The notes under the pieces are model-generated. The model ran no database searches and was not told the origin of the DNA. It saw only the letters and a program-made list of their open reading frames with translations. Source: Clostridia bacterium (GTDB lineage Bacteria > Bacillota > Clostridia > Christensenellales > Pumilibacteraceae). Taken from it: DNA of 64,000 nucleotides. The position numbers and the translations under genes were made by a program. The stretch lies in contig JAGAPD010000028.1 of NCBI GenBank assembly GCA_017623435.1, positions 1 through 64,000 on the forward strand. The letters run 5' to 3'. Shown here one piece after another: positions 1-64,000 of this stretch; the stretch's first letter is position 1; each line of letters opens with the position of its first letter.

Positions 1-1
1 C

Positions 2-1105
2 ATGACGCTTGCTGCAAAGGGTCTTTCTCAGAAGATGCGTTACGACGAAATCGATAAGGCACCCGAAGAGAAGGCAAGAGGTATTACCATTAACACTTCT
101 CACGTTGAGTATGAGACCGCTAACCGTCACTACGCACACGTTGACTGCCCCGGACACGCAGACTATGTAAAGAACATGATTACCGGTGCTGCTCAGATGG
201 ACGGCGCAATCCTCGTTGTTGCAGGTACTGATGGTCCCATGCCCCAGACTCGTGAGCACATCCTTCTTGCTCGTCAGGTAGGCGTTCCCAAGATCGTAGT
301 ATTCATTAACAAGACTGACCAGGTTGACGACGAAGAGCTTCTCGACCTCGTTGAAATGGAAATCCGTGAGCTCCTTGACGAATACGGCTTCCCCGGTGAC
401 GATACCCCCATCATTAGAGGTTCCGCTTTCAAGGCTCTTGAAGCAGCATCTGCTGATCACGCTGATGATCCTGCTTGCCAGGCAATTTTCGATCTTATGG
501 ACGCTGTTGACTCCTTCATTCCCGCACCCGACCGTGACACCGACAAGCCCTTCCTTATGCCTGTCGAGGACGTATTCACCATCACCGGTCGTGGTACCGT
601 TGCTACTGGTAGAGTAGAGCGTGGTACCATTAAGATTCAGGAACCCGTTGAAATCGTTGGTATCAAACCTACCAGCACTTCCGTTGTTACCGTTATCGAA
701 ATGTTCCGTAAGTCCCTTGACTTCGCTCAAGCAGGCGACAACGCTGGTATCCTTCTTCGTGGTGTAGACCGTAAGGACATCGAGCGCGGACAGGTTATCG
801 CTAAACCCGGCACGATTAAACCCCACACGAAGTTCACCGCTTCCGTATACGTTCTTAAGAAGGAAGAGGGTGGCCGTCATACGCCTTTCTTCAACAACTA
901 TCGTCCCCAGTTCTATTTCAGAACGACTGACGTTACCGGACAAATTACCCTTCCCGCTGGCACCGAAATGGTTATGCCTGGCGATAACGTTGCAATCACC
1001 GTTGAGCTTATCGCTCCCATTGCAATTGAGCAGGGTCTCCGTTTCGCTATCCGTGAAGGCGGCAGAACGGTTGGTTCGGGTGTCGTTTCCACCATTATCG
1101 AATAA
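2..1105 (+). CDS. tuf: Elongation factor Tu, 5' end cut off by window edge
   Basis: EF-Tu is the GTPase that delivers aminoacyl-tRNA to the ribosomal A site. The reading frame is open to the left edge. The first visible Met is internal, because the P-loop (GHVDHGKT) that should lie some 30 residues earlier is missing. Visible parts are the switch I segment RGITI, the G3 motif DCPGH and the G4 motif NKTD (more often NKCD or NKVD). Domains II and III follow and run to a normal C-terminus ending STIIE. A strong terminator follows 23 bases after the stop, so tuf ends its transcription unit. Identity is certain; only the N-terminus is unseen. Confidence 0.97.
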
Positions 1106-1127
1106 TTTCGGTATTAACGAAACATAT

Positions 1128-1162
1128 AAAAAGAGTGTATCAATCGATACACTCTTTTTTTT
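1128..1162 (+). terminator. Intrinsic terminator of tuf
   Basis: An 11-bp perfect stem (1131-1141 with 1146-1156), loop AATC, is followed by a run of T. It lies 23 bases after the tuf stop codon. Confidence 0.9.
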
Positions 1163-1193
1163 GTGGGCTCGCTCACGACGCCTCGTTGACTTT

Positions 1194-1225
1194 TACCGTC
1201 AAAGACGGTTTCGTAGGCACGGAAT
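1194..1225 (+). repeat. Dispersed repeat unit, inverted copy at 34662-34694
   Basis: The segment from TACCGTC to GGAATA matches the reverse complement of 34662-34694 with only one or two differences. It contains the ACCGTC-AAA-GACGGT hairpin. Confidence 0.75.
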
Positions 1226-1274
1226 ATGGTGTATGGGTAGTTGACCTGCGCCCACCCGTTTGACCGTATAATCT

Positions 1275-1360
1275 GGTCGTATTACGAAACAGGCTTTGCC
1301 TGCTTATGATTTTGCGACTAAACCGCTACGCTATTCAACGATTCGTCGTTCGCTCGCCCT
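1275..1360 (+). repeat. 86-bp dispersed repeat, copy 1
   Basis: The segment from GGTCGTATTACG to CGCTCGCCCT is repeated at 4747-4832 with the same 86-base length and only about five or six differences. Both copies keep the CAGGC-TTT-GCCTG hairpin and a second small palindrome near the end (AACGA/TCGTT here). Confidence 0.85.
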
Positions 1361-1864
1361 TTGGTCTCTCTCACTCCGCCTCGTTGCCTTTTACCACCGA
1401 AGGTGGTTTACTATAAACGGGCGGATACTATCCGCCCCTACAAAACCGTACGGCTTATACACCTACTTGTCATTGCGAGGAGCAACGCGCGCTGTTATTC
1501 TCGAGCAAAGCGAAGAATCTCGCGTGCAGGCACAGTCTGATCCGTAGGCTCGGAACAAGCGCTACAACTTTAATACCTTTGCTGATAGGGTTGACCAAAT
1601 TCTAACGGGCGATTCGTGAATCGCCCCTACGGTACGACCAAAGCAAGTGGAAGCATAAACAACGGCGGGAGCAAGCCCCCGCCCTACGGTAGGGGCAAAA
1701 GAATTTGCTATCCAAAAGCCTCCCTCCGAGAGGGAGGGGGACCGCGTTAGCGGTGGAAGGAGCGTACTGATACAAACGATGCTCACGCGTTAATTGTGCG
1801 ACCAAACAACAAACGGGCGATTCGTCCACCTAAGGTTTTATAATTCCACTAAAAAAGCACTTGC

Positions 1865-2422
1865 TTATTTATAAAGGGCAAGTGCTTTTGCTGTAATGTC
1901 TTTAACGAAATCAGTTTTTGCTTGGGTATAAGCGTCGCGGTCGTATTTGAAACGCCGAGCGAGCGACAGCTTTAACTGCTGATATTTTAGTGCGTCGGAC
2001 GGATGCTCGTTTAGATAGCGCGCAAAATATATTTCGTCGTTATCGCCTTCGTAACGTAGGTGCAAATGAAAAACTTTGTCTGCAAAGCCGTCGGGCGTGT
2101 ATCCCTTGTTCAGCGAAATGCGAGCAGGGGAAACGCTCATGCAAATATACCCCGAGCGCACGAGAGTGTCGCAAGCGCTTTTTAGGTCGCAGTCTTTGGG
2201 TACTTCCACGAGCATATCCACGATATTTTTGGCGCAAATTCCGTCTATCGCCGTACTGCCGATATGCGAAATCTTGACGTTAAATAGAGGAGAGAGTGCG
2301 TTTTCGACGAATATTTTTTCTTCGTTAAACTGTTCTTTCCACTCGTTTTTGTGGTCGACTAACGATATGGGGAACAAATGGAACAATTCTTTTAGCGACA
2401 TTTCAGATAATTTTTTACTCAT
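1865..2422 (-). CDS. GrpB family protein (UPF0157), nucleotidyltransferase-like fold
   Basis: This 185-residue protein belongs to the GrpB/UPF0157 family, small cytoplasmic proteins with a nucleotidyltransferase-like fold and no firmly established reaction. The diagnostic motif HIGSTAI is at residues 53-59, followed by the family block GICAKNIVDM. A conserved HLHLRYEG strand lies near residues 119-126. It is downstream of the SHOCT membrane protein gene on the same strand, separated by a terminator hairpin (2453-2482). I see no Shine-Dalgarno sequence and no convincing promoter upstream, so how it is translated is unclear. Family assignment is firm, function is not. Confidence 0.88.
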   Translation of the reverse strand: MSKKLSEMSLKELFHLFPISLVDHKNEWKEQFNEEKIFVENALSPLFNVKISHIGSTAIDGICAKNIVDMLVEVPKDCDLKSACDTLVRSGYICMSVSPARISLNKGYTPDGFADKVFHLHLRYEGDNDEIYFARYLNEHPSDALKYQQLKLSLARRFKYDRDAYTQAKTDFVKDITAKALALYK

Positions 2423-2452
2423 AACAAAAACTCATTTTTTTGGTTAATTTTG

Positions 2453-2482
2453 AAAACGGGCATATACGTATACGCCCGTTTT
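2453..2482 (-). terminator. ACGT-centred terminator hairpin
   Basis: This 30-base palindrome is centred on ACGT (2466-2469), with AAAACGGG and CCCGTTTT outer arms. On the plus strand it has one A-C mismatch; on the minus strand that position becomes a G-U pair. The minus strand is therefore the better fold, as expected for a terminator of the SHOCT gene. Confidence 0.75.
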
Positions 2483-2487
2483 GTGTT

Positions 2488-3447
2488 TTATTCGTCCCAA
2501 AGTAACATATTTTTCTTTTTCTCGTACTCTTCGGGAGTGATTATGCCCTCGTCCATTAACTTTTTATACTTGGGTAAAAGTTCCAAAATTGCCTGTTCTT
2601 TTTGCAGTTCTGAAAGATTTTCGGTGTTTTTTTCAGGGGTTACGGGTGCTTGCGTGGAAGTAGGCATAGGTGTTTCGCCTGCTTTTTTATCCTTGGTTTG
2701 CGTTTGAATAGGTGTGTTTTGAGGTGCGGTAGGTGTAGGAGCAACCGCCGTAACGGGCGCGGATGGCGAAGAAGTGACGGGTACGTACGCTTGTTTTTGT
2801 GACACAACTACCGTTTTTAAGGGTTTTAGCGTTTCAAAAAGCACTTGCGCGATAAAGAAAAGCGACACGATTATCATCACCCAAAACGTCGCGGTGTTGA
2901 ATTTGATTACGGATAGGGCGTTCGTAATATCTGCTTGCGTTTGAGCGTTTGCGCTTGGGTACTTGCTGTCAAATAACATTTTAAGCGCCTCGTTAAGATA
3001 GCCCGAAGAAATAAGTCCTGCCGTAAAGACGAACAGAGCGCCGGTGAGGGCGAGTGCGCTTGAAATCCAAGCAAGAATTTTAGAAACTTTATCATTAACG
3101 AACAAGGACGCGACCGAGCAACCTACGCAACCGACGGCGAGAACGAGGGCAAGGAGCGAAACGTTCGACATAAGCGTTGCGAGCCATTGTACCGTCTCGT
3201 AAGCGGTAGCGTTTTCACCGTACAGGGCGAGGAGCGCGGTGCTTTTGCCGTCCAGCATAGAAAAGCCGTTTTCGTGAAGAAGAGGCTCGATAACGGCAAG
3301 GTCGAAGTTGATGGGGCTACCGTTAATCAGCACGCCTGCGGACGAGCCTGATAGGTAGAAGTAGTTAAAAAATAGTCCTAAAAGTAGCGCTAATCCTGCT
3401 AAAAGGTTTATTGCCGATAATATAATTTTTCTGATAGAAAGGTTCAT
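2488..3447 (-). CDS. Membrane protein with C-terminal SHOCT domain
   Basis: This 319-residue protein has four likely membrane helices (about residues 9-32, 93-117, 122-146 and 186-205). A long Pro/Thr/Ala-rich linker (about 220-275) leads to a C-terminal SHOCT module (about 284-316) with the pattern LxKYKxLMDEGIITPEEYEKKK. SHOCT domains are short helical tails found on many membrane or secreted proteins, probably for oligomerisation or tethering. The region between helices 1 and 2 is probably extracytoplasmic. The start has a good ribosome site (TTTGGAGAA) and a promoter at 3499-3527. The specific function is unknown. Confidence 0.8.
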   Translation of the reverse strand: MNLSIRKIILSAINLLAGLALLLGLFFNYFYLSGSSAGVLINGSPINFDLAVIEPLLHENGFSMLDGKSTALLALYGENATAYETVQWLATLMSNVSLLALVLAVGCVGCSVASLFVNDKVSKILAWISSALALTGALFVFTAGLISSGYLNEALKMLFDSKYPSANAQTQADITNALSVIKFNTATFWVMIIVSLFFIAQVLFETLKPLKTVVVSQKQAYVPVTSSPSAPVTAVAPTPTAPQNTPIQTQTKDKKAGETPMPTSTQAPVTPEKNTENLSELQKEQAILELLPKYKKLMDEGIITPEEYEKKKNMLLWDE

Positions 3448-3498
3448 TTTTTCTCCAAAGCGAAAAATTTAGTTTACGCAAGTAAAGCTACACTATAA

Positions 3499-3527
3499 AT
3501 AATACAGTAGAAAGTAAAAAAAGTCAA
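3499..3527 (-). promoter_or_regulatory. Sigma-A promoter of the SHOCT gene
   Basis: On the minus strand, TTGACT (3527-3522), a 17-base spacer and TATTAT (3504-3499) lie about 50 bases upstream of the start codon. It diverges from the 3545-3573 promoter. Confidence 0.6.
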
Positions 3528-3544
3528 TAAAATACGCAAAAAAG

Positions 3545-3573
3545 TTGATTTTCACGCGCGTTTGAGCTATAAT
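3545..3573 (+). promoter_or_regulatory. Sigma-A promoter directly at the SLC13-type gene
   Basis: TTGATT (3545-3550), a 17-base spacer and TATAAT (3568-3573). Transcription should start near 3580, at or just before the GTG codon at 3582 and only about ten bases before the ATG at 3591. Little or no leader is left. Confidence 0.7.
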
Positions 3574-3581
3574 ATTTTGCG

Positions 3582-4703
3582 GTGAAGCTTATGAGCAAAA
3601 GATACTTGATAAAATCCTTTATAAAAAATAACGTCGTACTGTTGATTGCGACGGTGTGTGCGATAATTTCTTGCTTTTTCGTCACACCCGACGCGCAGTA
3701 TATCGAGTATTTTGACTTTTCTACGCTCGTGTGTCTGCTTGGAATGTCCGTGGTCATTTCGGCGCTTAAAAACATCAAGTTTTTTCGCATACTTGCTCGT
3801 AAAATCATAGGACTATTTAAGACTACGCGCTCGGCAATCACCGCCCTCGTCGTGATAACCTACGTCGCGTCAATGCTTATCGCTAACGATATGGCGCTCA
3901 TAACCTTCCTGCCCCTTGGTTACTTCGTACTTCATAGCGCGCAAAAAGAAGAGTATATGGCGTACACCTTCACGATGCAAACCATTTCCGCTAACCTTGG
4001 CGGAATGCTCACGCCCTTTGGCAATCCGCAAAACCTATACTTATACAATTATTTCTCTATCGCGCCCAGCGAATTTTTCGCGATAATGATCCTTCCCACG
4101 CTGTTTGCCGTAGCGCTGATAGCCGTCTGTTGCATCGTAATCCGCTCCGAAAAAATCACGGCGGTAGAGGATATGGAAGAAACGCTCAATAAGCCACGCG
4201 CGATTATCTATTTTATACTGTTCGCGTATATGATCGTGCTCGTTTTCCGCCTTGTTCCATACTGGACGGGCCTATTCGTGATTCCCGTAATCTTGGTAAT
4301 GGATAGAAAAGCGTTGCTCAAAGTAGATTACGCGTTGCTTTTGACCTTTTGTGCGTTCTTCGTTTTCACGGGCAACCTCGCCCGAATACCCGAAGTAGAC
4401 GCCTTTTTCCGTTCGCTACTTGAATGGAACGTGATGCTCACGGGCGTGCTTTCCTGCCAAATTATAAGCAACGTGCCCTCCGCCGCGCTCCTGTCTGGCT
4501 TTACTCAAAACTATTCCGCGCTCTTAGTCGCCGTCAATATCGGCGGATGCGGAACGCTGATTTCGTCTATGGCGAGCCTTATTTCTTACAAAAGCTTTTC
4601 GCTGTATCGACCAAAAGAAAAGTTAAAATATCTTCTTCTAAACGGTGCGCTCAACTTCGGATTTTTAATTATTTTAACGCTGTTGTGCCTATTCGTTTTA
4701 TAG
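3582..4703 (+). CDS. SLC13/ArsB-NhaD type anion permease
   Basis: Polytopic inner-membrane permease of the ion-transporter superfamily that includes SLC13 (DASS), CitMHS and ArsB, which move anions such as citrate, dicarboxylates, sulfate or arsenite. It has 373 residues with about ten hydrophobic segments. Characteristic elements are LIANDMALITFLPL (99-112), TPFGNPQN (144-151) and its inverted-repeat counterpart SNVPSAALLSG (296-306); paired Asn-Pro or Ser-Asn hairpins form the substrate site in this fold. It is somewhat shorter than the usual 400-450 residues. The GTG at 3582 or the ATG at 3591 could be the start; neither has a Shine-Dalgarno site. Substrate cannot be told from sequence. 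Confidence 0.8.
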   Translation: MKLMSKRYLIKSFIKNNVVLLIATVCAIISCFFVTPDAQYIEYFDFSTLVCLLGMSVVISALKNIKFFRILARKIIGLFKTTRSAITALVVITYVASMLIANDMALITFLPLGYFVLHSAQKEEYMAYTFTMQTISANLGGMLTPFGNPQNLYLYNYFSIAPSEFFAIMILPTLFAVALIAVCCIVIRSEKITAVEDMEETLNKPRAIIYFILFAYMIVLVFRLVPYWTGLFVIPVILVMDRKALLKVDYALLLTFCAFFVFTGNLARIPEVDAFFRSLLEWNVMLTGVLSCQIISNVPSAALLSGFTQNYSALLVAVNIGGCGTLISSMASLISYKSFSLYRPKEKLKYLLLNGALNFGFLIILTLLCLFVL

Positions 4704-4712
4704 CGTAAAATT

Positions 4713-4744
4713 AAAAACGGACTACCACGTGGTAGCCCGTTTTT
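4713..4744. terminator. ACGT-centred bidirectional terminator
   Basis: The hairpin AAAAACGG-A-CTACCAC / GTGGTAG-C-CCGTTTT is centred on ACGT. The A-C mismatch on the plus strand becomes G-U on the minus strand. It lies between two convergent genes (SLC13-type ending at 4703 and the minus-strand gene ending at 4857) and differs by one base from the hairpin at 24499-24530. Confidence 0.8.
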
Positions 4745-4746
4745 AT

Positions 4747-4832
4747 GGTCGTATTACGAAACAGGCTTTGCCTGCTTGTGATTTTGCGACTAAACCGCTA
4801 CGCTAGACAACGATACGTTGTTCGCTCGCCCT
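4747..4832 (+). repeat. 86-bp dispersed repeat, copy 2
   Basis: Nearly identical to 1275-1360 over the full 86 bases. The CAGGC-TTT-GCCTG hairpin is unchanged. The second palindrome differs in sequence (ACAACG/CGTTGT, loop ATA) but still folds. Confidence 0.85.
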
Positions 4833-4856
4833 GTGATGCTCGTAGTACCTTATTTT

Positions 4857-5603
4857 TTACTTAAAAAGGCGCAAACGTTTTTCGGGTGGAACGTTTTTGT
4901 TCCATTTTTTCGTCCAGGAAATTTGCAGTAAAATATATATTCCTGCGCACCCGTATAAAGAAATCAAATATGCAATAATTAGCGGTAGCGTTAATCCTAA
5001 TACGGGAACAAGACTCGTGATTATTTCGTGCGGAAGAGATATTGCCAAATATTTAATGGCGATAAATACTTTTGCTTGCGGATTTGCCGTTTCTATAGCC
5101 GTCATGTGCATAATATCAATGAAAGCGCGTATTGCTGCAATATACGCACCCACGATAGGGATAAGCAAAAGTTTCAGATTGCTTTTAACGCTTGATACGC
5201 GAAGGCAATCTTTTTCTTTAATTTCCTCGACTTCTTCATTTTCTTCAGTCTTTTGCGGTTGCTGTGGTGCGCGTCTTTTTTTAGCCTTATTGTAAATGAT
5301 AACGCTTACCGTCGCTAAAATCAAGCCCGAAAGGTGCATGGAAAGCGCGCCGAAAAGAAAGAATAGCGGAGAAAGTTGTAACGTTTTAGTAACGAAACCG
5401 ATTGAAAAAATGGAAAGCGCTACGACGATAGGGATGCAACAAAGGACGTATATCGCTATGCATAGCAAAACCTTTCTCTTAACGCTATAAGCGTAAGCGG
5501 ATAGCGAGGCGAATATGCTTTTTATAGACGAAATAACCGAGAAGATAACGCCGATTACGGGCAGTATCAACCACAAAAATCTTTTTACCGTGCCTTTTTC
5601 CAT
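4857..5603 (-). CDS. Unknown multi-spanning membrane protein
   Basis: I do not recognise this 248-residue protein. It starts with a short basic stretch and has about five hydrophobic segments, roughly residues 10-32, 45-70, 78-105, 146-165 and 190-225. A charged cytoplasmic loop (about 108-140) is rich in Lys, Glu and Gln. There is no catalytic motif. Its GAGGAG ribosome site is well placed, and it has a perfect-consensus promoter (5631-5659) divergent from the ABC/GntR operon, so it should be well expressed. The shared upstream region makes co-regulation with the ABC transporter possible but unproven. Confidence 0.7.
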   Translation of the reverse strand: MEKGTVKRFLWLILPVIGVIFSVISSIKSIFASLSAYAYSVKRKVLLCIAIYVLCCIPIVVALSIFSIGFVTKTLQLSPLFFLFGALSMHLSGLILATVSVIIYNKAKKRRAPQQPQKTEENEEVEEIKEKDCLRVSSVKSNLKLLLIPIVGAYIAAIRAFIDIMHMTAIETANPQAKVFIAIKYLAISLPHEIITSLVPVLGLTLPLIIAYLISLYGCAGIYILLQISWTKKWNKNVPPEKRLRLFK

Positions 5604-5630
5604 TTTCTACTCCTCAAAAGCTATATTATC

Positions 5631-5659
5631 ATTATACATGGCTCGTGCGCGTTTGTCAA
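5631..5659 (-). promoter_or_regulatory. Perfect-consensus sigma-A promoter
   Basis: On the minus strand, TTGACA (5659-5654), exactly 17 bases and TATAAT (5636-5631) drive the membrane protein gene at 4857-5603. Its GAGGAG ribosome site is at 5610-5615. Confidence 0.8.
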
Positions 5660-5708
5660 CGGAGGGGGTAGAAAATCAAAATTTTTCAAAAAATAGTTGA
5701 CAAAATAG

Positions 5709-5759
5709 TTGACAAAAGGGGAATAGGGTGGTATACTGTGTATATACAATATGCACAGT
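5709..5759 (+). promoter_or_regulatory. Promoter with GntR (YtrA-type) operator
   Basis: TTGACA (5709-5714), a 17-base spacer and TATACT (5732-5737). A second TTGACA lies 12 bases upstream within a short direct repeat. The start point is overlain by a 25-bp dyad (5735-5759), arms ACTGTGTATAT and ATATGCACAGT, with one mismatch. It is the natural operator for the GntR regulator encoded third in this operon. Confidence 0.8.
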
Positions 5760-5772
5760 TAAGGAGCAAAAA

Positions 5773-6612
5773 ATGTTCGAAGTAGAGAATTTAACCAAAA
5801 AATACGACGGCTTTACGCTGGACGGGGTTAGCTTTAAGATAGAGCGCGGATACATTACGGGCTTTATCGGGGCTAACGGCGCGGGCAAAAGCACGACATT
5901 ACGCTCAATGCTTGGCGTTATAAAGCCTGATAGTGGAAAGGTGCGCGCGTTTGGACTTGATTTTGAGAAAAACGAGCAAGAAATTAAGAACAGAATTGCC
6001 TTCTCGTCGGGCGCGTTTGACTATTATTCGCACGAGCGTGCGGACAGGGTGGCAAAGTATTATAGTAACTTTTTCGCTAAATGGGATAACGAGAAGTACG
6101 AGCATTATAAGAAGGTTTTTTCGCTGGACGGAAAGAAAAAAGTGCGCGATTTTTCGGCAGGAATGAAGGTCAAATTTTCGCTCGCACTTGCCCTTTCTCA
6201 CGGTGCGGAATTGTTCGTTTTTGACGAGCCGACGAGCGGACTTGATCCGATAGCGCGTGACGAAATGCTTACCATTTTTCAAGATATCGTGGCTGACGGA
6301 CAAAAGAGTGTTTTGTATTCGACGCATATAACCTCCGACCTTGACAAATGCGCGGATTATATTCTGTTCATTCACGAGGGTAAAATTATTCTCGACGGCA
6401 CGAAAGAGGATATTATCAGCGAGCATACTATCGTTTACGGCGAAAAGGAGCAGGCGGCAACGGTAAAGGAAAAAGCAATCGGTATTAAAGAAAACGCCTA
6501 TTCGTTTAGTGCGCTTATGAAAAAAAGTGACGCGCATTCGCTATCGCTTACGCAGGAAATTCCTAACCTTGAGGATATTATGGTGTATTACAGTAAAGGA
6601 GGCAAAAGATGA
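5773..6612 (+). CDS. ABC transporter ATP-binding protein
   Basis: Cytoplasmic ATPase subunit of an ABC exporter, 279 residues from the ATG at 5773, which follows an AAGGAG ribosome site; the frame is open further upstream but that would run through the operator. Motifs in order are Walker A GANGAGKST (33-41), a degenerate signature FSAGMK (127-132) in place of LSGGQ, Walker B LFVFDE (147-152) and the H-loop STHI (His185). A roughly 80-residue C-terminal extension follows. It overlaps the permease gene by ATGA and is followed by a GntR regulator, the arrangement of Bacillus subtilis ytr-type operons, which respond to cell-wall stress or antibiotics. Substrate is unknown. Confidence 0.9.
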   Translation: MFEVENLTKKYDGFTLDGVSFKIERGYITGFIGANGAGKSTTLRSMLGVIKPDSGKVRAFGLDFEKNEQEIKNRIAFSSGAFDYYSHERADRVAKYYSNFFAKWDNEKYEHYKKVFSLDGKKKVRDFSAGMKVKFSLALALSHGAELFVFDEPTSGLDPIARDEMLTIFQDIVADGQKSVLYSTHITSDLDKCADYILFIHEGKIILDGTKEDIISEHTIVYGEKEQAATVKEKAIGIKENAYSFSALMKKSDAHSLSLTQEIPNLEDIMVYYSKGGKR

Positions 6613-7289
6613 GTAAAAATTTAAAACGACGTGGTACGTTGTGTGCGATTTTGAAAAAAGAGTTGTTTTTAGCAACGCCATTACCCTTCTATTTGTTCGC
6701 GTTACTTGGACTTATGACTGCAATTCCGTCCTATCCTATAATCGTAGGCATAGGCTACGTAGCGCTTGCAATCTTTAATTCGGACGGATTCCGTCGCAGT
6801 AACCGTGACGTGGAATTTACTTGTACCTTGCCCGTTGAGCGTAAAGACGTAGTGACCAGCAAAACCATTTTCGTGGTGGTTATTGAACTTCTTACCCTCG
6901 TTTTTGGAGTGGTGGGTGCACTACTTTCCGTGTTTTTGTCCTCGCCTAATGGTAACGTGGTAGGTCTTGATCCTAACTTAACCTTCTTTGGCGTAGCGTT
7001 TTCGTGCTTTGGCGTGTTCAATATCTGCTATATCCCCGGCTATTTTAAGACGGGATATAAGAGCGGTATTCCCGTGCTAAAAGGTACGATTGCGCTCCTT
7101 TTAGTGTACTCGTTAGTCGAAACGGCGGTGAACGTAGTGCCTCGTTTTAACGTTATCTTCGATTCGCTGTGGGGAGATTTCGTATTCGCGAGGGCAATAG
7201 TTTTGGTAGTAGGCGTGATCGCGTATATTATTTTGACCGTCGTTGCAAACCGCATTGCTCAAAAAAGATTTGAGAAGGTGAGCTTGTGA
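6609..7289 (+). CDS. ABC-2 type permease subunit
   Basis: The 226-residue membrane partner of the ATPase just upstream, with about six hydrophobic segments (roughly residues 17-33, 38-55, 84-106, 120-140, 155-175 and 195-220). Its length and layout fit the small ABC2_membrane_5 permeases that pair with YtrA-type regulators. The start overlaps the ATPase stop (ATGA at 6609) and its own stop overlaps the regulator start, so the three products are translationally coupled. Two subunits probably assemble with two ATPases. No substrate can be inferred. Confidence 0.82.
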   Translation: MSKNLKRRGTLCAILKKELFLATPLPFYLFALLGLMTAIPSYPIIVGIGYVALAIFNSDGFRRSNRDVEFTCTLPVERKDVVTSKTIFVVVIELLTLVFGVVGALLSVFLSSPNGNVVGLDPNLTFFGVAFSCFGVFNICYIPGYFKTGYKSGIPVLKGTIALLLVYSLVETAVNVVPRFNVIFDSLWGDFVFARAIVLVVGVIAYIILTVVANRIAQKRFEKVSL

Positions 7290-7642
7290 GGTTAATCGTA
7301 CTCAGAAAAAGTGAAGTGCCTTTAACTCAACAGCTTTACGACGAGATTAAGGCGCAAATACTGTCGGGTGAAATTCGTGGTGGCGAGTGCTTACCGTCTA
7401 TTCGAAAGGTGGCTAAGGAGCTTACCGTCAGTGTCATCACGGTCAAAAACGCCTATCAGCGCCTTGAAGACGAAGGGTACATCTACACCCGTCAGGGAAG
7501 TGGTTGTTTCGTGAGCGAAAATCTGGCGGTAAACGGGCGGATTGACGCGCTGAAAAAGGCGAAAGAGAGCATAAAATACTGCAAAAAATGCGGATGCGAG
7601 AGAGAGGAAATTCTTTCGCTAATAAACGAAATATTTGATTAG
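7286..7642 (+). CDS. GntR family regulator, YtrA subfamily
   Basis: A 118-residue transcription factor consisting of a winged helix and a short tail, typical of the YtrA subgroup of GntR proteins, which lack a large ligand domain. The N-terminus PLTQQLYDEIKAQILSGEI and the recognition block LPSIRKVAKELTVSVITVKN are diagnostic. The GTG start (7286) overlaps the permease stop as GTGA. It most likely represses its own operon through the 25-bp dyad at 5735-5759. The short C-terminal part contains CKKCGC, which could be a redox or metal site, but this is speculation. Confidence 0.9.
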   Translation: MRLIVLRKSEVPLTQQLYDEIKAQILSGEIRGGECLPSIRKVAKELTVSVITVKNAYQRLEDEGYIYTRQGSGCFVSENLAVNGRIDALKKAKESIKYCKKCGCEREEILSLINEIFD

Positions 7643-7648
7643 AGCAGG

Positions 7649-7675
7649 TCACCTCACTTTTTCGGGGTGATTTTT
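7649..7675 (+). terminator. Terminator of the ABC/GntR operon
   Basis: A 7-bp stem (TCACCTC at 7649-7655 with GGGGTGA at 7664-7670, one wobble) is followed by five T, seven bases after the GntR stop. Confidence 0.65.
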
Positions 7676-7705
7676 GCTTGTTTTTTAACTGTTTCGTAAA
7701 AATTA

Positions 7706-7734
7706 TTGCCTTTTTACGTAGTTGGTGTTATAAT
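7706..7734 (+). promoter_or_regulatory. Promoter that places the start point on the recF ATG
   Basis: TTGCCT (7706-7711), a 17-base spacer and TATAAT (7729-7734). The recF ATG begins at 7741, the seventh base after the -10 box and the normal start distance. No Shine-Dalgarno fits between, so the message looks leaderless. Confidence 0.75.
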
Positions 7735-7740
7735 ATAAAT

Positions 7741-8838
7741 ATGTATTTATCGCACGTGACACTAAATAATTACCGCAATTATTCTTCGCTCGGGCTTGAC
7801 CTTTCGCCCGGGCTAAACGTGTTTACGGGGAAAAACGCGCAAGGCAAGACCAACTTTTTGGAGGCGGTGTACTTCACGAGCATCGGCAGAAGTATGCGTA
7901 CGCCTCGAGATAAAGAGCTTATCGCGTGGGGAAGCGAAAAGGCGCGTATTCGCTCGGACGTAGTGGGACGCGGTGGAAAGTCGCGCGTAGAAATCGTGCT
8001 GGATAAAAACGAAAAAAAACGCGTTGCTATCGGCGGAGCGCAGGTTAGTAAGATGGGCGAGCTTATGGGTGTAATTATGACCGTGCTGTTTTCGCCCGAC
8101 GAGATTGCAATAATCAAGCAAGGCCCGGGCGAGAGAAGACGTTTTATGGATATTGCCATTTGTCAGCTTTCGCGTGCGTACTTTTACCTGCTTACGCGCT
8201 ATAATAAGATTTTATCGCAACGCAACAGCCTGCTTAAAAGCAAGGCGGACGCGTCAACCTTAGACGTGTGGGATATCCAGCTCGCGCAGACGGGCGCAAA
8301 GGTTATTAAAACGAGGCGTGGATTTATCGCAAGACTTAACGAACTTGCAAATAAAAATCACGAATTTTTGACTAACGGCAAAGAGAGCTTGTCGCTTTGT
8401 TACGAGGGTATTGATGGAAACAGCGAGGAGGAAATCACGCAAAATTTCCTAAATAGCTTAAAGAAAGTTAGGGACAAAGATTTACTTCACGGTTACACTC
8501 ACGTGGGCGCTCAAACGGACGATTTTGGCGCAATGGTGGGGGACGTGGACGTGCGTAAGTTTGGCTCGCAAGGTCAGCAAAGGACGGTAGCGTTGTCGCT
8601 TAAACTTGCCCAACTCGACCTTTTTTACGAGGAAACGGGCGAATATCCCGTGCTACTTCTCGACGACGTTTTTTCCGAGCTCGACGTATCCCGTCAGCAA
8701 AAGCTCGTTCAAAAAATTGACGGATTTCAAACGATAATTACTTGCACGCACGTTGAAGAAGTGCTGCAAGAGTATTTTAAGGACGCTAAATTTTTCTCGG
8801 TTACGAGTGGACAAATAACTGAAAAAGGTGGAAAATAA
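7741..8838 (+). CDS. recF: DNA replication and repair protein RecF
   Basis: RecF is an SMC-like ATPase that helps load RecA at single-strand gaps. The 365-residue product starts MYLSHVTLNNYRNYSS, matching the usual RecF start, which supports the ATG at 7741 although the frame is open to 7678. Walker A GKNAQGKT is at 30-37, a signature-like FGSQGQQRT near 280 and Walker B VLLLDDVFSELD after it. It is away from its classical dnaA-dnaN-recF-gyrB neighbourhood. It stands first in a unit with a hydrolase gene, whose ATG follows the recF stop by one base. Its promoter suggests a leaderless message. Confidence 0.95.
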   Translation: MYLSHVTLNNYRNYSSLGLDLSPGLNVFTGKNAQGKTNFLEAVYFTSIGRSMRTPRDKELIAWGSEKARIRSDVVGRGGKSRVEIVLDKNEKKRVAIGGAQVSKMGELMGVIMTVLFSPDEIAIIKQGPGERRRFMDIAICQLSRAYFYLLTRYNKILSQRNSLLKSKADASTLDVWDIQLAQTGAKVIKTRRGFIARLNELANKNHEFLTNGKESLSLCYEGIDGNSEEEITQNFLNSLKKVRDKDLLHGYTHVGAQTDDFGAMVGDVDVRKFGSQGQQRTVALSLKLAQLDLFYEETGEYPVLLLDDVFSELDVSRQQKLVQKIDGFQTIITCTHVEEVLQEYFKDAKFFSVTSGQITEKGGK

Positions 8839-8839
8839 T

Positions 8840-9559
8840 ATGAAGATTAAACAACTTTTTGCTAATAAGCAAGACAATTTAGTAGGACAAAAGCCAGTAA
8901 CTATTGCTTTTTTGGGTGATAGCGTTACACAGGGTTGCTATGAGTGTTATCTTACTTCTCCGACATCGCTACAAACGATTTTTGACTACAAGAGCGCGTA
9001 TTCGACAAGAGTAAAAGAGATACTTAATATCCTCTATCCCAACGTTCAAATTAACGTTATAAATAGTGGTATAAGTGGGGATAGTGCGCGCGTTGGATTG
9101 AGTAGAATTGAGCGTGACATATTGTCTTATAATCCCGATTTGGTGGTTGTATCTTACGGGCTTAACGACGCGGTAATAGGCGATAAGATTACCTATCTTT
9201 CTTCGCTTGAAACCATTTTCGCCACGCTTAAGAAAAGAAATATTGAAGTGATTTTCCTTACGCAAAACTTTATGAATACCAACGTTAGCGTGCATCTTCG
9301 CGACGAACTTTTTATTAAACTCGCTAACGATTTTGGCAAGATTCAAAACGAAGGAAGATTAAAGGAATATTTCGAGGACGCAAAAGCGTTGTGTGAAAAT
9401 TGTGGTGTTGAAGTAGTTGATCTTTATTCCGTTTGGGAAAAGTTGTACGACGCAAAAGTCAACGTTACCGAACTTCTTTCGAATAAACTCAATCATCCTA
9501 TTCGCGAATTCCACTATTATATGGCGATGAAAATCGTGGAAAAAATCTTGCTTGACTAG
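8840..9559 (+). CDS. SGNH/GDSL-type hydrolase
   Basis: A 239-residue hydrolase of the SGNH superfamily, which contains esterases and carbohydrate deacetylases. Block I GDSVTQG (26-32) carries the nucleophilic Ser, block II is SGISGDSA (77-84) and block III GLND (107-110). The block V His is probably in NHPIREFH near the C-terminus, but the partner Asp three residues before it is not obvious. The ATG at 8840 is chosen over the GTG at 8828 because AAGGTGG (8826-8831) precedes it. No signal peptide is seen, so it is cytoplasmic. Its position before a glycosidase suggests removal of acyl groups from a sugar. Confidence 0.85.
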   Translation: MKIKQLFANKQDNLVGQKPVTIAFLGDSVTQGCYECYLTSPTSLQTIFDYKSAYSTRVKEILNILYPNVQINVINSGISGDSARVGLSRIERDILSYNPDLVVVSYGLNDAVIGDKITYLSSLETIFATLKKRNIEVIFLTQNFMNTNVSVHLRDELFIKLANDFGKIQNEGRLKEYFEDAKALCENCGVEVVDLYSVWEKLYDAKVNVTELLSNKLNHPIREFHYYMAMKIVEKILLD

Positions 9560-9570
9560 GAGAAAAAGTA

Positions 9571-12420
9571 ATGGATAAGAAAATTTTAAAAAGTATAATA
9601 GATGCGGACGTAAGCGAGTACCGTGCGCTCCCCTTTTGGAGCTGGAACGACGAGCTTAAAACGGACGAGCTCGTTTGGCAAATTAAGTGGATGAAAGAAA
9701 ACGGCTTTGGCGGTTATTTTATGCACGCGCGTGGCGGACTTACGACCGAGTATTTGGGTGACGACTGGTTCGACTGCGTTCTTGCGTGTCTTGACGCTGG
9801 CGAAGAGTGTAAAATGGAAAGCTGGGCTTACGACGAAAACGGCTGGCCGAGCGGTTTTGCAGGCGGTAAGCTTCTTTCCGATCCTCAAAACTGCGACAAG
9901 TACCTGACCACGAGCGTGGGCGAGTACGACGAAAATGCGCTCGTGTCCTATCTTATGAGTGAGGAAAAGCTTATTCGCACCACCACGGGCGGACGTGGCG
10001 AGTATCTTAACGTTTACGAGCATACCTCTAATTCGACGGCGGATATTCTCAACCCCGAGGTTATGGATAAGTTTATCGACCTCACGCACGCCGAGTACAA
10101 AAAGCGCGTGGGGGATAAGTGGAACACGGTAAAAGGCTTTTTCACGGACGAACCGCAGTATTTTAGATGGGCGCATCCCTATACCGATATGATTAAAAAG
10201 CACTTCGCCCAAAAGTACGGCGAGGACATTTTGGACGGACTTGGACTTATGTTCGTTGAAAAGGAAGGGTACAAGCAATTTAGATACAGATACTGGCTGG
10301 GAATGCAGTCGCTTATGGTCGAGAATTTTGGCAAAAAGATTTACGACTGGTGCGAAGAAAACGGCACGGCGCTCACCGGCCACTACGTTGAGGAGTGTAA
10401 TTTGTGGGCGCAGTTAATGTGTAACGGCGGAATTATGCCCTACTACGAGTATATGCATATTCCCGGAATGGACCATCTTGGCGCGGTAGTGGGTACGCCG
10501 GTTGCACCCAAGCAGCTTTCGTCCGTTGCCCGTCAGCTTGGTAAAAAGCGCGTTTTGACCGAAACCTTCGCTTGTTGCGGTTGGAACGCTACGCCAAGAC
10601 TTGGTAAGCGCATTGCCGAATGGCAGTTCGTAAACGGAGTGAATCTTATGTGTCAACACCTTCTTCCGTACTCCGAGCACGGACAAAGAAAGCGTGATTA
10701 CCCTGCGCATTATTCGTGGTCGAATCCGTGGGTGAGAGAAGATTACCGCACCTTTAACGACTACTTTGCACGCCTTGGCAGACTGCTTGCCGAGAGCGAC
10801 GAGAAGGTAAAGGTTGCGCTTTTCTGTCCTATCCGCAGTATGTATTTCGACTATAAGCGTGGCGAGGAAAAGGAGCTTCCGGTCGACGGATCGTACGTAC
10901 GTAGTGCCGTAATGCTGTCCAAATACAATATTCCTTACCATATTATCGACGAAACGATTATGGAAAAACACGCCGTAGTTGACAGCAACAAGCTCAATAT
11001 CGGCAACTGCGAATACGACTACGTTATATTCCCCTTGACCTATACGATGGGCGAGTTTAGCGCGGATTTATTCGAGAAATATTACGAAAACGGTGGCAAG
11101 ATGCTTTTCCTTGACGAGTTGCCTTCTTATAAGGAAGGTCAACCCTATAAGTACGCTTTTGCGAGCAACACCGATATGGAAAGCATTTTCAGCGCGCAGG
11201 AGTACACGATCAGCGACCGCGAAACTGAAATTCAGTCCACGCACCGCGTTTACGAGGGTAAAGAGTATATCTACGCCGTAAATTTAAGTGAGGATAAGGA
11301 CTATACCGTCACCTTCAACGGCAATTTCAAGGGCTTTGACTATATCGACCTTGAAACCTTTGAGCTTAAAAAGGTAAGCTCGACCTTGCACTTCGACGCA
11401 GGTCAGTCGTATATTTTGTTCTTTAGCGACGAGCAAAAAGAGTACGAAAGTCCCAAGCCCGAGTTTACGCTTTGCGCTCCCTTTGAGGTGGTAAGCGCCA
11501 GCGATAACTACTTGCTCCTTGACAAGCTTTGCTATTCGCTTGACGGGCAAAATTATTCGCCCTCACTTCGCTATATGGGCGTATTTGACGAGCTTATTAA
11601 AAAGCGCCACAGCGGTGACGTTTACCTCAAATATACCTTTATCGTGAGGGACGTACCCCGTCGTTTGTCACTTTTGGCGGAAGATCTGCACAATATTTGG
11701 TGCAAGGTCAACGGCAAGGAAGTGGTCTTTGACGGCGTGTCCGATTTTGAAAAACAGATTTACCGCGCGGATATTTCTTCGTGCGCTGTCGAGGGCGAAA
11801 ACGAGATTATCTTTAAGATAAACTTCTACGAAAGCGACGAGGTTTACGACGTGTTATTCGGTACGGGTACGGAAGGACTTAAAAACAAGCTTGCTTACGA
11901 TACCACTATCGAGGCGTGTTATTTGCAGGGCGACTTCGGCGTATACTCTGACAAGCCTTTTATTAAGGGCGAGACGAAAAACGTTTTCCTCGCGGACGAA
12001 TTCTATATCGCGCAAAGAAAAGATACGGTTAGCAACACACTCAGCGACGGCTACCCCTTCTTTGCAGGCAATATGACGCTCCGCTCAATCGTGGAAAACC
12101 CCCAAAGTAAAGTACTGCGTCTTGACGGCGAGTGGTGCTTATCCACCGTTACCGTCAACGGCAAGAAGGTGGAAAAATCCTATTTTGCGAACAAGGTTGA
12201 TTTGACCGACTACTTGACCGACGGCAAAAACGAGATTTTGGTAACGCTTTTCTCGGGCAATCGCAACCTTCTTGGTCCTCACCATTGCGCGTGGGATGAA
12301 GAGCCCCTTTGGGTTGGTCCGCACACCTGGGAGCTCGTTGATACTTGGACGGACGGCGTGAGCAGTCAGGAATTGCCCCGTTACGCCTTCATCCGTTTTG
12401 GTTTATTTGATAAGGAATAA
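9571..12420 (+). CDS. Large glycoside hydrolase, GH106-like (alpha-L-rhamnosidase type)
   Basis: A 949-residue intracellular glycosidase with no signal peptide. The N-terminal barrel begins PFWSWND (21-27), with GGYFMHARGGL (47-57) and YDENGWPSGFAGG (87-99), a pattern I associate with GH106-like enzymes. Candidate catalytic acids lie in FFTDEPQYF (Glu194) and VLTETFACCGW (Glu331). The last third is beta-rich and resembles GH2 sugar-binding domains (HNIWCKVNGKEV, LRLDGEWCLSTVTVNGKKVE). It follows the SGNH hydrolase by 11 bases, and the two probably act on the same acylated oligosaccharide. Rhamnosidase activity is an inference; another deoxysugar or uronide is possible. Confidence 0.75.
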   Translation: MDKKILKSIIDADVSEYRALPFWSWNDELKTDELVWQIKWMKENGFGGYFMHARGGLTTEYLGDDWFDCVLACLDAGEECKMESWAYDENGWPSGFAGGKLLSDPQNCDKYLTTSVGEYDENALVSYLMSEEKLIRTTTGGRGEYLNVYEHTSNSTADILNPEVMDKFIDLTHAEYKKRVGDKWNTVKGFFTDEPQYFRWAHPYTDMIKKHFAQKYGEDILDGLGLMFVEKEGYKQFRYRYWLGMQSLMVENFGKKIYDWCEENGTALTGHYVEECNLWAQLMCNGGIMPYYEYMHIPGMDHLGAVVGTPVAPKQLSSVARQLGKKRVLTETFACCGWNATPRLGKRIAEWQFVNGVNLMCQHLLPYSEHGQRKRDYPAHYSWSNPWVREDYRTFNDYFARLGRLLAESDEKVKVALFCPIRSMYFDYKRGEEKELPVDGSYVRSAVMLSKYNIPYHIIDETIMEKHAVVDSNKLNIGNCEYDYVIFPLTYTMGEFSADLFEKYYENGGKMLFLDELPSYKEGQPYKYAFASNTDMESIFSAQEYTISDRETEIQSTHRVYEGKEYIYAVNLSEDKDYTVTFNGNFKGFDYIDLETFELKKVSSTLHFDAGQSYILFFSDEQKEYESPKPEFTLCAPFEVVSASDNYLLLDKLCYSLDGQNYSPSLRYMGVFDELIKKRHSGDVYLKYTFIVRDVPRRLSLLAEDLHNIWCKVNGKEVVFDGVSDFEKQIYRADISSCAVEGENEIIFKINFYESDEVYDVLFGTGTEGLKNKLAYDTTIEACYLQGDFGVYSDKPFIKGETKNVFLADEFYIAQRKDTVSNTLSDGYPFFAGNMTLRSIVENPQSKVLRLDGEWCLSTVTVNGKKVEKSYFANKVDLTDYLTDGKNEILVTLFSGNRNLLGPHHCAWDEEPLWVGPHTWELVDTWTDGVSSQELPRYAFIRFGLFDKE

Positions 12421-12433
12421 TCAATGAAAAACA

Positions 12434-12465
12434 AAAAACCGACCACTACGTAGTGGTCGGTTTTT
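12434..12465. terminator. Perfect ACGT-centred bidirectional terminator
   Basis: A perfect 32-base palindrome, AAAAACCGACCACTAC followed by its complement, sits between the convergent glycosidase and upp genes. It has A and T tracts on both sides. Confidence 0.9.
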
Positions 12466-12482
12466 ATTATTTAACGATTTAA

Positions 12483-13121
12483 TTACTTCGTGCCGAAAAG
12501 TCTATCGCCTGCGTCGCCAAGGCCGGGAAGGATATAGCCGTTCTCGTTAAGGCATCTATCAAGCGTAGAAACGTAAACGTCCACGTCGGGATGCGTTTCA
12601 GCGAGCTTGGTCACGCCCTCGGGAGCGCCGATAATCGCCATAACCTTAATTTTCGTGCAACCGCGTTTTTTAAGAAGGTCAATCGCGTCGCAAGCACTAC
12701 CGCCCGTCGCGAGCATGGGATCAACGACGATAACGAATTTATCCGCAATTCCCTCGGGGAGCTTGCAGTAATATTCGCAGGGCTCGAGCGTTTCTTCGTT
12801 TCGATACATTCCGATATGACCAACGCGAGCGCTGGGGAAAAGCACGTGAACGCCGTTTACCATGCCAAGACCGGCACGGAGAATGGGCACGATAACTACG
12901 CTATTATCCACGATAACCTGTTGTACGCAGGTTTCAAGCGGAGTAGTTACCGTTTTTTCCTCGGTAGGAACGTCCTTAAAGCTTTCGTAAGTCATAAGCG
13001 TAGTAATTTCTTCGATAAGCTCACGAAACTCTTTCATACTCGTTTCTTTGTCGCGCAAAATGGCGATTTTGTGCTTAATGAGCGGATGATTGAAAATGGT
13101 AACGTTAGGATAATCTTTCAT
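12483..13121 (-). CDS. upp: Uracil phosphoribosyltransferase
   Basis: Converts uracil plus PRPP to UMP, the salvage entry to pyrimidine nucleotides. The 212-residue length is normal for this homodimeric enzyme. The PRPP loop [11 protein letters not shown], the ILRAGLGM segment and the C-terminal uracil-binding stretch [12 protein letters not shown] are all intact. The start has a GAGGAA ribosome site. It lies 16 bases after uraA on the same strand, so import and phosphoribosylation of uracil are co-expressed under the attenuator-like leader at 14587-14756. Confidence 0.97.
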
Positions 13122-13137
13122 TTTACTTCCTCAAAAA

Positions 13138-14586
13138 TTATTCAGCGTCCGTGGTGGATGCAACTTCTTCGGTTGCTTCTGCGGTTTCTTCAGTAGCAGT
13201 TTCTTCAGTAGTTTCAGCGGTTTGAGCAGCAGCCTTCTTTGCAGCCTTGGAGCCCAAGAGGTTAACCAAGATGCCAAGGATAAGAGCGCAAGCAACGGCG
13301 GTAAGCGTTACTTTGCCAAGGCCAAGTGCAAGTCCGCCAACGCCAGCGATAAGGATAACCGAAACGGTGAAGAGGTTGTAGTTCTCGTTAAGGTCAACCT
13401 TCTGGATCATCTTAAGACCGGATACTGCGATGAATCCGTAAAGCGTAAAGCATACGCCACCCATTACGCAGGAAGGAATAGTAGCAAGCAAGGTTACGAA
13501 GGGAGCGAAGAACGCAGCAAGGATACAAATGATAGCAGCGGTGAAGATGGTTACAACGGATGCGTTGCGGGAAATTGCTACGCAACCAACCGATTCACCG
13601 TAAGTGGTGTTGGGGCAACCACCGAAGAACGCGCCCACCATCGAGCCTACACCGTCGCCAAGAAGAGTGCGGTGAAGACCGGGATCTTGGGTAAGGTCGT
13701 TGCCGATAATGGAAGAAATGTTCTTGTGGTCAGCAAGGTGCTCAGCGAATACTACGAACGCTACGGGAACGTAAGCAACGATTACGGTTGCGAAATATTC
13801 GCCGTTAAGTCCACCAAAGCCTTGGAAAGCCTCAATAAAGGTGAACGAGGGGAGCCATTGCATATTCTCAAAGAGAGAGAAGTTGATTACGATAAGCTCG
13901 GGTACGGATGCAACGTGACCGATTACGGTGAAGATGGTAGCTACGAGATAGCCTGCGCAAATACCGATAATGAAGGGAATAATCTTCATCATCTTCTTGC
14001 CGTAAACGGAGCAAACGATAACGGTTGCAAGCGTTACCAAACCGCAAATCAAGGAGATAAAGCCGGTGGTGTTCATAACGTATACACCGTCGGTTAATAC
14101 AGCGCCTTTTACGAGGTCGCCTACTGCGTTGCCTGCGAGCGAAAGACCGATAACAGCAACCGTAGGTCCGATAACTGCAGCGGGCATAAGCTTGTTGATC
14201 CACTTAACGCCTGCAAACTTAACGATAAGCGCGATTACTACGTAAACAAGACCAGCGAAGATAGCGCCGATGATGAGTCCGAGGTAGCCTGCTTGAGCGC
14301 TGGTTGCGCCTGCGAAGGCTGCGCACATCGAGCCGATAAATGCAAACGACGAGCCAAGGACCACGGGGCTTTTGAACTTCGTGAAAAGTAAGTACACGAT
14401 AGTTCCTACGCCTGCGCCGAGAAGGGCTGCCGACTGCGAAAGTTGAGCACCAGTTGCACCGTTAATGATTACGGGAACAACGATGGTTGCTGCCAAGATG
14501 GCAAGTACTTGTTGGAGTGCGAAAACGATGGTTTTCCAAAAACCAGGCTTGTCGCTGACTCCGTAAACGAGTCCGTTTTTGTTCAT
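13138..14586 (-). CDS. uraA: Uracil permease (NCS2/UraA family)
   Basis: Proton-coupled uracil importer of the nucleobase-ascorbate (NCS2) family, 482 residues from the ATG at complement 14586, which has a GGAGGA ribosome site at 14596-14601. The frame is open upstream but that region is leader RNA. It shows the usual 14-helix hydrophobic pattern, the VVLGSSFAFIG half-helix and the FAEHLADHKNISSIIGNDL substrate loop. The last 35 or so residues form an unusual acidic Thr/Glu/Ala-rich tail not needed in the family. It is co-transcribed with upp. Regulation is probably by transcription attenuation in the 170-base leader. Confidence 0.95.
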   Translation of the reverse strand: MNKNGLVYGVSDKPGFWKTIVFALQQVLAILAATIVVPVIINGATGAQLSQSAALLGAGVGTIVYLLFTKFKSPVVLGSSFAFIGSMCAAFAGATSAQAGYLGLIIGAIFAGLVYVVIALIVKFAGVKWINKLMPAAVIGPTVAVIGLSLAGNAVGDLVKGAVLTDGVYVMNTTGFISLICGLVTLATVIVCSVYGKKMMKIIPFIIGICAGYLVATIFTVIGHVASVPELIVINFSLFENMQWLPSFTFIEAFQGFGGLNGEYFATVIVAYVPVAFVVFAEHLADHKNISSIIGNDLTQDPGLHRTLLGDGVGSMVGAFFGGCPNTTYGESVGCVAISRNASVVTIFTAAIICILAAFFAPFVTLLATIPSCVMGGVCFTLYGFIAVSGLKMIQKVDLNENYNLFTVSVILIAGVGGLALGLGKVTLTAVACALILGILVNLLGSKAAKKAAAQTAETTEETATEETAEATEEVASTTDAE

Positions 14587-14629
14587 AAATATATGTCCTC
14601 CATATAAAAAATTACCTAAGTTATGGGCA

Positions 14630-14659
14630 CAAAAAAAGGAAGTCAATAAAAAACTTCCT
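14630..14659 (-). terminator. Attenuator terminator in the uraA leader
   Basis: On the minus strand, AGGAAGT (14659-14653), a 9-base loop and ACTTCCT (14643-14637) lead into seven or eight T. It begins four bases after the leader-peptide stop codon and ends about 45 bases before the uraA start. Confidence 0.8.
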
Positions 14660-14662
14660 GCG

Positions 14663-14737
14663 CTAAAAGATAGAAAAGGGAATAGTGATGCCATAATAAG
14701 AATAATAACTATTTTGAGCAATCACAATTTTTTCCAT
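14663..14737 (-). CDS. Putative 24-residue leader peptide of uraA-upp
   Basis: A short open frame starting MEKIVIAQNS and ending ITIPFSIF, with a strong ribosome site GGAGGG (14743-14748) five bases before its ATG. About half of the last 51 bases are U in the RNA, giving the run YYSYY and then Phe, Ile and Ser codons. The stop TAG is four bases before a terminator hairpin. This is the layout of the Escherichia coli pyrBI leader (pyrL). There, low UTP makes RNA polymerase pause in U-rich sequence so that the ribosome catches up and blocks the hairpin. A Tyr-sensing attenuator is the alternative but does not fit the genes controlled. Confidence 0.75.
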   Translation of the reverse strand: MEKIVIAQNSYYSYYGITIPFSIF

Positions 14738-14762
14738 AGTATCCCTCCGTGCTATCTTTCTC

Positions 14763-14791
14763 ATTATATCATACATCTAACTCTGAGGCAA
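14763..14791 (-). promoter_or_regulatory. Promoter of the uraA-upp operon
   Basis: On the minus strand, TTGCCT (14791-14786), a 17-base spacer and TATAAT (14768-14763). Transcription would start near 14756, giving a leader of about 170 bases that contains the peptide and terminator. Confidence 0.75.
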
Positions 14792-14828
14792 GTGTTTTTT
14801 GCACTTTTTCGACAATTATTTCACGAGT

Positions 14829-14858
14829 TTGTCACAATTTGTAACGGCGCGTTATAAT
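14829..14858 (+). promoter_or_regulatory. Promoter of the glycosyltransferase gene
   Basis: TTGTCA (14829-14834), an 18-base spacer and TATAAT (14853-14858). The expected start, near 14865, leaves only about 11 bases before the ATG at 14876, with at best a weak Shine-Dalgarno. Confidence 0.65.
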
Positions 14859-14875
14859 AAGGAATATAAAAGAGT

Positions 14876-15952
14876 ATGATTATTACCGTTTATGCAATTT
14901 CAAAAAACGAGGAGAAATTCGTTTCTCGCTGGGCTGAGAGTATGCGTGAGGCGGATCACGTCGTAGTGCTTGATACGGGCTCAAGCGACGATACCGTAAA
15001 CGCACTTATTAAAGAGGGAGTTAAGGTAGAGTGCGCGAGTATAAATCCGTGGCGATTCGACGTGGCGCGTAACGAGTCGTTAAAGCTCGTTCCTGACGAA
15101 ACGGACGTATGCGTATGCACCGATTTGGATGAAATCTTCGAAAAAGGCTGGCGAAAAAAGCTGGAAAAATCGTGGGTAGCGGACGCTACGCAGGGGAGGT
15201 ATAAATACGTCTGGTCACACGAGGGAAAGCGCGAGGGCGTGCAGTTTTTGGGCGAAAAAATACACGTTAAGCAAGGGTTTAGCTGGGAAAAGCCCGTGCA
15301 CGAGGTTTTGCGCTACGACGGAGAAAAGCCACAAAAACAAGTTATGCTTGAGGGCGTAGTTTTGCATCATTACCCCGACGAGAGCAAGTCGCGCGGTAGT
15401 TATCTTGCTTTGTTAGAGCTTGCCGTTGCCGAAAATCCTAAGTGCGACAGGAGTATGCATTACCTTGGTAGGGAATATATGTTCAGGGGCGAATATCAAA
15501 AGGCGATTACCACGCTACTTCGCCACCTCTCTTTACCTACTGCTACTTGGAGTGACGAGCGAAGTGCGTCTATGCGCTATATCGCGCGTTGCTACGTGGC
15601 TCTTGATAAAAGGGCGGATGCGGAAAAATGGTTTCTTCGCGCCGTTGCTCAAACGCCCGATCTTCGAGAGGGCTACGTTGAATACGCGCAGTTTTTATTC
15701 GCGAAAAAGGACTATCACGGCGTTTTGTTTTTGCTCAAAAAAGCGCTTGAAATTACCAAACGGCCACTAACGTACGTGTCCGATCCGCTTTCTTGGGGTG
15801 CGCTTCCGTACGATTTGATGGCGCTGGCGAGCTATTACGTCAAGGACTACGAAAGCGCAGTTGAGTACGGTGAAAAAGCGGTCCGCCTTGACGACGAACC
15901 GCGACTTAAAAACAATCTTGAATTTTATAAAAGCAGTATTTTGCTTACTTAA
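14876..15952 (+). CDS. Family 2 glycosyltransferase with TPR-like C-terminus
   Basis: A 358-residue cytoplasmic GT2-type enzyme. The N-terminal domain has YAISKNEEKF, the nucleotide-sugar strand VVVLDTGSSDDT (29-40) and a DxD-like motif TDLDE (82-86). From about residue 190 the sequence turns into helical repeats resembling TPR (for example MRYIARCYVALDKRADAEKWFLRAVA). This architecture is common in Clostridia for enzymes that glycosylate proteins or surface glycans. It is a single-gene unit with its own promoter and overlaps the convergent AraC gene by eight bases at its 3' end. Donor and acceptor are unknown. Confidence 0.87.
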   Translation: MIITVYAISKNEEKFVSRWAESMREADHVVVLDTGSSDDTVNALIKEGVKVECASINPWRFDVARNESLKLVPDETDVCVCTDLDEIFEKGWRKKLEKSWVADATQGRYKYVWSHEGKREGVQFLGEKIHVKQGFSWEKPVHEVLRYDGEKPQKQVMLEGVVLHHYPDESKSRGSYLALLELAVAENPKCDRSMHYLGREYMFRGEYQKAITTLLRHLSLPTATWSDERSASMRYIARCYVALDKRADAEKWFLRAVAQTPDLREGYVEYAQFLFAKKDYHGVLFLLKKALEITKRPLTYVSDPLSWGALPYDLMALASYYVKDYESAVEYGEKAVRLDDEPRLKNNLEFYKSSILLT

Positions 15953-16733
15953 ATAGCGCACGAAAAGCACGGGGCGAGTAGCCCGTTATCGAGCGGAAAA
16001 GTCGTGAAAAATAGGACGCGTCAAGTATTCCCACGCGCTCCATAATTTCCGTGATGGAAAGGGAAGTATCGCGCAAAAGCTCCTTTGCCTTTTCAATGCG
16101 TAGCGCGTTAGCGTATTTTAGTGGCGAAGTGCCCGTTGACTGATGGAATTTTCTCACTAAATAGTTGGGCGAAAGATGAACGATGCTTGCAAGATCGCTT
16201 AGCGTTAGGGGCGAGGATAAATTTTCCTTTATGTAATTGATCGCATCGTCTACAACGTTGACGGAGGTAAACCTTTCGGTTGCTCCGCTTTTGCGTAGAT
16301 AAAAGGCGCATAGCGACAGTATCGCGGAGTTTTGCTCTAACAATCCCTCGGGCGTACTTACGGGCACGTTTATGCGTTTTAGCAGGGTACGTACCTGCTC
16401 GTTTTGTCCGATTGATATCATTTTTGGCATATCGAATCGCGCGAAAAAATCCTCGCCCTTACTGCGCAGGGTAAAGTGACACCAGTACTTTTTGGCGTAC
16501 TGCGATTGCGATAAAAAGAACGAGTGAGTAGTCTTTTCGGGGATAAGGATAAGATCGCCCGGCTTTCCTACTATCGTTTCCTGATCCGTCTGGACGATAA
16601 TTTCTCCGCCCTCAATATAGTAAAACTTGCTTTCGGGAATGCAGATGTTGTAGCCGTGCCACGAATTGCTCGTCGTTTCAAACAGTCCACCCAAAATGTG
16701 TTTTACGCTAACGTCGTATTGATCAAAGTCCAT
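15945..16733 (-). CDS. AraC family transcriptional regulator
   Basis: A 262-residue regulator with an N-terminal cupin-like sensing domain (GGEIIVQTDQETIVGKPGDLILIPE, about residues 42-66) and a C-terminal double helix-turn-helix (about 165-262) containing LSDLASIVHLSPNYLVRKFHQSTG and the family end motif SYFSRLFRSITGYSPRAFR. AraC proteins of this type sense a sugar and activate catabolic genes. It has an AAGGAG ribosome site and a consensus promoter (16754-16783), and diverges from tRNA-Pro and the FGGY sugar pathway, which are plausible targets. Confidence 0.92.
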   Translation of the reverse strand: MDFDQYDVSVKHILGGLFETTSNSWHGYNICIPESKFYYIEGGEIIVQTDQETIVGKPGDLILIPEKTTHSFFLSQSQYAKKYWCHFTLRSKGEDFFARFDMPKMISIGQNEQVRTLLKRINVPVSTPEGLLEQNSAILSLCAFYLRKSGATERFTSVNVVDDAINYIKENLSSPLTLSDLASIVHLSPNYLVRKFHQSTGTSPLKYANALRIEKAKELLRDTSLSITEIMERVGILDASYFSRLFRSITGYSPRAFRALFK

Positions 16734-16753
16734 TTTACTTGCTCCTTAACTCA

Positions 16754-16783
16754 ATTATACTCTCAAAAAGCCCTATTTGTCAA
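16754..16783 (-). promoter_or_regulatory. Promoter of the AraC gene
   Basis: On the minus strand, TTGACA (16783-16778), an 18-base spacer and TATAAT (16759-16754). The start point falls just before the AAGGAG ribosome site (16742-16747), so the leader is very short. Confidence 0.7.
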
Positions 16784-16904
16784 TTATATAGATAATATCG
16801 TTACAATTTTGCGCAAAATTGAAAGGTCAAGAAAAGGGAAAAGGGCTAAAACGGGTTATAAATAAAAGAAAATAGAAAAAATTGCGGAAAAAGGGTAAAA
16901 ATCC

Positions 16905-16933
16905 TTGCATTTAATTTTTCGTTGTGCTATAAT
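16905..16933 (+). promoter_or_regulatory. Promoter of tRNA-Pro
   Basis: TTGCAT (16905-16910), a 17-base spacer and TATAAT (16928-16933), about 30 bases before the mature tRNA 5' end. Confidence 0.75.
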
Positions 16934-16964
16934 AAACTTCCGAAGTGAGGAAATCGCTTCGTAA

Positions 16965-17041
16965 CTGGGTGTAGCGCAGTTCGGTAGCGCGCTTGAATGG
17001 GGTTCAAGAGGTCGGAAGTTCAAATCTTCTCACTCAGACCA
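16965..17041 (+). tRNA. tRNA-Pro (anticodon GGG), CCA encoded
   Basis: The acceptor stem CTGGGTG pairs with CACTCAG (one G-U). The anticodon stem CTTGA/TCAAG encloses the loop ATGGGGT, giving anticodon GGG for CCC/CCU proline codons. The T arm GGAAG-TTCAAAT-CTTCT is normal, and the 3' ACCA is encoded in the DNA. A terminator follows within ten bases, so it is a single-tRNA unit. Confidence 0.95.
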
Positions 17042-17048
17042 AAAAAAG

Positions 17049-17076
17049 TCGGCAAGTAATAACTTGTCGATTTTTT
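17049..17076 (+). terminator. Terminator of tRNA-Pro
   Basis: TCGGCAAGT (17049-17057) pairs with ACTTGTCGA (17062-17070) across loop AATA, followed by six T. Confidence 0.88.
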
Positions 17077-17159
17077 GTTATAAACGCTTTTTATTTTCAA
17101 GAAAATATAGTATAATTAGTTTAGAAAAATTTTTTGGCGACGAAAAAAAGGGGATAAAG

Positions 17160-18698
17160 ATGACCAAGGTTTTAGCAATAGAATTAGGATCGACCAGAAT
17201 TAAGTCCGTGCTCGTGGATGAGAACGCTCGCGTTTTGGCGCAGGGCGCGTACGAGTGGGAAAACAGCCTCGTGGATGGGCTGTGGTCCTATTCGCTTGAC
17301 GAGGCGGAAGTGGGATTGAGGACGAGTTACGCGAAGCTGGTGGAAAACTACGGACGTGAAATTACTTCTTTGGACGGCATAGGTATTTCGGGCATGATGC
17401 ACGGATACTTGGCGTTTGACGAACAGGATAATTTGCTCGCGCCCTTTAGGACGTGGCGTAACAATAACGCCGAAGCCCCAGCGAAGGAGCTGACCGAGCT
17501 TTTTAAATTCCATATTCCTATTCGCTGGTCAGTCTCGCAGTACTACTATTCCGTGGTTAAGGAAATGGAGCACGTGAAAAAAATTAAGCATCTTAACACT
17601 TTGGCAGGGTACGTACACTACCGTTTGACTGGAGAAAGGGTGCTGGGCGTCAACGACGCGTCGGGAATGTTTCCCGTTTTAGATAATGATTACGACGGCG
17701 AAAAAATTCAAAAGTTTAACGCGCTACTTAAAGAAAAAGGAGTGTCTGTCAACTTTAAGGATTTACTTCCCGTCGTTAAAGTGGCGGGCGAAAACGCAGG
17801 CTATTTGACGGAAGAGGGCGCGAGGTGGCTGGACGAGAGCGGAAAGCTTAGCGCCGGAATTCCCCTTTGTCCGCCCGAGGGCGATATGGGCACGGGAATG
17901 GTGGCAACTAACTGTATTTCGCCACGCACGGCGAATATCTCGTCAGGCACGAGCGTAAACGTCACCGCGGTTTTGGAAAAGCCCCTTAGCGATTATTACG
18001 ACGAGCTTGACGTTGCGGCGACTCCGTGCGGAGACGTTGCCGTAATCGTGCACGGTAACAACTGTACCACCGAAATTAACGAGTGGGTGAGCACGTTTGA
18101 CGAGGTTTTGCGCCTGTTTGGCGTAGAGAAAAGCAAGGGCGAAGTGTACGAAAAGCTTTTTCGCGTTGCATTAAATAGCGACGAGCAGGTAGGAAAAATG
18201 CTGACCTATAATTTCCTCGCGAGCGAGCCTCTGGCAGGCGTTAGCAAGGGCACGCCTATCGTGATGCGCGCGCCCGACGGAGTGATGAATTTAGCCAACT
18301 TTATGCAGGCGCAAATTTATTCCGCCGTGGCAACGATGGCGCTTGGAGTGGGCATTTTGGAAAAAGAAGGGCTAAAGCTGGAAAAAGTTTTAGCACACGG
18401 AGGCTTTTACAAAACGGATTTCGTAGGTCAAAGCGCGACCTCCGCCGTTCTTAACGCGCCCGTAACGGTAATGCAAACGGCAAGCGAGGGCGGAGCATGG
18501 GGAATGGCGCTACTTGCGCTATATATGCTAAATAACGAGGGTACGTTATCCTCTTTTCTTGACCAAATCTTCAAAGACGCGCCCAAAACGACGGTTATGG
18601 CGGACGAAAAAGAAAAGCAAAAATGGAATAATTTCTTCGCGTTTTACCGCCGTGGACTTGATGCGGAAAGAAAAGCAAGCGATACTTGGCAGGAGTAA
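17160..18698 (+). CDS. FGGY family carbohydrate kinase, substrate unknown
   Basis: An ATP-dependent sugar kinase of the FGGY family (ribulokinase, xylulokinase, fuculokinase, glycerol kinase), 512 residues from the ATG at 17160, chosen for its AAAGGGG ribosome site; a TATAAT lies at 17111-17116. Conserved parts are the phosphate-1 loop AIELGSTRIKS (6-16), GISGMMHGYL, the phosphate-2 region ISSGTSVNV and the C-terminal VLAHGGFYKT adenosine region. It overlaps no gene but is followed two bases later by a lactonase-like gene. Together with the isomerase at 19813 this suggests catabolism of a pentose or 6-deoxyhexose. Which sugar cannot be told. Confidence 0.88.
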   Translation: MTKVLAIELGSTRIKSVLVDENARVLAQGAYEWENSLVDGLWSYSLDEAEVGLRTSYAKLVENYGREITSLDGIGISGMMHGYLAFDEQDNLLAPFRTWRNNNAEAPAKELTELFKFHIPIRWSVSQYYYSVVKEMEHVKKIKHLNTLAGYVHYRLTGERVLGVNDASGMFPVLDNDYDGEKIQKFNALLKEKGVSVNFKDLLPVVKVAGENAGYLTEEGARWLDESGKLSAGIPLCPPEGDMGTGMVATNCISPRTANISSGTSVNVTAVLEKPLSDYYDELDVAATPCGDVAVIVHGNNCTTEINEWVSTFDEVLRLFGVEKSKGEVYEKLFRVALNSDEQVGKMLTYNFLASEPLAGVSKGTPIVMRAPDGVMNLANFMQAQIYSAVATMALGVGILEKEGLKLEKVLAHGGFYKTDFVGQSATSAVLNAPVTVMQTASEGGAWGMALLALYMLNNEGTLSSFLDQIFKDAPKTTVMADEKEKQKWNNFFAFYRRGLDAERKASDTWQE

Positions 18699-18700
18699 TT

Positions 18701-19645
18701 ATGGACTATAAAGTTTTAATCGCGTCGTGCGCAAAATACGGCGGAATTTATACCTACGAAGTAAAAGAAGATAAAATCCGTCCTCTCACCGTCAACCGTA
18801 TGGCTTTCCCTATGTATATGCAGGTGCGCGAGGGCGGAGTGCATATAATTTTTAACGGAAAAATGGGCACTTACGCGCGATACGTTTTTACGAAGGACGG
18901 GCTGGAAAGAGAAGGGCAAATTTACGAAACGAAGGGGGACGAACCCTGTCATTTGGACGAAAACGGCGATATCTTCGTGGTAAATTACGGCTCGGGAAAT
19001 ATAGTAAAACTACCCGAGGGCAAGGTCGTTACGCACGAGGGTAAAGGAATAAATCCCGCTCGTCAAGAGAGTGCGCACACGCATGCGTGCTTGCTTTCGC
19101 CCCAAAAGGATAAAATTTTCGTTACTGATCTTGGTACGGATGAAATTTACGTTTACGATACCTTCCTTAACGAACTAAATAAGGTCAAAGTACCCGACGG
19201 TTACGGACCTCGCCACCTCGCTTTTTCTGAAAACGGCAAAATTTTGTACTGCGTCAACGAGCTTATTTCTTCTATTAGCGTTTTTGAAGTGGACGGGAAT
19301 GACTTAAAATATATTGATACGATGCTTTGTCCGCTTGACTACGACGGGGAAAACACGGCGAGTGCTATAAGGGTGGTAAAAGACGGACTGTATATTGCTA
19401 ACCGTGGCGAAAATACGCTCAACTTGTTCAGAACTAAGGGTAAAAACTTGGAATTCGTGCAGAAGGTGGATTGCCGTGGCAATTTTCCGCGCGACTTTGA
19501 CCTCTCGCCCGACGGTAAAACGCTGTTTTGCTGTAATCAGTTCACAAGCGACGTTACCGTTTTTACTGTAAACGAGGACGGAACGCTCGTTTATAGCCAA
19601 ACGATTACGGGTATAGAAAACCCGCTTTGCGTGGCGTTCGTGTGA
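18701..19645 (+). CDS. Lactonase-like seven-bladed beta-propeller protein
   Basis: A 314-residue protein of the lactonase (YbhE/Pgl-type, PF10282) beta-propeller family, which hydrolyses 6-phosphogluconolactone or related sugar lactones. Typical repeats are visible: GDIFVVNYGSGNIVKLPEG, HACLLSPQKDKIFVTDLGTD, GPRHLAFSENGKILYCVNEL, and near the end NFPRDFDLSPDGKTLFCCNQ. The ATG at 18701 is used because AGGAG (18691-18695) precedes it. It lies two bases after the FGGY kinase and should be co-translated. No signal peptide is present. Its substrate is probably a sugar lactone from the same pathway as the kinase. Confidence 0.87.
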   Translation: MDYKVLIASCAKYGGIYTYEVKEDKIRPLTVNRMAFPMYMQVREGGVHIIFNGKMGTYARYVFTKDGLEREGQIYETKGDEPCHLDENGDIFVVNYGSGNIVKLPEGKVVTHEGKGINPARQESAHTHACLLSPQKDKIFVTDLGTDEIYVYDTFLNELNKVKVPDGYGPRHLAFSENGKILYCVNELISSISVFEVDGNDLKYIDTMLCPLDYDGENTASAIRVVKDGLYIANRGENTLNLFRTKGKNLEFVQKVDCRGNFPRDFDLSPDGKTLFCCNQFTSDVTVFTVNEDGTLVYSQTITGIENPLCVAFV

Positions 19646-19688
19646 AAAAATTTTATAAGAAGAAAAGACGTAATTTAATTCAAAATTT

Positions 19689-19720
19689 CAAAACGACAGG
19701 GCACGTACCTTGTCGTTTTT
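19689..19720 (+). terminator. ACGT-centred terminator of the kinase-lactonase unit
   Basis: The arms AAAACGACA and TGTCGTTTT pair perfectly. The inner part is centred on ACGT with one wobble and one mismatch, and T follows. Confidence 0.8.
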
Positions 19721-19755
19721 GCATTTTCACACTAAAAACGGTTAAAAAACACTAT

Positions 19756-19796
19756 TTGACATATTTTGAAAAATGAGTATAATATATTATACTCAT
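19756..19796 (+). promoter_or_regulatory. Promoter overlain by a perfect 24-bp palindrome
   Basis: TTGACA (19756-19761), a 16-base spacer and TATAAT (19778-19783). The -10 box lies inside a perfect 24-bp palindrome (19773-19796) with arms ATGAGTATAATA. An AAGGAG ribosome site follows at 19801-19806. The palindrome is a good operator candidate. Confidence 0.7.
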
Positions 19797-19812
19797 ACGC
19801 AAGGAGAAGGCT

Positions 19813-20613
19813 ATGTTGCGCAAAAAAGGAATCGTATGTGACTGTATTGCAGGCGCTAACCCGATTGACACGCTTGAAATTATTAAGGAAGTGGGCTTTG
19901 ACACTTTTTTTACGGGCGTTATTGAAGAAGAAAAAGTTCTTGAGATCGTAAACAGGGGCAAGGCGCTTGGGCTTGAGTGCGAGTTTTTGCACGCGCCTTT
20001 CACGGGCATCAACGAGATGTGGAGGGAGGGCGACGGCTACTTACCTATCTACGAAGGAATGATAAAAACGATAAATTCCGCCTCAGCCACGGGAGTGAAA
20101 AAGGTTATTTTGCATCTATCCAGCGGATGGAACGCGCCCGAAATTACCGACTTAGGACAAAAACGCTTTGACGAGATCGTTGCTCACGCGACGAAAAAAG
20201 GCGTTACGGTGGCTTTTGAAAACTTGCGCGTCGTAGGAAACGTTTCTTACTTTGCGGACAAATACCGCCACAACGACGGCGTGCGCTTTTGCTACGACTG
20301 CGGTCACGAGCATTGCTATACCAAGTACGTAAGCTTTTTGGATATCTTCCGCGAAAGAACGGTTGCGACGCATATCCACGACAATTTTGGCAAAAGTAGC
20401 GAGTGGGAGGAAAAAACGGATTTGCACCTTCTTCCCTACGACGGCGATATAGATTACCGCAAAATGATGAAAAAACTGGACGAGTATGGCTACGAAGGCT
20501 CGCTTATGCTGGAAGTTTTCAATTCTTCTTGCCCCGAGTACGCAAAAATGACCGCTCGCGAGTTTATAAAGTCGGCTTACGAGCGACTTGAACGCATTTT
20601 GCGCGAGAATTAA
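19813..20613 (+). CDS. Sugar phosphate isomerase/epimerase (xylose isomerase-like TIM barrel)
   Basis: A 266-residue member of the AP-endonuclease-2/xylose-isomerase-like TIM barrel family, metal-dependent isomerases or epimerases of free or phosphorylated sugars. Likely metal ligands appear in order as Glu in VAFENL, Asp and His in FCYDCGHEH, His in THIHDNFG and Glu in SLMLEVF. It has its own promoter with a palindromic operator and lies just after the kinase-lactonase unit, so it probably serves the same sugar. Myo-inositol-type dehydratases share this fold and cannot be excluded. Confidence 0.85.
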   Translation: MLRKKGIVCDCIAGANPIDTLEIIKEVGFDTFFTGVIEEEKVLEIVNRGKALGLECEFLHAPFTGINEMWREGDGYLPIYEGMIKTINSASATGVKKVILHLSSGWNAPEITDLGQKRFDEIVAHATKKGVTVAFENLRVVGNVSYFADKYRHNDGVRFCYDCGHEHCYTKYVSFLDIFRERTVATHIHDNFGKSSEWEEKTDLHLLPYDGDIDYRKMMKKLDEYGYEGSLMLEVFNSSCPEYAKMTAREFIKSAYERLERILREN

Positions 20614-20630
20614 AATAACATTAAACTTTG

Positions 20631-20678
20631 TTTTGGCGCGCCAAAAAGTTTTGCGCAAAAAATAAACTATGTTATAAT
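20631..20678 (+). promoter_or_regulatory. Promoter of the helicase gene with upstream 16-bp palindrome
   Basis: A perfect palindrome, TTTTGGCG followed by its complement (20631-20646), lies just upstream of TTGCGC (20651-20656), a 16-base spacer and TATAAT (20673-20678). The palindrome may be an operator or a weak terminator of the isomerase gene. Confidence 0.55.
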
Positions 20679-20727
20679 ATACTTATAGTACAACTACTAC
20701 TAAGGCAAAAGAAAAAAGGACGAAGAA

Positions 20728-23700
20728 ATGAAGAGTATTTACACGCATTACAAGGACAGATTAGTAGAAATCAGCGGACGAAACCGCAGTATTTATACCA
20801 GAACGTTTTCCAAAAAAACGGGATACGATCTTGGTAGACTTTTCCGTGCGGACGCGAGCGGAGAAGAGGAGTTCATTAACTTTTTGTGGACGGGCAAGCC
20901 GTCGACTTTTGAGCTTCTTTCCTCTGAAAACGAGACCGCAAAAAAGGCGCACTCTTCAATTATGAAAGCGAAAGCGCAGGGAGACAGTAGCGCAAGGACG
21001 GAAAAGCGTACCTTCCCGGCGTGGCTTGAAAACGAAGTAAACGACTTTACCACGCTTTTGCGTGAAACGGAAGAAATGGAGCGCGAGACGGGCAGATACG
21101 AATTGTACGTAGGCTATCCCTTCGTGACGGGACAGGTGCGTGACCTCGTGTTCCGCGCGCCCCTCGTTCTCTTCCCCGTTGAGCTTGAAATCGACGGAAC
21201 TTTCGTCACGCTCAGAAGAAAAAAGGGCGACCTTGTAACGCTTAACAAAGCGCTTTTGTACGCCTACGCGCAAACGAGAAAACTCAGCGTGGAAAGCTTG
21301 GAAACCGAGTACGAGAGCTTGAGCGGAGCGGGCTTTAAATCGGTAAGTGACGTCTTAGAGTATCTCAATAAATTCGGGTTCAGATTTACGGGAACTGAAA
21401 CCAAGCGCTTAGTACCCCTGTCCGCCGTGCCCGAGCCGGACGGTAAAGCGCCCTCGCGTATTTACCGCGCGTGCGTGCTCGCCCGTTACGTTCAGGCGAA
21501 CGCTATTTACAGCGACTATAACGAGCTTGAAAGAAAAAATATCGTCAACGAGGCGACGCTTGGTCTGCTTAGCCCAGCCAAGGTAAAGGAGAAGAAAAAA
21601 CGCGCTAAAAAGAGCGTTAGTTATATCGTAAGTGACCTTGACTTCGCGCAAAAAAGCGTGGTAGACAAGGTGTCTGATTCGGGCAATATGGTCATTTACG
21701 GTCCGCCCGGTACGGGTAAATCGCAAACCATCGTAAACATCATAAGCGACGCTATCGCTAACGGCAAGCGCGTTTTGGTTGTTTCGCAGAAAAAAGCGGC
21801 GCTCGACGTCGTGTATAATAGACTGGGCAATCTTAACGATAAGGCTATGTTCGTCGTGGACGCGGTGCAGGACCGCCACGCGTTTTACGACCGCTGTCAT
21901 TTCCAGCACGAAAAGGTGCTTGCGAGCAAAACGAGTGAGGACGTACACCGCCGTTTTGATATCGTTGGTCAAAAATTACAGGACGAAACGGAAAGATTAC
22001 AGCTAATTTCCTCCGTTTTGACGAAGAAAACCGAGTTCGGACTTAACCTGATTGAAATGTACGCAAATTCGTACATTTTGCCCAAGTCCGGAATAGAGAG
22101 AAACGTTTACAATAAAATCCTTAAAGACGAGCTTATAATGTCGTATAAGTACGACGAGCTTATGCAAGCAATCAACGGCATTTTGGGTGGAAAGCTTGAC
22201 ATTTATTACGAGTACATCGAGGCGCGAAAGAAAAATCCTTTCGTTCAGGCGCTTAGACGCAACGTGCCTACCGATACGCTTTTGCAGGCAAGAGGCAGAA
22301 TCAAGGATTTACTTTCCTCGCGACTTCCCGTGTTCGACGTAAATTCCAGCAAGTACGCCCGTCACATTCTCGCGCACTACAATTCGCTGGACGATAAGGC
22401 GAGCGAGAAGTTTTTAATCAAAACTCTCACGGTGCAAGAGCATCACAAAAGTCAGAAATTTTTAAGCACGTCAAAAGTGCTTTTCCCCCTTTACCCCGTG
22501 GCGAAAATCAATATGCTGGGCAAAGAGAAGAGGACGCGCGCCGAGTACGAAAATACTATGAAGGCGCTTAACCGTTTTATTAGCGACTACACGTTCTTAA
22601 AGGGCGTTTTGACGACGGATGGATACTATATGGCGCTTGCCGCCCTTCTTGACGGCAATCAGTCCGCGCTTATCAATTTGCGCGCGGCACTTGACGAGTA
22701 CGTTAAGATGAGCGACCTTCACACGAGCTTTGAAAAATTCTCGGATATCGAGCGCGAGCTTATGAATCTTGCGTACGGAATGACGTCAAATTACGACGCG
22801 TGCGTAAACGTTATCAAAAAGCTTATTCCCGTGCGCGTGTACCACGAAATCGTCGTTTACGAGGACGCGATGAAGAACGAGCTTTCCTTGTCCGTTGAGT
22901 TTGAAAGCATCAAAACGCGTATTCTCTCGCTCCTTAAAGAGCAAAAGGAAATCGCAAAGCTCATAGCAGCGCAGGGATTTGTCTCGCAGTACCGCTCGCT
23001 GTACGAGTCGCGAAAGGACAAAAAGGACTATTTGTATCAGATAGGCAAAAAGCAGGACTTTTGGCCTATACGAAAGACTGTCGAGCAGTTTGGCGACTAT
23101 CTTTTCACGCTTTTCCCCTGCTGGTTGCTTTCGCCCGAAAACGTGTCTTCGCTCCTTCCGTTGAAGAAAAACTTGTTCGACGTAGTAATCTTTGACGAGG
23201 CGAGTCAGGTGTTTATCGAAAACACCATTCCCTCGGTCGTAAGAGGTAAAAATATCGTGGTAGCGGGCGACGCGAAACAGCTCCGTCCTACCGCAACCTT
23301 TATGCGTAGATACATGGGCGGTGGAGAAGAGGAGGATTTGAGTACGCAAGCAGCGCTTGAAGTAGAAAGTCTGCTCGACCTTGCCGTAGCGCGATACGAT
23401 AGCGCGCACATCAACTACCATTACCGTAGTGAGAGAAGCGAGCTTATCGAGTTTTCTAACAAGGCGTTTTACGAAAGTAGATTACATATCGCACCCAACG
23501 TGTCTAACTTTGGCAAAAATACGGCTATTGAGCGCATAAAAGTGGACGGCGTTTGGGCGGATAGCAAAAACGAGGTTGAGGCGAAGGCGGTCGTTACGCT
23601 TATTGATAAAATTCTCCGCACCAGAAAAGAGGGTGAGACTATCGGCGTAATTACCTTTGGTATTCAACAGCAAAATTGCATTGAAAGCGTGATGGAAAAG

Positions 23701-24492
23701 CATGCCCGTCAGCATCACGAATTCCGCACCCGTCTTGCGCGCGAAACTAACCGCAAGGAAGACGGTCAGGACGTAAGCTTGTTTATCAAAAACATTGAAA
23801 ACGTGCAGGGCGACGAGCGCGATATCATTATTTTCGCGGTGGGATACGCCCCGAGCGCTAACGGAAAAGTGTACGCGCACTTTGGCTCGCTTTCTATGGA
23901 CGGGGGCGAAAACAGACTTAACGTTGCAATCACGCGCGCAAAAAAGAAGGTGTACGTGGTGACCAGTATTGAGCCGGAAGAGCTTAACGTGGATTCGTCC
24001 AAAAATAACGGACCTAAGCTTTTCCGTAGCTACCTTGCTTACGCGAGAGCCGTTTCGGCTAACAAAAAGGAAGAGGCGGACGCGATACTGGCGAGCGTTG
24101 GCAATATCGTGAGAAAGAAAAAGGAAAATCTTATCACGCCTATCGACCAGCAAATCGCAACCAAATTGACGGCTATGGGCTACAAAACCGAAACGCAGAT
24201 AGGCGAGGGCTTGGATAAAATTTCCGTTGCCGTGTTTGATAAAAACACTAACCGCTACGTGCTGGGTATTCAGGTGGATAGCGACCTTTTCGACGAGGAG
24301 CATAGCGCGCTTGAGCGTGACGTTTTCTCGGCAAAATTCCTTTCCAGCCGTGGTTGGAGAATTATGCGCGTGTGGAGCAGGGATTGGTGGCACGACAGTA
24401 AGGGCGTTATTTCCGCTATCGTAGAAACGTTGCGTGACGCTGGTATTTCGCCTGAGCCCAAAGCGAGAAAAAAGAAAACTCAAGACGAATAA
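20728..24492 (+). CDS. Superfamily 1 helicase with DUF4011-like N-terminus and nuclease-like tail
   Basis: A 1254-residue cytoplasmic protein of the UPF1-like SF1 helicase group. The N-terminus (LVEISGRNRSIY, about residues 12-23) resembles DUF4011. Walker A GPPGTGKSQT starts near residue 325, Walker B FDEASQ is near 820 with GDAKQLRPT after it, and NVQGDERDIIIF and LNVAITRAKKKVYVVT (about 1060) are motifs V and VI. The last 120 residues (GYKTETQIGEGLDKISVAV ... LGIQVDS ... SRGWRIMRVWSRDWW) match the MTES_1575/Vsr-like restriction-endonuclease fold, but acidic residues expected near ISVAV and in LGIQVDS seem replaced. Relatives occur in defence islands; this one stands alone. Confidence 0.85.
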   Translation: MKSIYTHYKDRLVEISGRNRSIYTRTFSKKTGYDLGRLFRADASGEEEFINFLWTGKPSTFELLSSENETAKKAHSSIMKAKAQGDSSARTEKRTFPAWLENEVNDFTTLLRETEEMERETGRYELYVGYPFVTGQVRDLVFRAPLVLFPVELEIDGTFVTLRRKKGDLVTLNKALLYAYAQTRKLSVESLETEYESLSGAGFKSVSDVLEYLNKFGFRFTGTETKRLVPLSAVPEPDGKAPSRIYRACVLARYVQANAIYSDYNELERKNIVNEATLGLLSPAKVKEKKKRAKKSVSYIVSDLDFAQKSVVDKVSDSGNMVIYGPPGTGKSQTIVNIISDAIANGKRVLVVSQKKAALDVVYNRLGNLNDKAMFVVDAVQDRHAFYDRCHFQHEKVLASKTSEDVHRRFDIVGQKLQDETERLQLISSVLTKKTEFGLNLIEMYANSYILPKSGIERNVYNKILKDELIMSYKYDELMQAINGILGGKLDIYYEYIEARKKNPFVQALRRNVPTDTLLQARGRIKDLLSSRLPVFDVNSSKYARHILAHYNSLDDKASEKFLIKTLTVQEHHKSQKFLSTSKVLFPLYPVAKINMLGKEKRTRAEYENTMKALNRFISDYTFLKGVLTTDGYYMALAALLDGNQSALINLRAALDEYVKMSDLHTSFEKFSDIERELMNLAYGMTSNYDACVNVIKKLIPVRVYHEIVVYEDAMKNELSLSVEFESIKTRILSLLKEQKEIAKLIAAQGFVSQYRSLYESRKDKKDYLYQIGKKQDFWPIRKTVEQFGDYLFTLFPCWLLSPENVSSLLPLKKNLFDVVIFDEASQVFIENTIPSVVRGKNIVVAGDAKQLRPTATFMRRYMGGGEEEDLSTQAALEVESLLDLAVARYDSAHINYHYRSERSELIEFSNKAFYESRLHIAPNVSNFGKNTAIERIKVDGVWADSKNEVEAKAVVTLIDKILRTRKEGETIGVITFGIQQQNCIESVMEKHARQHHEFRTRLARETNRKEDGQDVSLFIKNIENVQGDERDIIIFAVGYAPSANGKVYAHFGSLSMDGGENRLNVAITRAKKKVYVVTSIEPEELNVDSSKNNGPKLFRSYLAYARAVSANKKEEADAILASVGNIVRKKKENLITPIDQQIATKLTAMGYKTETQIGEGLDKISVAVFDKNTNRYVLGIQVDSDLFDEEHSALERDVFSAKFLSSRGWRIMRVWSRDWWHDSKGVISAIVETLRDAGISPEPKARKKKTQDE

Positions 24493-24498
24493 AAAATC

Positions 24499-24530
24499 AA
24501 AAACGGACTACCACGTAGTAGCCCGTTTTT
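24499..24530. terminator. ACGT-centred terminator hairpin
   Basis: Same family as 4713-4744, with one base different. On the plus strand there are A-C and C-A mismatches; on the minus strand both become G-U pairs. The better fold is therefore on the strand with no gene to terminate here, although helicase transcription must stop in this gap. Confidence 0.7.
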
Positions 24531-24617
24531 GTGTTTTTTGATATTTAGCACGCCTTATATACGCACATTTTTAGTGATTGCGATATAATAAAAACAAATA
24601 AGTTTATATTAAAACAG

Positions 24618-24647
24618 TTGCATTAAAGGGCAAAGGGGTGCTATAAT
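24618..24647 (+). promoter_or_regulatory. Promoter of metF-metH
   Basis: TTGCAT (24618-24623), an 18-base spacer and TATAAT (24642-24647). The leader is only about 20 bases, so no SAM or cobalamin riboswitch or T-box fits. Confidence 0.65.
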
Positions 24648-24672
24648 TAAGCGGTAAAGTGAGGAAAAAGAT

Positions 24673-25551
24673 ATGAAATTATCGAAATTATTACAATCAG
24701 GCAAACTTTCGCTTTCGTTTGAAGTGTTTCCACCTAAAACTTCGGATTCTTTTGACAGCGTAAAAAAAGCAACGGAGGAGATAGCGAAACTTTCGCCTTC
24801 GTTCGTGAGCGTTACTTACGGGGCAGGCGGCGGAACGAGCAAATACACGCTTGATATTGCAAAAAACATAAAAGATCAATACGGGGTGTCCACGCTAGCG
24901 CATTTTACCTGCGTGTCGTCCACGCGTGAAACCGTACGCGAGCGTATCAAGGATATGGTAGACGCCGGTATTGAAAACGTGATGGCGCTTAGGGGCGATA
25001 TTCCTAGCGACAAAATGAACGAAGATAGAAGTAAGTGGGATTATCGTTACGCTATTGACCTGGTACGCGAATTGAAAGAAAGCGACGTTGATTTTTGCAT
25101 AGGCGGAGCGTGTTATCCCGAAGTGCATCCTGAAAGCGCGAATCAAAGCGACGACATTAAGTATCTAAAAGAAAAAGTGGACGCAGGATGTGATTTTTTA
25201 ACCACGCAAATGTTCTTTGACAATAACCTTTTGTATAATTTCTTGTATAAGATACGTGAAAAAGGAGTTACCGTGCCTGTTATTGCGGGAATTATGCCTA
25301 TAACAAAGGCAAATCAAGTGGAGCGCGCCGTAAAATTATCGGGTTCGTTTATGCCCAACAGATTTAAGAGTTTAGTGGATAAGTTTGGACATGATCCCGA
25401 CGCTATGAAACAAGCGGGTATAGCGTATGCAACCGACCAAATAATCGACTTGTTTGCGAACAATATTAACCACGTTCACGTCTATTCAATGAACAATCCC
25501 GACGTGGCGCAAAAGATTATGAGTAATCTTTCGGACATTCTTGGAAAATAA
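24673..25551 (+). CDS. metF: 5,10-methylenetetrahydrofolate reductase
   Basis: Flavoprotein that reduces methylene-THF to methyl-THF, the methyl donor for methionine synthase. The 292 residues form the normal TIM barrel. Visible are SFEVFPPKT (15-23), FVSVTYGAGGGTSKYT (FAD/folate region), MALRGDIPSDK, DFCIGGACYPEVHPES and TTQMFFDNNLLYNF. The ribosome site is AAGTGAGG. It is followed by metH after eleven bases, a two-gene unit making methionine from homocysteine. The NADH-dependent partner protein found beside MetF in some acetogens is absent here. Confidence 0.96.
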   Translation: MKLSKLLQSGKLSLSFEVFPPKTSDSFDSVKKATEEIAKLSPSFVSVTYGAGGGTSKYTLDIAKNIKDQYGVSTLAHFTCVSSTRETVRERIKDMVDAGIENVMALRGDIPSDKMNEDRSKWDYRYAIDLVRELKESDVDFCIGGACYPEVHPESANQSDDIKYLKEKVDAGCDFLTTQMFFDNNLLYNFLYKIREKGVTVPVIAGIMPITKANQVERAVKLSGSFMPNRFKSLVDKFGHDPDAMKQAGIAYATDQIIDLFANNINHVHVYSMNNPDVAQKIMSNLSDILGK

Positions 25552-25562
25552 GGAAATAAGAA

Positions 25563-27959
25563 GTGGATTTTAGAGAATTTTTAAAAAATAATATAGTCTT
25601 TCTTGACGGGGCAACGGGCACTATTTTGCAAGAGAGCGGATTGCCGTCAGGCGAAAAACCAGAAAAATGGGGAGTGACGCACCCTGCCGTTTTGCAAAAA
25701 GTACATCAATCCTATTACAATAGCGGTAGTAACGTGGTTTGCACGAACACTTTTGGCGCGAACTCGTTGAATTACGACGACAACGAACTTAGACAAATAG
25801 TTTTTTGCGCGGTAGAAAACGCTAAAAAGGCGAGGGAAAGCAGTAGCGGTAAACAAGAAAAGTTTATTGCGCTTGATATCGGGCCTACGGGGAAAATGCT
25901 TGCGCCGTACGGTGACCTTGAGTTTGAAAAAGCAGTAGAGATTTTTGCTAAAACCGTACGCTTAGGTGTAGAAGCAGGCGTTGATTTAGTGCTGATTGAA
26001 ACAATGAACGATTGTTACGAAACGAAAGCGGCGCTTTTGGCGGTCAAAGAAAATTGTGATTTGCCCGTAATCGTAAGTAACGCGTATAACGAAGATGGTA
26101 AACTTATGACGGGGGCGTCCCCTTCAGTTATGGTCGCAACGTGTGAGGCAATGGGTGTAGACGCGATAGGCGCAAACTGTTCGTTTGGTCCTAATGCGCT
26201 TATGGGCGTAATTAAAGAGATGCTATCCGTTGCGTCCGTACCCGTCGTGTTAAAGCCTAACGCAGGACTTCCAAAAGTAAAAAATGGAAAAACCGAATAC
26301 GACGTATGTGCCCGTTCGTTTGCGATTGACGTATCAAACGCCGTGAAAGAAGGCGCAAGAGTAGTGGGTGGATGTTGTGGAACGACTCCTGAATATATTA
26401 GACGTCTTACGGACGAATGCTCGCACTTAACCCCAGTGGAAATTACTGACAAAAAGATTACTTGCATTACTTCGGGTTCTAATTGCGTTAAATTTGGCGA
26501 CGAGCCGTTGCTTATAGGCGAGCGAATTAATCCTACGGGCAAAAAGAAGTTTAAGGAAGCGCTTAGAAATAACGACGAAGATTACGTGTTAAACGAAGCA
26601 ATTAAGCAGGTCGAACGCGGAGCAAAAGCGTTGGACGTAAACGTGGGACTTCCTGAAATCGACGAAGTAACCGTATTGAGTGAAATTGTTAAAAAATTGC
26701 AAACGGTCACTAACGTACCCCTTCAAATTGACACGACTAACGTAATTGCGCTTGAAAAAGCGTTGCGCGTTTATAACGGAAAAGCGTTAATAAATTCGGT
26801 AAACGGTAAAAAACAAAGCATGGACGAAGTTTTTCCGCTTGTTAAAAAATACGGCGGTGTTGTCGTTGCGCTTACGCTAGACGAGAAGGGGATTCCTTCT
26901 ACTGCTGACGAGCGAGTACAGATTGCGCTTAAAATTGCGAACGAGGCTAAAAAATACGGAATAGACAAAAAAGATATCGTTTTCGATACGCTTACGATGG
27001 CAGTTAGCGCAGATAAAACTAGCGCGCACGTTACTTTGGACGCGCTTTCGCAGTTAAACGAACTAGGGTACAAAACAATTTTGGGCGTATCTAATATATC
27101 GTTTGGTTTGCCCAACCGAGATTTTATCAATTCTACCTTTTTTGCGCTTGCGCTTGAACGCGGTCTTTCTTCGGCAATTATGAATCCGTACTCGGCCGAG
27201 ATGATGAAAGTTTACTATTCTTACTGCGCGCTAAAAGGGATTGACGAAAATTGTGCGAAATATATAGATTTTGCTACTGGAGTGCAAATTGAAACGCTTG
27301 CGCCTACGAAAAGCACAACTTCTATTTCGCATAACTCGCTTTCAGAACTTGCTAACGCGATAATTAAAGGGCTACGAAAAGCAACGGTAGAGCAAACTAA
27401 AAAGTTGCTTGACGAAAAATCGGCAATGCAAATCGTAAACGACGATATTATCCCGGCTTTAGACGAAGTGGGAAAAGCGTACGAGCGAAACGAAGTTTTT
27501 CTTCCCGGTCTTTTGATGAGCGCAGAGTGCGCGAAAAACGCATTTGACTTGATTAAGCAAAGAACTAAAAAGCAAGGCGCGAATAAATGCGCTTTCGTAA
27601 TTGCTACGGTGAAAGGGGACGTGCACGATATAGGCAAAAATATCGTAAAACTTTTGTTAGAAAATTACGGCTTTGAAGTCACCGATTTGGGCAAAGACGT
27701 TGCGCCCGAAATAATAGTGGACGAAGTAGTGAGACAAAATGCGCCCTTGGTGGGGCTTAGCGCGCTTATGACGACGACCGTGCCAGCAATGGAGCAAACG
27801 ATAAAACTTATTCGCGAGCGAGCGCCTTGGTGTAAAGTTGTGGTTGGTGGAGCAGTTTTGACGGAAGAATACGCGCAACGGATAGGTGCGGATAGGTATT
27901 GCAAAGACGCTATGGAAACGGTGCGTTTCGCCGAAAGCGTTTGGGCAATGAAAGCATAA
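25563..27959 (+). CDS. metH: Cobalamin-dependent methionine synthase without reactivation domain
   Basis: Transfers a methyl group from methyl-THF to homocysteine through cobalamin. The 798-residue protein starts at GTG 25563. It has a homocysteine/zinc domain (about 1-290; ANCSFGPN and VVGGCCGTTP give the zinc cysteines), a pterin domain (about 315-560; LIGERINPTG), the B12 cap and the Rossmann B12 domain with the axial ligand in DVHDIGKN (about 685-692). It stops there: the 330-residue AdoMet activation domain of the 1200-residue enterobacterial enzyme is missing. The usual clostridial form is the same, so a separate reductase must rescue oxidised cobalamin. Confidence 0.95.
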   Translation: MDFREFLKNNIVFLDGATGTILQESGLPSGEKPEKWGVTHPAVLQKVHQSYYNSGSNVVCTNTFGANSLNYDDNELRQIVFCAVENAKKARESSSGKQEKFIALDIGPTGKMLAPYGDLEFEKAVEIFAKTVRLGVEAGVDLVLIETMNDCYETKAALLAVKENCDLPVIVSNAYNEDGKLMTGASPSVMVATCEAMGVDAIGANCSFGPNALMGVIKEMLSVASVPVVLKPNAGLPKVKNGKTEYDVCARSFAIDVSNAVKEGARVVGGCCGTTPEYIRRLTDECSHLTPVEITDKKITCITSGSNCVKFGDEPLLIGERINPTGKKKFKEALRNNDEDYVLNEAIKQVERGAKALDVNVGLPEIDEVTVLSEIVKKLQTVTNVPLQIDTTNVIALEKALRVYNGKALINSVNGKKQSMDEVFPLVKKYGGVVVALTLDEKGIPSTADERVQIALKIANEAKKYGIDKKDIVFDTLTMAVSADKTSAHVTLDALSQLNELGYKTILGVSNISFGLPNRDFINSTFFALALERGLSSAIMNPYSAEMMKVYYSYCALKGIDENCAKYIDFATGVQIETLAPTKSTTSISHNSLSELANAIIKGLRKATVEQTKKLLDEKSAMQIVNDDIIPALDEVGKAYERNEVFLPGLLMSAECAKNAFDLIKQRTKKQGANKCAFVIATVKGDVHDIGKNIVKLLLENYGFEVTDLGKDVAPEIIVDEVVRQNAPLVGLSALMTTTVPAMEQTIKLIRERAPWCKVVVGGAVLTEEYAQRIGADRYCKDAMETVRFAESVWAMKA

Positions 27960-27961
27960 TA

Positions 27962-27978
27962 CCTTCCCGTAGGGAAGG
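27962..27978 (+). repeat. Triloop hairpin after metH
   Basis: A perfect hairpin CCTTCCC-GTA-GGGAAGG lies three bases after the metH stop. It has a three-base loop like the other dispersed hairpins. It could serve as a weak terminator (A-rich rather than U-rich sequence follows). Confidence 0.55.
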
Positions 27979-28025
27979 GGCGCAAAAAAAATTGAATAAT
28001 TTGGTCGAATAGTGGCAAATGTCAG

Positions 28026-28055
28026 TTGACAAATATCCCTTATCTATGTTATTAT
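28026..28055 (+). promoter_or_regulatory. Promoter of the pur operon
   Basis: TTGACA (28026-28031), an 18-base spacer and TATTAT (28050-28055). A start near 28062 would give a leader that is essentially the ZTP riboswitch. Confidence 0.65.
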
Positions 28056-28067
28056 ATTTAAGTCAAA

Positions 28068-28167
28068 TTAGCGAAGGGTTCGTGACTGACGGAAATAGTG
28101 GTTTACCACGTGGGAGCGAAACCCGAGGGAGAATGGTCTCCGTTTTTTTGCCGACCGTCTGGGCGTA
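28068..28167 (+). ncRNA. ZTP (pfl) riboswitch upstream of purE
   Basis: Matches the pfl/ZTP riboswitch pattern: the purine-rich GGGTTCGTGACTGAC core (about 28076-28090), a CCACGTGGGAGCG helix and J region, and the late conserved block GCCGACCGTCTGGGC (28150-28164), which forms the pseudoknot and Z-nucleotide pocket. ZTP and ZMP accumulate when 10-formyl-THF is short, and the switch then turns on purine and folate genes. Here it controls an operon with two formyl-THF-using steps. The 3' end of the aptamer overlaps the following terminator, so ligand binding should prevent termination. Confidence 0.88.
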
Positions 28168-28204
28168 CTTAATCTTAAACGGAATAAGTACGCCTATCTT
28201 TTTT
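28162..28204 (+). terminator. Expression-platform terminator of the ZTP riboswitch
   Basis: GGCGTACTTA (28162-28171) pairs with TAAGTACGCC (28185-28194), followed by a U-rich run. The left arm shares its first bases with the aptamer's conserved CTGGGC block. Confidence 0.85.
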
Positions 28205-28214
28205 GGAGGTTATT

Positions 28215-28712
28215 ATGAAAAAAGTTGGAATTTTAATGGGTAGTGACAGCGATTTACCTATCGTAAAAAAAGCGATTGATACGTTAGACGCGCTCGCTAT
28301 CCCCTACGAAGTACACGTTTATTCTGCACACCGCACTCCGCTCGAGGCGGCGCAGTTTGCTAAAAGCGCGAGAGAAAACGGCTTTGGCGCGATTATCGCT
28401 GCGGCAGGAATGGCGGCGCACCTTGCCGGCGCAGTTGCGGCGCAAACGACCTTGCCCGTGATCGGAATTCCCTGCGCGTCAGCTTATCTTGACGGCCTGG
28501 ACGCGCTTTTGTCCACCGTGCAGATGCCGGGCGGAATTCCCGTTGCTACCGTCGCAATCAACGGCGCGGTAAACGCAGCGCTTTTGTGCGCACAAATCTT
28601 CGCGGTAGAAGATAGTGATCTTGCGAAAAAATTAGACGATAAACGAGCGTCCGACGCTAAAAAGGTGCTTGAAAAAGATAACGCTGTAGCACAGCAATTT
28701 AACAAAAATTAA
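28215..28712 (+). CDS. purE: N5-carboxyaminoimidazole ribonucleotide mutase
   Basis: Catalyses carboxyl transfer to give CAIR in purine synthesis; octameric, cytoplasmic. The 165 residues contain GILMGSDSD (4-12), the catalytic SAHRTP loop, [10 protein letters not shown] and [17 protein letters not shown], a class I pattern. Class I enzymes normally need PurK to supply N5-CAIR; no purK is in this window. The ATG at 28215 is preceded by GGAGG (28205-28209), so the upstream TTG is not used. It is the first gene under the ZTP riboswitch. Confidence 0.96.
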
Positions 28713-28738
28713 TTTTCTTAACAAGGAGATAAAATATT

Positions 28739-29425
28739 ATGGAAAAGAAACTTGTTTACACTGGTAAAACCAAGGACGTATTTGCGCTTGACAACGGAAA
28801 TTACCTTCTTAAATTCAAGGACGATTGCACGGGAAAAGACGGCGTTTTTGATCCGGGCGAAAACTCCGTAGGACTTACCATTGACGGCGTAGGCGACGTA
28901 AACCTTCGTATGTCCATCTATTTCTTTGAAAAAGTAAACGCGGCTGGCATCAAGACGCACTACGTAAGCGCTAACCTTGACGACACCACGATGGAGGTTC
29001 TTCCCGCCAAAGTGTTTGGTAAGGGCCTCGAAGTAATCTGCCGTCACAAGGCAGTAGGTAGCTTCTACCGCCGTTACAGCGACTATATCGAAGAGGGTGC
29101 TGACCTTCCTGCGTACGTAGAGATGACCTTCAAAAACGACGCTAAGGGCGATCCCCTCGTAACCAAGGACGGTCTTATCGATCTTGGCGTTATGACGGAC
29201 GAGCAGTACGAGGATATGAAGGTTATGACGCAGAAGATCACCCAGATCGTTGCCGACGACCTCAAAGAAAAGGGCCTCGTTCTTTACGACATTAAGTTTG
29301 AGTTTGGATACGACAAGGACGGCAAGGTAATGCTTATCGACGAAATCGCGTCGGGCAATATGCGCGTTTATAAGGACGGTCAATATATCGATCCTATGAC
29401 TCTTTCTAAACTTTTCTTTGCTTAA
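28739..29425 (+). CDS. purC: SAICAR synthetase
   Basis: Phosphoribosylaminoimidazole-succinocarboxamide synthase joins CAIR and aspartate using ATP. The 228 residues are typical of the short bacterial enzyme. It begins [15 protein letters not shown] (ATP-grip region), contains [16 protein letters not shown] and ends with the nucleotide site [13 protein letters not shown]. An AAGGAG ribosome site precedes the ATG, and it lies 26 bases after purE. The GKTKDVF stretch (usual GKAKxVF) is slightly unusual but the fold motifs are complete. Confidence 0.95.
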
Positions 29426-29436
29426 AGGATTTTGAT

Positions 29437-30861
29437 ATGGGTGGTTTTTTAGGAATAACATCAAAAAAAGATTGCATTCTCGACGTGTTTTTTGGCGTTG
29501 ACTATCATTCGCACCTCGGCACTCGCAGGGGAGGAATGGCGGCGTATAGCCAAGAGAGTGGACTGCAAAGAGAAATTCATAATATAGAAAATTCGCCCTT
29601 CCGTACGAAGTTTGCAAAAGTTTTCGACGAAATGAACGGAAATAGCGCAATCGGCTGTATAAGCGATTACGATCCCCAGCCCTTGCTCATCCGTTCTAAC
29701 CTTGGAAACTACGCGATTTGCACGGTAGGTACGATAAACAACTACGAGCAGCTCGTTAATCAGTTCCTCTCGTTTAGCGGTGGACATTTTTGCACGATGA
29801 CGGGCGGAAATATCAATATGACCGAGCTCGTTGCGGCAATGATCAACCAAAAGAGTAGCTTTACCGAGGGTATTAAGTTCGCTCAAAAAATGATTGACGG
29901 TACGGCGAATATCCTTATTCTTCGCGACGACGGCTCGATTATCGCCGCTCGCGACCGACTGGGCAGAATTCCCGTCATTATAGGCAGAAACGAGAACGGA
30001 TATTGCGTAACCTTTGAGTCATTTGCTTACAAAAAGTTAGGCTACTGGGACGAAAAGGAGCTTGGTCCGGGCGAAATCGTTCAGCTCACTCCCGACTCGC
30101 TCACCGTTTTATCCGGACCGGGCAAGAAGATGAGAATGTGCGCTTTTCTTTGGTCGTATTACGGCTATCCCACCTCTAACTACGAGGGCGTGAACGTAGA
30201 GGTTATGCGCGCCAGAAACGGTGCGATTATGGCGGAAGCGGATAAGTCGAAGGGATTCCACGACGATCTTGACTACGTAAGCGGCGTACCCGATTCAGGT
30301 ACTCCCCACGCGATAGGCTACGCTAACGCGTGTAAAGTACCCTTTGCACGTCCGTATATAAAATACACGCCTACTTGGATGCGTAGCTTTATGCCTACGA
30401 ATCAAGCGGATCGAAACAAGATTGCTAAAATGAAACAAATTCCCGTGCACGAGCTTATCGAAGGCAAGCGACTTTTGTTCGTAGACGATTCGATAGTTCG
30501 CGGAACGCAATTAAAAGAAACGGTTGAGTTCTTGTATCAGCACGGCGCGAAATCAGTACATATGCGCTCGGCGTGTCCGCCCATTATGTACGGCTGTAAG
30601 TATCTTAACTTTTCGCGCGCAACCAGCGATATGGATTTAATCGCGCGCAAGGTGGTAATGGAGCTTGAGGGCGACGAGGGAATGAAGTACCTTCACGAGT
30701 ATAGCGACGGCAAAACCGAGAGAGGTAAAAAGCTTCGCGAAACTATTTGTAAGAAATTTAATTTTGCGTCCCTTGACTTCCAGTCCATCGAAGGACTTAT
30801 GGAGGCAATCGGAGTAGAGCCTTGTAAGCTTTGCACCTATTGCTGGACGGGTAAAGAATAA
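29437..30861 (+). CDS. purF: Amidophosphoribosyltransferase lacking the glutaminase cysteine
   Basis: PurF makes phosphoribosylamine from PRPP and glutamine-derived ammonia, the first purine step. The 474-residue protein has an intact PRPP motif LLFVDDSIVRGTQ (about 347-359) and the C-terminal cysteines CKLCTYC plus MCAF and SACPP, possible [4Fe-4S] ligands as in the Bacillus enzyme. The Ntn-hydrolase domain begins MGGFLGI where MCGVFGI is expected, so the nucleophilic Cys is Gly. The oxyanion segment reads TVGTINN instead of HNGNLTN. The start is fixed: AAAGGA precedes it and the purC stop is 12 bases away. It probably uses free ammonia or a partner. Confidence 0.85.
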   Translation: MGGFLGITSKKDCILDVFFGVDYHSHLGTRRGGMAAYSQESGLQREIHNIENSPFRTKFAKVFDEMNGNSAIGCISDYDPQPLLIRSNLGNYAICTVGTINNYEQLVNQFLSFSGGHFCTMTGGNINMTELVAAMINQKSSFTEGIKFAQKMIDGTANILILRDDGSIIAARDRLGRIPVIIGRNENGYCVTFESFAYKKLGYWDEKELGPGEIVQLTPDSLTVLSGPGKKMRMCAFLWSYYGYPTSNYEGVNVEVMRARNGAIMAEADKSKGFHDDLDYVSGVPDSGTPHAIGYANACKVPFARPYIKYTPTWMRSFMPTNQADRNKIAKMKQIPVHELIEGKRLLFVDDSIVRGTQLKETVEFLYQHGAKSVHMRSACPPIMYGCKYLNFSRATSDMDLIARKVVMELEGDEGMKYLHEYSDGKTERGKKLRETICKKFNFASLDFQSIEGLMEAIGVEPCKLCTYCWTGKE

Positions 30862-30884
30862 GAAAAACTTTTAAGGAGTAAGAA

Positions 30885-31925
30885 ATGAATAAACAATCCA
30901 AATCAGACAGTTATGCAGCAGCAGGCGTAGATATTACGGCTGGATACAAAGCGGTTGAGCTTATGAAAAAGCATATCGCCCGTACTATGACGGGCGGAAA
31001 CGCTGACGATATAGGCGGTTTCGGCGGACTTTTCGCGCTTGACCTTACTGGATATAGCAAGCCCGTTCTCGTTTCGGGTACTGACGGCGTTGGTACGAAG
31101 CTCAAAATTGCCTTTTTGATGGACAAGCACGACACCGTAGGTATCGACTGCGTTGCAATGTGCGTAAACGACGTTATTTGTTGCGGAGCAAAGCCCTTGT
31201 TCTTCCTCGACTATATCGCTTGCGGTAAGAACTTCCCTGAAAAGATTGCTGACATCGTTGGCGGTATTGCAGAGGGCTGCGTTCAGTCGGGTAGTGAGCT
31301 TATCGGTGGCGAAACGGCGGAAATGCCCGGATTCTATCCTATCGACGAATACGACCTTGCAGGCTTCTCGGTTGGTATCGTAGACAGAGATAAGGTAGTG
31401 GACAAAACGAGTATGAAAGAGGGCGATATTATGATCGCTATTCCTTCGTCGGGCGTTCACTCCAACGGATTCTCGCTCGTTAGAAAGGTTTTCGATATCG
31501 AGAACTGCGACCTCAAAACGCCTATGGCTGAGCTTGGCGGAAAATCGCTTGGCGAGACCTTGCTTACTCCTACTAAAATTTACGTAAAGCCTATGCTTGC
31601 GCTCTTTGAAAAAGTAAAGGTTAAGGGCGTTTCGCACATCACGGGCGGTGGATTTTACGAGAATATGCCCCGTTCTATCCCTGAGAGCTTGGGCGTAAAA
31701 ATCAATAAATCGGCGGTACGCGTGTTGCCTATCTTCAAACTCATTCAGTCCGTTGGCAACATTTCCGAGCACGATATGTATAACACCTTCAATATGGGCG
31801 TTGGTATGAGCGTAGTCGTTGCAAAAGAGGACGTCGACACCACGCTTGAGGTGCTTAAATCCTTTGGCGAGGACGCTTACGTGGTGGGCGAAATCGTTAA
31901 GAGCGACGAAAGGGTTATCTTATGA
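30885..31925 (+). CDS. purM: AIR synthetase
   Basis: Phosphoribosylformylglycinamidine cyclo-ligase closes the imidazole ring with ATP. The 346-residue homodimer subunit has the N-terminal [20 protein letters not shown] signature, [44 protein letters not shown] and [14 protein letters not shown], all normal for the family. Its stop overlaps the purN start as ATGA, so the two are translationally coupled. A ribosome site AAGGAG is present. Confidence 0.96.
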
Positions 31926-32527
31926 GCAAGGTAAGAATTGCCGTTTTCGTTTCGGGCGGTGGTACTAACCTTGGCGCGCTTATTAAGGCGCAAAATAGAG
32001 GTATCCTTACTAGCGGAGAAATCGCGCTCGTGCTGTCTAACAAGCGTAGCGCGTACGCGCTTACCCGCGCGAAAAACGCAGGTATCCCCACCGAAGTAAT
32101 TATCCGCGCCGAAGAGGGCGGACAAGAGGGCTTTGAGAACAAAATCAAGTCCTTACTTGATCAGTATAAAATTGATATAATCGTGCTTGCCGGCTTTATG
32201 ACCATTTTGTCCGAGCAGTTTACTTCCGCTTATCCCGAGCGCATCATCAACGTGCATCCCTCCCTTATCCCTGCATTTTGCGGAAAGGGCTATTACGGGC
32301 TTAAAGTGCACGAGGAGGCGCTTGCCCGTGGCGTAAAGGTGACGGGCGCAACCGTGCATTTTGTAAACGAGATTCCCGACGGTGGAAAAATCATTATGCA
32401 AAAAGCGGTAGCGGTAAAAGAGGGCGACACGGCGGAAATTTTGCAACAACGCGTAATGCGACTTGCCGAGTGGGTAATTTTGCCCCGAGCAGTCCAAGAA
32501 GTATGTAAAAATATCAAAGGAGAATAA
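31922..32527 (+). CDS. purN: Phosphoribosylglycinamide formyltransferase
   Basis: Transfers the formyl group of 10-formyl-THF to GAR. The 201 residues are normal. Motifs are [14 protein letters not shown] (phosphate loop), [10 protein letters not shown], the catalytic [11 protein letters not shown] with its Asn and His, and [17 protein letters not shown] with the catalytic Asp. It overlaps purM by four bases. Its cofactor is supplied by Fhs, encoded 7 kb downstream in the same block, and its substrate state is sensed by the ZTP riboswitch upstream. Confidence 0.95.
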
Positions 32528-32530
32528 AAA

Positions 32531-33247
32531 ATGAAGGTTTCAACCATAGCAAACGAACTTAATTCCCTCGCTTATCACGGCAGAGGAATCATCATAGGAA
32601 AGAGCGCTGACGGTAAAAAGGCGGTAACCGCTTACTTTATTATGGGCAGAAGCGTTAACAGCCGTAACCGCGTATTCGTAGCGGAAGGCGAGGCAATGAG
32701 AACCAAGGCTTTCGACGAATCCAAAATGGTCGATCCGCACCTTATTATTTATTATCCCGTAAGAGTGCTTGGCAACAAAACTATCGTTACTAACGGCGAT
32801 CAAACGGACACCATCTACAACCTTATGGACAAGCAGATGACCTTTGAGCAGGCACTTCGCACCCGTGAGTTTGAGGACGACAAGCCCAACTTCACGCCCA
32901 GAATTTCGGGTATTATTCACCGCGAAAACGGGGATATCAACTACGCTATGTCTATCTTAAAGAGTGCAGAGGGCGACGATAGTAGCTGCGAGCGATTTAC
33001 CTACGCTTACTCTAACCCCCTTGCCGGCAGAGCGAAGTTTATTCACACCTACAACGGTGATGGCAACCCCCTTCCTTCCTTTGAGGGCGAGCCTAAAACG
33101 CTTGAGCTTCCCGACGTAGAAATCGACGAGCTTACCGATTTGATTTGGAAAAACCTTAACGAAGACAACAAGGTTTCGCTTTTCGTAAGATATATTGATA
33201 TCGCAACGGGCGAAACGCAGACCAGAATTGTAAATAAAAACGAATAG
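32531..33247 (+). CDS. purO: PurO-type IMP cyclohydrolase
   Basis: Closes the purine ring (FAICAR to IMP) in organisms without the MGS-type cyclohydrolase domain of PurH. The 238-residue sequence matches the IMP_cyclohyd family first known from archaeal PurO: AYHGRGIIIGKSADGKKAVTAYFIMGRS near the N-terminus, then SRNRVFV and YSNPLAGRAKFIHTYNGDGNPLPSFEGEP. It lies three bases after purN and eleven before a transformylase that lacks the cyclohydrolase domain. This supports the assignment: the pair together replaces bifunctional PurH. Confidence 0.88.
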   Translation: MKVSTIANELNSLAYHGRGIIIGKSADGKKAVTAYFIMGRSVNSRNRVFVAEGEAMRTKAFDESKMVDPHLIIYYPVRVLGNKTIVTNGDQTDTIYNLMDKQMTFEQALRTREFEDDKPNFTPRISGIIHRENGDINYAMSILKSAEGDDSSCERFTYAYSNPLAGRAKFIHTYNGDGNPLPSFEGEPKTLELPDVEIDELTDLIWKNLNEDNKVSLFVRYIDIATGETQTRIVNKNE

Positions 33248-33258
33248 GGAGAGAAAAA

Positions 33259-34443
33259 ATGAAAGAATACGAACTTAAATATGGTTGTAACCCCAACCAA
33301 AAACCTGCAAAGATTTACCTTGCTAACGGCGAAGAGCTTCCCGTTGAAATTCTTAACGGCAGACCCGGATATATCAACTTCCTTGACGCGCTTAACGGCT
33401 GGCAACTCGTTCGCGAGCTTAAAAATGCGCTTGGTCTTCCTGCCGCAACTTCTTTCAAGCACGTTTCTCCCACTTCCGCAGCAGTAGGCGTAAAGCTTTC
33501 GGACAAGCTTAAAAAGGCTTGCTTCGTGGACGACGTACCCGGTCTTGACGAGTCGCCCTTGGCGTGCGCTTACGCTCGTGCGCGTGGCGCGGACAGAATG
33601 TGCTCGTTTGGCGACTGGGTATCCCTTTCCGACGAGTGCGACGTAACGACTGCAAAGCTTATTGCTCGCGAGGTATCCGACGGCGTTATCGCGCCCGGCT
33701 ACACTCCCGAGGCACTTGAAATCCTCAAAGCAAAGAGAAAGGGCACTTACAACGTAGTTAAAATTGATCCTTCTTACGTTCCCCAGCCTATCGAAACCAA
33801 GCAAGTTTTCGGCGTGACCTTCGAGCAGGGCAGAAACGAATACAAGGTAAACGAAGAAGTGCTTGCTAACGTCGTTACCGAAAATAAAGTTTTCCCCTCC
33901 GAGGCAAAACGCGACCTTATTATCGCGCTCATCACGCTTAAATACACGCAGTCCAACTCCGTTTGCTACGCGGTTGACGGACAGGCAATCGGCGTAGGCG
34001 CAGGTCAGCAGAGTAGAATTCATTGCACCCGTCTTGCCGGCACGAAGGCGGACACTTGGTTCTTGCGCCAGCACGACAAGGTGCTTAATCTTCCTTTCCG
34101 TAGTGATATCAAGCGCCCCGACCGTGACAACGTAATCGACGGCTATATCAATAAAAACGAAGAGGACGTTTGCGCTGACGGAATTTGGCAAAAGTACTTT
34201 ACCGAGCAGCCCGCGCCCTTTACCGCTGAGGAAATGCGTGAGTACCTCGACACTATCGACGGTGTCGCTCTCGGCTCTGACGCTTTCTTCCCCTTCTTCG
34301 ATAATATCGAACGCGCTAAAAAGAGTGGCGTAAAATACATCGCCGAGCCCGGTGGCTCTATCCGTGACGACCTCGTTATCGACTGCTGTAACCGTTACGG
34401 AATGGTGATGGCGTTTACGGGCATGCGCCTCTTCCATCACTAA
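33259..34443 (+). CDS. purH: Stand-alone AICAR transformylase (PurH C-terminal domain only)
   Basis: Transfers a formyl group from 10-formyl-THF to AICAR, the penultimate purine step. The 394-residue protein begins at what is the start of the second PurH domain (ELKYGCNPNQKP, residues 5-16, compare ELRYGENPHQ). It carries the catalytic KHVSP (67-71), GQQSRIHCTR and SDAFFPFFDNIERA motifs. The roughly 190-residue N-terminal cyclohydrolase domain of ordinary PurH is absent, and there is no room for it because purO ends eleven bases upstream. It ends the first purine unit; a repeat-rich gap follows. Confidence 0.92.
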   Translation: MKEYELKYGCNPNQKPAKIYLANGEELPVEILNGRPGYINFLDALNGWQLVRELKNALGLPAATSFKHVSPTSAAVGVKLSDKLKKACFVDDVPGLDESPLACAYARARGADRMCSFGDWVSLSDECDVTTAKLIAREVSDGVIAPGYTPEALEILKAKRKGTYNVVKIDPSYVPQPIETKQVFGVTFEQGRNEYKVNEEVLANVVTENKVFPSEAKRDLIIALITLKYTQSNSVCYAVDGQAIGVGAGQQSRIHCTRLAGTKADTWFLRQHDKVLNLPFRSDIKRPDRDNVIDGYINKNEEDVCADGIWQKYFTEQPAPFTAEEMREYLDTIDGVALGSDAFFPFFDNIERAKKSGVKYIAEPGGSIRDDLVIDCCNRYGMVMAFTGMRLFHH

Positions 34444-34805
34444 TTTGGCTTGAAAAATCGGCGCAATACTTCATTTTTGCTCGGTCACGTACTCCCAGGT
34501 ACGCTCCCTCGCAAGAAATTCGTCTTGCTTGAATTTAATTACGCCAAGGGTAGAGGGTGACACAATACTTCATTTTTGCTCAGTCACGAACGCCTTAGTA
34601 CGCTCCCTCACAAAATAGCGTTTGGTCAAATAGGTTGGTGTAGGTCGTAAATAGTAAAGTCTATTCCGTGCCTACTAAACCGTCTTTGACGGCATTTTAT
34701 CCTAAACACCGTGGTACGTACCCACGCAAAACAATAAAAATAACATCTAAATCGTAGGGGCGATTCACGAATCGCCCGCTAACGAAATCCCCATAGGAGA
34801 AAATA
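34444..34805. repeat. Repeat-filled gap between purH and purD
   Basis: No gene. Two imperfect tandem copies of a roughly 65-base unit start at 34464 and 34563, both reading CAATACTTCATTTTTGCTC, then GTCACG and TACGCTCCCTC. Next come an inverted copy of the 1194-1225 unit (34662-34694) and a 20-base GGGCGATTC palindrome (34758-34777) that is the reverse complement, nearly base for base, of 1607-1626. I see no clear terminator or promoter, so purD may be transcribed from the pur promoter. Confidence 0.75.
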
Positions 34806-36080
34806 ATGCGCATACTCGTAATAGGTGGCGGTGGAAGAGAACACGCCGTCATCAAAGCTATCAAGAAAAATAACGAAGTAAAAGAAATTTACGCTTTGCC
34901 CGGTAACGGCGGTATTGCCGAGGACGCGATTTGCGTTAATATCGGGGCAAAGGACGTGGATAAAATCGTACAGTTTGCCGTAGAAAACAAAATCGACTAC
35001 GCTATCGTAACGCCTGACGATCCGCTCGTTTTAGGCACGGTAGACGCGCTCGAAGACAAGGGAATTCCTTGCTTTGGACCGCAGGCAAAAGCAGCGATTA
35101 TCGAGGGTAGTAAGGCTTTTTCCAAAGACCTTATGAAAAAATACGGTATCCCCACCGCCAGTTACGAAATCTTCAACGACGAAGACAAGGCGATAGAGTA
35201 TCTTAAAACCCAAGATATGCCTATCGTAATTAAAGCCGACGGACTTGCGCTTGGCAAAGGCGTAATTATCGCCCAAACGCTTGACGAGGCGATAGACGCC
35301 GTTCACTCAATGATGAGCGATAAGGTTTTCGGCGCGAGCGGTGACAATATCGTTATCGAGGAATTTTTGACCGGCCCTGAAATTTCCGTGCTTGCCTTTA
35401 CGGACGGAAAGTGCGTTAAACCTATGGTGTCCTCCATGGACCATAAGCGCGCTCACGACGGCGACGAGGGACTTAACACGGGCGGAATGGGTACTATTGC
35501 ACCCAACCCCTATTACACCGACGCCGTTGCGAAAGAGTGTATGGAAAAAATATTCTTGCCCACGATTAACGCAATGAATAACGAGAACAGAACCTTTAAG
35601 GGATGTCTTTACTTTGGACTTATGCTCACGCCCAAGGGGCCGAAGGTTATCGAGTACAACTGCCGTTTTGGCGATCCCGAAACGCAGGTCGTACTTCCCT
35701 TGCTTGAAAGCGACCTTCTTACCGTAATGCGCGCGGTAACGGATGGAAAGCTTGCTGAAACGGAAGTCAAATTCGCTGATAAAAGCGCTTGTTGCGTGGT
35801 TATGGCGTCTGACGGCTATCCCCAGCACTACGAAAAGGGCTTTGAAATCACTATTCCTAACGAGCAGAAACCTTACGTTTACGTAGCAGGCGCTACGCAA
35901 AAAGAGGGCAAGCTCGTGACGAGCGGTGGAAGAGTGCTTAACGTAACCGCTACTGCTCCTACCTTAAAGGACGCTATTGAGAAGGCGTACGAAAGAGTAG
36001 AGAAAATTCATTTTGACAACGCGTATTGCCGTCGTGATATCGGCAAAAGAGCGCTTGACGCGATTAAGGAGAACAAATAA
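34806..36080 (+). CDS. purD: GAR synthetase
   Basis: Phosphoribosylamine-glycine ligase, an ATP-grasp enzyme and the second purine step. The 424 residues have the N-terminal RILVIGGGGREHAVIKAI, ATP-grasp elements IVIKADGLALGKGVIIA and VIEEFLTGPEISVLAFTDG, NTGGMGTIAPNPYY and YNCRFGDPETQVVLP. The ribosome site is AGGAGAA. The stop overlaps the purL ATG (TAATG at 36078-36082), so synthesis of the two is coupled. It follows the 362-base repeat gap and starts the second part of the nucleotide block. Confidence 0.96.
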   Translation: MRILVIGGGGREHAVIKAIKKNNEVKEIYALPGNGGIAEDAICVNIGAKDVDKIVQFAVENKIDYAIVTPDDPLVLGTVDALEDKGIPCFGPQAKAAIIEGSKAFSKDLMKKYGIPTASYEIFNDEDKAIEYLKTQDMPIVIKADGLALGKGVIIAQTLDEAIDAVHSMMSDKVFGASGDNIVIEEFLTGPEISVLAFTDGKCVKPMVSSMDHKRAHDGDEGLNTGGMGTIAPNPYYTDAVAKECMEKIFLPTINAMNNENRTFKGCLYFGLMLTPKGPKVIEYNCRFGDPETQVVLPLLESDLLTVMRAVTDGKLAETEVKFADKSACCVVMASDGYPQHYEKGFEITIPNEQKPYVYVAGATQKEGKLVTSGGRVLNVTATAPTLKDAIEKAYERVEKIHFDNAYCRRDIGKRALDAIKENK

Positions 36081-39000
36081 TGGTTTACAGAATTTTCGTT
36101 GAAAAAAGAGAAGAACTTGCTTACGAGGCTAAATCGCTATATAGCGAGCTTACGTCCCTTCTTGGAATTACTAATCTTACGGGCGTGCGCGTTCTTAACC
36201 GCTACGACGTAGAAAATATTTCGCCCGAGCTTTTTAACGACTGCATCAGCACGGTGTTTTCCGAGCCTCAGCTCGATATCGTAACGGAAACGCTTGACAG
36301 CCGTGGCGGTAAGGTTTTTGCGGTGGAATATCTTCCCGGTCAGTTCGACCAGCGCGCTGACTCTGCGGCGCAATGCGTGCAGATTATCTCGCAGGGCGAG
36401 CGTCCCACTATCCGCACGGCGCGCGTTTACGTCCTTGACGGCGATATAACTGATGCGCAGGTAGCGGAAATCAAAAAGTTCGTAATCAACCCCGTAGAAG
36501 CGCGTGAGGCGTCGCTTGAAAAGCCCCAAACGCTTGCGGTGAATTACGAAATTCCTACTTCCGTAGCAACTATCGACGGCTTTATCACTATGGGTGACGA
36601 CGAGCTTGCAAAAATGGTAAAGGACCTTGGTCTTGCGATGGATATCGACGACATCAAATTCTGTCGCGAATATTTTGCGAGCGAGAAGAGAAACCCCACC
36701 ATTACGGAAATCAGAATGATTGATACCTACTGGTCGGACCATTGCCGTCATACTACCTTCCTTACGACTATCGATAGCGTAAAGTTTGAAGACGAGCTTT
36801 TGGAAAAAACTTATCAGGAATATCTCGCAACTCGTGCTAAGCTTGGTCGCACAAAGCCCCAAAACCTTATGGATATCGGCACGCTTGCAGGAAAATACCT
36901 CAAATCCACCGGTCAACTCCGTAAGCTCGACGAGAGCGAGGAAATTAACGCTTGTACCGTAAAAATGAAGGTAACGGTAGACGGCGTTGACGAGGATTGG
37001 CTACTTTTGTTTAAGAACGAAACGCACAATCACCCCACGGAAATCGAGCCGTTTGGGGGAGCGGCAACCTGTATCGGTGGTGCAATCCGCGATCCCCTTT
37101 CGGGCAGATCTTACGTTTACGCGGCTATGCGCGTAACGGGCGCGGCTGATCCTACCGTACCCGTCAACCAAACGCTTACGGGTAAGCTTCCTCAAAGAAA
37201 AATCGTTCAGACCGCAGCGGCAGGTTATTCGTCCTACGGTAACCAGATCGGCCTTGCGACTGGTATGGTTGACGAGCTTTATCACCCCGGTTACGCGGCA
37301 AAGCGTATGGAAATCGGCGCGGTTATTGCAGCCGCTCCTGCTAAAAACGTACGCCGTGAAGTACCTTGTGACGGTGACGTGGTTATCCTTCTCGGCGGTC
37401 GTACGGGCCGTGACGGCGTAGGTGGCGCAACGGGCTCTTCCAAGGCGCACGACTCTCACTCGGTTGAGACTTGCGGTGCGGAGGTTCAGAAGGGTAACGC
37501 ACCTGAAGAAAGAAAACTCCAACGTCTTTTCAGAAACGAAGAGGCTTGTAGAATGATAAAAAGATGTAACGACTTTGGCGCGGGCGGCGTGTCCGTTGCC
37601 ATTGGCGAGCTTGCTGACGGTCTTGATATCGACCTTAACAAAGTTCCCAAAAAGTACGAAGGACTTGACGGCACGGAGCTTGCTATTTCCGAATCGCAGG
37701 AAAGAATGGCAGTCGTTATTGAAAAAGAAAACGTTGACCGCTTTATGGCGCTTGCCGGTAGCGAAAACCTTGAGGCGACGGTGGTTGCAAGAGTCACCGC
37801 TGAGCCCAGACTCCGCGTACATTGGAACGGCAAAACCATCATTGATATTTCGCGTGAATTCCTTAACTCTAACGGCGCTGAAAAGCATATCGATATTACT
37901 CCGGCAGCGGCAGTTTGCGACTACGAAAAGGAAGAGGTTAAGGATTTCGTCGAGGGTTATAAAGCGCTCGTATCCGACCTTAACGTATGCTCGAAGCGTG
38001 GTCTTAGCGAGAGATTCGACTCCACGATCGGCGCAGGCACGGTAGTAATGCCCTTTGGCGGAAAGTATCAAAAAACGCCCATTCAAGCAATGGTGCACAA
38101 GGTTTCGGTTGAGCAAAAGCACACCGATACTTGCTCGTATATGTCCTGGGGCTATAACCCCTATATCGCTGAAAAATCGCCTTATCACTCTGCGTACTTG
38201 GCAGTAGTGGAAAGCGCAAGTAAGCTTATCGCGTCGGGCGCATCCTACGAGGACGTATACCTTACTTTCCAAGAATATTTTGAAAAGCCCCTTAAAGACG
38301 GCAAGCGTTGGGGCAAGCCCTTCGCAGCACTCCTCGGTGCGTTCAGAGCGCAGGTTGAATTGGGTATCGCGGCAATCGGCGGTAAGGACTCTATGAGTGG
38401 ATCGTTTGAAAAGCTTGACGTTCCGCCCACCCTTGTTTCCTTCGCAGTTACTACGGGTAAAACGGACGAGGTTATTACCAACGACGCGAAAAAGGCAGGA
38501 CATAAGCTTATTTGCCTTGCTCCCAAGTACGGCGAAGATAATCTTCCCGTTGCTAGCTCGCTTATCGAAACCTTTAACAAGGTTACCGCGCTTATGCGTG
38601 CGGGCAAAGTATACTCCGCTTACACTCCCACTATGGGCGGTATTGCAGAGGCAGTTTATAAAATGTGTATCGGCAACGGACTGGGCGTTAAGTTCGACCA
38701 GTCTATGTGCAACAAGGCAATCTTTGGCTACTGCTACGGCGGTTTCGTGCTTGAAGTTGACGAGGACGTTGAAGGTATGCTCGTAGGTCACTTCACGAAC
38801 GACGGCGTAATTTCTCGCGGAGAAGAAAAAGTATGTCTTTGCTCGCTCAATTCGCTTTACGAAAGCAAGCTCGAGGGAGTGTTCCCCACGCTTGAAAAGA
38901 GCGAAGAGGGAAAGAAGTACGAAAACTTCGCCTTCTCGGCAAGTGAAAGAGTAGCGCCTGCTATTAAGGTTGCTAAACCCAAAGTGCTTATTCCCGTGTT

Positions 39001-39775
39001 CCCCGGTACGAACTGTGAGTTCGACACCGCAAAGGTTATGCGCGACGCTGGCGCTGACGCGGAAATCTTCGTTATCAACAACCTTACCTCTGCTGGTATC
39101 GCGCGTAGCGTTGACGAGTTTGCAAGCAAGCTCAAAACGGCTCAAATGGTATTCGTTCCCGGCGGATTCTCGGGTGGCGACGAACCTGACGGCTCGGGTA
39201 AATTCATTATGGCGTTCTTCCGTGGCGACGCGGTAAAAGAGCAGGTACACGCGCTCCTTAACGAGCGTGACGGTCTTATGTGCGGTATCTGTAACGGATT
39301 CCAAGCGCTTGTAAAACTCGGTCTCGTTCCCTATGGCAAAATCGTAGACGCAACCGCTGATTCGCCCACGCTTACCTTTAATACTATCGCGCGTCACCAG
39401 TCTAAGCTCGTACGCGTACGTATCGCGTCCAACAAATCGCCTTGGCTTGCAAAAACGCAGGTTGGCGACGTATATACCGGTCCCATTTCTCACGGCGAGG
39501 GCAGATTCCTTTGCTCGGACGAATGGGTGCGTAAGCTTGCTGATAACGGTCAGATCGCTACGCAGTACGTTGACCTTGACGGTAACGCAACGGACGATAT
39601 CCGCTTTAACCCCAACGGCTCGATTTGCGCTATCGAAGGTATCACTTCGCCCGACGGCAGAGTGTTCGGTAAGATGGGACACAGCGAGCGTATAGGCAAC
39701 GGATTGTATAAGAACGTTCCCGGTTCGTTCGATATGAAGATGTTCGAATCGGCAGTAGAATATTTCAAAAAGTAA
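36080..39775 (+). CDS. purL: FGAM synthase, large single-chain form
   Basis: Phosphoribosylformylglycinamidine synthase converts FGAR to FGAM using ATP and glutamine. The 1231 residues match the clostridial one-chain type: an N-terminal linker domain, two PurM-like halves (NETHNHPTEIEPFGGAATCIGG; then AIGGKDSMSG) and a C-terminal class I glutaminase from about residue 966 (LIPVFPGTNCEFDTAK). That domain has the nucleophile in MCGICNGFQ (Cys near 1071) and a His/Glu pair in ISHGEGRF. Among the amidotransferase-type enzymes here it is the only one with a complete glutaminase. It overlaps purD by one base. Confidence 0.96.
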   Translation: MVYRIFVEKREELAYEAKSLYSELTSLLGITNLTGVRVLNRYDVENISPELFNDCISTVFSEPQLDIVTETLDSRGGKVFAVEYLPGQFDQRADSAAQCVQIISQGERPTIRTARVYVLDGDITDAQVAEIKKFVINPVEAREASLEKPQTLAVNYEIPTSVATIDGFITMGDDELAKMVKDLGLAMDIDDIKFCREYFASEKRNPTITEIRMIDTYWSDHCRHTTFLTTIDSVKFEDELLEKTYQEYLATRAKLGRTKPQNLMDIGTLAGKYLKSTGQLRKLDESEEINACTVKMKVTVDGVDEDWLLLFKNETHNHPTEIEPFGGAATCIGGAIRDPLSGRSYVYAAMRVTGAADPTVPVNQTLTGKLPQRKIVQTAAAGYSSYGNQIGLATGMVDELYHPGYAAKRMEIGAVIAAAPAKNVRREVPCDGDVVILLGGRTGRDGVGGATGSSKAHDSHSVETCGAEVQKGNAPEERKLQRLFRNEEACRMIKRCNDFGAGGVSVAIGELADGLDIDLNKVPKKYEGLDGTELAISESQERMAVVIEKENVDRFMALAGSENLEATVVARVTAEPRLRVHWNGKTIIDISREFLNSNGAEKHIDITPAAAVCDYEKEEVKDFVEGYKALVSDLNVCSKRGLSERFDSTIGAGTVVMPFGGKYQKTPIQAMVHKVSVEQKHTDTCSYMSWGYNPYIAEKSPYHSAYLAVVESASKLIASGASYEDVYLTFQEYFEKPLKDGKRWGKPFAALLGAFRAQVELGIAAIGGKDSMSGSFEKLDVPPTLVSFAVTTGKTDEVITNDAKKAGHKLICLAPKYGEDNLPVASSLIETFNKVTALMRAGKVYSAYTPTMGGIAEAVYKMCIGNGLGVKFDQSMCNKAIFGYCYGGFVLEVDEDVEGMLVGHFTNDGVISRGEEKVCLCSLNSLYESKLEGVFPTLEKSEEGKKYENFAFSASERVAPAIKVAKPKVLIPVFPGTNCEFDTAKVMRDAGADAEIFVINNLTSAGIARSVDEFASKLKTAQMVFVPGGFSGGDEPDGSGKFIMAFFRGDAVKEQVHALLNERDGLMCGICNGFQALVKLGLVPYGKIVDATADSPTLTFNTIARHQSKLVRVRIASNKSPWLAKTQVGDVYTGPISHGEGRFLCSDEWVRKLADNGQIATQYVDLDGNATDDIRFNPNGSICAIEGITSPDGRVFGKMGHSERIGNGLYKNVPGSFDMKMFESAVEYFKK

Positions 39776-39790
39776 TAGGAGAAAAGCGAA

Positions 39791-41464
39791 ATGGCTTATT
39801 TGACGGATATTGAAATCGCACAGGCTAACGAGATGCAACCCATTACCGAGGTTGCTAAAAGCGCAGGCGTAGACGAAAAGTACCTTGAACAGTACGGAAA
39901 ATATAAGGCTAAGATTGACTACAAGCTTCTCGACGATAGCGATAGAGCAGACGGAAAACTTATTCTCGTTACCGCAATCACCCCCACGCCCGCAGGCGAG
40001 GGCAAGACGACCACGACCATCGGTCTTGCGGACGGACTTAAAAGAATAGGCAAAAACGTTATGGTTGCTCTTCGTGAGCCTTCTCTTGGTCCTGTGTTCG
40101 GCGTTAAGGGCGGAGCGGCAGGTGGCGGATACGCGCAGGTCGTTCCTATGGAAGATATCAACCTTCACTTTACGGGTGACTTCCACGCAATCGGCGCGGC
40201 GAATAACCTTTTAGCCGCAATGCTTGACAATCATATCCATCAGGGCAATAAACTGGGCATCGACACCAGAAAAATCACTTGGAAAAGATGCGTCGATATG
40301 AACGACCGTCAGCTCCGTTTCGTAGTGGACGGACTGGGCGGAAAGGCAAACGGCGTACCACGTGAGGACGGGTTTGATATTACCGTAGCCTCCGAGATCA
40401 TGGCTGTGTTCTGCTTGGCAAGCTCGATAACCGACCTTAAGGCAAGACTTTCGCGTATCGTAGTAGCGTATACCTACGACGACAAGCCCGTAACGGCAGG
40501 CGACCTTAACGCAGTAGGCGCTATGGCGGCGCTCCTTAAAGACGCGCTTAAGCCCAACCTCGTTCAGACGCTTGAACATACCCCTGCTTTCGTGCACGGT
40601 GGACCGTTTGCAAACATTGCTCACGGCTGTAACTCCGTAATCGCTACGAAGATGGCAATGAAGCTTGGCGACTACGCCGTAACCGAGGCGGGCTTTGGTG
40701 CGGACCTTGGCGCAGAGAAATTCTTGGATATCAAGTGCCGCTACGCAGGACTTAACCCCAGCGCAGTAGTTATGGTAGCAACCGTGCGCGCGCTCAAAAT
40801 GCACGGCGGACTTGCAAAGACCGAACTTGGCAACGAGGATTTGGGTGCGCTTGAAAAGGGTATTCCCAACCTTCTCCGTCACGTTTCTAATATCGTTAAC
40901 GTGTACAAGCTTCCTTGCGTAGTTGCAGTTAACCGTTTCCCCACGGACACGGACGCTGAAATTGCGCTCGTTATTGAAAAGTGCAAAACGCTGGGCGTAA
41001 ACGTAGTTCTTTCTACCGTTTGGGCGGACGGCGGTAAGGGTGGCGAGGAGCTCGCGAAAGAGGTCGTTCGCCTTTGCGAAGAGAAAAACGACTTCTCGTT
41101 TAGCTACGACCTTGACTGCACTATCGAAGAAAAAATCGAAAAAATCGTTAAACGCGTTTACGGCGGAGAGGGCGTTGCGTTTACTCCTGCAGCTAAAAAG
41201 GAAATTGCTCGCTTGACTGCGCTTGGCTACGACAAGATTCCCGTTTGTATGGCAAAAACGCAGTACAGTTTTTCGGATAACCCCTCCCTTTTGGGTGCGC
41301 CCGACGGCTTTACCGTTACCGTGCGCAACGTAAAAGTATCCGCAGGCGCAGGCTTTATCGTAGCGCTTACGGGCGAGATTATGACTATGCCCGGTCTTCC
41401 CAAAGTACCTGCTGCGGAAAGAATTGACGTGGACGAGAGCGGAAAGATCAGCGGACTTTTCTAA
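39791..41464 (+). CDS. fhs: Formate-tetrahydrofolate ligase
   Basis: Makes 10-formyl-THF from formate, THF and ATP, supplying the two purine formylations and possibly the Wood-Ljungdahl methyl branch. The 557 residues are normal for this homotetramer. The P-loop [13 protein letters not shown] (about 65-77), [52 protein letters not shown]-like and NLLRHVSN regions are present. It sits between purL and pyrC without a terminator, a position that ties folate supply to nucleotide output. Confidence 0.97.
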
Positions 41465-41499
41465 AAGGCGATTTTTATTGACGAAATAAAGGAGTAGTT

Positions 41500-42714
41500 A
41501 TGAGAAAAACGGAACTTAAAAATTTAAGCACCCAATACTTCAAGGCGGTAGGAAACCCTTCCGCTAATTACTCCTTTTCTCTTATTGACTCTCTCGACTT
41601 AACGGGGGATAATTACGTGGTTTTACCCGGCTTTTGCGACGTGCACGTGCATTTTCGCGAGCCGGGATTTTCCTATAAGGAAACTATAAAAAGCGGTAGC
41701 CAAAGCGCTGCGCGGGGCGGATACACGGCGGTGTGCACTATGCCTAACCTCAGTCCCGTCCCTGACAGCGTAGAGCATATCGCGATTCAGCAAGATATTA
41801 TTGATCGTGACGCGGTAATTTCGGTGTATCCGTACGGCTCGATTACCGTGGAGCAAAAGGGCGAACAACTGGTCGATTTTGACAAAACGGCAGGGTACGT
41901 CATAGCCTATTCTGACGACGGCAAGGGAATTCAGAGCGAAGAAACGATGCTTGAGGCGATGACGAGAGCCAAGAAAAACGATAAAATGATAGTGGCGCAT
42001 TGTGAGGATAACAGCTTGCTTTTCGGCGGTTATATCCACGACGGGCAGTACGCAAAAGCGCACGGACATAGGGGTATTTGCTCGAAGAGTGAATACGGTC
42101 AGATTGAGCGCGATTTGGCGCTTGCAAAAAAGACGGGAGTCAAGTATCACGTGTGCCATATTTCCACAAAAGAGAGCGTCGCGCTTATTCGTAGAGCAAA
42201 GAGCGAGGGCGTGGACGTAACGTGCGAAACTGCACCTCACTACTTAACGATGGACGATAGCTATTTATTCGAGGACGGAAAAATGAAAATGAATCCGCCC
42301 CTTCGAGGTCAAGAGGACAGGCTCGCACTTATCGAGGGAATCGTGGACGGCACTATTGATATGATTGCAACCGACCACGCGCCCCACTCAAAAGAAGAAA
42401 AGAGCAGAGGCTTGGAAAAAAGCGCGTTTGGCGTAGTAGGGCTGGAAACGGCTTTCCCTGCGCTTTACACGCATTTAGTAAAGACGGGTATAATAAGTAT
42501 GGAAAAGTTAATTGACCTACTCGTGATTAGCCCAAGAAAGAGATTTAATATTCCCTTTGACGACGATTTCAGCGTGTGGGATTTGTCGCGCGAATTCGTA
42601 GTCAATCCCGAGGAATTTTTGAGTAAGGGAAGAGCCACGCCCTACGACGGACAAACGCTGTTTGGCGAAAACTTACTCACCGTAAAATCGGGCAAAATCG
42701 TATACAAGCGTTAA
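41500..42714 (+). CDS. pyrC: Dihydroorotase
   Basis: Zinc amidohydrolase that cyclises carbamoyl-aspartate to dihydroorotate. The 404-residue length fits the class I (PyrC-type II) bacterial family. The metal motif DVHVHFREPG (about 47-56), a later metal His in IVAHCEDNSL, CHISTKESV, CETAPHYL and the terminal metal Asp in IATDHAPHS are intact. It has a ribosome site AAAGGAG and starts the pyrimidine part of the block, 35 bases after fhs. No PyrR-type attenuator fits in so short a gap. Confidence 0.95.
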   Translation: MRKTELKNLSTQYFKAVGNPSANYSFSLIDSLDLTGDNYVVLPGFCDVHVHFREPGFSYKETIKSGSQSAARGGYTAVCTMPNLSPVPDSVEHIAIQQDIIDRDAVISVYPYGSITVEQKGEQLVDFDKTAGYVIAYSDDGKGIQSEETMLEAMTRAKKNDKMIVAHCEDNSLLFGGYIHDGQYAKAHGHRGICSKSEYGQIERDLALAKKTGVKYHVCHISTKESVALIRRAKSEGVDVTCETAPHYLTMDDSYLFEDGKMKMNPPLRGQEDRLALIEGIVDGTIDMIATDHAPHSKEEKSRGLEKSAFGVVGLETAFPALYTHLVKTGIISMEKLIDLLVISPRKRFNIPFDDDFSVWDLSREFVVNPEEFLSKGRATPYDGQTLFGENLLTVKSGKIVYKR

Positions 42715-42758
42715 AATTCGTAGAAAGTGAACATAGAAGTAAAACAGGAGAAAAATTT

Positions 42759-45700
42759 ATGGCAAAGAGAAAAGACTTAAAGAAAATTCTTATAATCGGC
42801 TCTGGCCCTATCGTAATCGGACAGGCGGCGGAGTTTGACTATGCCGGCACGCAGGCGTGCTTGGCGCTAAAAGAAGAGGGCTACGAAGTAGTGCTCGTTA
42901 ACTCCAACCCTGCAACGATAATGACGGACACGACTATTGCAGACAAGGTGTATATGGAACCGCTTACGCTTGAATACGTGGCGAAAATTCTCCGTTACGA
43001 GCGTCCCGACGCTATCGTGCCCGGTATCGGCGGACAAACCGGACTTAACCTTGCAATGCAACTTGAAAAGAAAGGCGTCTTAAAGGAGTGCCGTACTAAG
43101 TTGCTTGGAACGAGTAGCGAAAGTATCGAGCGAGCAGAGGACAGAGAGCTTTTCAAAGAGCTTTGTCAAATCATAGGCGAGCCCGTAATCCCCTCCGAAC
43201 TCACCTATTCTATTGAAGAGGCGAAAGAGGCGGCGAAGAAAATCGGCTACCCCGTAGTGCTCCGTCCTGCGTTTACGCTTGGCGGAACGGGCGGTGGCTT
43301 TGCCGATAACGAAGAAGAGCTTATCGAGATCGGTAACAACGCCTTCAAGCTTTCTCCCGTTCATCAGGTTCTTATCGAAAAGTCGGTTAAGGGCTATAAA
43401 GAAATCGAGTTCGAGGTAATGCGTGACTCGGCGGACAACGCCATCACCATTTGCGGTATGGAAAATATCGATCCCGTTGGCGTACACACGGGCGACTCTA
43501 TCGTCGTTGCTCCCATTATGACGCTTAACGACCACGACCTTAAAATGCTTAACGACAGCGCGATCAAGATTATTCGCGAGCTTAAAATCGAGGGTGGCTG
43601 TAACGTTCAGTTTGCGCTCAACCCCGATAGCAGCGAATATTACCTTATCGAAGTAAATCCCCGCGTATCCCGTTCGTCCGCGCTTGCATCCAAGGCGAGT
43701 GGATATCCCATCGCGCGCGTTACGGCAAAGATTGCAGTGGGTATGACGCTTGACGAAATTCCCCTTGCAGGCGGTACGGCTATTATCGAGCCTCGCCTCG
43801 ACTACGTCGTTGCTAAATTTCCCCGTTTCCCCTTTGATAAATTCACTTCCGCGTCCAACAAGCTGGGCACGCAAATGAAGGCAACGGGTGAAGTAATGGG
43901 TATCGGCTCGACGCTTAGCGAATGTATGCTCAAATCCGTTCGTTCGCTTGAAATCGGCGTATGTCACTTCTATATGCCCAAGTTCGACAACATGAGCAAC
44001 GAAGAACTTGAAAACTATCTCTACGAATTTAAGGACGACAACATTTTCGCCGTGACCGAGCTTCTCCGTCGTGGTTACACGGTTGAAAAGTTGCACGAAA
44101 TCACGAAAATCACCGCACTTTTCCTCGAAACGCTCCGTACCATAACCGAAATGGAAAAAATCCTCGTGGAAAAGACGATGGATATTAAGACGCTTGAGGA
44201 CGCTAAACGACTTGGCTTTGCGGATAAATATATTGCAAAGCTTTGGGGCGTAAACGAAATCGAGGTTTATAACCTCCGTCGCGCAAACGGCATCACGCCC
44301 GTGTTCAGAATGGTTGATACGCTCCATACGGGCGCGTACATTCCCTATCTTTACTCGTCCTATACCGGCGAAAACGAATCGCGCTTGACTGGAAAGAAAA
44401 AGGCAGTCGTTTTGGGCGCAGGTCCTATCCGTATCGGACAGGGCGTTGAGTTCGACTACTCGACCGTGCACGCCGTAACCACTATAAAGAAATCGGGTTA
44501 CGAGGCTATCATTATCAACAATAACCCCGAAACCGTTTCGACCGACTACACCACGAGCGACAAATTGTATTTTGAACCCCTTACGCCCGAGGACGTAATG
44601 AGCATTCTTGATTACGAACAGCCCGAAGGCGTTATCGCCTCGCTTGGCGGACAAACGGCAATCAACCTTGCCGAACCGCTCCGTAGTCGCGGAATTAAGA
44701 TTATCGGTACTGACTGCGACGCTATCGAGCGCGCTGAAAACCGTGACAGCTTTGAAAAAGTGCTTAAAAGCTTGGATATTCCTCAGCCCGAGGGCTACGC
44801 CGTTACCAAGATTGAGGACGGCGTAAAGGCGGCTAATAAAATCGGCTATCCCGTACTCGTTCGTCCCAGCTTCGTTTTGGGCGGTAGAGCAATGCAAATC
44901 GTCGCTAACGAGGATCAGCTTCGCAGATACCTTAAAACTGCGGTTGAGATTGACGAGGACAAGCCCGTTTTGGTTGATAAGTACATTATCGGCAAGGAAG
45001 TTGAGGTTGACGCTATTTGCGACGGCCGTGACGTGTTCGTACCCGGTATTATGGAGCTGGTTGAGCGAACGGGTATTCACTCGGGCGACTCGATAAGCGT
45101 ATATCCCTCGTTCAGTATTTCTAATAAGGTAAAAGGCACGATTTTGCAGTACGCTAAAAAGTTAGGTCTTGGCATCGGCATTATCGGACTTTATAACATT
45201 CAGTTTATCGTTGACAACAACGACAAGGTTTACATTATCGAGGTTAACCCCCGTTCGTCGCGTACCGTACCCTTCCTTTCCAAGGCGACTGGATATAGCC
45301 TTGCGGATATCGCGACCGAGGTTATTATGGGTAAGAGTTTAAAGGAGCAGGGAATTTTCGATATTTACCCCGAAGAGAAGAAGAGATGGTACGTAAAAGT
45401 TCCCGTGTTCTCGTTTAATAAAATCAGAGGACTTGACGCGTACCTTTCGCCCGAAATGAAGTCAACGGGCGAGGCAATCGGTTACGACGACAAGCTTAAC
45501 CGTGCGCTTTATAAGGCGTTGCAAGCGTCGGGAATGCACCTTCAAAACTACGGAACGGTGTTCGCGACCATTGCGGACAAGGATAAGCAAGAGGCGTTGC
45601 CCCTCCTTCGCCGCTTCTACGATCTTGGCTTTAATATCGTAGCGACCGCAGGTACTGCTAAATTCCTTAAAAAGAACGATATCAGAACGCACGCCGTTAA

Positions 45701-45932
45701 GAAGATTAGTGACGGTAGCGACGAGATTCGTGAAACCATTTTGGGCGGAAACGTGGCTTACATTATCAACACCAGCGAGGTTGGCGCTATCGGAAAGATG
45801 AGCGACGGCTACGAAATCAGAAAGTACGCTACTGAAAATAATATCAATATCTTTACCTCGCTTGATACCGTAAAGGTACTCCTTAACGTACTTGACGAGA
45901 TCACGCTCCGTATTTCTACTATCGACGCTTAA
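42759..45932 (+). CDS. carB: Carbamoyl phosphate synthase large subunit
   Basis: Makes carbamoyl phosphate from bicarbonate, two ATP and ammonia. The 1057 residues contain two homologous ATP-grasp synthetase halves (first half with KILIIGSGPIVIGQAAEFDYAGTQA, second with GAGPIRIGQGVEFDYSTVHA) and a C-terminal MGS-like allosteric domain (about 930-1057). The small subunit CarA, which provides ammonia from glutamine and is normally encoded immediately upstream, is not in the window; pyrC lies there instead. CarA may be elsewhere, or the enzyme may use free ammonia. Confidence 0.96.
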   Translation: MAKRKDLKKILIIGSGPIVIGQAAEFDYAGTQACLALKEEGYEVVLVNSNPATIMTDTTIADKVYMEPLTLEYVAKILRYERPDAIVPGIGGQTGLNLAMQLEKKGVLKECRTKLLGTSSESIERAEDRELFKELCQIIGEPVIPSELTYSIEEAKEAAKKIGYPVVLRPAFTLGGTGGGFADNEEELIEIGNNAFKLSPVHQVLIEKSVKGYKEIEFEVMRDSADNAITICGMENIDPVGVHTGDSIVVAPIMTLNDHDLKMLNDSAIKIIRELKIEGGCNVQFALNPDSSEYYLIEVNPRVSRSSALASKASGYPIARVTAKIAVGMTLDEIPLAGGTAIIEPRLDYVVAKFPRFPFDKFTSASNKLGTQMKATGEVMGIGSTLSECMLKSVRSLEIGVCHFYMPKFDNMSNEELENYLYEFKDDNIFAVTELLRRGYTVEKLHEITKITALFLETLRTITEMEKILVEKTMDIKTLEDAKRLGFADKYIAKLWGVNEIEVYNLRRANGITPVFRMVDTLHTGAYIPYLYSSYTGENESRLTGKKKAVVLGAGPIRIGQGVEFDYSTVHAVTTIKKSGYEAIIINNNPETVSTDYTTSDKLYFEPLTPEDVMSILDYEQPEGVIASLGGQTAINLAEPLRSRGIKIIGTDCDAIERAENRDSFEKVLKSLDIPQPEGYAVTKIEDGVKAANKIGYPVLVRPSFVLGGRAMQIVANEDQLRRYLKTAVEIDEDKPVLVDKYIIGKEVEVDAICDGRDVFVPGIMELVERTGIHSGDSISVYPSFSISNKVKGTILQYAKKLGLGIGIIGLYNIQFIVDNNDKVYIIEVNPRSSRTVPFLSKATGYSLADIATEVIMGKSLKEQGIFDIYPEEKKRWYVKVPVFSFNKIRGLDAYLSPEMKSTGEAIGYDDKLNRALYKALQASGMHLQNYGTVFATIADKDKQEALPLLRRFYDLGFNIVATAGTAKFLKKNDIRTHAVKKISDGSDEIRETILGGNVAYIINTSEVGAIGKMSDGYEIRKYATENNINIFTSLDTVKVLLNVLDEITLRISTIDA

Positions 45933-45941
45933 GGAGAGGAA

Positions 45942-46679
45942 ATGAAGCAGTCAATTTTTACGATAAAAACTAATACGCCTCTTACCGATAACGTTTACGA
46001 AATGACGCTTACGGGCGATACGAGTGATATCACCGCGCCCGGTCAATTCGTTAATATCCTTATCGAAGGGCTTTTTCTGCGCCGTCCCATTTCCGTGTGC
46101 GACTGCGAGGGCGATACGCTCACGCTCGTATACAAGGTAGTGGGCAAGGGTACGGAAAAAATGGCAAGCATGCAGGAGGGCCAAGCGCTTGACGTTTTGA
46201 CCGGTCTTGGCAACGGCTACGACCTATCTAAAGCAGGAAAGCACGCGCTTTTGCTTGGTGGTGGCGTTGGCGTACCTCCCCTTTATATGCTCGCAAAAAA
46301 GCTGATTGAAAACGAAACGACGGTAGACGTGGTGCTTGGTTTTAACACGAAGAGCGAAATTTTCTACGAAGAACAGTTCAAAAAGCTGGGCGCAAACGTA
46401 ACCGTTACGACCGTTGACGGCAGTTATGGAGAAAAGGGCTTCGTTACCAGCGTAATTGATAATATCGACTACACGCACTTCTATACTTGCGGTCCTGAGC
46501 CTATGCTTAAAGCGGTACATAAGGCTACTAAAACGAGCGGTCAGCTTTCGTTTGAGGAGCGTATGGGCTGTGGCTTTGGCGCTTGTATGGGTTGCTCGTG
46601 CAAGACGCTTACGGGCAACAAGAGAATATGCAAGGAAGGTCCGGTGCTTAGCAAGGAGGAAATCTTATGGAAAGATTAA
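45942..46679 (+). CDS. pyrK: Dihydroorotate dehydrogenase electron transfer subunit
   Basis: FAD and [2Fe-2S] subunit that passes electrons from PyrD to NAD. The 245 residues contain an FAD/NAD reductase fold (GQFVNILIEG, LLLGGGVGVPPLYMLAK, FYTCGPEPMLKAV) and a C-terminal iron-sulfur motif MGCGFGACMGCSCKT followed by a fourth Cys in KRICKEGPVL. It overlaps pyrD by thirteen bases, as expected for subunits of one heterotetramer. Confidence 0.95.
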   Translation: MKQSIFTIKTNTPLTDNVYEMTLTGDTSDITAPGQFVNILIEGLFLRRPISVCDCEGDTLTLVYKVVGKGTEKMASMQEGQALDVLTGLGNGYDLSKAGKHALLLGGGVGVPPLYMLAKKLIENETTVDVVLGFNTKSEIFYEEQFKKLGANVTVTTVDGSYGEKGFVTSVIDNIDYTHFYTCGPEPMLKAVHKATKTSGQLSFEERMGCGFGACMGCSCKTLTGNKRICKEGPVLSKEEILWKD

Positions 46680-47578
46680 AAGTCAATCTTTGCGGAATTG
46701 AGCTTGATAATCCCGTAATTCCTGCGAGCGGTACTTTTGGCTTTGGCTACGAATTTGCCGAGCTTTACGATATCAACCTTTTGGGTACTTTTTCCTTTAA
46801 GGGGACTACGCGTGACGCACGCTTTGGTAACCCCACGCCCCGAATTGCAGAGTGCTACGCAGGTATGATCAACGCGGTAGGCTTGCAAAACCCGGGAGTA
46901 GATAAGGTTATTGAAGAGGAATTGCCCAAGCTTAAAAAATGCTTTAACAAAAAGGTTATGGCAAACGTGAGCGGATTTTCTATTGAGGACTACGCTTACA
47001 CCTGCGAAAGACTGGACGCAATCGATCAGGTAGGCTGGCTTGAGGTCAACGTCAGCTGTCCTAACGTACACGGTGGCGGAATGAGCTTTGGTACTAACCC
47101 TTCCGCCGCGGCAGAGGTCACGAAAGCGGTAAAAGCAGTGACGAAAAAGCCCGTCATCGTAAAGCTTTCGCCCAACGTTACGGATATCGTTTCTATCGCG
47201 AAAGCGTGCGAGCAAGCAGGCGCGGACGGAATCAGCCTTATCAACACTATGCTTGGAATGAGAATAAACCTTCGCACGCGCAAGCCCGTTATTGCTAATA
47301 AAATGGGCGGATTTTCCGGCCCTGCCATTTTCCCCGTAGCGGTGCGAATGGTTTATCAGGTAGCAAACGCAGTTTCCGTGCCCGTAGTAGGTATGGGTGG
47401 CGTTTCGACGGCAGAGGACGTTATTGAAATGATGCTTGCAGGTGCTACGGCGGTTGAGGTAGGCGCGGCGAATTTGGTTAATCCTTACGCTTGCCGTGAT
47501 ATTATCGCTGATCTTCCTGCAGTTATGGACAAATACGGAATTAAGAATTTAAGTGAAATCATAGGAGGAGTAAAATAA
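46667..47578 (+). CDS. pyrD: Dihydroorotate dehydrogenase B, catalytic subunit
   Basis: Class 1B, NAD-linked dihydroorotate dehydrogenase, a FMN TIM barrel of 303 residues. [25 protein letters not shown]-like N-terminus, [20 protein letters not shown], the class 1 active-site Cys in [12 protein letters not shown] and C-terminal [27 protein letters not shown] are all visible in pieces along the chain. It needs PyrK, whose gene it overlaps. An AAGGAGG ribosome site lies inside pyrK. Confidence 0.96.
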
Positions 47579-47579
47579 A

Positions 47580-48278
47580 ATGGGAAAGGACGTCATTATC
47601 GCTTGTGACTTTGACAGCGCGCAAAAAACCTTTGACTTTTTGGATAAGTTCACGGGCAAAAAACCTTTTGTAAAAATCGGAATGGAGCTTTTTTACGCCG
47701 AAGGACCGAGTATCGTTCGCGAGATTAAAAAACGCGGTCACAAGATTTTTCTTGATCTTAAGCTTCACGATATTCCCAACACGGTTAAAAAGTCGATGGC
47801 AGTTTTATCCCGTCTTGACGTAGATATGACCAACCTTCACGCAGGCGGTACGAAGAGAATGATGGAGGCGGCTATCGAAGGACTTACCCGTCCCGACGGC
47901 ACTCGTCCTATTCTTATTGCCGTAACCCAGCTTACTTCTACTGACGAAGAGAGCATGAAAAAAGACTTGCTTATCGATCAGCCCATTGACAAGGTGGTTA
48001 TGCATTACGCTAAAAACGCGGCTGACGCAGGTCTTGACGGCGTAGTTTGCTCGCCCCTTGAGGCAGGTAAGGTTCACGCAACTTGTGGCAATAACTTCGT
48101 TACGGTTACCCCCGGCGTGCGCTTTGCCGACGGTGACGTAGGTGACCAAAAGCGCGTTATGACGCCTGCGCAGGCAAAAGAAATCGGCTCGGATTATATC
48201 GTAGTAGGCAGACCGATTACGGCGGCGGAAGATCCCGTTGCGGCGTACGAGCGTTGCGTAAATGAATTCGTAGGTTAA
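47580..48278 (+). CDS. pyrF: Orotidine 5'-phosphate decarboxylase
   Basis: Last step to UMP. The 232-residue TIM barrel has the catalytic [10 protein letters not shown] motif (Lys and Asp of the catalytic tetrad), [22 protein letters not shown]-like phosphate loop and [10 protein letters not shown] at the C-terminus. The GGAGG ribosome site lies at the end of pyrD, one base before the pyrF ATG. It is of the short, group I-type enzyme also found in Bacillus. Confidence 0.95.
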
Positions 48279-48292
48279 TAAGGAGATATATT

Positions 48293-48931
48293 ATGAAAAA
48301 TATTGAAAAAATTATTGCAAAAGATTTATTGTCTATTAAAGCAGTTTTCTTCCGCCCCGAAGAGCCCTTTACCTGGGCAAGCGGAATCAAAAGCCCCGTT
48401 TACTGTGATAACCGCCTTACCCTTACCGCGCCCAGCGTTAGATGCGACGTTGAAAACGGTCTTGCCGAGGTTATCAAGGAAAATTACCCTGACGTAGAAG
48501 TACTTATGGGTACGTCCACCGCAGGTATTGCACACGCGGCAATCACCGCTCATATTATGGACCTTCCTATGGGCTACGTTCGTTCGGGCGCAAAGGACCA
48601 CGGAAGACAAAACCAGATTGAGGGCAAGCTTGAAAAAGGTCAAAAAGTCGTCGTAGTTGAGGACCTTATCTCGACTGGCGGTAGCGTTTTGGAGGTAGTA
48701 AACGTTCTTCGTGAGGCAGGAGCGGAAGTTCTTGGTATCGCAAGTATCTTTACCTACGGAATGAAGAAGGGTATTGATCGCCTTAACGAGGCAAACGTTA
48801 AAAACGTTTCGCTCACTAACTTCGACTGCATTGCCGAGGTTGCGGCTGAAGAGGGCTACATTAAGCCCGAGGACGTAGCGCGCCTTATTAAGTTCAGAAA
48901 CAACCCCTCCGACGAGAGCTGGATTAAGTAA
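48293..48931 (+). CDS. pyrE: Orotate phosphoribosyltransferase
   Basis: Adds PRPP to orotate to give OMP, the substrate of the PyrF encoded just upstream. The 212 residues carry [19 protein letters not shown] near the N-terminus and the PRPP-binding loop [14 protein letters not shown], with [19 protein letters not shown] between them. It follows pyrF after 14 bases with an AAGGAGA site, and pyrB begins two bases after its stop. Confidence 0.95.
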
Positions 48932-48932
48932 T

Positions 48933-50009
48933 ATGAGAAGTTTAATTGACATCACCGATTTTACGACGGCTGAGCTTGACGAGCTGATCAGCGTTGCGCT
49001 CGATATTATCGCACGCCCCGACGAGTACGCGAATAAATGCCGTGGCAAAAAGCTTGCTACGCTTTTCTTCGAGCCGAGCACGCGCACGAGGCTTAGCTTT
49101 GAGGCGGCTATGTACGAGCTTGGCGGTAACGTTATCGGCTTTTCCGAGGCAAGCAGTTCGTCCGCGGCAAAGGGCGAGAGCGTAGCGGACACGGCGAAAA
49201 TTATCAGTCAGTACGCTGATATTATCGCTATGCGCCACCCCAAAGAGGGCGCACCCTACGTTGCGGCTAAAAACGCGACTATCCCCGTAATCAACGCAGG
49301 CGACGGCGGGCATTGTCACCCCACGCAAACGCTTGCCGACCTACTTACTATCGTTCGCGAAAAGGGTAGACTTAACAACCTCACGGTAGGTATGTGTGGA
49401 GATTTGAAGTACGGAAGGACGGTACATTCGCTTATCGCGGCGCTTGCACGCTACGAAAATATCAACGTCGTACTTATTTCGCCCGACGAGCTTCGTATTC
49501 CCGATTACGTTAAGGACGATATTATCGTTAAAAATAAAATGAGTTACAGCGAAACGGCGTCGCTTGAAGAGGCAATTCCTTCGCTTGACGTATTGTATAT
49601 GACCAGAATTCAGCGTGAGCGTTTTGCGGATAAGGACGAGTACGAGAGATTAAAGGATAGTTACGTGCTTACGCCCGAAAAGCTTACGACGGCAAAGGAA
49701 GATATGTGTATTCTTCATCCGTTACCGCGCGTAAACGAAATCAGCGTGCGCGTGGATGAAGACAAGAGAGCAAGTTATTTCCGTCAGGCACTTAACGGAA
49801 AGTATATGCGTATGGCGCTTATTCTCAAGCTTTTGGGTGAGGCAAACACCCCCAAGGAGCAAAGAGAGGGCGAAGGGCTGGTTTACGACGAGATCAAATG
49901 CGAAAATCCGCGTTGCATCACCTCAACCGAGCAAGAGCTTACGCATATTTTCCGCAAGGACGGAAATGGAGAAATGCGTTGCATTTATTGCGAAGCATTG
50001 AAGAAGTAA
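48933..50009 (+). CDS. pyrB: Aspartate carbamoyltransferase with fused PyrI-like zinc tail
   Basis: Condenses carbamoyl phosphate and aspartate. The catalytic domain (about 1-310) has the carbamoyl phosphate loop [13 protein letters not shown] (about 44-56), [23 protein letters not shown] and HPLPRVNEI. Unlike the 300-residue Bacillus enzyme it continues to residue 358 with Cys323-x4-Cys328-x21-Cys350-x2-Cys353 (CENPRC ... CIYC). This matches the zinc domain of the regulatory chain PyrI (C-x4-C-x23-C-x2-C in Escherichia coli). The nucleotide-binding part of PyrI is absent, so the tail is probably structural. Confidence 0.93.
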
Positions 50010-50036
50010 TACACTTTTTATAAGGAGATATATATT

Positions 50037-51014
50037 ATGAATAACAAACGTCCTGAAAACATGGAACGCATCACGACGCAAGCGCTTGCTAACGCTTTTA
50101 TCGACGAGCAAGTAAAAGAGCTTCGCGCGCAAATCGGAAACAAAAAAGTTTTGCTTGCGCTTTCCGGCGGAGTGGATTCGTCCGTCGTTGCCGCACTTTT
50201 GATTAAGGCGGTAGGTAAGCAACTCGTTTCCGTACACGTAAACCACGGACTTTTGCGTAAAGGCGAGCCCGAGCAAGTCGTTGAAGTGTTTAGAAATCAG
50301 CTCAACGCTAACCTCGTTTACGTTGACGCAGTTGATCGCTTTTTAACTAAACTCGAAGGCGTAGCAGAGCCCGAAAAGAAGAGAAAGATTATCGGCGCAG
50401 AATTTATCCGCGTGTTTGAAGAAGAGGCGCGCAAGCTCGAGGGCATTGAGTTTTTGGCGCAGGGTACGATTTACCCCGATATTTTGGAAAGCGGTCCGGT
50501 TAAGGCGCACCACAACGTTGGCGGACTTCCCGACGACCTTCAATTCGAGCTCGTTGAGCCCCTTCGCTTTCTTTTTAAGGACGAGGTAAGAGTAGTAGGT
50601 AAGGCACTTGGTCTTCCCGACGGTATGGTATACCGTCAGCCCTTCCCCGGTCCCGGTCTTGGCGTAAGATGCTTGGGCGCGATTACTCGCGACAGACTTG
50701 AAGCGGTGCGTGAATCGGATGCAATCCTTCGTGAAGAATTTGCTAAAAACGGTCTTGAAGGACAGGTTTGGCAGTACTTCACCGCAGTACCCGATTTTAA
50801 GAGCGTTGGTGTAAACAACGACGTACGTACCTACGCGTTTCCCGTTATTATCCGCGCGGTAAACACCGTTGACGCTATGACGGCAACCGTCGCTCCTATC
50901 CCGTTTGAGCTCCTTCAGCACATCACCGACCGCATCACCAAAGAGGTCGCTAACGTTAACCGCGTGCTCTTCGACCTCACGCCTAAGCCCACGGGCACGA
51001 TTGAGTGGGAGTAA
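50037..51014 (+). CDS. guaA: GMP synthase, ATP pyrophosphatase part only
   Basis: Converts XMP to GMP by adenylation and amination. The 325-residue protein has the ATP pyrophosphatase P-loop SGGVDSS (43-49), [23 protein letters not shown] and the dimerisation C-terminus ending PTGTIEWE. The N-terminal glutaminase domain (about 190 residues) of ordinary bacterial GuaA is missing, and pyrB ends 27 bases upstream, so it is not encoded there. This is the two-subunit layout known in archaea. The glutaminase must be elsewhere or ammonia is used directly. A strong AAGGAGA site precedes it. Confidence 0.93.
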
Positions 51015-51180
51015 GATTTTTGCTTTGCAAAAATCAACTATGATTGCCTACGGCAAGTTATGAGTTATGGTATGCTACGCATAGTTATGATGCACCTGCG
51101 GTGCAGTTGCAAAGATAAAGGCAATCATATCATAACGTTTGGCGCAGCCAAACTCATAACTGAAAACTCATAACTGAAAA
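51015..51180 (+). repeat. Array of triloop hairpins and 14-bp tandem repeats
   Basis: Five perfect hairpins with three-base loops follow the guaA stop: GATTTTTGC-TTT-GCAAAAATC (51015-51035), TTGCC-TAC-GGCAA (51044-51056), TATGC-TAC-GCATA (51071-51083), TGCACC-TGC-GGTGCA (51091-51105) and GTTTGGC-GCA-GCCAAAC (51137-51153). An outer 10-bp stem (51039-51048 with 51120-51129) encloses three of them. Two copies of CTCATAACTGAAAA follow at 51153-51180. Confidence 0.85.
51031..51061 (+). repeat. 31-bp direct repeat, left copy
   Basis: Identical over 31 bases to 51574-51604. Includes the TTGCC-TAC-GGCAA hairpin. Confidence 0.9.
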
Positions 51181-51220
51181 CTTATAAAGTAGATATGCTT
51201 GTGGTTCAATGGGGACTGAT

Positions 51221-51586
51221 ATGACAGACAGTATTTTAAGGACAAAAGCAAAAGAGTTTGCAAAAGAAATAGTTGTTTTGTGTCGTAATCTTAAAAAAGC
51301 AGGTGTTGAAAGTGCTTTGCTTAATCAACTTTTGAGATGTGGAACTTCTATCGGTGCTAACGTTCACGAGGCACAGTACGCACAAGGAACAAAGGATTTT
51401 ATTTCAAAACTGGAAATTGCATTAAAAGAGTGTAATGAAAGTGAATACTGGCTCGAGCTTTTGTCAGAAACGGACGGTTTGTCTAGTCAAGAGTTCAATG
51501 CTTTTCAGTATCGTTGTATTGAGCTCCGCCGAATGCTTGTTTCATCGGTAATGACGTTAAAGAAAAAGAACTCAAATCAACTATGA
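51221..51586 (+). CDS. Four-helix bundle protein (23S rRNA IVS/S23 family)
   Basis: A 121-residue protein of the four-helix bundle family first seen in intervening sequences of 23S rRNA genes and related to the Avd protein of diversity-generating retroelements; members bind nucleic acid. Typical sequence is LRTKAKEFAKEIV, LLNQLLRCGTSIGANVHEAQYAQ and FISKLEIALKECNESEYWLELL. The ATG at 51221 is preferred to that at 51209 because of GGGGA at 51211-51215. It stands alone between a hairpin array and a 31-bp repeat whose right copy encodes its last codons (NQL and stop). No rRNA gene is nearby. The role is unknown. Confidence 0.85.
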   Translation: MTDSILRTKAKEFAKEIVVLCRNLKKAGVESALLNQLLRCGTSIGANVHEAQYAQGTKDFISKLEIALKECNESEYWLELLSETDGLSSQEFNAFQYRCIELRRMLVSSVMTLKKKNSNQL

Positions 51587-51604
51587 TTGCCTACGGCAAG
51601 TTAT
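51574..51604 (+). repeat. 31-bp direct repeat, right copy
   Basis: Identical to 51031-51061. Its first 13 bases supply the last three sense codons and the TGA of the four-helix bundle gene. Confidence 0.9.
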
Positions 51605-51626
51605 ATGTATAAGTTTTGGTGAGTGA

Positions 51627-52427
51627 ATGGAAAAAAAGAAGAAAGAGAAAAAGGGAAGAAAGTTTAAATTACCAAAAAGAAAACAGCCTGTTTTCAATTT
51701 TTTCAAGAAAATATTTTTTGGACCTATTTACCGTGCGAAGGTAGAAAGTGAAATTAAAGTTTTGCCCGATAAGGCGGTAATAGCGTCTATACACTCAGCA
51801 AAGAGTGGGCCTATGTCCATTGCCGTCAGTTACCCGAAGTTTTGCGCTATCTGGGGACACGGTGCTATGCTGGGGAGCTATCGCGACCGATTCAAGTATC
51901 TTCGCAACGTTCTTTATATCCAAAAAATGCACAAAAATAAGTTCGTAGCCACCTTTAAGGCGCTTTACGAGGCGGTTTTTTCCATTTGGGTTTATAAAGG
52001 AATGAAGATGGTGGGCACTTATACGGATATGCGTATGCTCACGACCATAAAAAACAGCGTGGAAATACTGGACGATAACGCGAGCATCGTAATTTTTCCC
52101 GAGGACTCGTCAAAAGGTTATTTCGAGAAAATCCAAAGCGCGTATTCAGGATTCGTGGTGCTTGCGTCGCAATACTACAAAAAGCGCGGTGAGGACGTGC
52201 CCGTTTTGCCCATGTACGTTTCGCCTAAAGCCAAACGACTTATCGTAGGAAAGCCCAGATACGTTCACGAGCTTGAGCTTGCTGGGCATAGTAAAGAGCA
52301 AATTGCCGAAATTTTCAAAAACGACGTAAACGAGCTATACGATAAGTATATAGCGACGGGCGAAGAAGTAAAAGAGTGCGTAGACGACGCTCCCGTAAGG
52401 GATAGGGCGTACTACGGCGAAAATTAA
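51627..52427 (+). CDS. Divergent PlsC-like acyltransferase
   Basis: Probably a member of the lysophospholipid acyltransferase superfamily, 266 residues, with a very basic N-terminus (Lys-rich to about residue 20) that could bind membrane. The two landmark motifs are present but altered. The catalytic HxxxxD appears as HSAKSG (56-61) with no Asp. The glycerol-phosphate motif FPEGTRS appears as FPEDSSKG (157-164). A WGHGAMLG motif lies between them. The ATG at 51627 has a GGTGAG site. Substitution of the catalytic Asp makes activity uncertain; a binding role or a changed mechanism is possible. Confidence 0.65.
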   Translation: MEKKKKEKKGRKFKLPKRKQPVFNFFKKIFFGPIYRAKVESEIKVLPDKAVIASIHSAKSGPMSIAVSYPKFCAIWGHGAMLGSYRDRFKYLRNVLYIQKMHKNKFVATFKALYEAVFSIWVYKGMKMVGTYTDMRMLTTIKNSVEILDDNASIVIFPEDSSKGYFEKIQSAYSGFVVLASQYYKKRGEDVPVLPMYVSPKAKRLIVGKPRYVHELELAGHSKEQIAEIFKNDVNELYDKYIATGEEVKECVDDAPVRDRAYYGEN

Positions 52428-52431
52428 AAGT

Positions 52432-52457
52432 GCGACGCCACATTTTTGTGGCGTTGC
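52432..52457 (+). terminator. Hairpin between the acyltransferase and mannosidase genes
   Basis: GCGACGCCAC pairs with GTGGCGTTGC (one wobble) around loop ATTTTT, five bases after the acyltransferase stop. The following sequence is only moderately T-rich, so termination may be partial. Confidence 0.6.
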
Positions 52458-52475
52458 TTGTTTAAGGAGAAAAAG

Positions 52476-54908
52476 ATGAAAAATTGCATTTCGTTAGACG
52501 GCGAATGGCGCTTGTCGTGGAGAGGAAGCGAGGGCGACGAGGTATGCGTTTTAGGCGAAACGCCGGGGTGCGTACATACCGATTTAATTGATAACGGTAT
52601 AATCGGCGACATTTTTTACCGTGATAATCCCCAAAAAATTCAATGGATCGAAAACGTTGATTTTACTTATAAAAAGACGATTTTAGTGGACGAAATTCAG
52701 CCCAACGCGTTTCTTGAATTTGACGGACTGGACACCTACTGCGACGTTTTCCTTAACGGGCAAAAGGTGGGTAGCGCGGACGATATGTTCGTGACCTACG
52801 CGTTCAGCGTTGACGGGGTAGTGAAAGAGGGCGAAAACGAAATCGAGGTGCGTTTTTACTCGCCTATAAAAAAGGTTGAGGGCTTGCCTATTCGCAGCGG
52901 CGCGTTTACGTGTGAGAGAATGAACACCCGTCGCGTGCAATGCACGTACGGCTGGGACTGGGTGGACAGGTTCGTTACTATGGGCATTTACCGTAGTAGT
53001 AGACTGACGTTTAGACGAAGTAACGAAATTGATAATATCTACCTTTACACCAGCGACGTGAATAAGTATTGCGCTATCGTTCATCTCGACGTGACGTTGC
53101 GCGACTTCGTTTTTGACAAGTCTACGGTTAATATTAGCGTGACTTCGCCTGAGGGTAAAGTAGTTTTTGAAAAGACGAGAGTGGCGCTTACCTCTTCTCT
53201 TAGCGAAAACGTTTATATCACTTCGCCTCAGCTTTGGTATCCCGCAGGCTACGGAGAGCAACCCCTTTACACCGTAAAAGTGTGGACGGAAAATTCGTGC
53301 GTGGAGCAAAAGCTGGGCATACGTACCCTCGTAATCTTGCAAATTGAAGACGAAGAGGGTAGTGACGACCGTGAAAAAGCAAAATATATTCAGTCGCTTG
53401 ACGAGTTCAAGCATAGCGACTTAAACGAAAAAACGGCTTGCTTTACCGTGCTCGTTAACGGCGTAAAAATTATGTGTAAGGGCGGTAACTGGGTTCCGTG
53501 CGAGCCCTTTCCCTCCGCTGAGAGTAAAGAAAAAATCACGCGCCTTTTATCGCTTGGCGTAAACGCCGGCGTAAATATGCTACGCGTTTGGGGCGGTGGA
53601 ATTTTTGAACGGGACCATTTCTACGACGAGTGCGACAGATTAGGTATTTTGGTGTCGCAGGACTTCTTGATGGCGTGCGGAACATACCCCGAGGAGGAGC
53701 AATGGTTTATCGACGCGTTAAAGAGTGAGGCGCGTTGTGCTACGCTAAGACTTCGCAATCACGCTTGCCTTGCTTTTTGGAGTGGCGATAACGAAAACGC
53801 CGTTCGTGGTAGCGAAAATCGTGACGATTTCCCCGGATATCGCTCCGCAACCTACGGAATCGAGCCCGTCGTAAAAGAGCTTGATCCCCGTCGCGAGTTT
53901 TTCCCATCCTCTCCCTACGGCGGAGATAATTACAGTAGCCATACGCGTGGCACGACGCACAATACCTTCTGTCTTGGACCTATCTTTGAATATATTAAGG
54001 ATAGCGATATGAGTAACTACCGCGAGCGCTTCGATAGATTTTTGGCGCGTTTTTGCGCAGAACAAGCGGCGTTTGGCGCGTCGTTTGCATCCAGCATCAA
54101 AAAGTATATGACGGACGAGGACGTCTACGGCGAAAGTAGCGCTATGCTCGAATACCATACCAAAAACAACCCCGGACTTCCGCTGACGTTGTACGGATAC
54201 ACCGAGGTTATGGCGCAAAAAATATTCGGACCGTTTCAGAATGGTGCGGATAGACTGCTTAAAATGCAAATGCTCCATTGCGAGTGGATAAGAATTTCGC
54301 TCGAGCTTTACCGCAGAAATAAGGGCTACGCGTGGGGTATAATTTACTGGATGTATAACGACTGCTGGCCGGCGGCGAGCGGATGGTCCATCGTGGACTA
54401 TTACGCGTGCCCCAAGCCTGCGTACTATTCTTTCGCCCGTCAAGCAAAGCCCGTTATGAATAGTGTAATTTGTGAAAACGGCAAAACGACGGTATACGTA
54501 TGCAACGATTCGCTCAAAAAAGTGAACGGCAAGGGCGTCGTTTACGTTTACGATACCGCTAAAAAACGGAAAACGAACGAAGTCAAGTTCGATTTTACCG
54601 TAGAAGAAAACGGGGTAACGAAAGCGTACGAGGGCGATATCAGCTTTATAGATAGCAATAGCGTGATTATTTGCGATATTACCTCTGACGGCGGTGACGA
54701 CAGAGCAACGGCTATTCAAAACAGATATTGTGACTTGCCTATCCGTTACGACGACTACGAAGTGGTGGAAAGCGAGGACGAAATTACCGTTACGGCTAAT
54801 TCGTTCACGCCCTTCGTAATGCTCGACACACCCTATTTATTGAGTGAAAACTGTTTTGCGTTGCTTGCAGGAGAAAGCAAAACGGTCAAGAAAGTGCAAA
54901 AGCTTTAA
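52476..54908 (+). CDS. Beta-mannosidase, glycoside hydrolase family 2
   Basis: Exo-beta-mannosidase-type GH2 enzyme of 810 residues, cytoplasmic (no signal peptide). It starts at the ATG at 52476 after AAGGAGA. The N-terminal jelly roll begins ISLDGEWRLSW and includes TPGCVHTDLI and FEGLDTYCDVFLNG-like sequence (FDGLDTYCDVFLNGQ). The barrel has MCKGGNWVPCEPFPS and the acid/base region FWSGDNENAV (Glu near 440, usually WSGNNE). The probable nucleophile is in CAEQAAFGASF (Glu near 529, usually SEFGFQS). IIYWMYNDCWPAASGWSIVDY follows. It likely degrades manno-oligosaccharides released outside by the locus that follows. Confidence 0.9.
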   Translation: MKNCISLDGEWRLSWRGSEGDEVCVLGETPGCVHTDLIDNGIIGDIFYRDNPQKIQWIENVDFTYKKTILVDEIQPNAFLEFDGLDTYCDVFLNGQKVGSADDMFVTYAFSVDGVVKEGENEIEVRFYSPIKKVEGLPIRSGAFTCERMNTRRVQCTYGWDWVDRFVTMGIYRSSRLTFRRSNEIDNIYLYTSDVNKYCAIVHLDVTLRDFVFDKSTVNISVTSPEGKVVFEKTRVALTSSLSENVYITSPQLWYPAGYGEQPLYTVKVWTENSCVEQKLGIRTLVILQIEDEEGSDDREKAKYIQSLDEFKHSDLNEKTACFTVLVNGVKIMCKGGNWVPCEPFPSAESKEKITRLLSLGVNAGVNMLRVWGGGIFERDHFYDECDRLGILVSQDFLMACGTYPEEEQWFIDALKSEARCATLRLRNHACLAFWSGDNENAVRGSENRDDFPGYRSATYGIEPVVKELDPRREFFPSSPYGGDNYSSHTRGTTHNTFCLGPIFEYIKDSDMSNYRERFDRFLARFCAEQAAFGASFASSIKKYMTDEDVYGESSAMLEYHTKNNPGLPLTLYGYTEVMAQKIFGPFQNGADRLLKMQMLHCEWIRISLELYRRNKGYAWGIIYWMYNDCWPAASGWSIVDYYACPKPAYYSFARQAKPVMNSVICENGKTTVYVCNDSLKKVNGKGVVYVYDTAKKRKTNEVKFDFTVEENGVTKAYEGDISFIDSNSVIICDITSDGGDDRATAIQNRYCDLPIRYDDYEVVESEDEITVTANSFTPFVMLDTPYLLSENCFALLAGESKTVKKVQKL

Positions 54909-54922
54909 TCGTAAAAATAACG

Positions 54923-54950
54923 AAACGGACACCCACGTAGGTGCCCGTTT
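54923..54950. terminator. ACGT-centred terminator, best fold on minus strand
   Basis: Arms AAACGGACACC and GGTGCCCGTTT around ACGT. The plus-strand mismatches (A-C and C-A) become G-U on the minus strand, matching the AraC gene that ends there. The convergent mannosidase gene ends 15 bases away. Confidence 0.8.
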
Positions 54951-54955
54951 TTCGT

Positions 54956-55870
54956 TTATTCCTTATAATAAGCGTTGATATATTTGTTCGTTTTGATGAT
55001 CGCGGCGTGCTGAGAGGGGGTAAGTCCCGTAATCTTTTTGAACTGCGCTGAAAAATATTGAACGGAATCGTATTCCATATATTCGCTAATCTCTTTCAGC
55101 GAAAGCTTGCTTTCGGCAATCAATTGCTTAGCCTTTTTTACGCGCAGGTTTATGAAGTGCTGCATGATAGATGTGCCCGTATTTTTCTTAAACACCGTGC
55201 AAAGATGGGATACGGAATAGCCTATATTGTTGGCAATTTCTTCCAGCGAAAGCTTTTTGCAAACGTTTTCTTTCATATAAGTGGTCGCCATTTGAAGTAT
55301 AGTCTTTTCACTTTGGAGCGTTTCGCTTTTAATCGTGACGGCAGGCGTGTCAAACTGTGCGCGAATGGTTTGGATAAGGAAAGTTTCCAGCAAAACCTTG
55401 GTAAGCTGGCCGGACGCAAAGCCCGGTTTTTCGTTTTCAGCGAGCGGAGGAATGAAGTGCTTGTTGGCAAGAAAAACCATACCTTCCGAAACGATGTTGT
55501 TGATCAAGCTTATTTGGTTGGCGGAGGCGTAAAGAATTTTGTCCGCAACGACGTCCATTTCCGTGCAGTCGCAGTCAAAGGAGAAAACGTACACGCTACA
55601 CGCGATATCGTTGGCGTGAAGCTTGTGAAATTCGTAGGGCTTTATTATCAAAAACTGCTCCTTGCCCAAAACGTAAGTGCCCGATTCCATTTCTACCGTG
55701 ACCTCGCCAAAGTTGACGTAGTACACTTCCCACGCACCGTGGTATTCGCCTTTAAAAACGTAAGAAGGCGCGTAGTAGTAGGAATACGCGGTGTAAACGT
55801 TGGTTACGCGCAATTCCTCGGTGGGCACGGTGGGCTCGAGATTTTTAAAATGTTCCTTTCTTTTTTCCAT
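54956..55870 (-). CDS. AraC family regulator, left flank of the lipoprotein locus
   Basis: A 304-residue regulator with an N-terminal cupin-like domain (about 50-110; VNFGEVTVEMESGTYVLGKE) and a C-terminal AraC double helix-turn-helix (about 200-295; KLSLEEIANNIGYSVSHLCTVFKKNTG and ISEYMEYDSVQYFSAQFKKITGLTPSQ). It diverges from the lipoprotein genes and is clearly a paralogue of the partial regulator at the right edge. Its promoter (55877-55905) puts the transcription start on the ATG, and no Shine-Dalgarno is present, so the message should be leaderless. Confidence 0.92.
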   Translation of the reverse strand: MEKRKEHFKNLEPTVPTEELRVTNVYTAYSYYYAPSYVFKGEYHGAWEVYYVNFGEVTVEMESGTYVLGKEQFLIIKPYEFHKLHANDIACSVYVFSFDCDCTEMDVVADKILYASANQISLINNIVSEGMVFLANKHFIPPLAENEKPGFASGQLTKVLLETFLIQTIRAQFDTPAVTIKSETLQSEKTILQMATTYMKENVCKKLSLEEIANNIGYSVSHLCTVFKKNTGTSIMQHFINLRVKKAKQLIAESKLSLKEISEYMEYDSVQYFSAQFKKITGLTPSQHAAIIKTNKYINAYYKE

Positions 55871-55876
55871 AATAAT

Positions 55877-55905
55877 AATGTACCACGCGCGCGTGAGAAA
55901 GTCAA
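55877..55905 (-). promoter_or_regulatory. Promoter that places the start point on the AraC ATG
   Basis: On the minus strand, TTGACT (55905-55900), exactly 17 bases and TACATT (55882-55877). The ATG at 55870 begins seven bases after the -10 box, the same geometry as recF. Confidence 0.65.
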
Positions 55906-55995
55906 ACGTATTTATAAAAAATAACTGTAAATTTTTGTTTTACTGTAATATTTTGTAAATAAAATGAAAAATTTTGTTAAAAACGTCCTATAAGT

Positions 55996-56025
55996 GTAAG
56001 ATTTTGTAAAAATGGCGTAAGATTT
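55996..56025 (+). promoter_or_regulatory. Candidate AraC operator: direct repeat at 21-bp spacing
   Basis: GTAAGATTT occurs at 55996-56004 and again at 56017-56025, 21 bases apart (two helical turns), the spacing favoured by AraC-family dimers. It lies upstream of the first lipoprotein gene. The rest of 55906-56107 is A/T-rich with further TTTTGTAAA copies, and I could not place a -35/-10 pair. Confidence 0.5.
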
Positions 56026-56107
56026 AACTAACACAATCTATATATATTTTGGTAAAATAACTATATAGAATGCAAATAATTGCAAAAAGAGGAAAAGGAG
56101 AGTAAGA

Positions 56108-58579
56108 ATGAAAAAAGCATTATCTTTAATGCTCGCTTTGTTTTTGGGCGTAAGCTGCTTTGCTTGCACGAGCACGCCACCTACAACCCCGACTGAAAGC
56201 TACGGGGATTTGTCGAGCGCCGTGCTTTGGGGCGCGCCTGCGACCGAAAAGGTGCTTCAGGACGTTCACGGCATTTACGACGAGATAAAAACTGACGCGA
56301 GTGTAAACCTTACCGTTGCTAAAAACGAGAAGGAAGGTCATCAAATTATTATTACGGCAGGCGACAAAAAGCTTCGCTATACCGTGACCTTATCTGACTT
56401 GACCGCAAGCGACGGCACGGTTTTTGATAAAGAAAACGTAAAACTTTTTCACGAAAAGTATATCGCGGTAAGCGAAGACTTTGCAGGCACGGGCGTTCCC
56501 TTGGGAATGTACGCTGACGCAATCGTTCCTTACGAAAATATCGTGGAAGTGGGCGAAAACGTGATTGAGCCTCACTGCAATCAGGGACTTTACTTCCGTT
56601 TCGATATTCCCTCCACGCAAAAGGCAGGCGTATATACGGGAAGCGCAAAGCTTACTATCGGCGGAAAGAGTCAGGATATTCCCATTTCGCTTAACGTTTT
56701 GGATATCACGGTCAGCGAAGTCAACCATGCCAAGAGTATTTTCAATAACCACGGTCAACTCGTCAAGGGCGAAATTGACACCACTCAACGCATGATGGAT
56801 CTTTATAACGAGGCGTTAATTGAATACCGCCTTTGCCCGACTCATATCCTCAATCAAAACGGACATACGGATGAAGATATTATTACTTGGGTAGATATGG
56901 CGTACGAGTATATGCAAAATCCGTTATGCTCGACCGTGTGCGTGCCTTATAAGGACAAATCGGTTTCGGGACAAAGCTCGATTGACGGCGAGGTGCTTAA
57001 AAAATATCTTTTTGCAATAGCAAATAAGTGCTTTGAGACGGGCTACAATATGTTTGATAAGCTCGCTTGTTATATGTCGGTTATTGACGAGCCCGGTTTC
57101 CAAGGCACTTGGGCGCGCGTAGAGGTTACGATTCCCATTTATAGAGACGCGCTCAAAACCGTTTCTGAAAAGATTGCAAGCGACGCGAGCATTACCTCGC
57201 CCATCAAGGCGCAGGTAGCTGAGGGAATTAAAAACCTTCCTAACGTCGTTACCAACGAATACGACGAAAAGTACGCGCACTTGATTGATACCTGGTGTCC
57301 TAAGTTCAATTATTACGATAGCGAGTACGACAGAGCAAACTACGACGAGCAGGTATTAAAGTGGTGGTACGGTTGTACGGGTCCTAAAAATCCGCATCCT
57401 GCGTATATGATTGACAGTACTTTCTACGGAATGAGAGTAGAAAGCTGGATGAAAGCGGAATACAACGTGACGGGTAATCTTTACTGGTCCACCTGCGTTT
57501 CGGCAAAGTACGACGGTTACAACAAGGTTTATTCCGATATCGAGGACTATTACGCAACGGCTGACCGCTATCCCTATTCGTACGGCGACGGATTCTTATG
57601 GTATCCCGGTAAAAGGTACGGTGTCGACGGTCCCGTGGCAACGCTCAGACTTGAAGCGATCCGCGACGGACTTGAAGAGTACGAGCTTTTCTACGAGCTT
57701 AAAAACAATTACGCTGACGTCAGCGAAAGCGTTTCGGCAATTAGTCCCGACAGCGCGTTTACCTTTGATAAAATGATGCGTGCCATTGCTACTCAGGTTT
57801 ATTTGGGTACGAAGGTTACGGCAACTAACCAGTCCTTTGCTACGGCAAGAAACGCTTTGTTCTCGCTATACTCGATGAACAAGGGCGCGGATTTGTGCTT
57901 GACCGACTTCGTAGACGACGGCTACGGCAAGAACACCTACACCTTCGTTGCAAGTGCAGACGCGGTTGTTAAGCAGGACGGAGCTGCTCTTACCCCCACG
58001 CAAACGATAGGCGCGTATAAGCAGTACGTAGCGTCCGTCGTTAGCGACAAGGAAGAAAACAGCCTTTCGCTTACCGTTCAAAAGGGCGATAAGGAATATT
58101 CGCTTACGCAGTTTATTGGCGGAAAGGTTACTCTTACGGACGCTGAAAGCATAGGTGCAAACAGCTTTAGCAAAGAGGGCGTAAGCGTCAGCGCAAGCGT
58201 CGTAGACGAGGCGTTTGGTAAAGCGGTCAAAGTGGACGCATCCGAGGCAGGCGCAAACACTTCGCAGTCCTTCAGACTTAGCGGTAGCTTCGTTAGCGCG
58301 TTCGCTCAGGACGTAAAGAAGGTTCTTATCCACGTTTACTACGACGGCGAGGACGAAGTACCCTTCGTCGTTGCGGCAAAGCATAAAAAATCCATGCTTT
58401 ATATGGATCTCGTAAGCACGAAACTCGTTAAGGGTATGAACGTCGTTGAGGTCGAGCTTACCTCCAAAAACTGGGAAAAGCTGGGCGCGATTGATTACGT
58501 AATATTCTATCTCGGTGGCAAGAAGGGTGAGCCAAGCCGTACGGTTTATCTCGTGGACACCGTAGCGTACGCAAAGTAA
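56108..58579 (+). CDS. DUF4091 lipoprotein, probable surface glycoside hydrolase-like protein
   Basis: An 823-residue exported protein. The signal peptide MKKALSLMLALFLGVSCFAC ends in Cys residues; the lipobox is atypical (CFAC or GVSC). An N-terminal beta domain (about 30-200) is followed by a barrel-like region. DUF4091 is recognisable near residues 470-540 (YSYGDGFLWYPG, VATLRLEAIRDGLEEYELFYEL), a domain found with glycoside hydrolases. A C-terminal beta-sandwich (about 680-823) may bind carbohydrate. It is the first of three lipoprotein genes with gaps of 13 and 17 bases and a GGAG-rich ribosome site, all presumably under AraC control. Confidence 0.85.
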   Translation: MKKALSLMLALFLGVSCFACTSTPPTTPTESYGDLSSAVLWGAPATEKVLQDVHGIYDEIKTDASVNLTVAKNEKEGHQIIITAGDKKLRYTVTLSDLTASDGTVFDKENVKLFHEKYIAVSEDFAGTGVPLGMYADAIVPYENIVEVGENVIEPHCNQGLYFRFDIPSTQKAGVYTGSAKLTIGGKSQDIPISLNVLDITVSEVNHAKSIFNNHGQLVKGEIDTTQRMMDLYNEALIEYRLCPTHILNQNGHTDEDIITWVDMAYEYMQNPLCSTVCVPYKDKSVSGQSSIDGEVLKKYLFAIANKCFETGYNMFDKLACYMSVIDEPGFQGTWARVEVTIPIYRDALKTVSEKIASDASITSPIKAQVAEGIKNLPNVVTNEYDEKYAHLIDTWCPKFNYYDSEYDRANYDEQVLKWWYGCTGPKNPHPAYMIDSTFYGMRVESWMKAEYNVTGNLYWSTCVSAKYDGYNKVYSDIEDYYATADRYPYSYGDGFLWYPGKRYGVDGPVATLRLEAIRDGLEEYELFYELKNNYADVSESVSAISPDSAFTFDKMMRAIATQVYLGTKVTATNQSFATARNALFSLYSMNKGADLCLTDFVDDGYGKNTYTFVASADAVVKQDGAALTPTQTIGAYKQYVASVVSDKEENSLSLTVQKGDKEYSLTQFIGGKVTLTDAESIGANSFSKEGVSVSASVVDEAFGKAVKVDASEAGANTSQSFRLSGSFVSAFAQDVKKVLIHVYYDGEDEVPFVVAAKHKKSMLYMDLVSTKLVKGMNVVEVELTSKNWEKLGAIDYVIFYLGGKKGEPSRTVYLVDTVAYAK

Positions 58580-58592
58580 GGAGGACAAAAAA

Positions 58593-59780
58593 ATGAAAAA
58601 GATTCTTTCATTAATTCTTTCGGTAGCGTTCGTTTTATCGGCGTTCGTTGGTTGCGCTCCTACCGAGCAAGCCCCGACGGTAAGCAACAAAATTTCACTT
58701 TGTAATTTCGAGCAGTTCGAGCCTGATTTTCAGCTCATTCGCGTCGTTGACGGCTTTGGCTCGGTCAGCGTTAATAAGGATGAGCAGTTCGTAAAAGAGG
58801 GCAACGTATCCGCCAAATTGCAACCGTTAGGCGATTACAGCGCAAAAACTCGTCCTGTTATGTATATTCCGCTTGAAAGCAAGCGCTTTGATTACGATTA
58901 TAAAAACTTACTTAATTACGAATCCATTTCTATGTGGGTTTACAATACCGAGGACGATTACAAATCTATGGAAATGGGCTTCGTAACGGGACAAAACGAC
59001 CTTTATAGCGTGACCAAAACCTTTGGTAAAAACGTCTCGCTTAAGCCCGGCTGGAACAGAGTAGTGTACTATCCCGATCATTCGCTCCTCAACATTTCTT
59101 CGGACGTAACCAGTTATTTGGGCTTTTACCTTTCCTTTGACCACGTGCATTCGCGCGACGTTGACGACGCGCCCGTGTATTACGTGGACGATATAGTGCT
59201 CAGCAAAGCGGAAAAGACGGTAGAGGTAGAAAATATCGTTACCTTTGACGAAGGCGAAATCGTAGATTGGGAAAAGGATTATCAGCTGAACGTTTTCAAT
59301 TTAACGCCCACTAATCCCGCGCTTTTGCCCGAGGTTCAGGTGGTAAACGGCGTTGACGTAGGCGTAACTCCCTCGTCGGGCGAGAGAATGCTTAAAGTCG
59401 TTACTAAGCCGGGAGAAAAGCTTAACGGTAGTTATCCGGGCTTCGTTATCGTTGACAAGGTTATGCAAATGAGTGGCTTTAAGAATATCACGATGGGCGA
59501 CTGGGCAAACTGGGAAATTTGCTTCGACGTGTACGCTGAAAACACGGATATTACTTTGTTTGCCGAATTCTACGGTAGCAGTAACCTGTTCCAGACGAGA
59601 AAAGTACATGGCGTAACGGCGAAGAAGGGTAAATGGGTAACGCTTAGAAAGAGCTTTACGGATTTCTTGACGGTTAATATCGAGGATCCCGGTCGATTCG
59701 TTCTTTGCTACGCAGAAGATCCTTCGCCTATTCAAAAAGTATTCTATTTCGACAACTTCCGTTTTGAAAAAGTAGCGTAA
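58593..59780 (+). CDS. Lipoprotein with two carbohydrate-binding-like beta domains
   Basis: A 395-residue lipoprotein with a clear lipobox (LSAFVGC, Cys21). I recognise no named family with confidence. The chain divides into two similar beta-rich halves. One starts near residue 30 (ISLCNFEQFEPDFQ) and ends with a PVYYVDDIVLSKAE strand. The other starts near 208 (NIVTFDEGEIVDWEKDY) and ends YFDNFRFEKVA. Halves that begin with FE or FD and end with DD/DN strands are typical of CBM-like jelly rolls. It has an AAGGAGG ribosome site and lies between the DUF4091 and the giant lipoprotein genes. It probably binds glycan at the cell surface. Confidence 0.75.
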   Translation: MKKILSLILSVAFVLSAFVGCAPTEQAPTVSNKISLCNFEQFEPDFQLIRVVDGFGSVSVNKDEQFVKEGNVSAKLQPLGDYSAKTRPVMYIPLESKRFDYDYKNLLNYESISMWVYNTEDDYKSMEMGFVTGQNDLYSVTKTFGKNVSLKPGWNRVVYYPDHSLLNISSDVTSYLGFYLSFDHVHSRDVDDAPVYYVDDIVLSKAEKTVEVENIVTFDEGEIVDWEKDYQLNVFNLTPTNPALLPEVQVVNGVDVGVTPSSGERMLKVVTKPGEKLNGSYPGFVIVDKVMQMSGFKNITMGDWANWEICFDVYAENTDITLFAEFYGSSNLFQTRKVHGVTAKKGKWVTLRKSFTDFLTVNIEDPGRFVLCYAEDPSPIQKVFYFDNFRFEKVA

Positions 59781-59797
59781 CGGAAAAGGAGAATAAA

Positions 59798-62700
59798 ATG
59801 AAAAAGAAAAGAAGTTTAAATCTTTTGCTGATCGTGGCACTCGTAGCGTGCATGCTGTTTGCCTGTCAGCCTGCGGTTGATCCCGTAAGCTTGGTGGACT
59901 TTGCCGACGAAACCGTTTCGATAGGATTGGGAGAAACGTACACGCTCCCCTCCGATAGCGTAACGGACACCCAAAGCAACGATTACCGCGTGTATTATAC
60001 GGTTAAGACGAGCGAGGGCAAGGACGTTGCCGTAGCGCGTCAGCAGTTTATTGCAAACAACGAAAGCGGATACCGCATTACCGCAACGACGGAAACGCTC
60101 CCCGACGGTAGCGTAAAAACGCGTACCATTACCTTGAACGTTGTGGACGAAAACGCGCCTAATATCGTTATCGGTAGCACGAGCGTTGGTTACGAGGGCA
60201 AGCAATACACCCTCCCTGAAATTGACGTTACCGATTCGTCCAGCGGAAAAGTCGAAGTGGTTACGAAGGTTTATTTCGTGGACGGAAATAACGAAACGGA
60301 GGTGGACGTCACCGACGGAAAGTTTATTCCGACTACTCGCGGTATTTACAGAATTAAGGTTACGGCAACTGATAGCTCGCAAAACGTAGCGGAAAAGAGC
60401 GCGGATATTTATATTCGTAGCGCGCTTAAGGATTTCACCTTCGAGGACTTTGACGACGAGCTTGGAATGGGTGCGCTTACCCTTTACGAGAACGGACACA
60501 TGAGTCAGGCGGAAACGTGGCATTCCGTATTCGATCCCACGCCCGAGACGAGCGATAACGGCGACGAAAGAGTGGGCGTTGCAGAAGGTACTTCTACGAC
60601 CAACTCTTACGGACCGCACCTTTATATGCAGTTCCCCTCTGCGCTTAACGACACCGATTTTGAGTACGTATACACGCGTATCTATATCAAGAGCGCGATC
60701 GCGCAGTATAAGGCTCAAGTCAATATTTACAGTTTCAACTACCACCTCGGCACTTTCCCCGTAAACGAATGGGTGGAGGTACGTATGGACGTAGACGACA
60801 TCAACAATCCCGAGGCGAACTTTGATAAGTACAAAGACGAGGGAGAAACGGGCGTCGACGCGTTCAAAAAGGTTATGTCGGCTAACGGCGGTAACGTATT
60901 GTTCTGGATTCAAATGGGTACTTACACGGGCGAAGGCGGACAAACGACCTCCGACGTACCCGGCAATTACGTTCTTTATATTGACGAAATCGGCTACAAG
61001 CCCTATATTCAGCCTTCGCTTGACGTAGAGGAAAGCTACGGGCTTGGCGAGTATATCACGCTTAACGCAACTCTTGACGGATCAATCAATATAGATAATT
61101 ACGAATTTGATTATACCGTTTCTGCTCCAAGCGGACAAACCGTAACGCTTGACGGCGACAATAAGTTCCGCGCGGTTGAAGAGGGCGAATACACCGTTAC
61201 CGTTAACTTCGTTCACTCCTCGTTTACGGGTAGCAAAACCTTTACCTTCGTAGTCGTTAGTGACAAGCAAATCGCGGTTGACGATATCACGGGTAGCTAC
61301 AGCGCAGGCGATACCGTAACGCTTCCCGTAGCTACGATTGAAGGCGGAACGGTAAACGTAAGGGTTTGCCTTGGCGAAAAAGAAATTACGATTAACGAAA
61401 ACGCGTTCGTTGCAAAACAACCGGGTACGTATACCGTCGTTTATACTTCTGAAATTGACGGCTTGACGTACAAAAAGGAAATTGAAGTAAGCGTAGAAGA
61501 TATCGTTTTCGAAAACGAGGTGCTTGGCTTTGATAGCGAAGACGATTTGCAAAAAATTGGTATCGGTCTTAATATCAACAGTCCTCAGCTTACTTGGCTT
61601 AGCGAGTACGAGGGTGAATTGGGCGTGGTAAAAGCGTCCTGGGCAAGCGGTAGAGAGTGGCCCTTCGTTTACTTCGTGCCCACGCAGGAGATGAGCGCGT
61701 ACGCTGATTACGACTATATCGTATTCCGTATCTTCGTACCTGATCACGCAGGCGCGGCGCAATACTTTAAGCTGTTCAACGATCAGGGCGCGTTAAGCCC
61801 CGTTAACGGTGCTGAAATCGTTTTAGGCGAGTGGAAGGATTACGTGTTCGACGCGACTCGCTTTAAAGAAGAATGGTCCACGCGAATGGACGGCTACAAC
61901 GCTGATTTGCACAGATTGTGGACGAAGGTTTCAAAAGATAGTAGCGGTGCGTTCTATATTGCAGATATCTCGATGGCGAAAGCGATTAACGAAGACGACT
62001 TCTCAATCACCGTAACGGGAGATAAGACGGAAGGAGAAACGCTTTCCCTTACCTATACCGCGATTGCAGGCGCAAGCGTAACGCTCACCGATCCCGAGGG
62101 CGATAAGGTATCCGACCTTAATTCGTTCACGGCAATCGCAGGTGAGTACACGGTAACGTTCACGGCGGACGGATATTTTGGAAAAGTGGTAAAAACCTTT
62201 ATCGTGTCTAATACGCCCACGAGCGTAACCGTTATTACCGAGGCTGAAAACGCGACGGTAGTTTACGGACAGGAAAGCTACGAAATAGGCGAGACGGTAA
62301 CCTTTACGGTAAGCGTTCTTGACGGTCGTGAAATCGTATCGGTAAGCGTTGACGAAACGCCCCTTACTGCAACGAATGGAGAATATTCGTTCACGGCGAC
62401 TGCTAACGTTCATATTATAACCGTAGTCGTAAAGATCAATATAACCGCTAACGAAGTAATTTCCTTTGATAGAAGTGCTGACATTGACAACTTGCTCACG
62501 CCTGCGCTCAATCTTACTTATTCTAAGGCTTGGCTTTCCGAGTACGAAGGCGCGAACGGCGTAGCAAAGATTACTTATAAGGGCTCAAACCAGTATCCTC
62601 AGTTTACGTTTACGCCCTTGCAATCGCTTGATAAATACGCAGATTACGACTATATCGTATTCCGTATGTACGTAAGCGGAACGAGCAACGGTAAGCCTGT

Positions 62701-63475
62701 TTCGTTTGCAATGTACTCGGATACGGCGGTTACTCTTACCGGTAGCGTAACCAGCATGGTTTATGACAAGTGGACTGACTACGTATTTGACGCAACGAGA
62801 TTTAAATCAGAATGGGATAGCAATAGCGTTCAACCTTATCAAGTTTGGTTCAGAACGGCGGCAAGCAGTTCGTCTGACGAAGGTACGGTATATGTCGACA
62901 ATATTTATATGGCGAATGCGTCCGATATCAGCACTCAGCCCGAAAATCCCGAAAACCCTGAAAAGCCCGACCTTCCCGAGGTTACGGAAGCAAGCGAGGT
63001 AATCAGCTTTGATAGCGAAAGTGATATTAGCCGTCTTTATATGGGCGTAAACGTAACTGGTCCGCAAATTACTTGGCTTGAAAGTTACGAAGGCGAAACG
63101 GGTGTTGCGAAAATGAGTTGGACGGCAAAGCAATGGCCTTACCTTTACTTCTTGCCTAAGCAAGAAATGAGCGCGTACGCAGATTACGACAAAATCGTGT
63201 TCAGAATGTACGTTCCCGACACGGGCAATAAGCTGTTGTTTATGAAGCTCTTTAACGACCTTAACGCGGATAGTCCCGAGGGCTACTTCGAGGCAATGGA
63301 GTACAATAAGTGGGTTGATTTCACCTTTGACGCAACGCGCTTTAAGAACGAATGGACGACGGGTAACGACTTCACGAATTATCCCGACCTTAATAGATTC
63401 TGGTTTAAGTCAAGTTCGTCTTCGGGCGCAGGCGAGTTCTATATCGCAAGCATTCATATGACTAAATCGGCGTAA
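59798..63475 (+). CDS. Giant surface lipoprotein with Ig-like domains and three copies of a 155-residue module
   Basis: A 1225-residue exported lipoprotein (lipobox MLFAC, Cys23). Two Ig-like domains (about 28-205) and one beta-sandwich (about 210-405) come first, then more Ig-like domains. Three copies of one module follow at about 573-730, 885-1045 and 1066-1225. Each opens with EVxxFD, has WL-x-x-YEG, then YADYDYIVFR (YADYDKIVFR in the last) and FDATRFKxEW, and ends with a strand before MxKA/MANA. A linker PENPENPEKPDLPEV precedes the last copy. The module looks like a jelly-roll carbohydrate-binding domain, but I cannot name its family. No catalytic motif is seen. Confidence 0.8.
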   Translation: MKKKRSLNLLLIVALVACMLFACQPAVDPVSLVDFADETVSIGLGETYTLPSDSVTDTQSNDYRVYYTVKTSEGKDVAVARQQFIANNESGYRITATTETLPDGSVKTRTITLNVVDENAPNIVIGSTSVGYEGKQYTLPEIDVTDSSSGKVEVVTKVYFVDGNNETEVDVTDGKFIPTTRGIYRIKVTATDSSQNVAEKSADIYIRSALKDFTFEDFDDELGMGALTLYENGHMSQAETWHSVFDPTPETSDNGDERVGVAEGTSTTNSYGPHLYMQFPSALNDTDFEYVYTRIYIKSAIAQYKAQVNIYSFNYHLGTFPVNEWVEVRMDVDDINNPEANFDKYKDEGETGVDAFKKVMSANGGNVLFWIQMGTYTGEGGQTTSDVPGNYVLYIDEIGYKPYIQPSLDVEESYGLGEYITLNATLDGSINIDNYEFDYTVSAPSGQTVTLDGDNKFRAVEEGEYTVTVNFVHSSFTGSKTFTFVVVSDKQIAVDDITGSYSAGDTVTLPVATIEGGTVNVRVCLGEKEITINENAFVAKQPGTYTVVYTSEIDGLTYKKEIEVSVEDIVFENEVLGFDSEDDLQKIGIGLNINSPQLTWLSEYEGELGVVKASWASGREWPFVYFVPTQEMSAYADYDYIVFRIFVPDHAGAAQYFKLFNDQGALSPVNGAEIVLGEWKDYVFDATRFKEEWSTRMDGYNADLHRLWTKVSKDSSGAFYIADISMAKAINEDDFSITVTGDKTEGETLSLTYTAIAGASVTLTDPEGDKVSDLNSFTAIAGEYTVTFTADGYFGKVVKTFIVSNTPTSVTVITEAENATVVYGQESYEIGETVTFTVSVLDGREIVSVSVDETPLTATNGEYSFTATANVHIITVVVKINITANEVISFDRSADIDNLLTPALNLTYSKAWLSEYEGANGVAKITYKGSNQYPQFTFTPLQSLDKYADYDYIVFRMYVSGTSNGKPVSFAMYSDTAVTLTGSVTSMVYDKWTDYVFDATRFKSEWDSNSVQPYQVWFRTAASSSSDEGTVYVDNIYMANASDISTQPENPENPEKPDLPEVTEASEVISFDSESDISRLYMGVNVTGPQITWLESYEGETGVAKMSWTAKQWPYLYFLPKQEMSAYADYDKIVFRMYVPDTGNKLLFMKLFNDLNADSPEGYFEAMEYNKWVDFTFDATRFKNEWTTGNDFTNYPDLNRFWFKSSSSSGAGEFYIASIHMTKSA

Positions 63476-63501
63476 CCCGTATTTAGATATTTGCCTTTCT
63501 T

Positions 63502-63541
63502 AAATGGAAACGACGTACCACGTGGTACGTCGTTTCCATTT
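63502..63541. terminator. Perfect 40-bp ACGT-centred palindrome (bidirectional terminator)
   Basis: AAATGGAAACGACGTACCAC (63502-63521) is followed by its exact complement, centred on ACGT and with a T run after it. It separates the convergent lipoprotein and AraC genes. The rest of 63542-63651 has no gene; it includes a partial GGGCGACC repeat. Confidence 0.9.
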
Positions 63542-63651
63542 TTTTATAGGTTTTTCGTTGATAAATCATTGTCGTAAGAGAATTTTCGCGGATAACGGGC
63601 GACCACAGGGCATTCCTACGACCGTATAGCGTGACGAAAGCGAGCCGTCAT

Positions 63652-64000
63652 TTAAACGATAATGTACTTTTTTGTTTTGATGATGGTGGCGTATTGAGAG
63701 GGAGTGATACCCGTAGTTTTCTTAAATTGCGTGGAAAAATACTGTAGCGTATCAAAGTCCATATGCTCGCTTATCTCTTTTAGCGTCATATTGCCTTCAG
63801 CGATAAGCTCCTTTGCTTTTTTAATGCGCAAATCAATAAAATACTGAATGACGGACATGCCCGTGTTTTTCTTGAAAACGGCGCAAAGGTGGGGTACGGA
63901 GTAGCCGATATTATTAGAAATCTCCTCCAAAGTAAGCTTTCTGCATACGTTTTCCTGCATAAAGTTTTTGGCAAACTGTAGTAGCGTTTTCTCGCTGTTG
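63652..64000 (-). CDS. AraC family regulator, 5' part beyond the right edge
   Basis: C-terminal part of a second AraC-type regulator. The frame stays open through the window end (NSEKTLLQFAKNF before the first visible Met), so this is not a complete short protein. The helix-turn-helix pair KLTLEEISNNIGYSVPHLCAVFKKNTG and ISEHMDFDTLQYFSTQFKKTTGITPSQ is very similar to the regulator at 54956-55870, including the extension after the second motif. The two paralogues flank the lipoprotein locus. The stop is at 63652-63654. Confidence 0.92.
   Translation of the reverse strand, partial: NSEKTLLQFAKNFMQENVCRKLTLEEISNNIGYSVPHLCAVFKKNTGMSVIQYFIDLRIKKAKELIAEGNMTLKEISEHMDFDTLQYFSTQFKKTTGITPSQYATIIKTKKYIIV

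Follow-up and report, generated by a model that had tools for sequence, protein, structure and literature searches.

A leader of the pyrL type, probably a translation-coupled attenuator, precedes uraA–upp in Clostridia

In a 64,000-nucleotide stretch of DNA from a Clostridia bacterium (the window), the genes uraA and upp follow a short leader, probably one that couples transcription attenuation to translation in the manner of pyrBI/pyrL and that regulates the uptake and salvage of uracil. Leaders of this form, hereafter frame-type leaders, occur before uraA in gut Clostridia, often in genomes without PyrR. At the level of sequence, the analysis establishes the short frame, its Shine–Dalgarno (SD) site, the placement of its stop at a terminator, the lack of a supported RNA antiterminator, an excess of predicted pairing between the SD and a pyrimidine tract at the frame's end, and the absence of PyrR from the window's genome. 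That UTP is the signal is inferred from the anatomy, from the function of the genes and from the replacement of PyrR. Translated-leader UTP sensing is the textbook enterobacterial mechanism, and the textbook regulator of Bacillota is PyrR. If Clostridia do possess a widespread and repeatedly gained attenuator like pyrL, leader translation must still be able to control termination in them.

Organization of the uraA leader

The leader meets two sequence criteria of the pyrL/pyrBI type: a short frame with a strong SD abuts a terminator before a pyrimidine gene, and a U-rich or pyrimidine-rich tract lies just before that terminator. The first-pass annotation of this DNA had described a promoter, a strong ribosome site, a 24-codon frame with its stop at an intrinsic terminator and then uraA–upp, between positions 14791 and 14587 of the minus strand; this arrangement stands, and its coordinates were right. 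The features, all on the minus strand, are as follows.

14763..14791 (-), predicted sigma-A promoter TTGCCT-N17-TATAAT with an extended -10 TG (consensus scan, 10/12 matches)
14742..14760 (-), 5′ strand of helix P1, GAAAGAUAG + GGAGGGA, which includes the SD GGAGGG (minimum-free-energy fold, duplex and partition-function tests)
14748-14743 (-), SD GGAGGG of the leader frame (sequence; SD energy -10.0 kcal/mol)
14663..14737 (-), leader frame encoding MEKIVIAQNSYYSYYGITIPFSIF, 24 codons, ATG at 14737 and stop TAG at 14665-14663 (sequence; scan for SD and stop distance)
14665..14681 (-), 3′ strand of helix P1, UCCCUUU-U-CUAUCUUUU, the pyrimidine tract at the end of the leader frame (fold, duplex, composition)
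14637..14659 (-), intrinsic terminator, a 7-8 bp stem and U run (predicted, -8.7 kcal/mol)
13138..14586 (-), uraA, NCS2 uracil permease family, ATG at 14586 (NCBIfam TIGR00801, 3.4e-83; PRK10720 uracil permease, 5.5e-83)
12483..13121 (-), upp, uracil phosphoribosyltransferase (NCBIfam equivalogs above cut-off)
12434..12465 (-), terminator closing uraA–upp, terminator-like on both strands by sequence (predicted)

Both of the uraA matches lie under the curated cut-offs. The arms of the leader terminator are 5′ AGGAAGU and 3′ ACUUCCU, and the stop precedes the hairpin by 3 nt (about 4 nt to the first G-C pair). The last 48 nt of the frame are 52% U and 71% pyrimidine, so the tract described earlier as half U is indeed that in the window; in relatives the description does not always hold, the tract there being pyrimidine-rich (U 0.39, C about 0.22). 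The 3′ strand of P1 is both an anti-SD and a stretch that demands UTP and CTP, the response to UTP being inferred.

A near-consensus divergent promoter, TTGTCA-18-TATAAT (14829-14858, plus strand), lies close upstream of the uraA promoter and serves a glycosyltransferase-like gene at 14876-15952. The de novo pyrimidine genes of the window genome sit behind purine genes and a ZTP riboswitch: a ZMP/ZTP riboswitch (RF01750, 53 bits; 28072-28171, plus strand) lies upstream of a purine-gene run that directly precedes pyrC-carB-pyrK-pyrD-pyrF-pyrE-pyrB (41500-50009), as if in one transcription unit. No carA was seen between pyrC and carB in the window. The PyrB protein (48933-50009, plus strand; 358 amino acids) ends in a zinc-binding tail resembling that of PyrI (CENPRC...CIYC), and pyrB and pyrI appear to be fused; the PyrB and PyrI parts are separate matches in some relatives (L222, L224 and L226).

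Recurrence and specificity of the leader

Leaders upstream of uraA orthologues were gathered within the family, within the order and from a set of species-level genomes. A terminator lay close to uraA in 98 distinct leaders, of which 33 were PyrR-type, by motif, and 65 were not. A scan for frames 18-45 codons long that had a good SD and a stop between -20 and +12 nt from the hairpin found the architecture in 23 of the 65 non-PyrR leaders, against an expectation of 1.37 when the dinucleotides of the pre-terminator DNA were shuffled, and in none of the 33 PyrR-type leaders (0.38 expected). Adding by-eye members (weaker hairpins, GTG start) and later genomes to the automated members gave a working set of 31 distinct leaders; the leader L041 was doubtful and was left out.

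These 31 leaders span several families, and their peptides, of 19-37 residues, are unrelated between clades. Close pairs keep the frame despite whole-codon changes in length and several amino-acid changes (for example, L189 and L388). The expectation that aligned leaders would retain frame, SD and stop-at-hairpin placement while the peptides drift was thus borne out across the order, and the absence of a conserved short frame in relatives, which would have refuted the reading, was not encountered. Automated search detected an intrinsic terminator in 30 of the 31. The median distance from stop to stem was 2 nt (30 leaders), compared with mostly 10-30 nt behind ordinary genes of the same genomes, a comparison with some circularity, since a near stop was among the criteria of selection.

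On the uraA tree the leader type requires 10 changes, at least 7 of these changes being forced by well-supported branches. The frame-type leader thus appears, from its distribution on this tree, to have been often gained and lost, and a single origin is ruled out.

A scan of terminators in the window genome, which did not presuppose uraA, covered 1.76 Mb (about 95%). Among 1,337 terminator-like sites, 17 had any such frame, and in that part of the genome the uraA leader was the only one of the 17 to combine the frame with a gene downstream, an end rich in pyrimidines and a sealed SD. Of 123 terminators in the window and 15 further stretches, only 3 had the architecture, two of the three being uraA leaders. 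The shuffle expectation (23/65 against 1.37) and these scans rule out a chance frame. All collected cases precede uraA because they were collected through uraA; in other genomes we did not find a frame-type leader on a de novo pyr operon except where the operon follows uraA–upp. In one such genome (L040) the genes behind the leader run uraA-upp-pyrC-carB-pyrK-pyrD-pyrF-pyrE-pyrB; since the pyr genes follow uraA–upp there, that leader may also govern the de novo pathway.

The leaders come from metagenome-assembled genomes, the relatives are not fully independent and some members were picked by eye. Promoters and terminators are predicted, folds are at equilibrium and there are no expression data.

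Other leader types were seen before uraA. Three leaders (L087, L108 and L112) carry the motif GGCAGATGCGTyrGGT upstream of uraA, without an Rfam match, possibly another type of leader element. Five from one genus (L180, L181 and L385-L387) are conserved, with a terminator and a well-conserved short frame (MKTLKVLHIEIFGIR in L180 and L181), a conservation unlike the drifting peptides of the main class. A further five (L044, L045, L051, L053 and L088) share a conserved short leader, TAGGAAATTAAGGGGAAwCCTrTTTTCAAAA, with no terminator, possibly reflecting start-site or translational control.

Relation to PyrR

The first-pass annotation saw neither pyrR nor a PyrR anti-antiterminator, and wider searches agree with it. 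The window leader has no match to the PyrR-binding RNA element (RF00515) even at E 10, and the best match in the window genome reaches 28 bits against a gathering threshold of 54. No PyrR gene was found in this genome, which is 94% complete: matches to the phosphoribosyltransferase domain are other proteins, and the best E value in a search for PyrR with NF003549 was 1.6e-6. A PyrR attenuator is ruled out, given the lack of an RF00515 element in the leader and of a PyrR gene in the genome. Rfam also gave no match to a known riboswitch or T-box in the window leader.

Leader type and PyrR can be compared most closely within one genus (g51, 20 species), where the frame-type uraA leader occurs in all 11 species that have uraA and lack PyrR, and the PyrR-type leader in all 8 species with PyrR. 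There is one clear sister pair for the switch of leader type (L264 and L265). Independent PyrR and leader switches are few, as the uraA of most PyrR-bearing species on the tree falls in a distant clade. A strict rule by which frame-type leaders occur only without PyrR is ruled out by five genomes that have both, namely G388 and, by pyr-operon loci, those of L041, L049, L054 and L056; because of them, the frame-type leader cannot be called a strict substitute for PyrR. A PyrR-type leader on the pyrC operon occurs together with a frame-type leader on uraA in the L049, L054 and L129 genomes, and the genomes of L041 and L056 have pyrR next to pyrC.

Pairing between the SD and the pyrimidine tract

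A predicted helix between the SD and the pyrimidine tract had been missed by the first-pass annotation. Across the 31 leaders, pairing of the SD with the frame's 3′ half has a mean probability of 0.74, compared with 0.385 when the frame is shuffled (Wilcoxon p=2e-7), and SD-tract pairing had been no selection criterion for this set. At 133 ordinary uraA starts the values are 0.23 and 0.26 (shuffled). The window helix P1 combines GAAAGAUAG/CUAUCUUUU with GGAGGGA/UCCCUUU and gives a pairing probability of 0.98, against 0.46 shuffled. The helix is weak or absent in L052, L054, L213 and L264, and no loop or sequence within it is conserved across frame-type leaders.

The same test on gammaproteobacterial pyrL leaders gave 1.0 for E. 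coli, 1.0 for Klebsiella, 0.99 for Proteus, 0.79 for Photobacterium and 0.90 for Aeromonas, with shuffles of these five at 0.21-0.48; here too the helix has no conserved loop. In E. coli CGGGAGGA pairs with UCUUCCCG, within the U-rich part of the leader, and the Klebsiella helix survives a C-to-U change, with a G-U pair as the result. The seven amino-acid leader peptides of E. coli (L402-L408) ranged from 0 to 0.78, six of them no higher than 0.63, and the average for 34 E. coli genes was 0.17. We know of no report of SD pairing in pyrBI, and an older mention in the pyrBI literature is not excluded. We suggest only tentatively, at somewhat short of even confidence, that the SD-tract helix is a general functional component, hitherto overlooked, of the pyrimidine attenuators of two phyla, making ribosome loading, and not ribosome catch-up, the step timed by UTP. 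If this is true, a gate timed by loading would let pyrimidine attenuators operate under runaway transcription.

Proposed mechanism and alternative explanations

That the UTP level sets polymerase speed, that the helix is a kinetic gate and that a ribosome blocks this hairpin are inferences only, made without expression data. When UTP (possibly also CTP) is plentiful, polymerase would pass quickly through the pyrimidine-rich end of the frame, the finished tract would pair back on the leader SD, no ribosome would load, the terminator would fold and uraA–upp would remain untranscribed. When pyrimidine nucleotides are scarce, polymerase would be slow in the tract and a ribosome could initiate before the SD is sealed; on reaching the stop, 3 nt before the hairpin, it would cover the 5′ arm and permit read-through into uraA–upp. 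In E. coli, the efficiency of a terminator behind a translated frame fell from about 90% to under 10% when the stop was shifted from 28 nt to 5 nt ahead of it (PMC4824070), and pyrL relies on polymerase pausing over a U-rich template in a UTP-dependent way (PMC10135430). Transcription in Bacillota is believed to be of the runaway kind (PMC13323073), and catch-up by a ribosome would then be rare unless pausing were strong. In this model the SD would be sealed only after polymerase has made the tract. Such a gate would still operate with polymerase normally running ahead of the ribosomes. Pairing of the tract with the 5′ arm of the terminator is not above shuffles (Fisher p=0.69), so an RNA antiterminator formed from the two has no signal; with none supported, the ribosome is the only candidate antiterminator, its occlusion of the hairpin being inferred.

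The composition of the tract counts against the attenuator reading, in that the tract is pyrimidine-rich and not strictly U-rich. Averaged over the class, pyrimidine rises from 0.47 in the first codons to 0.62 at the frame end (p=1.6e-5) and U from 0.30 to 0.39 (p=8e-5), and in GC-rich relatives C substitutes for part of the tract U (r=0.65, C with GC). A tract that is rich in both C and U, that matches the SD and in which C replaces U in this way could exist only to pair with the purine-rich SD, and the leader would then sense the overall capacity for translation or initiation, or the state of growth, and not UTP. We regard this alternative as unlikely, though it deserves to be kept in view: uraA alone carries the element in the window genome, the element replaces PyrR within one genus, and the matching tract of E. 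coli pyrL belongs to the region known to sense UTP (PMC10135430). In another reading, some regulatory protein or a small ligand stabilises the SD-tract helix and represses leader translation, with termination following from the absence of ribosomes. Helices that hide an SD are typical targets of such regulators, and PyrR is comparable at a different RNA; but neither a conserved loop or sequence across leaders nor an Rfam match in the window leader was found, and the gammaproteobacterial pyrL leaders have the same helix without a conserved loop, which leaves this proposal improbable.

Less weight still can be given to Rho-dependent termination on the pyrimidine-rich untranslated leader, with ribosomes shielding it against Rho. 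The window genome encodes Rho, and in those Bacillota where transcription is runaway Rho has a preference for pyrimidine-rich RNA (PMC13323073); against this very improbable route stand the shortness of the tract and the intrinsic terminator, 3 nt past the stop in the window and found in 30 of 31 members. The idea to which we give almost no credence is that the peptide senses an amino acid, whether tyrosine, as the first-pass annotation allowed from the YYSYY run of the window peptide, or Phe or Ser, which occur in all 26 leader peptides compared. The tyrosine version founders on the presence of Tyr in only 14 of the 26; Phe and Ser are at no more than 1.2-1.5 times the base-composition expectation, no codon runs are common to the peptides, no mutually exclusive antiterminator is supported and the downstream gene is a uracil transporter. 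With Tyr so often missing, no control-codon run and no mutually exclusive hairpins, sensing of tyrosine or another amino acid can be ruled out.

Comparison with known systems

The translation-coupled attenuator that we favour has in common with E. coli pyrL (pyrBI) a strong SD, a short frame with a pyrimidine- or U-rich end, an intrinsic terminator that a ribosome can occlude, a pyrimidine gene downstream and, by prediction, the SD-tract pairing (P 1.0 in E. coli). It differs in phylum, in gene (uraA–upp) and in peptide; no pause hairpin was identified, and the response to UTP is inferred. The clostridial frame usually stops just before the hairpin, whereas that of E. coli pyrL runs through it and those of Klebsiella and Photobacterium stop in the loop.

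The PyrR-dependent attenuators of Bacillota (RF00515) act on the same genes, uraA of sister genomes among them, but the window leader has no PyrR loop and no supported antiterminator or anti-antiterminator, and its genome has no PyrR gene. Amino-acid attenuators (trp, his and leu; the hisS leaders of bacilli, PMC2965389) likewise place a short translated frame before a terminator; unlike them, the clostridial leader has neither control codons nor mutually exclusive hairpins, and the SD is not strongly sequestered in six of the seven E. coli amino-acid leaders (the exception being leuL, 0.78). The same two genes respond to the same presumed signal in E. coli, where upp-uraA is controlled by UTP-sensitive reiterative transcription and start-site selection. 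The predicted start region of the window leader, GAGAAAGA, has no U run, and control would lie at the terminator, unlike in E. coli upp-uraA.

To our knowledge, as far as we have checked, a pyrimidine leader with its frame at the terminator has so far been known mainly from E. coli relatives. We saw no similarity to enterobacterial pyrL in peptide or gene context, and convergence on a pyrL-like attenuator, rather than common descent, would be the simpler reading of the sequences compared here. The predicted SD-tract helix, common to these leaders and E. coli pyrL, provides for a mechanism that can do without tight coupling.
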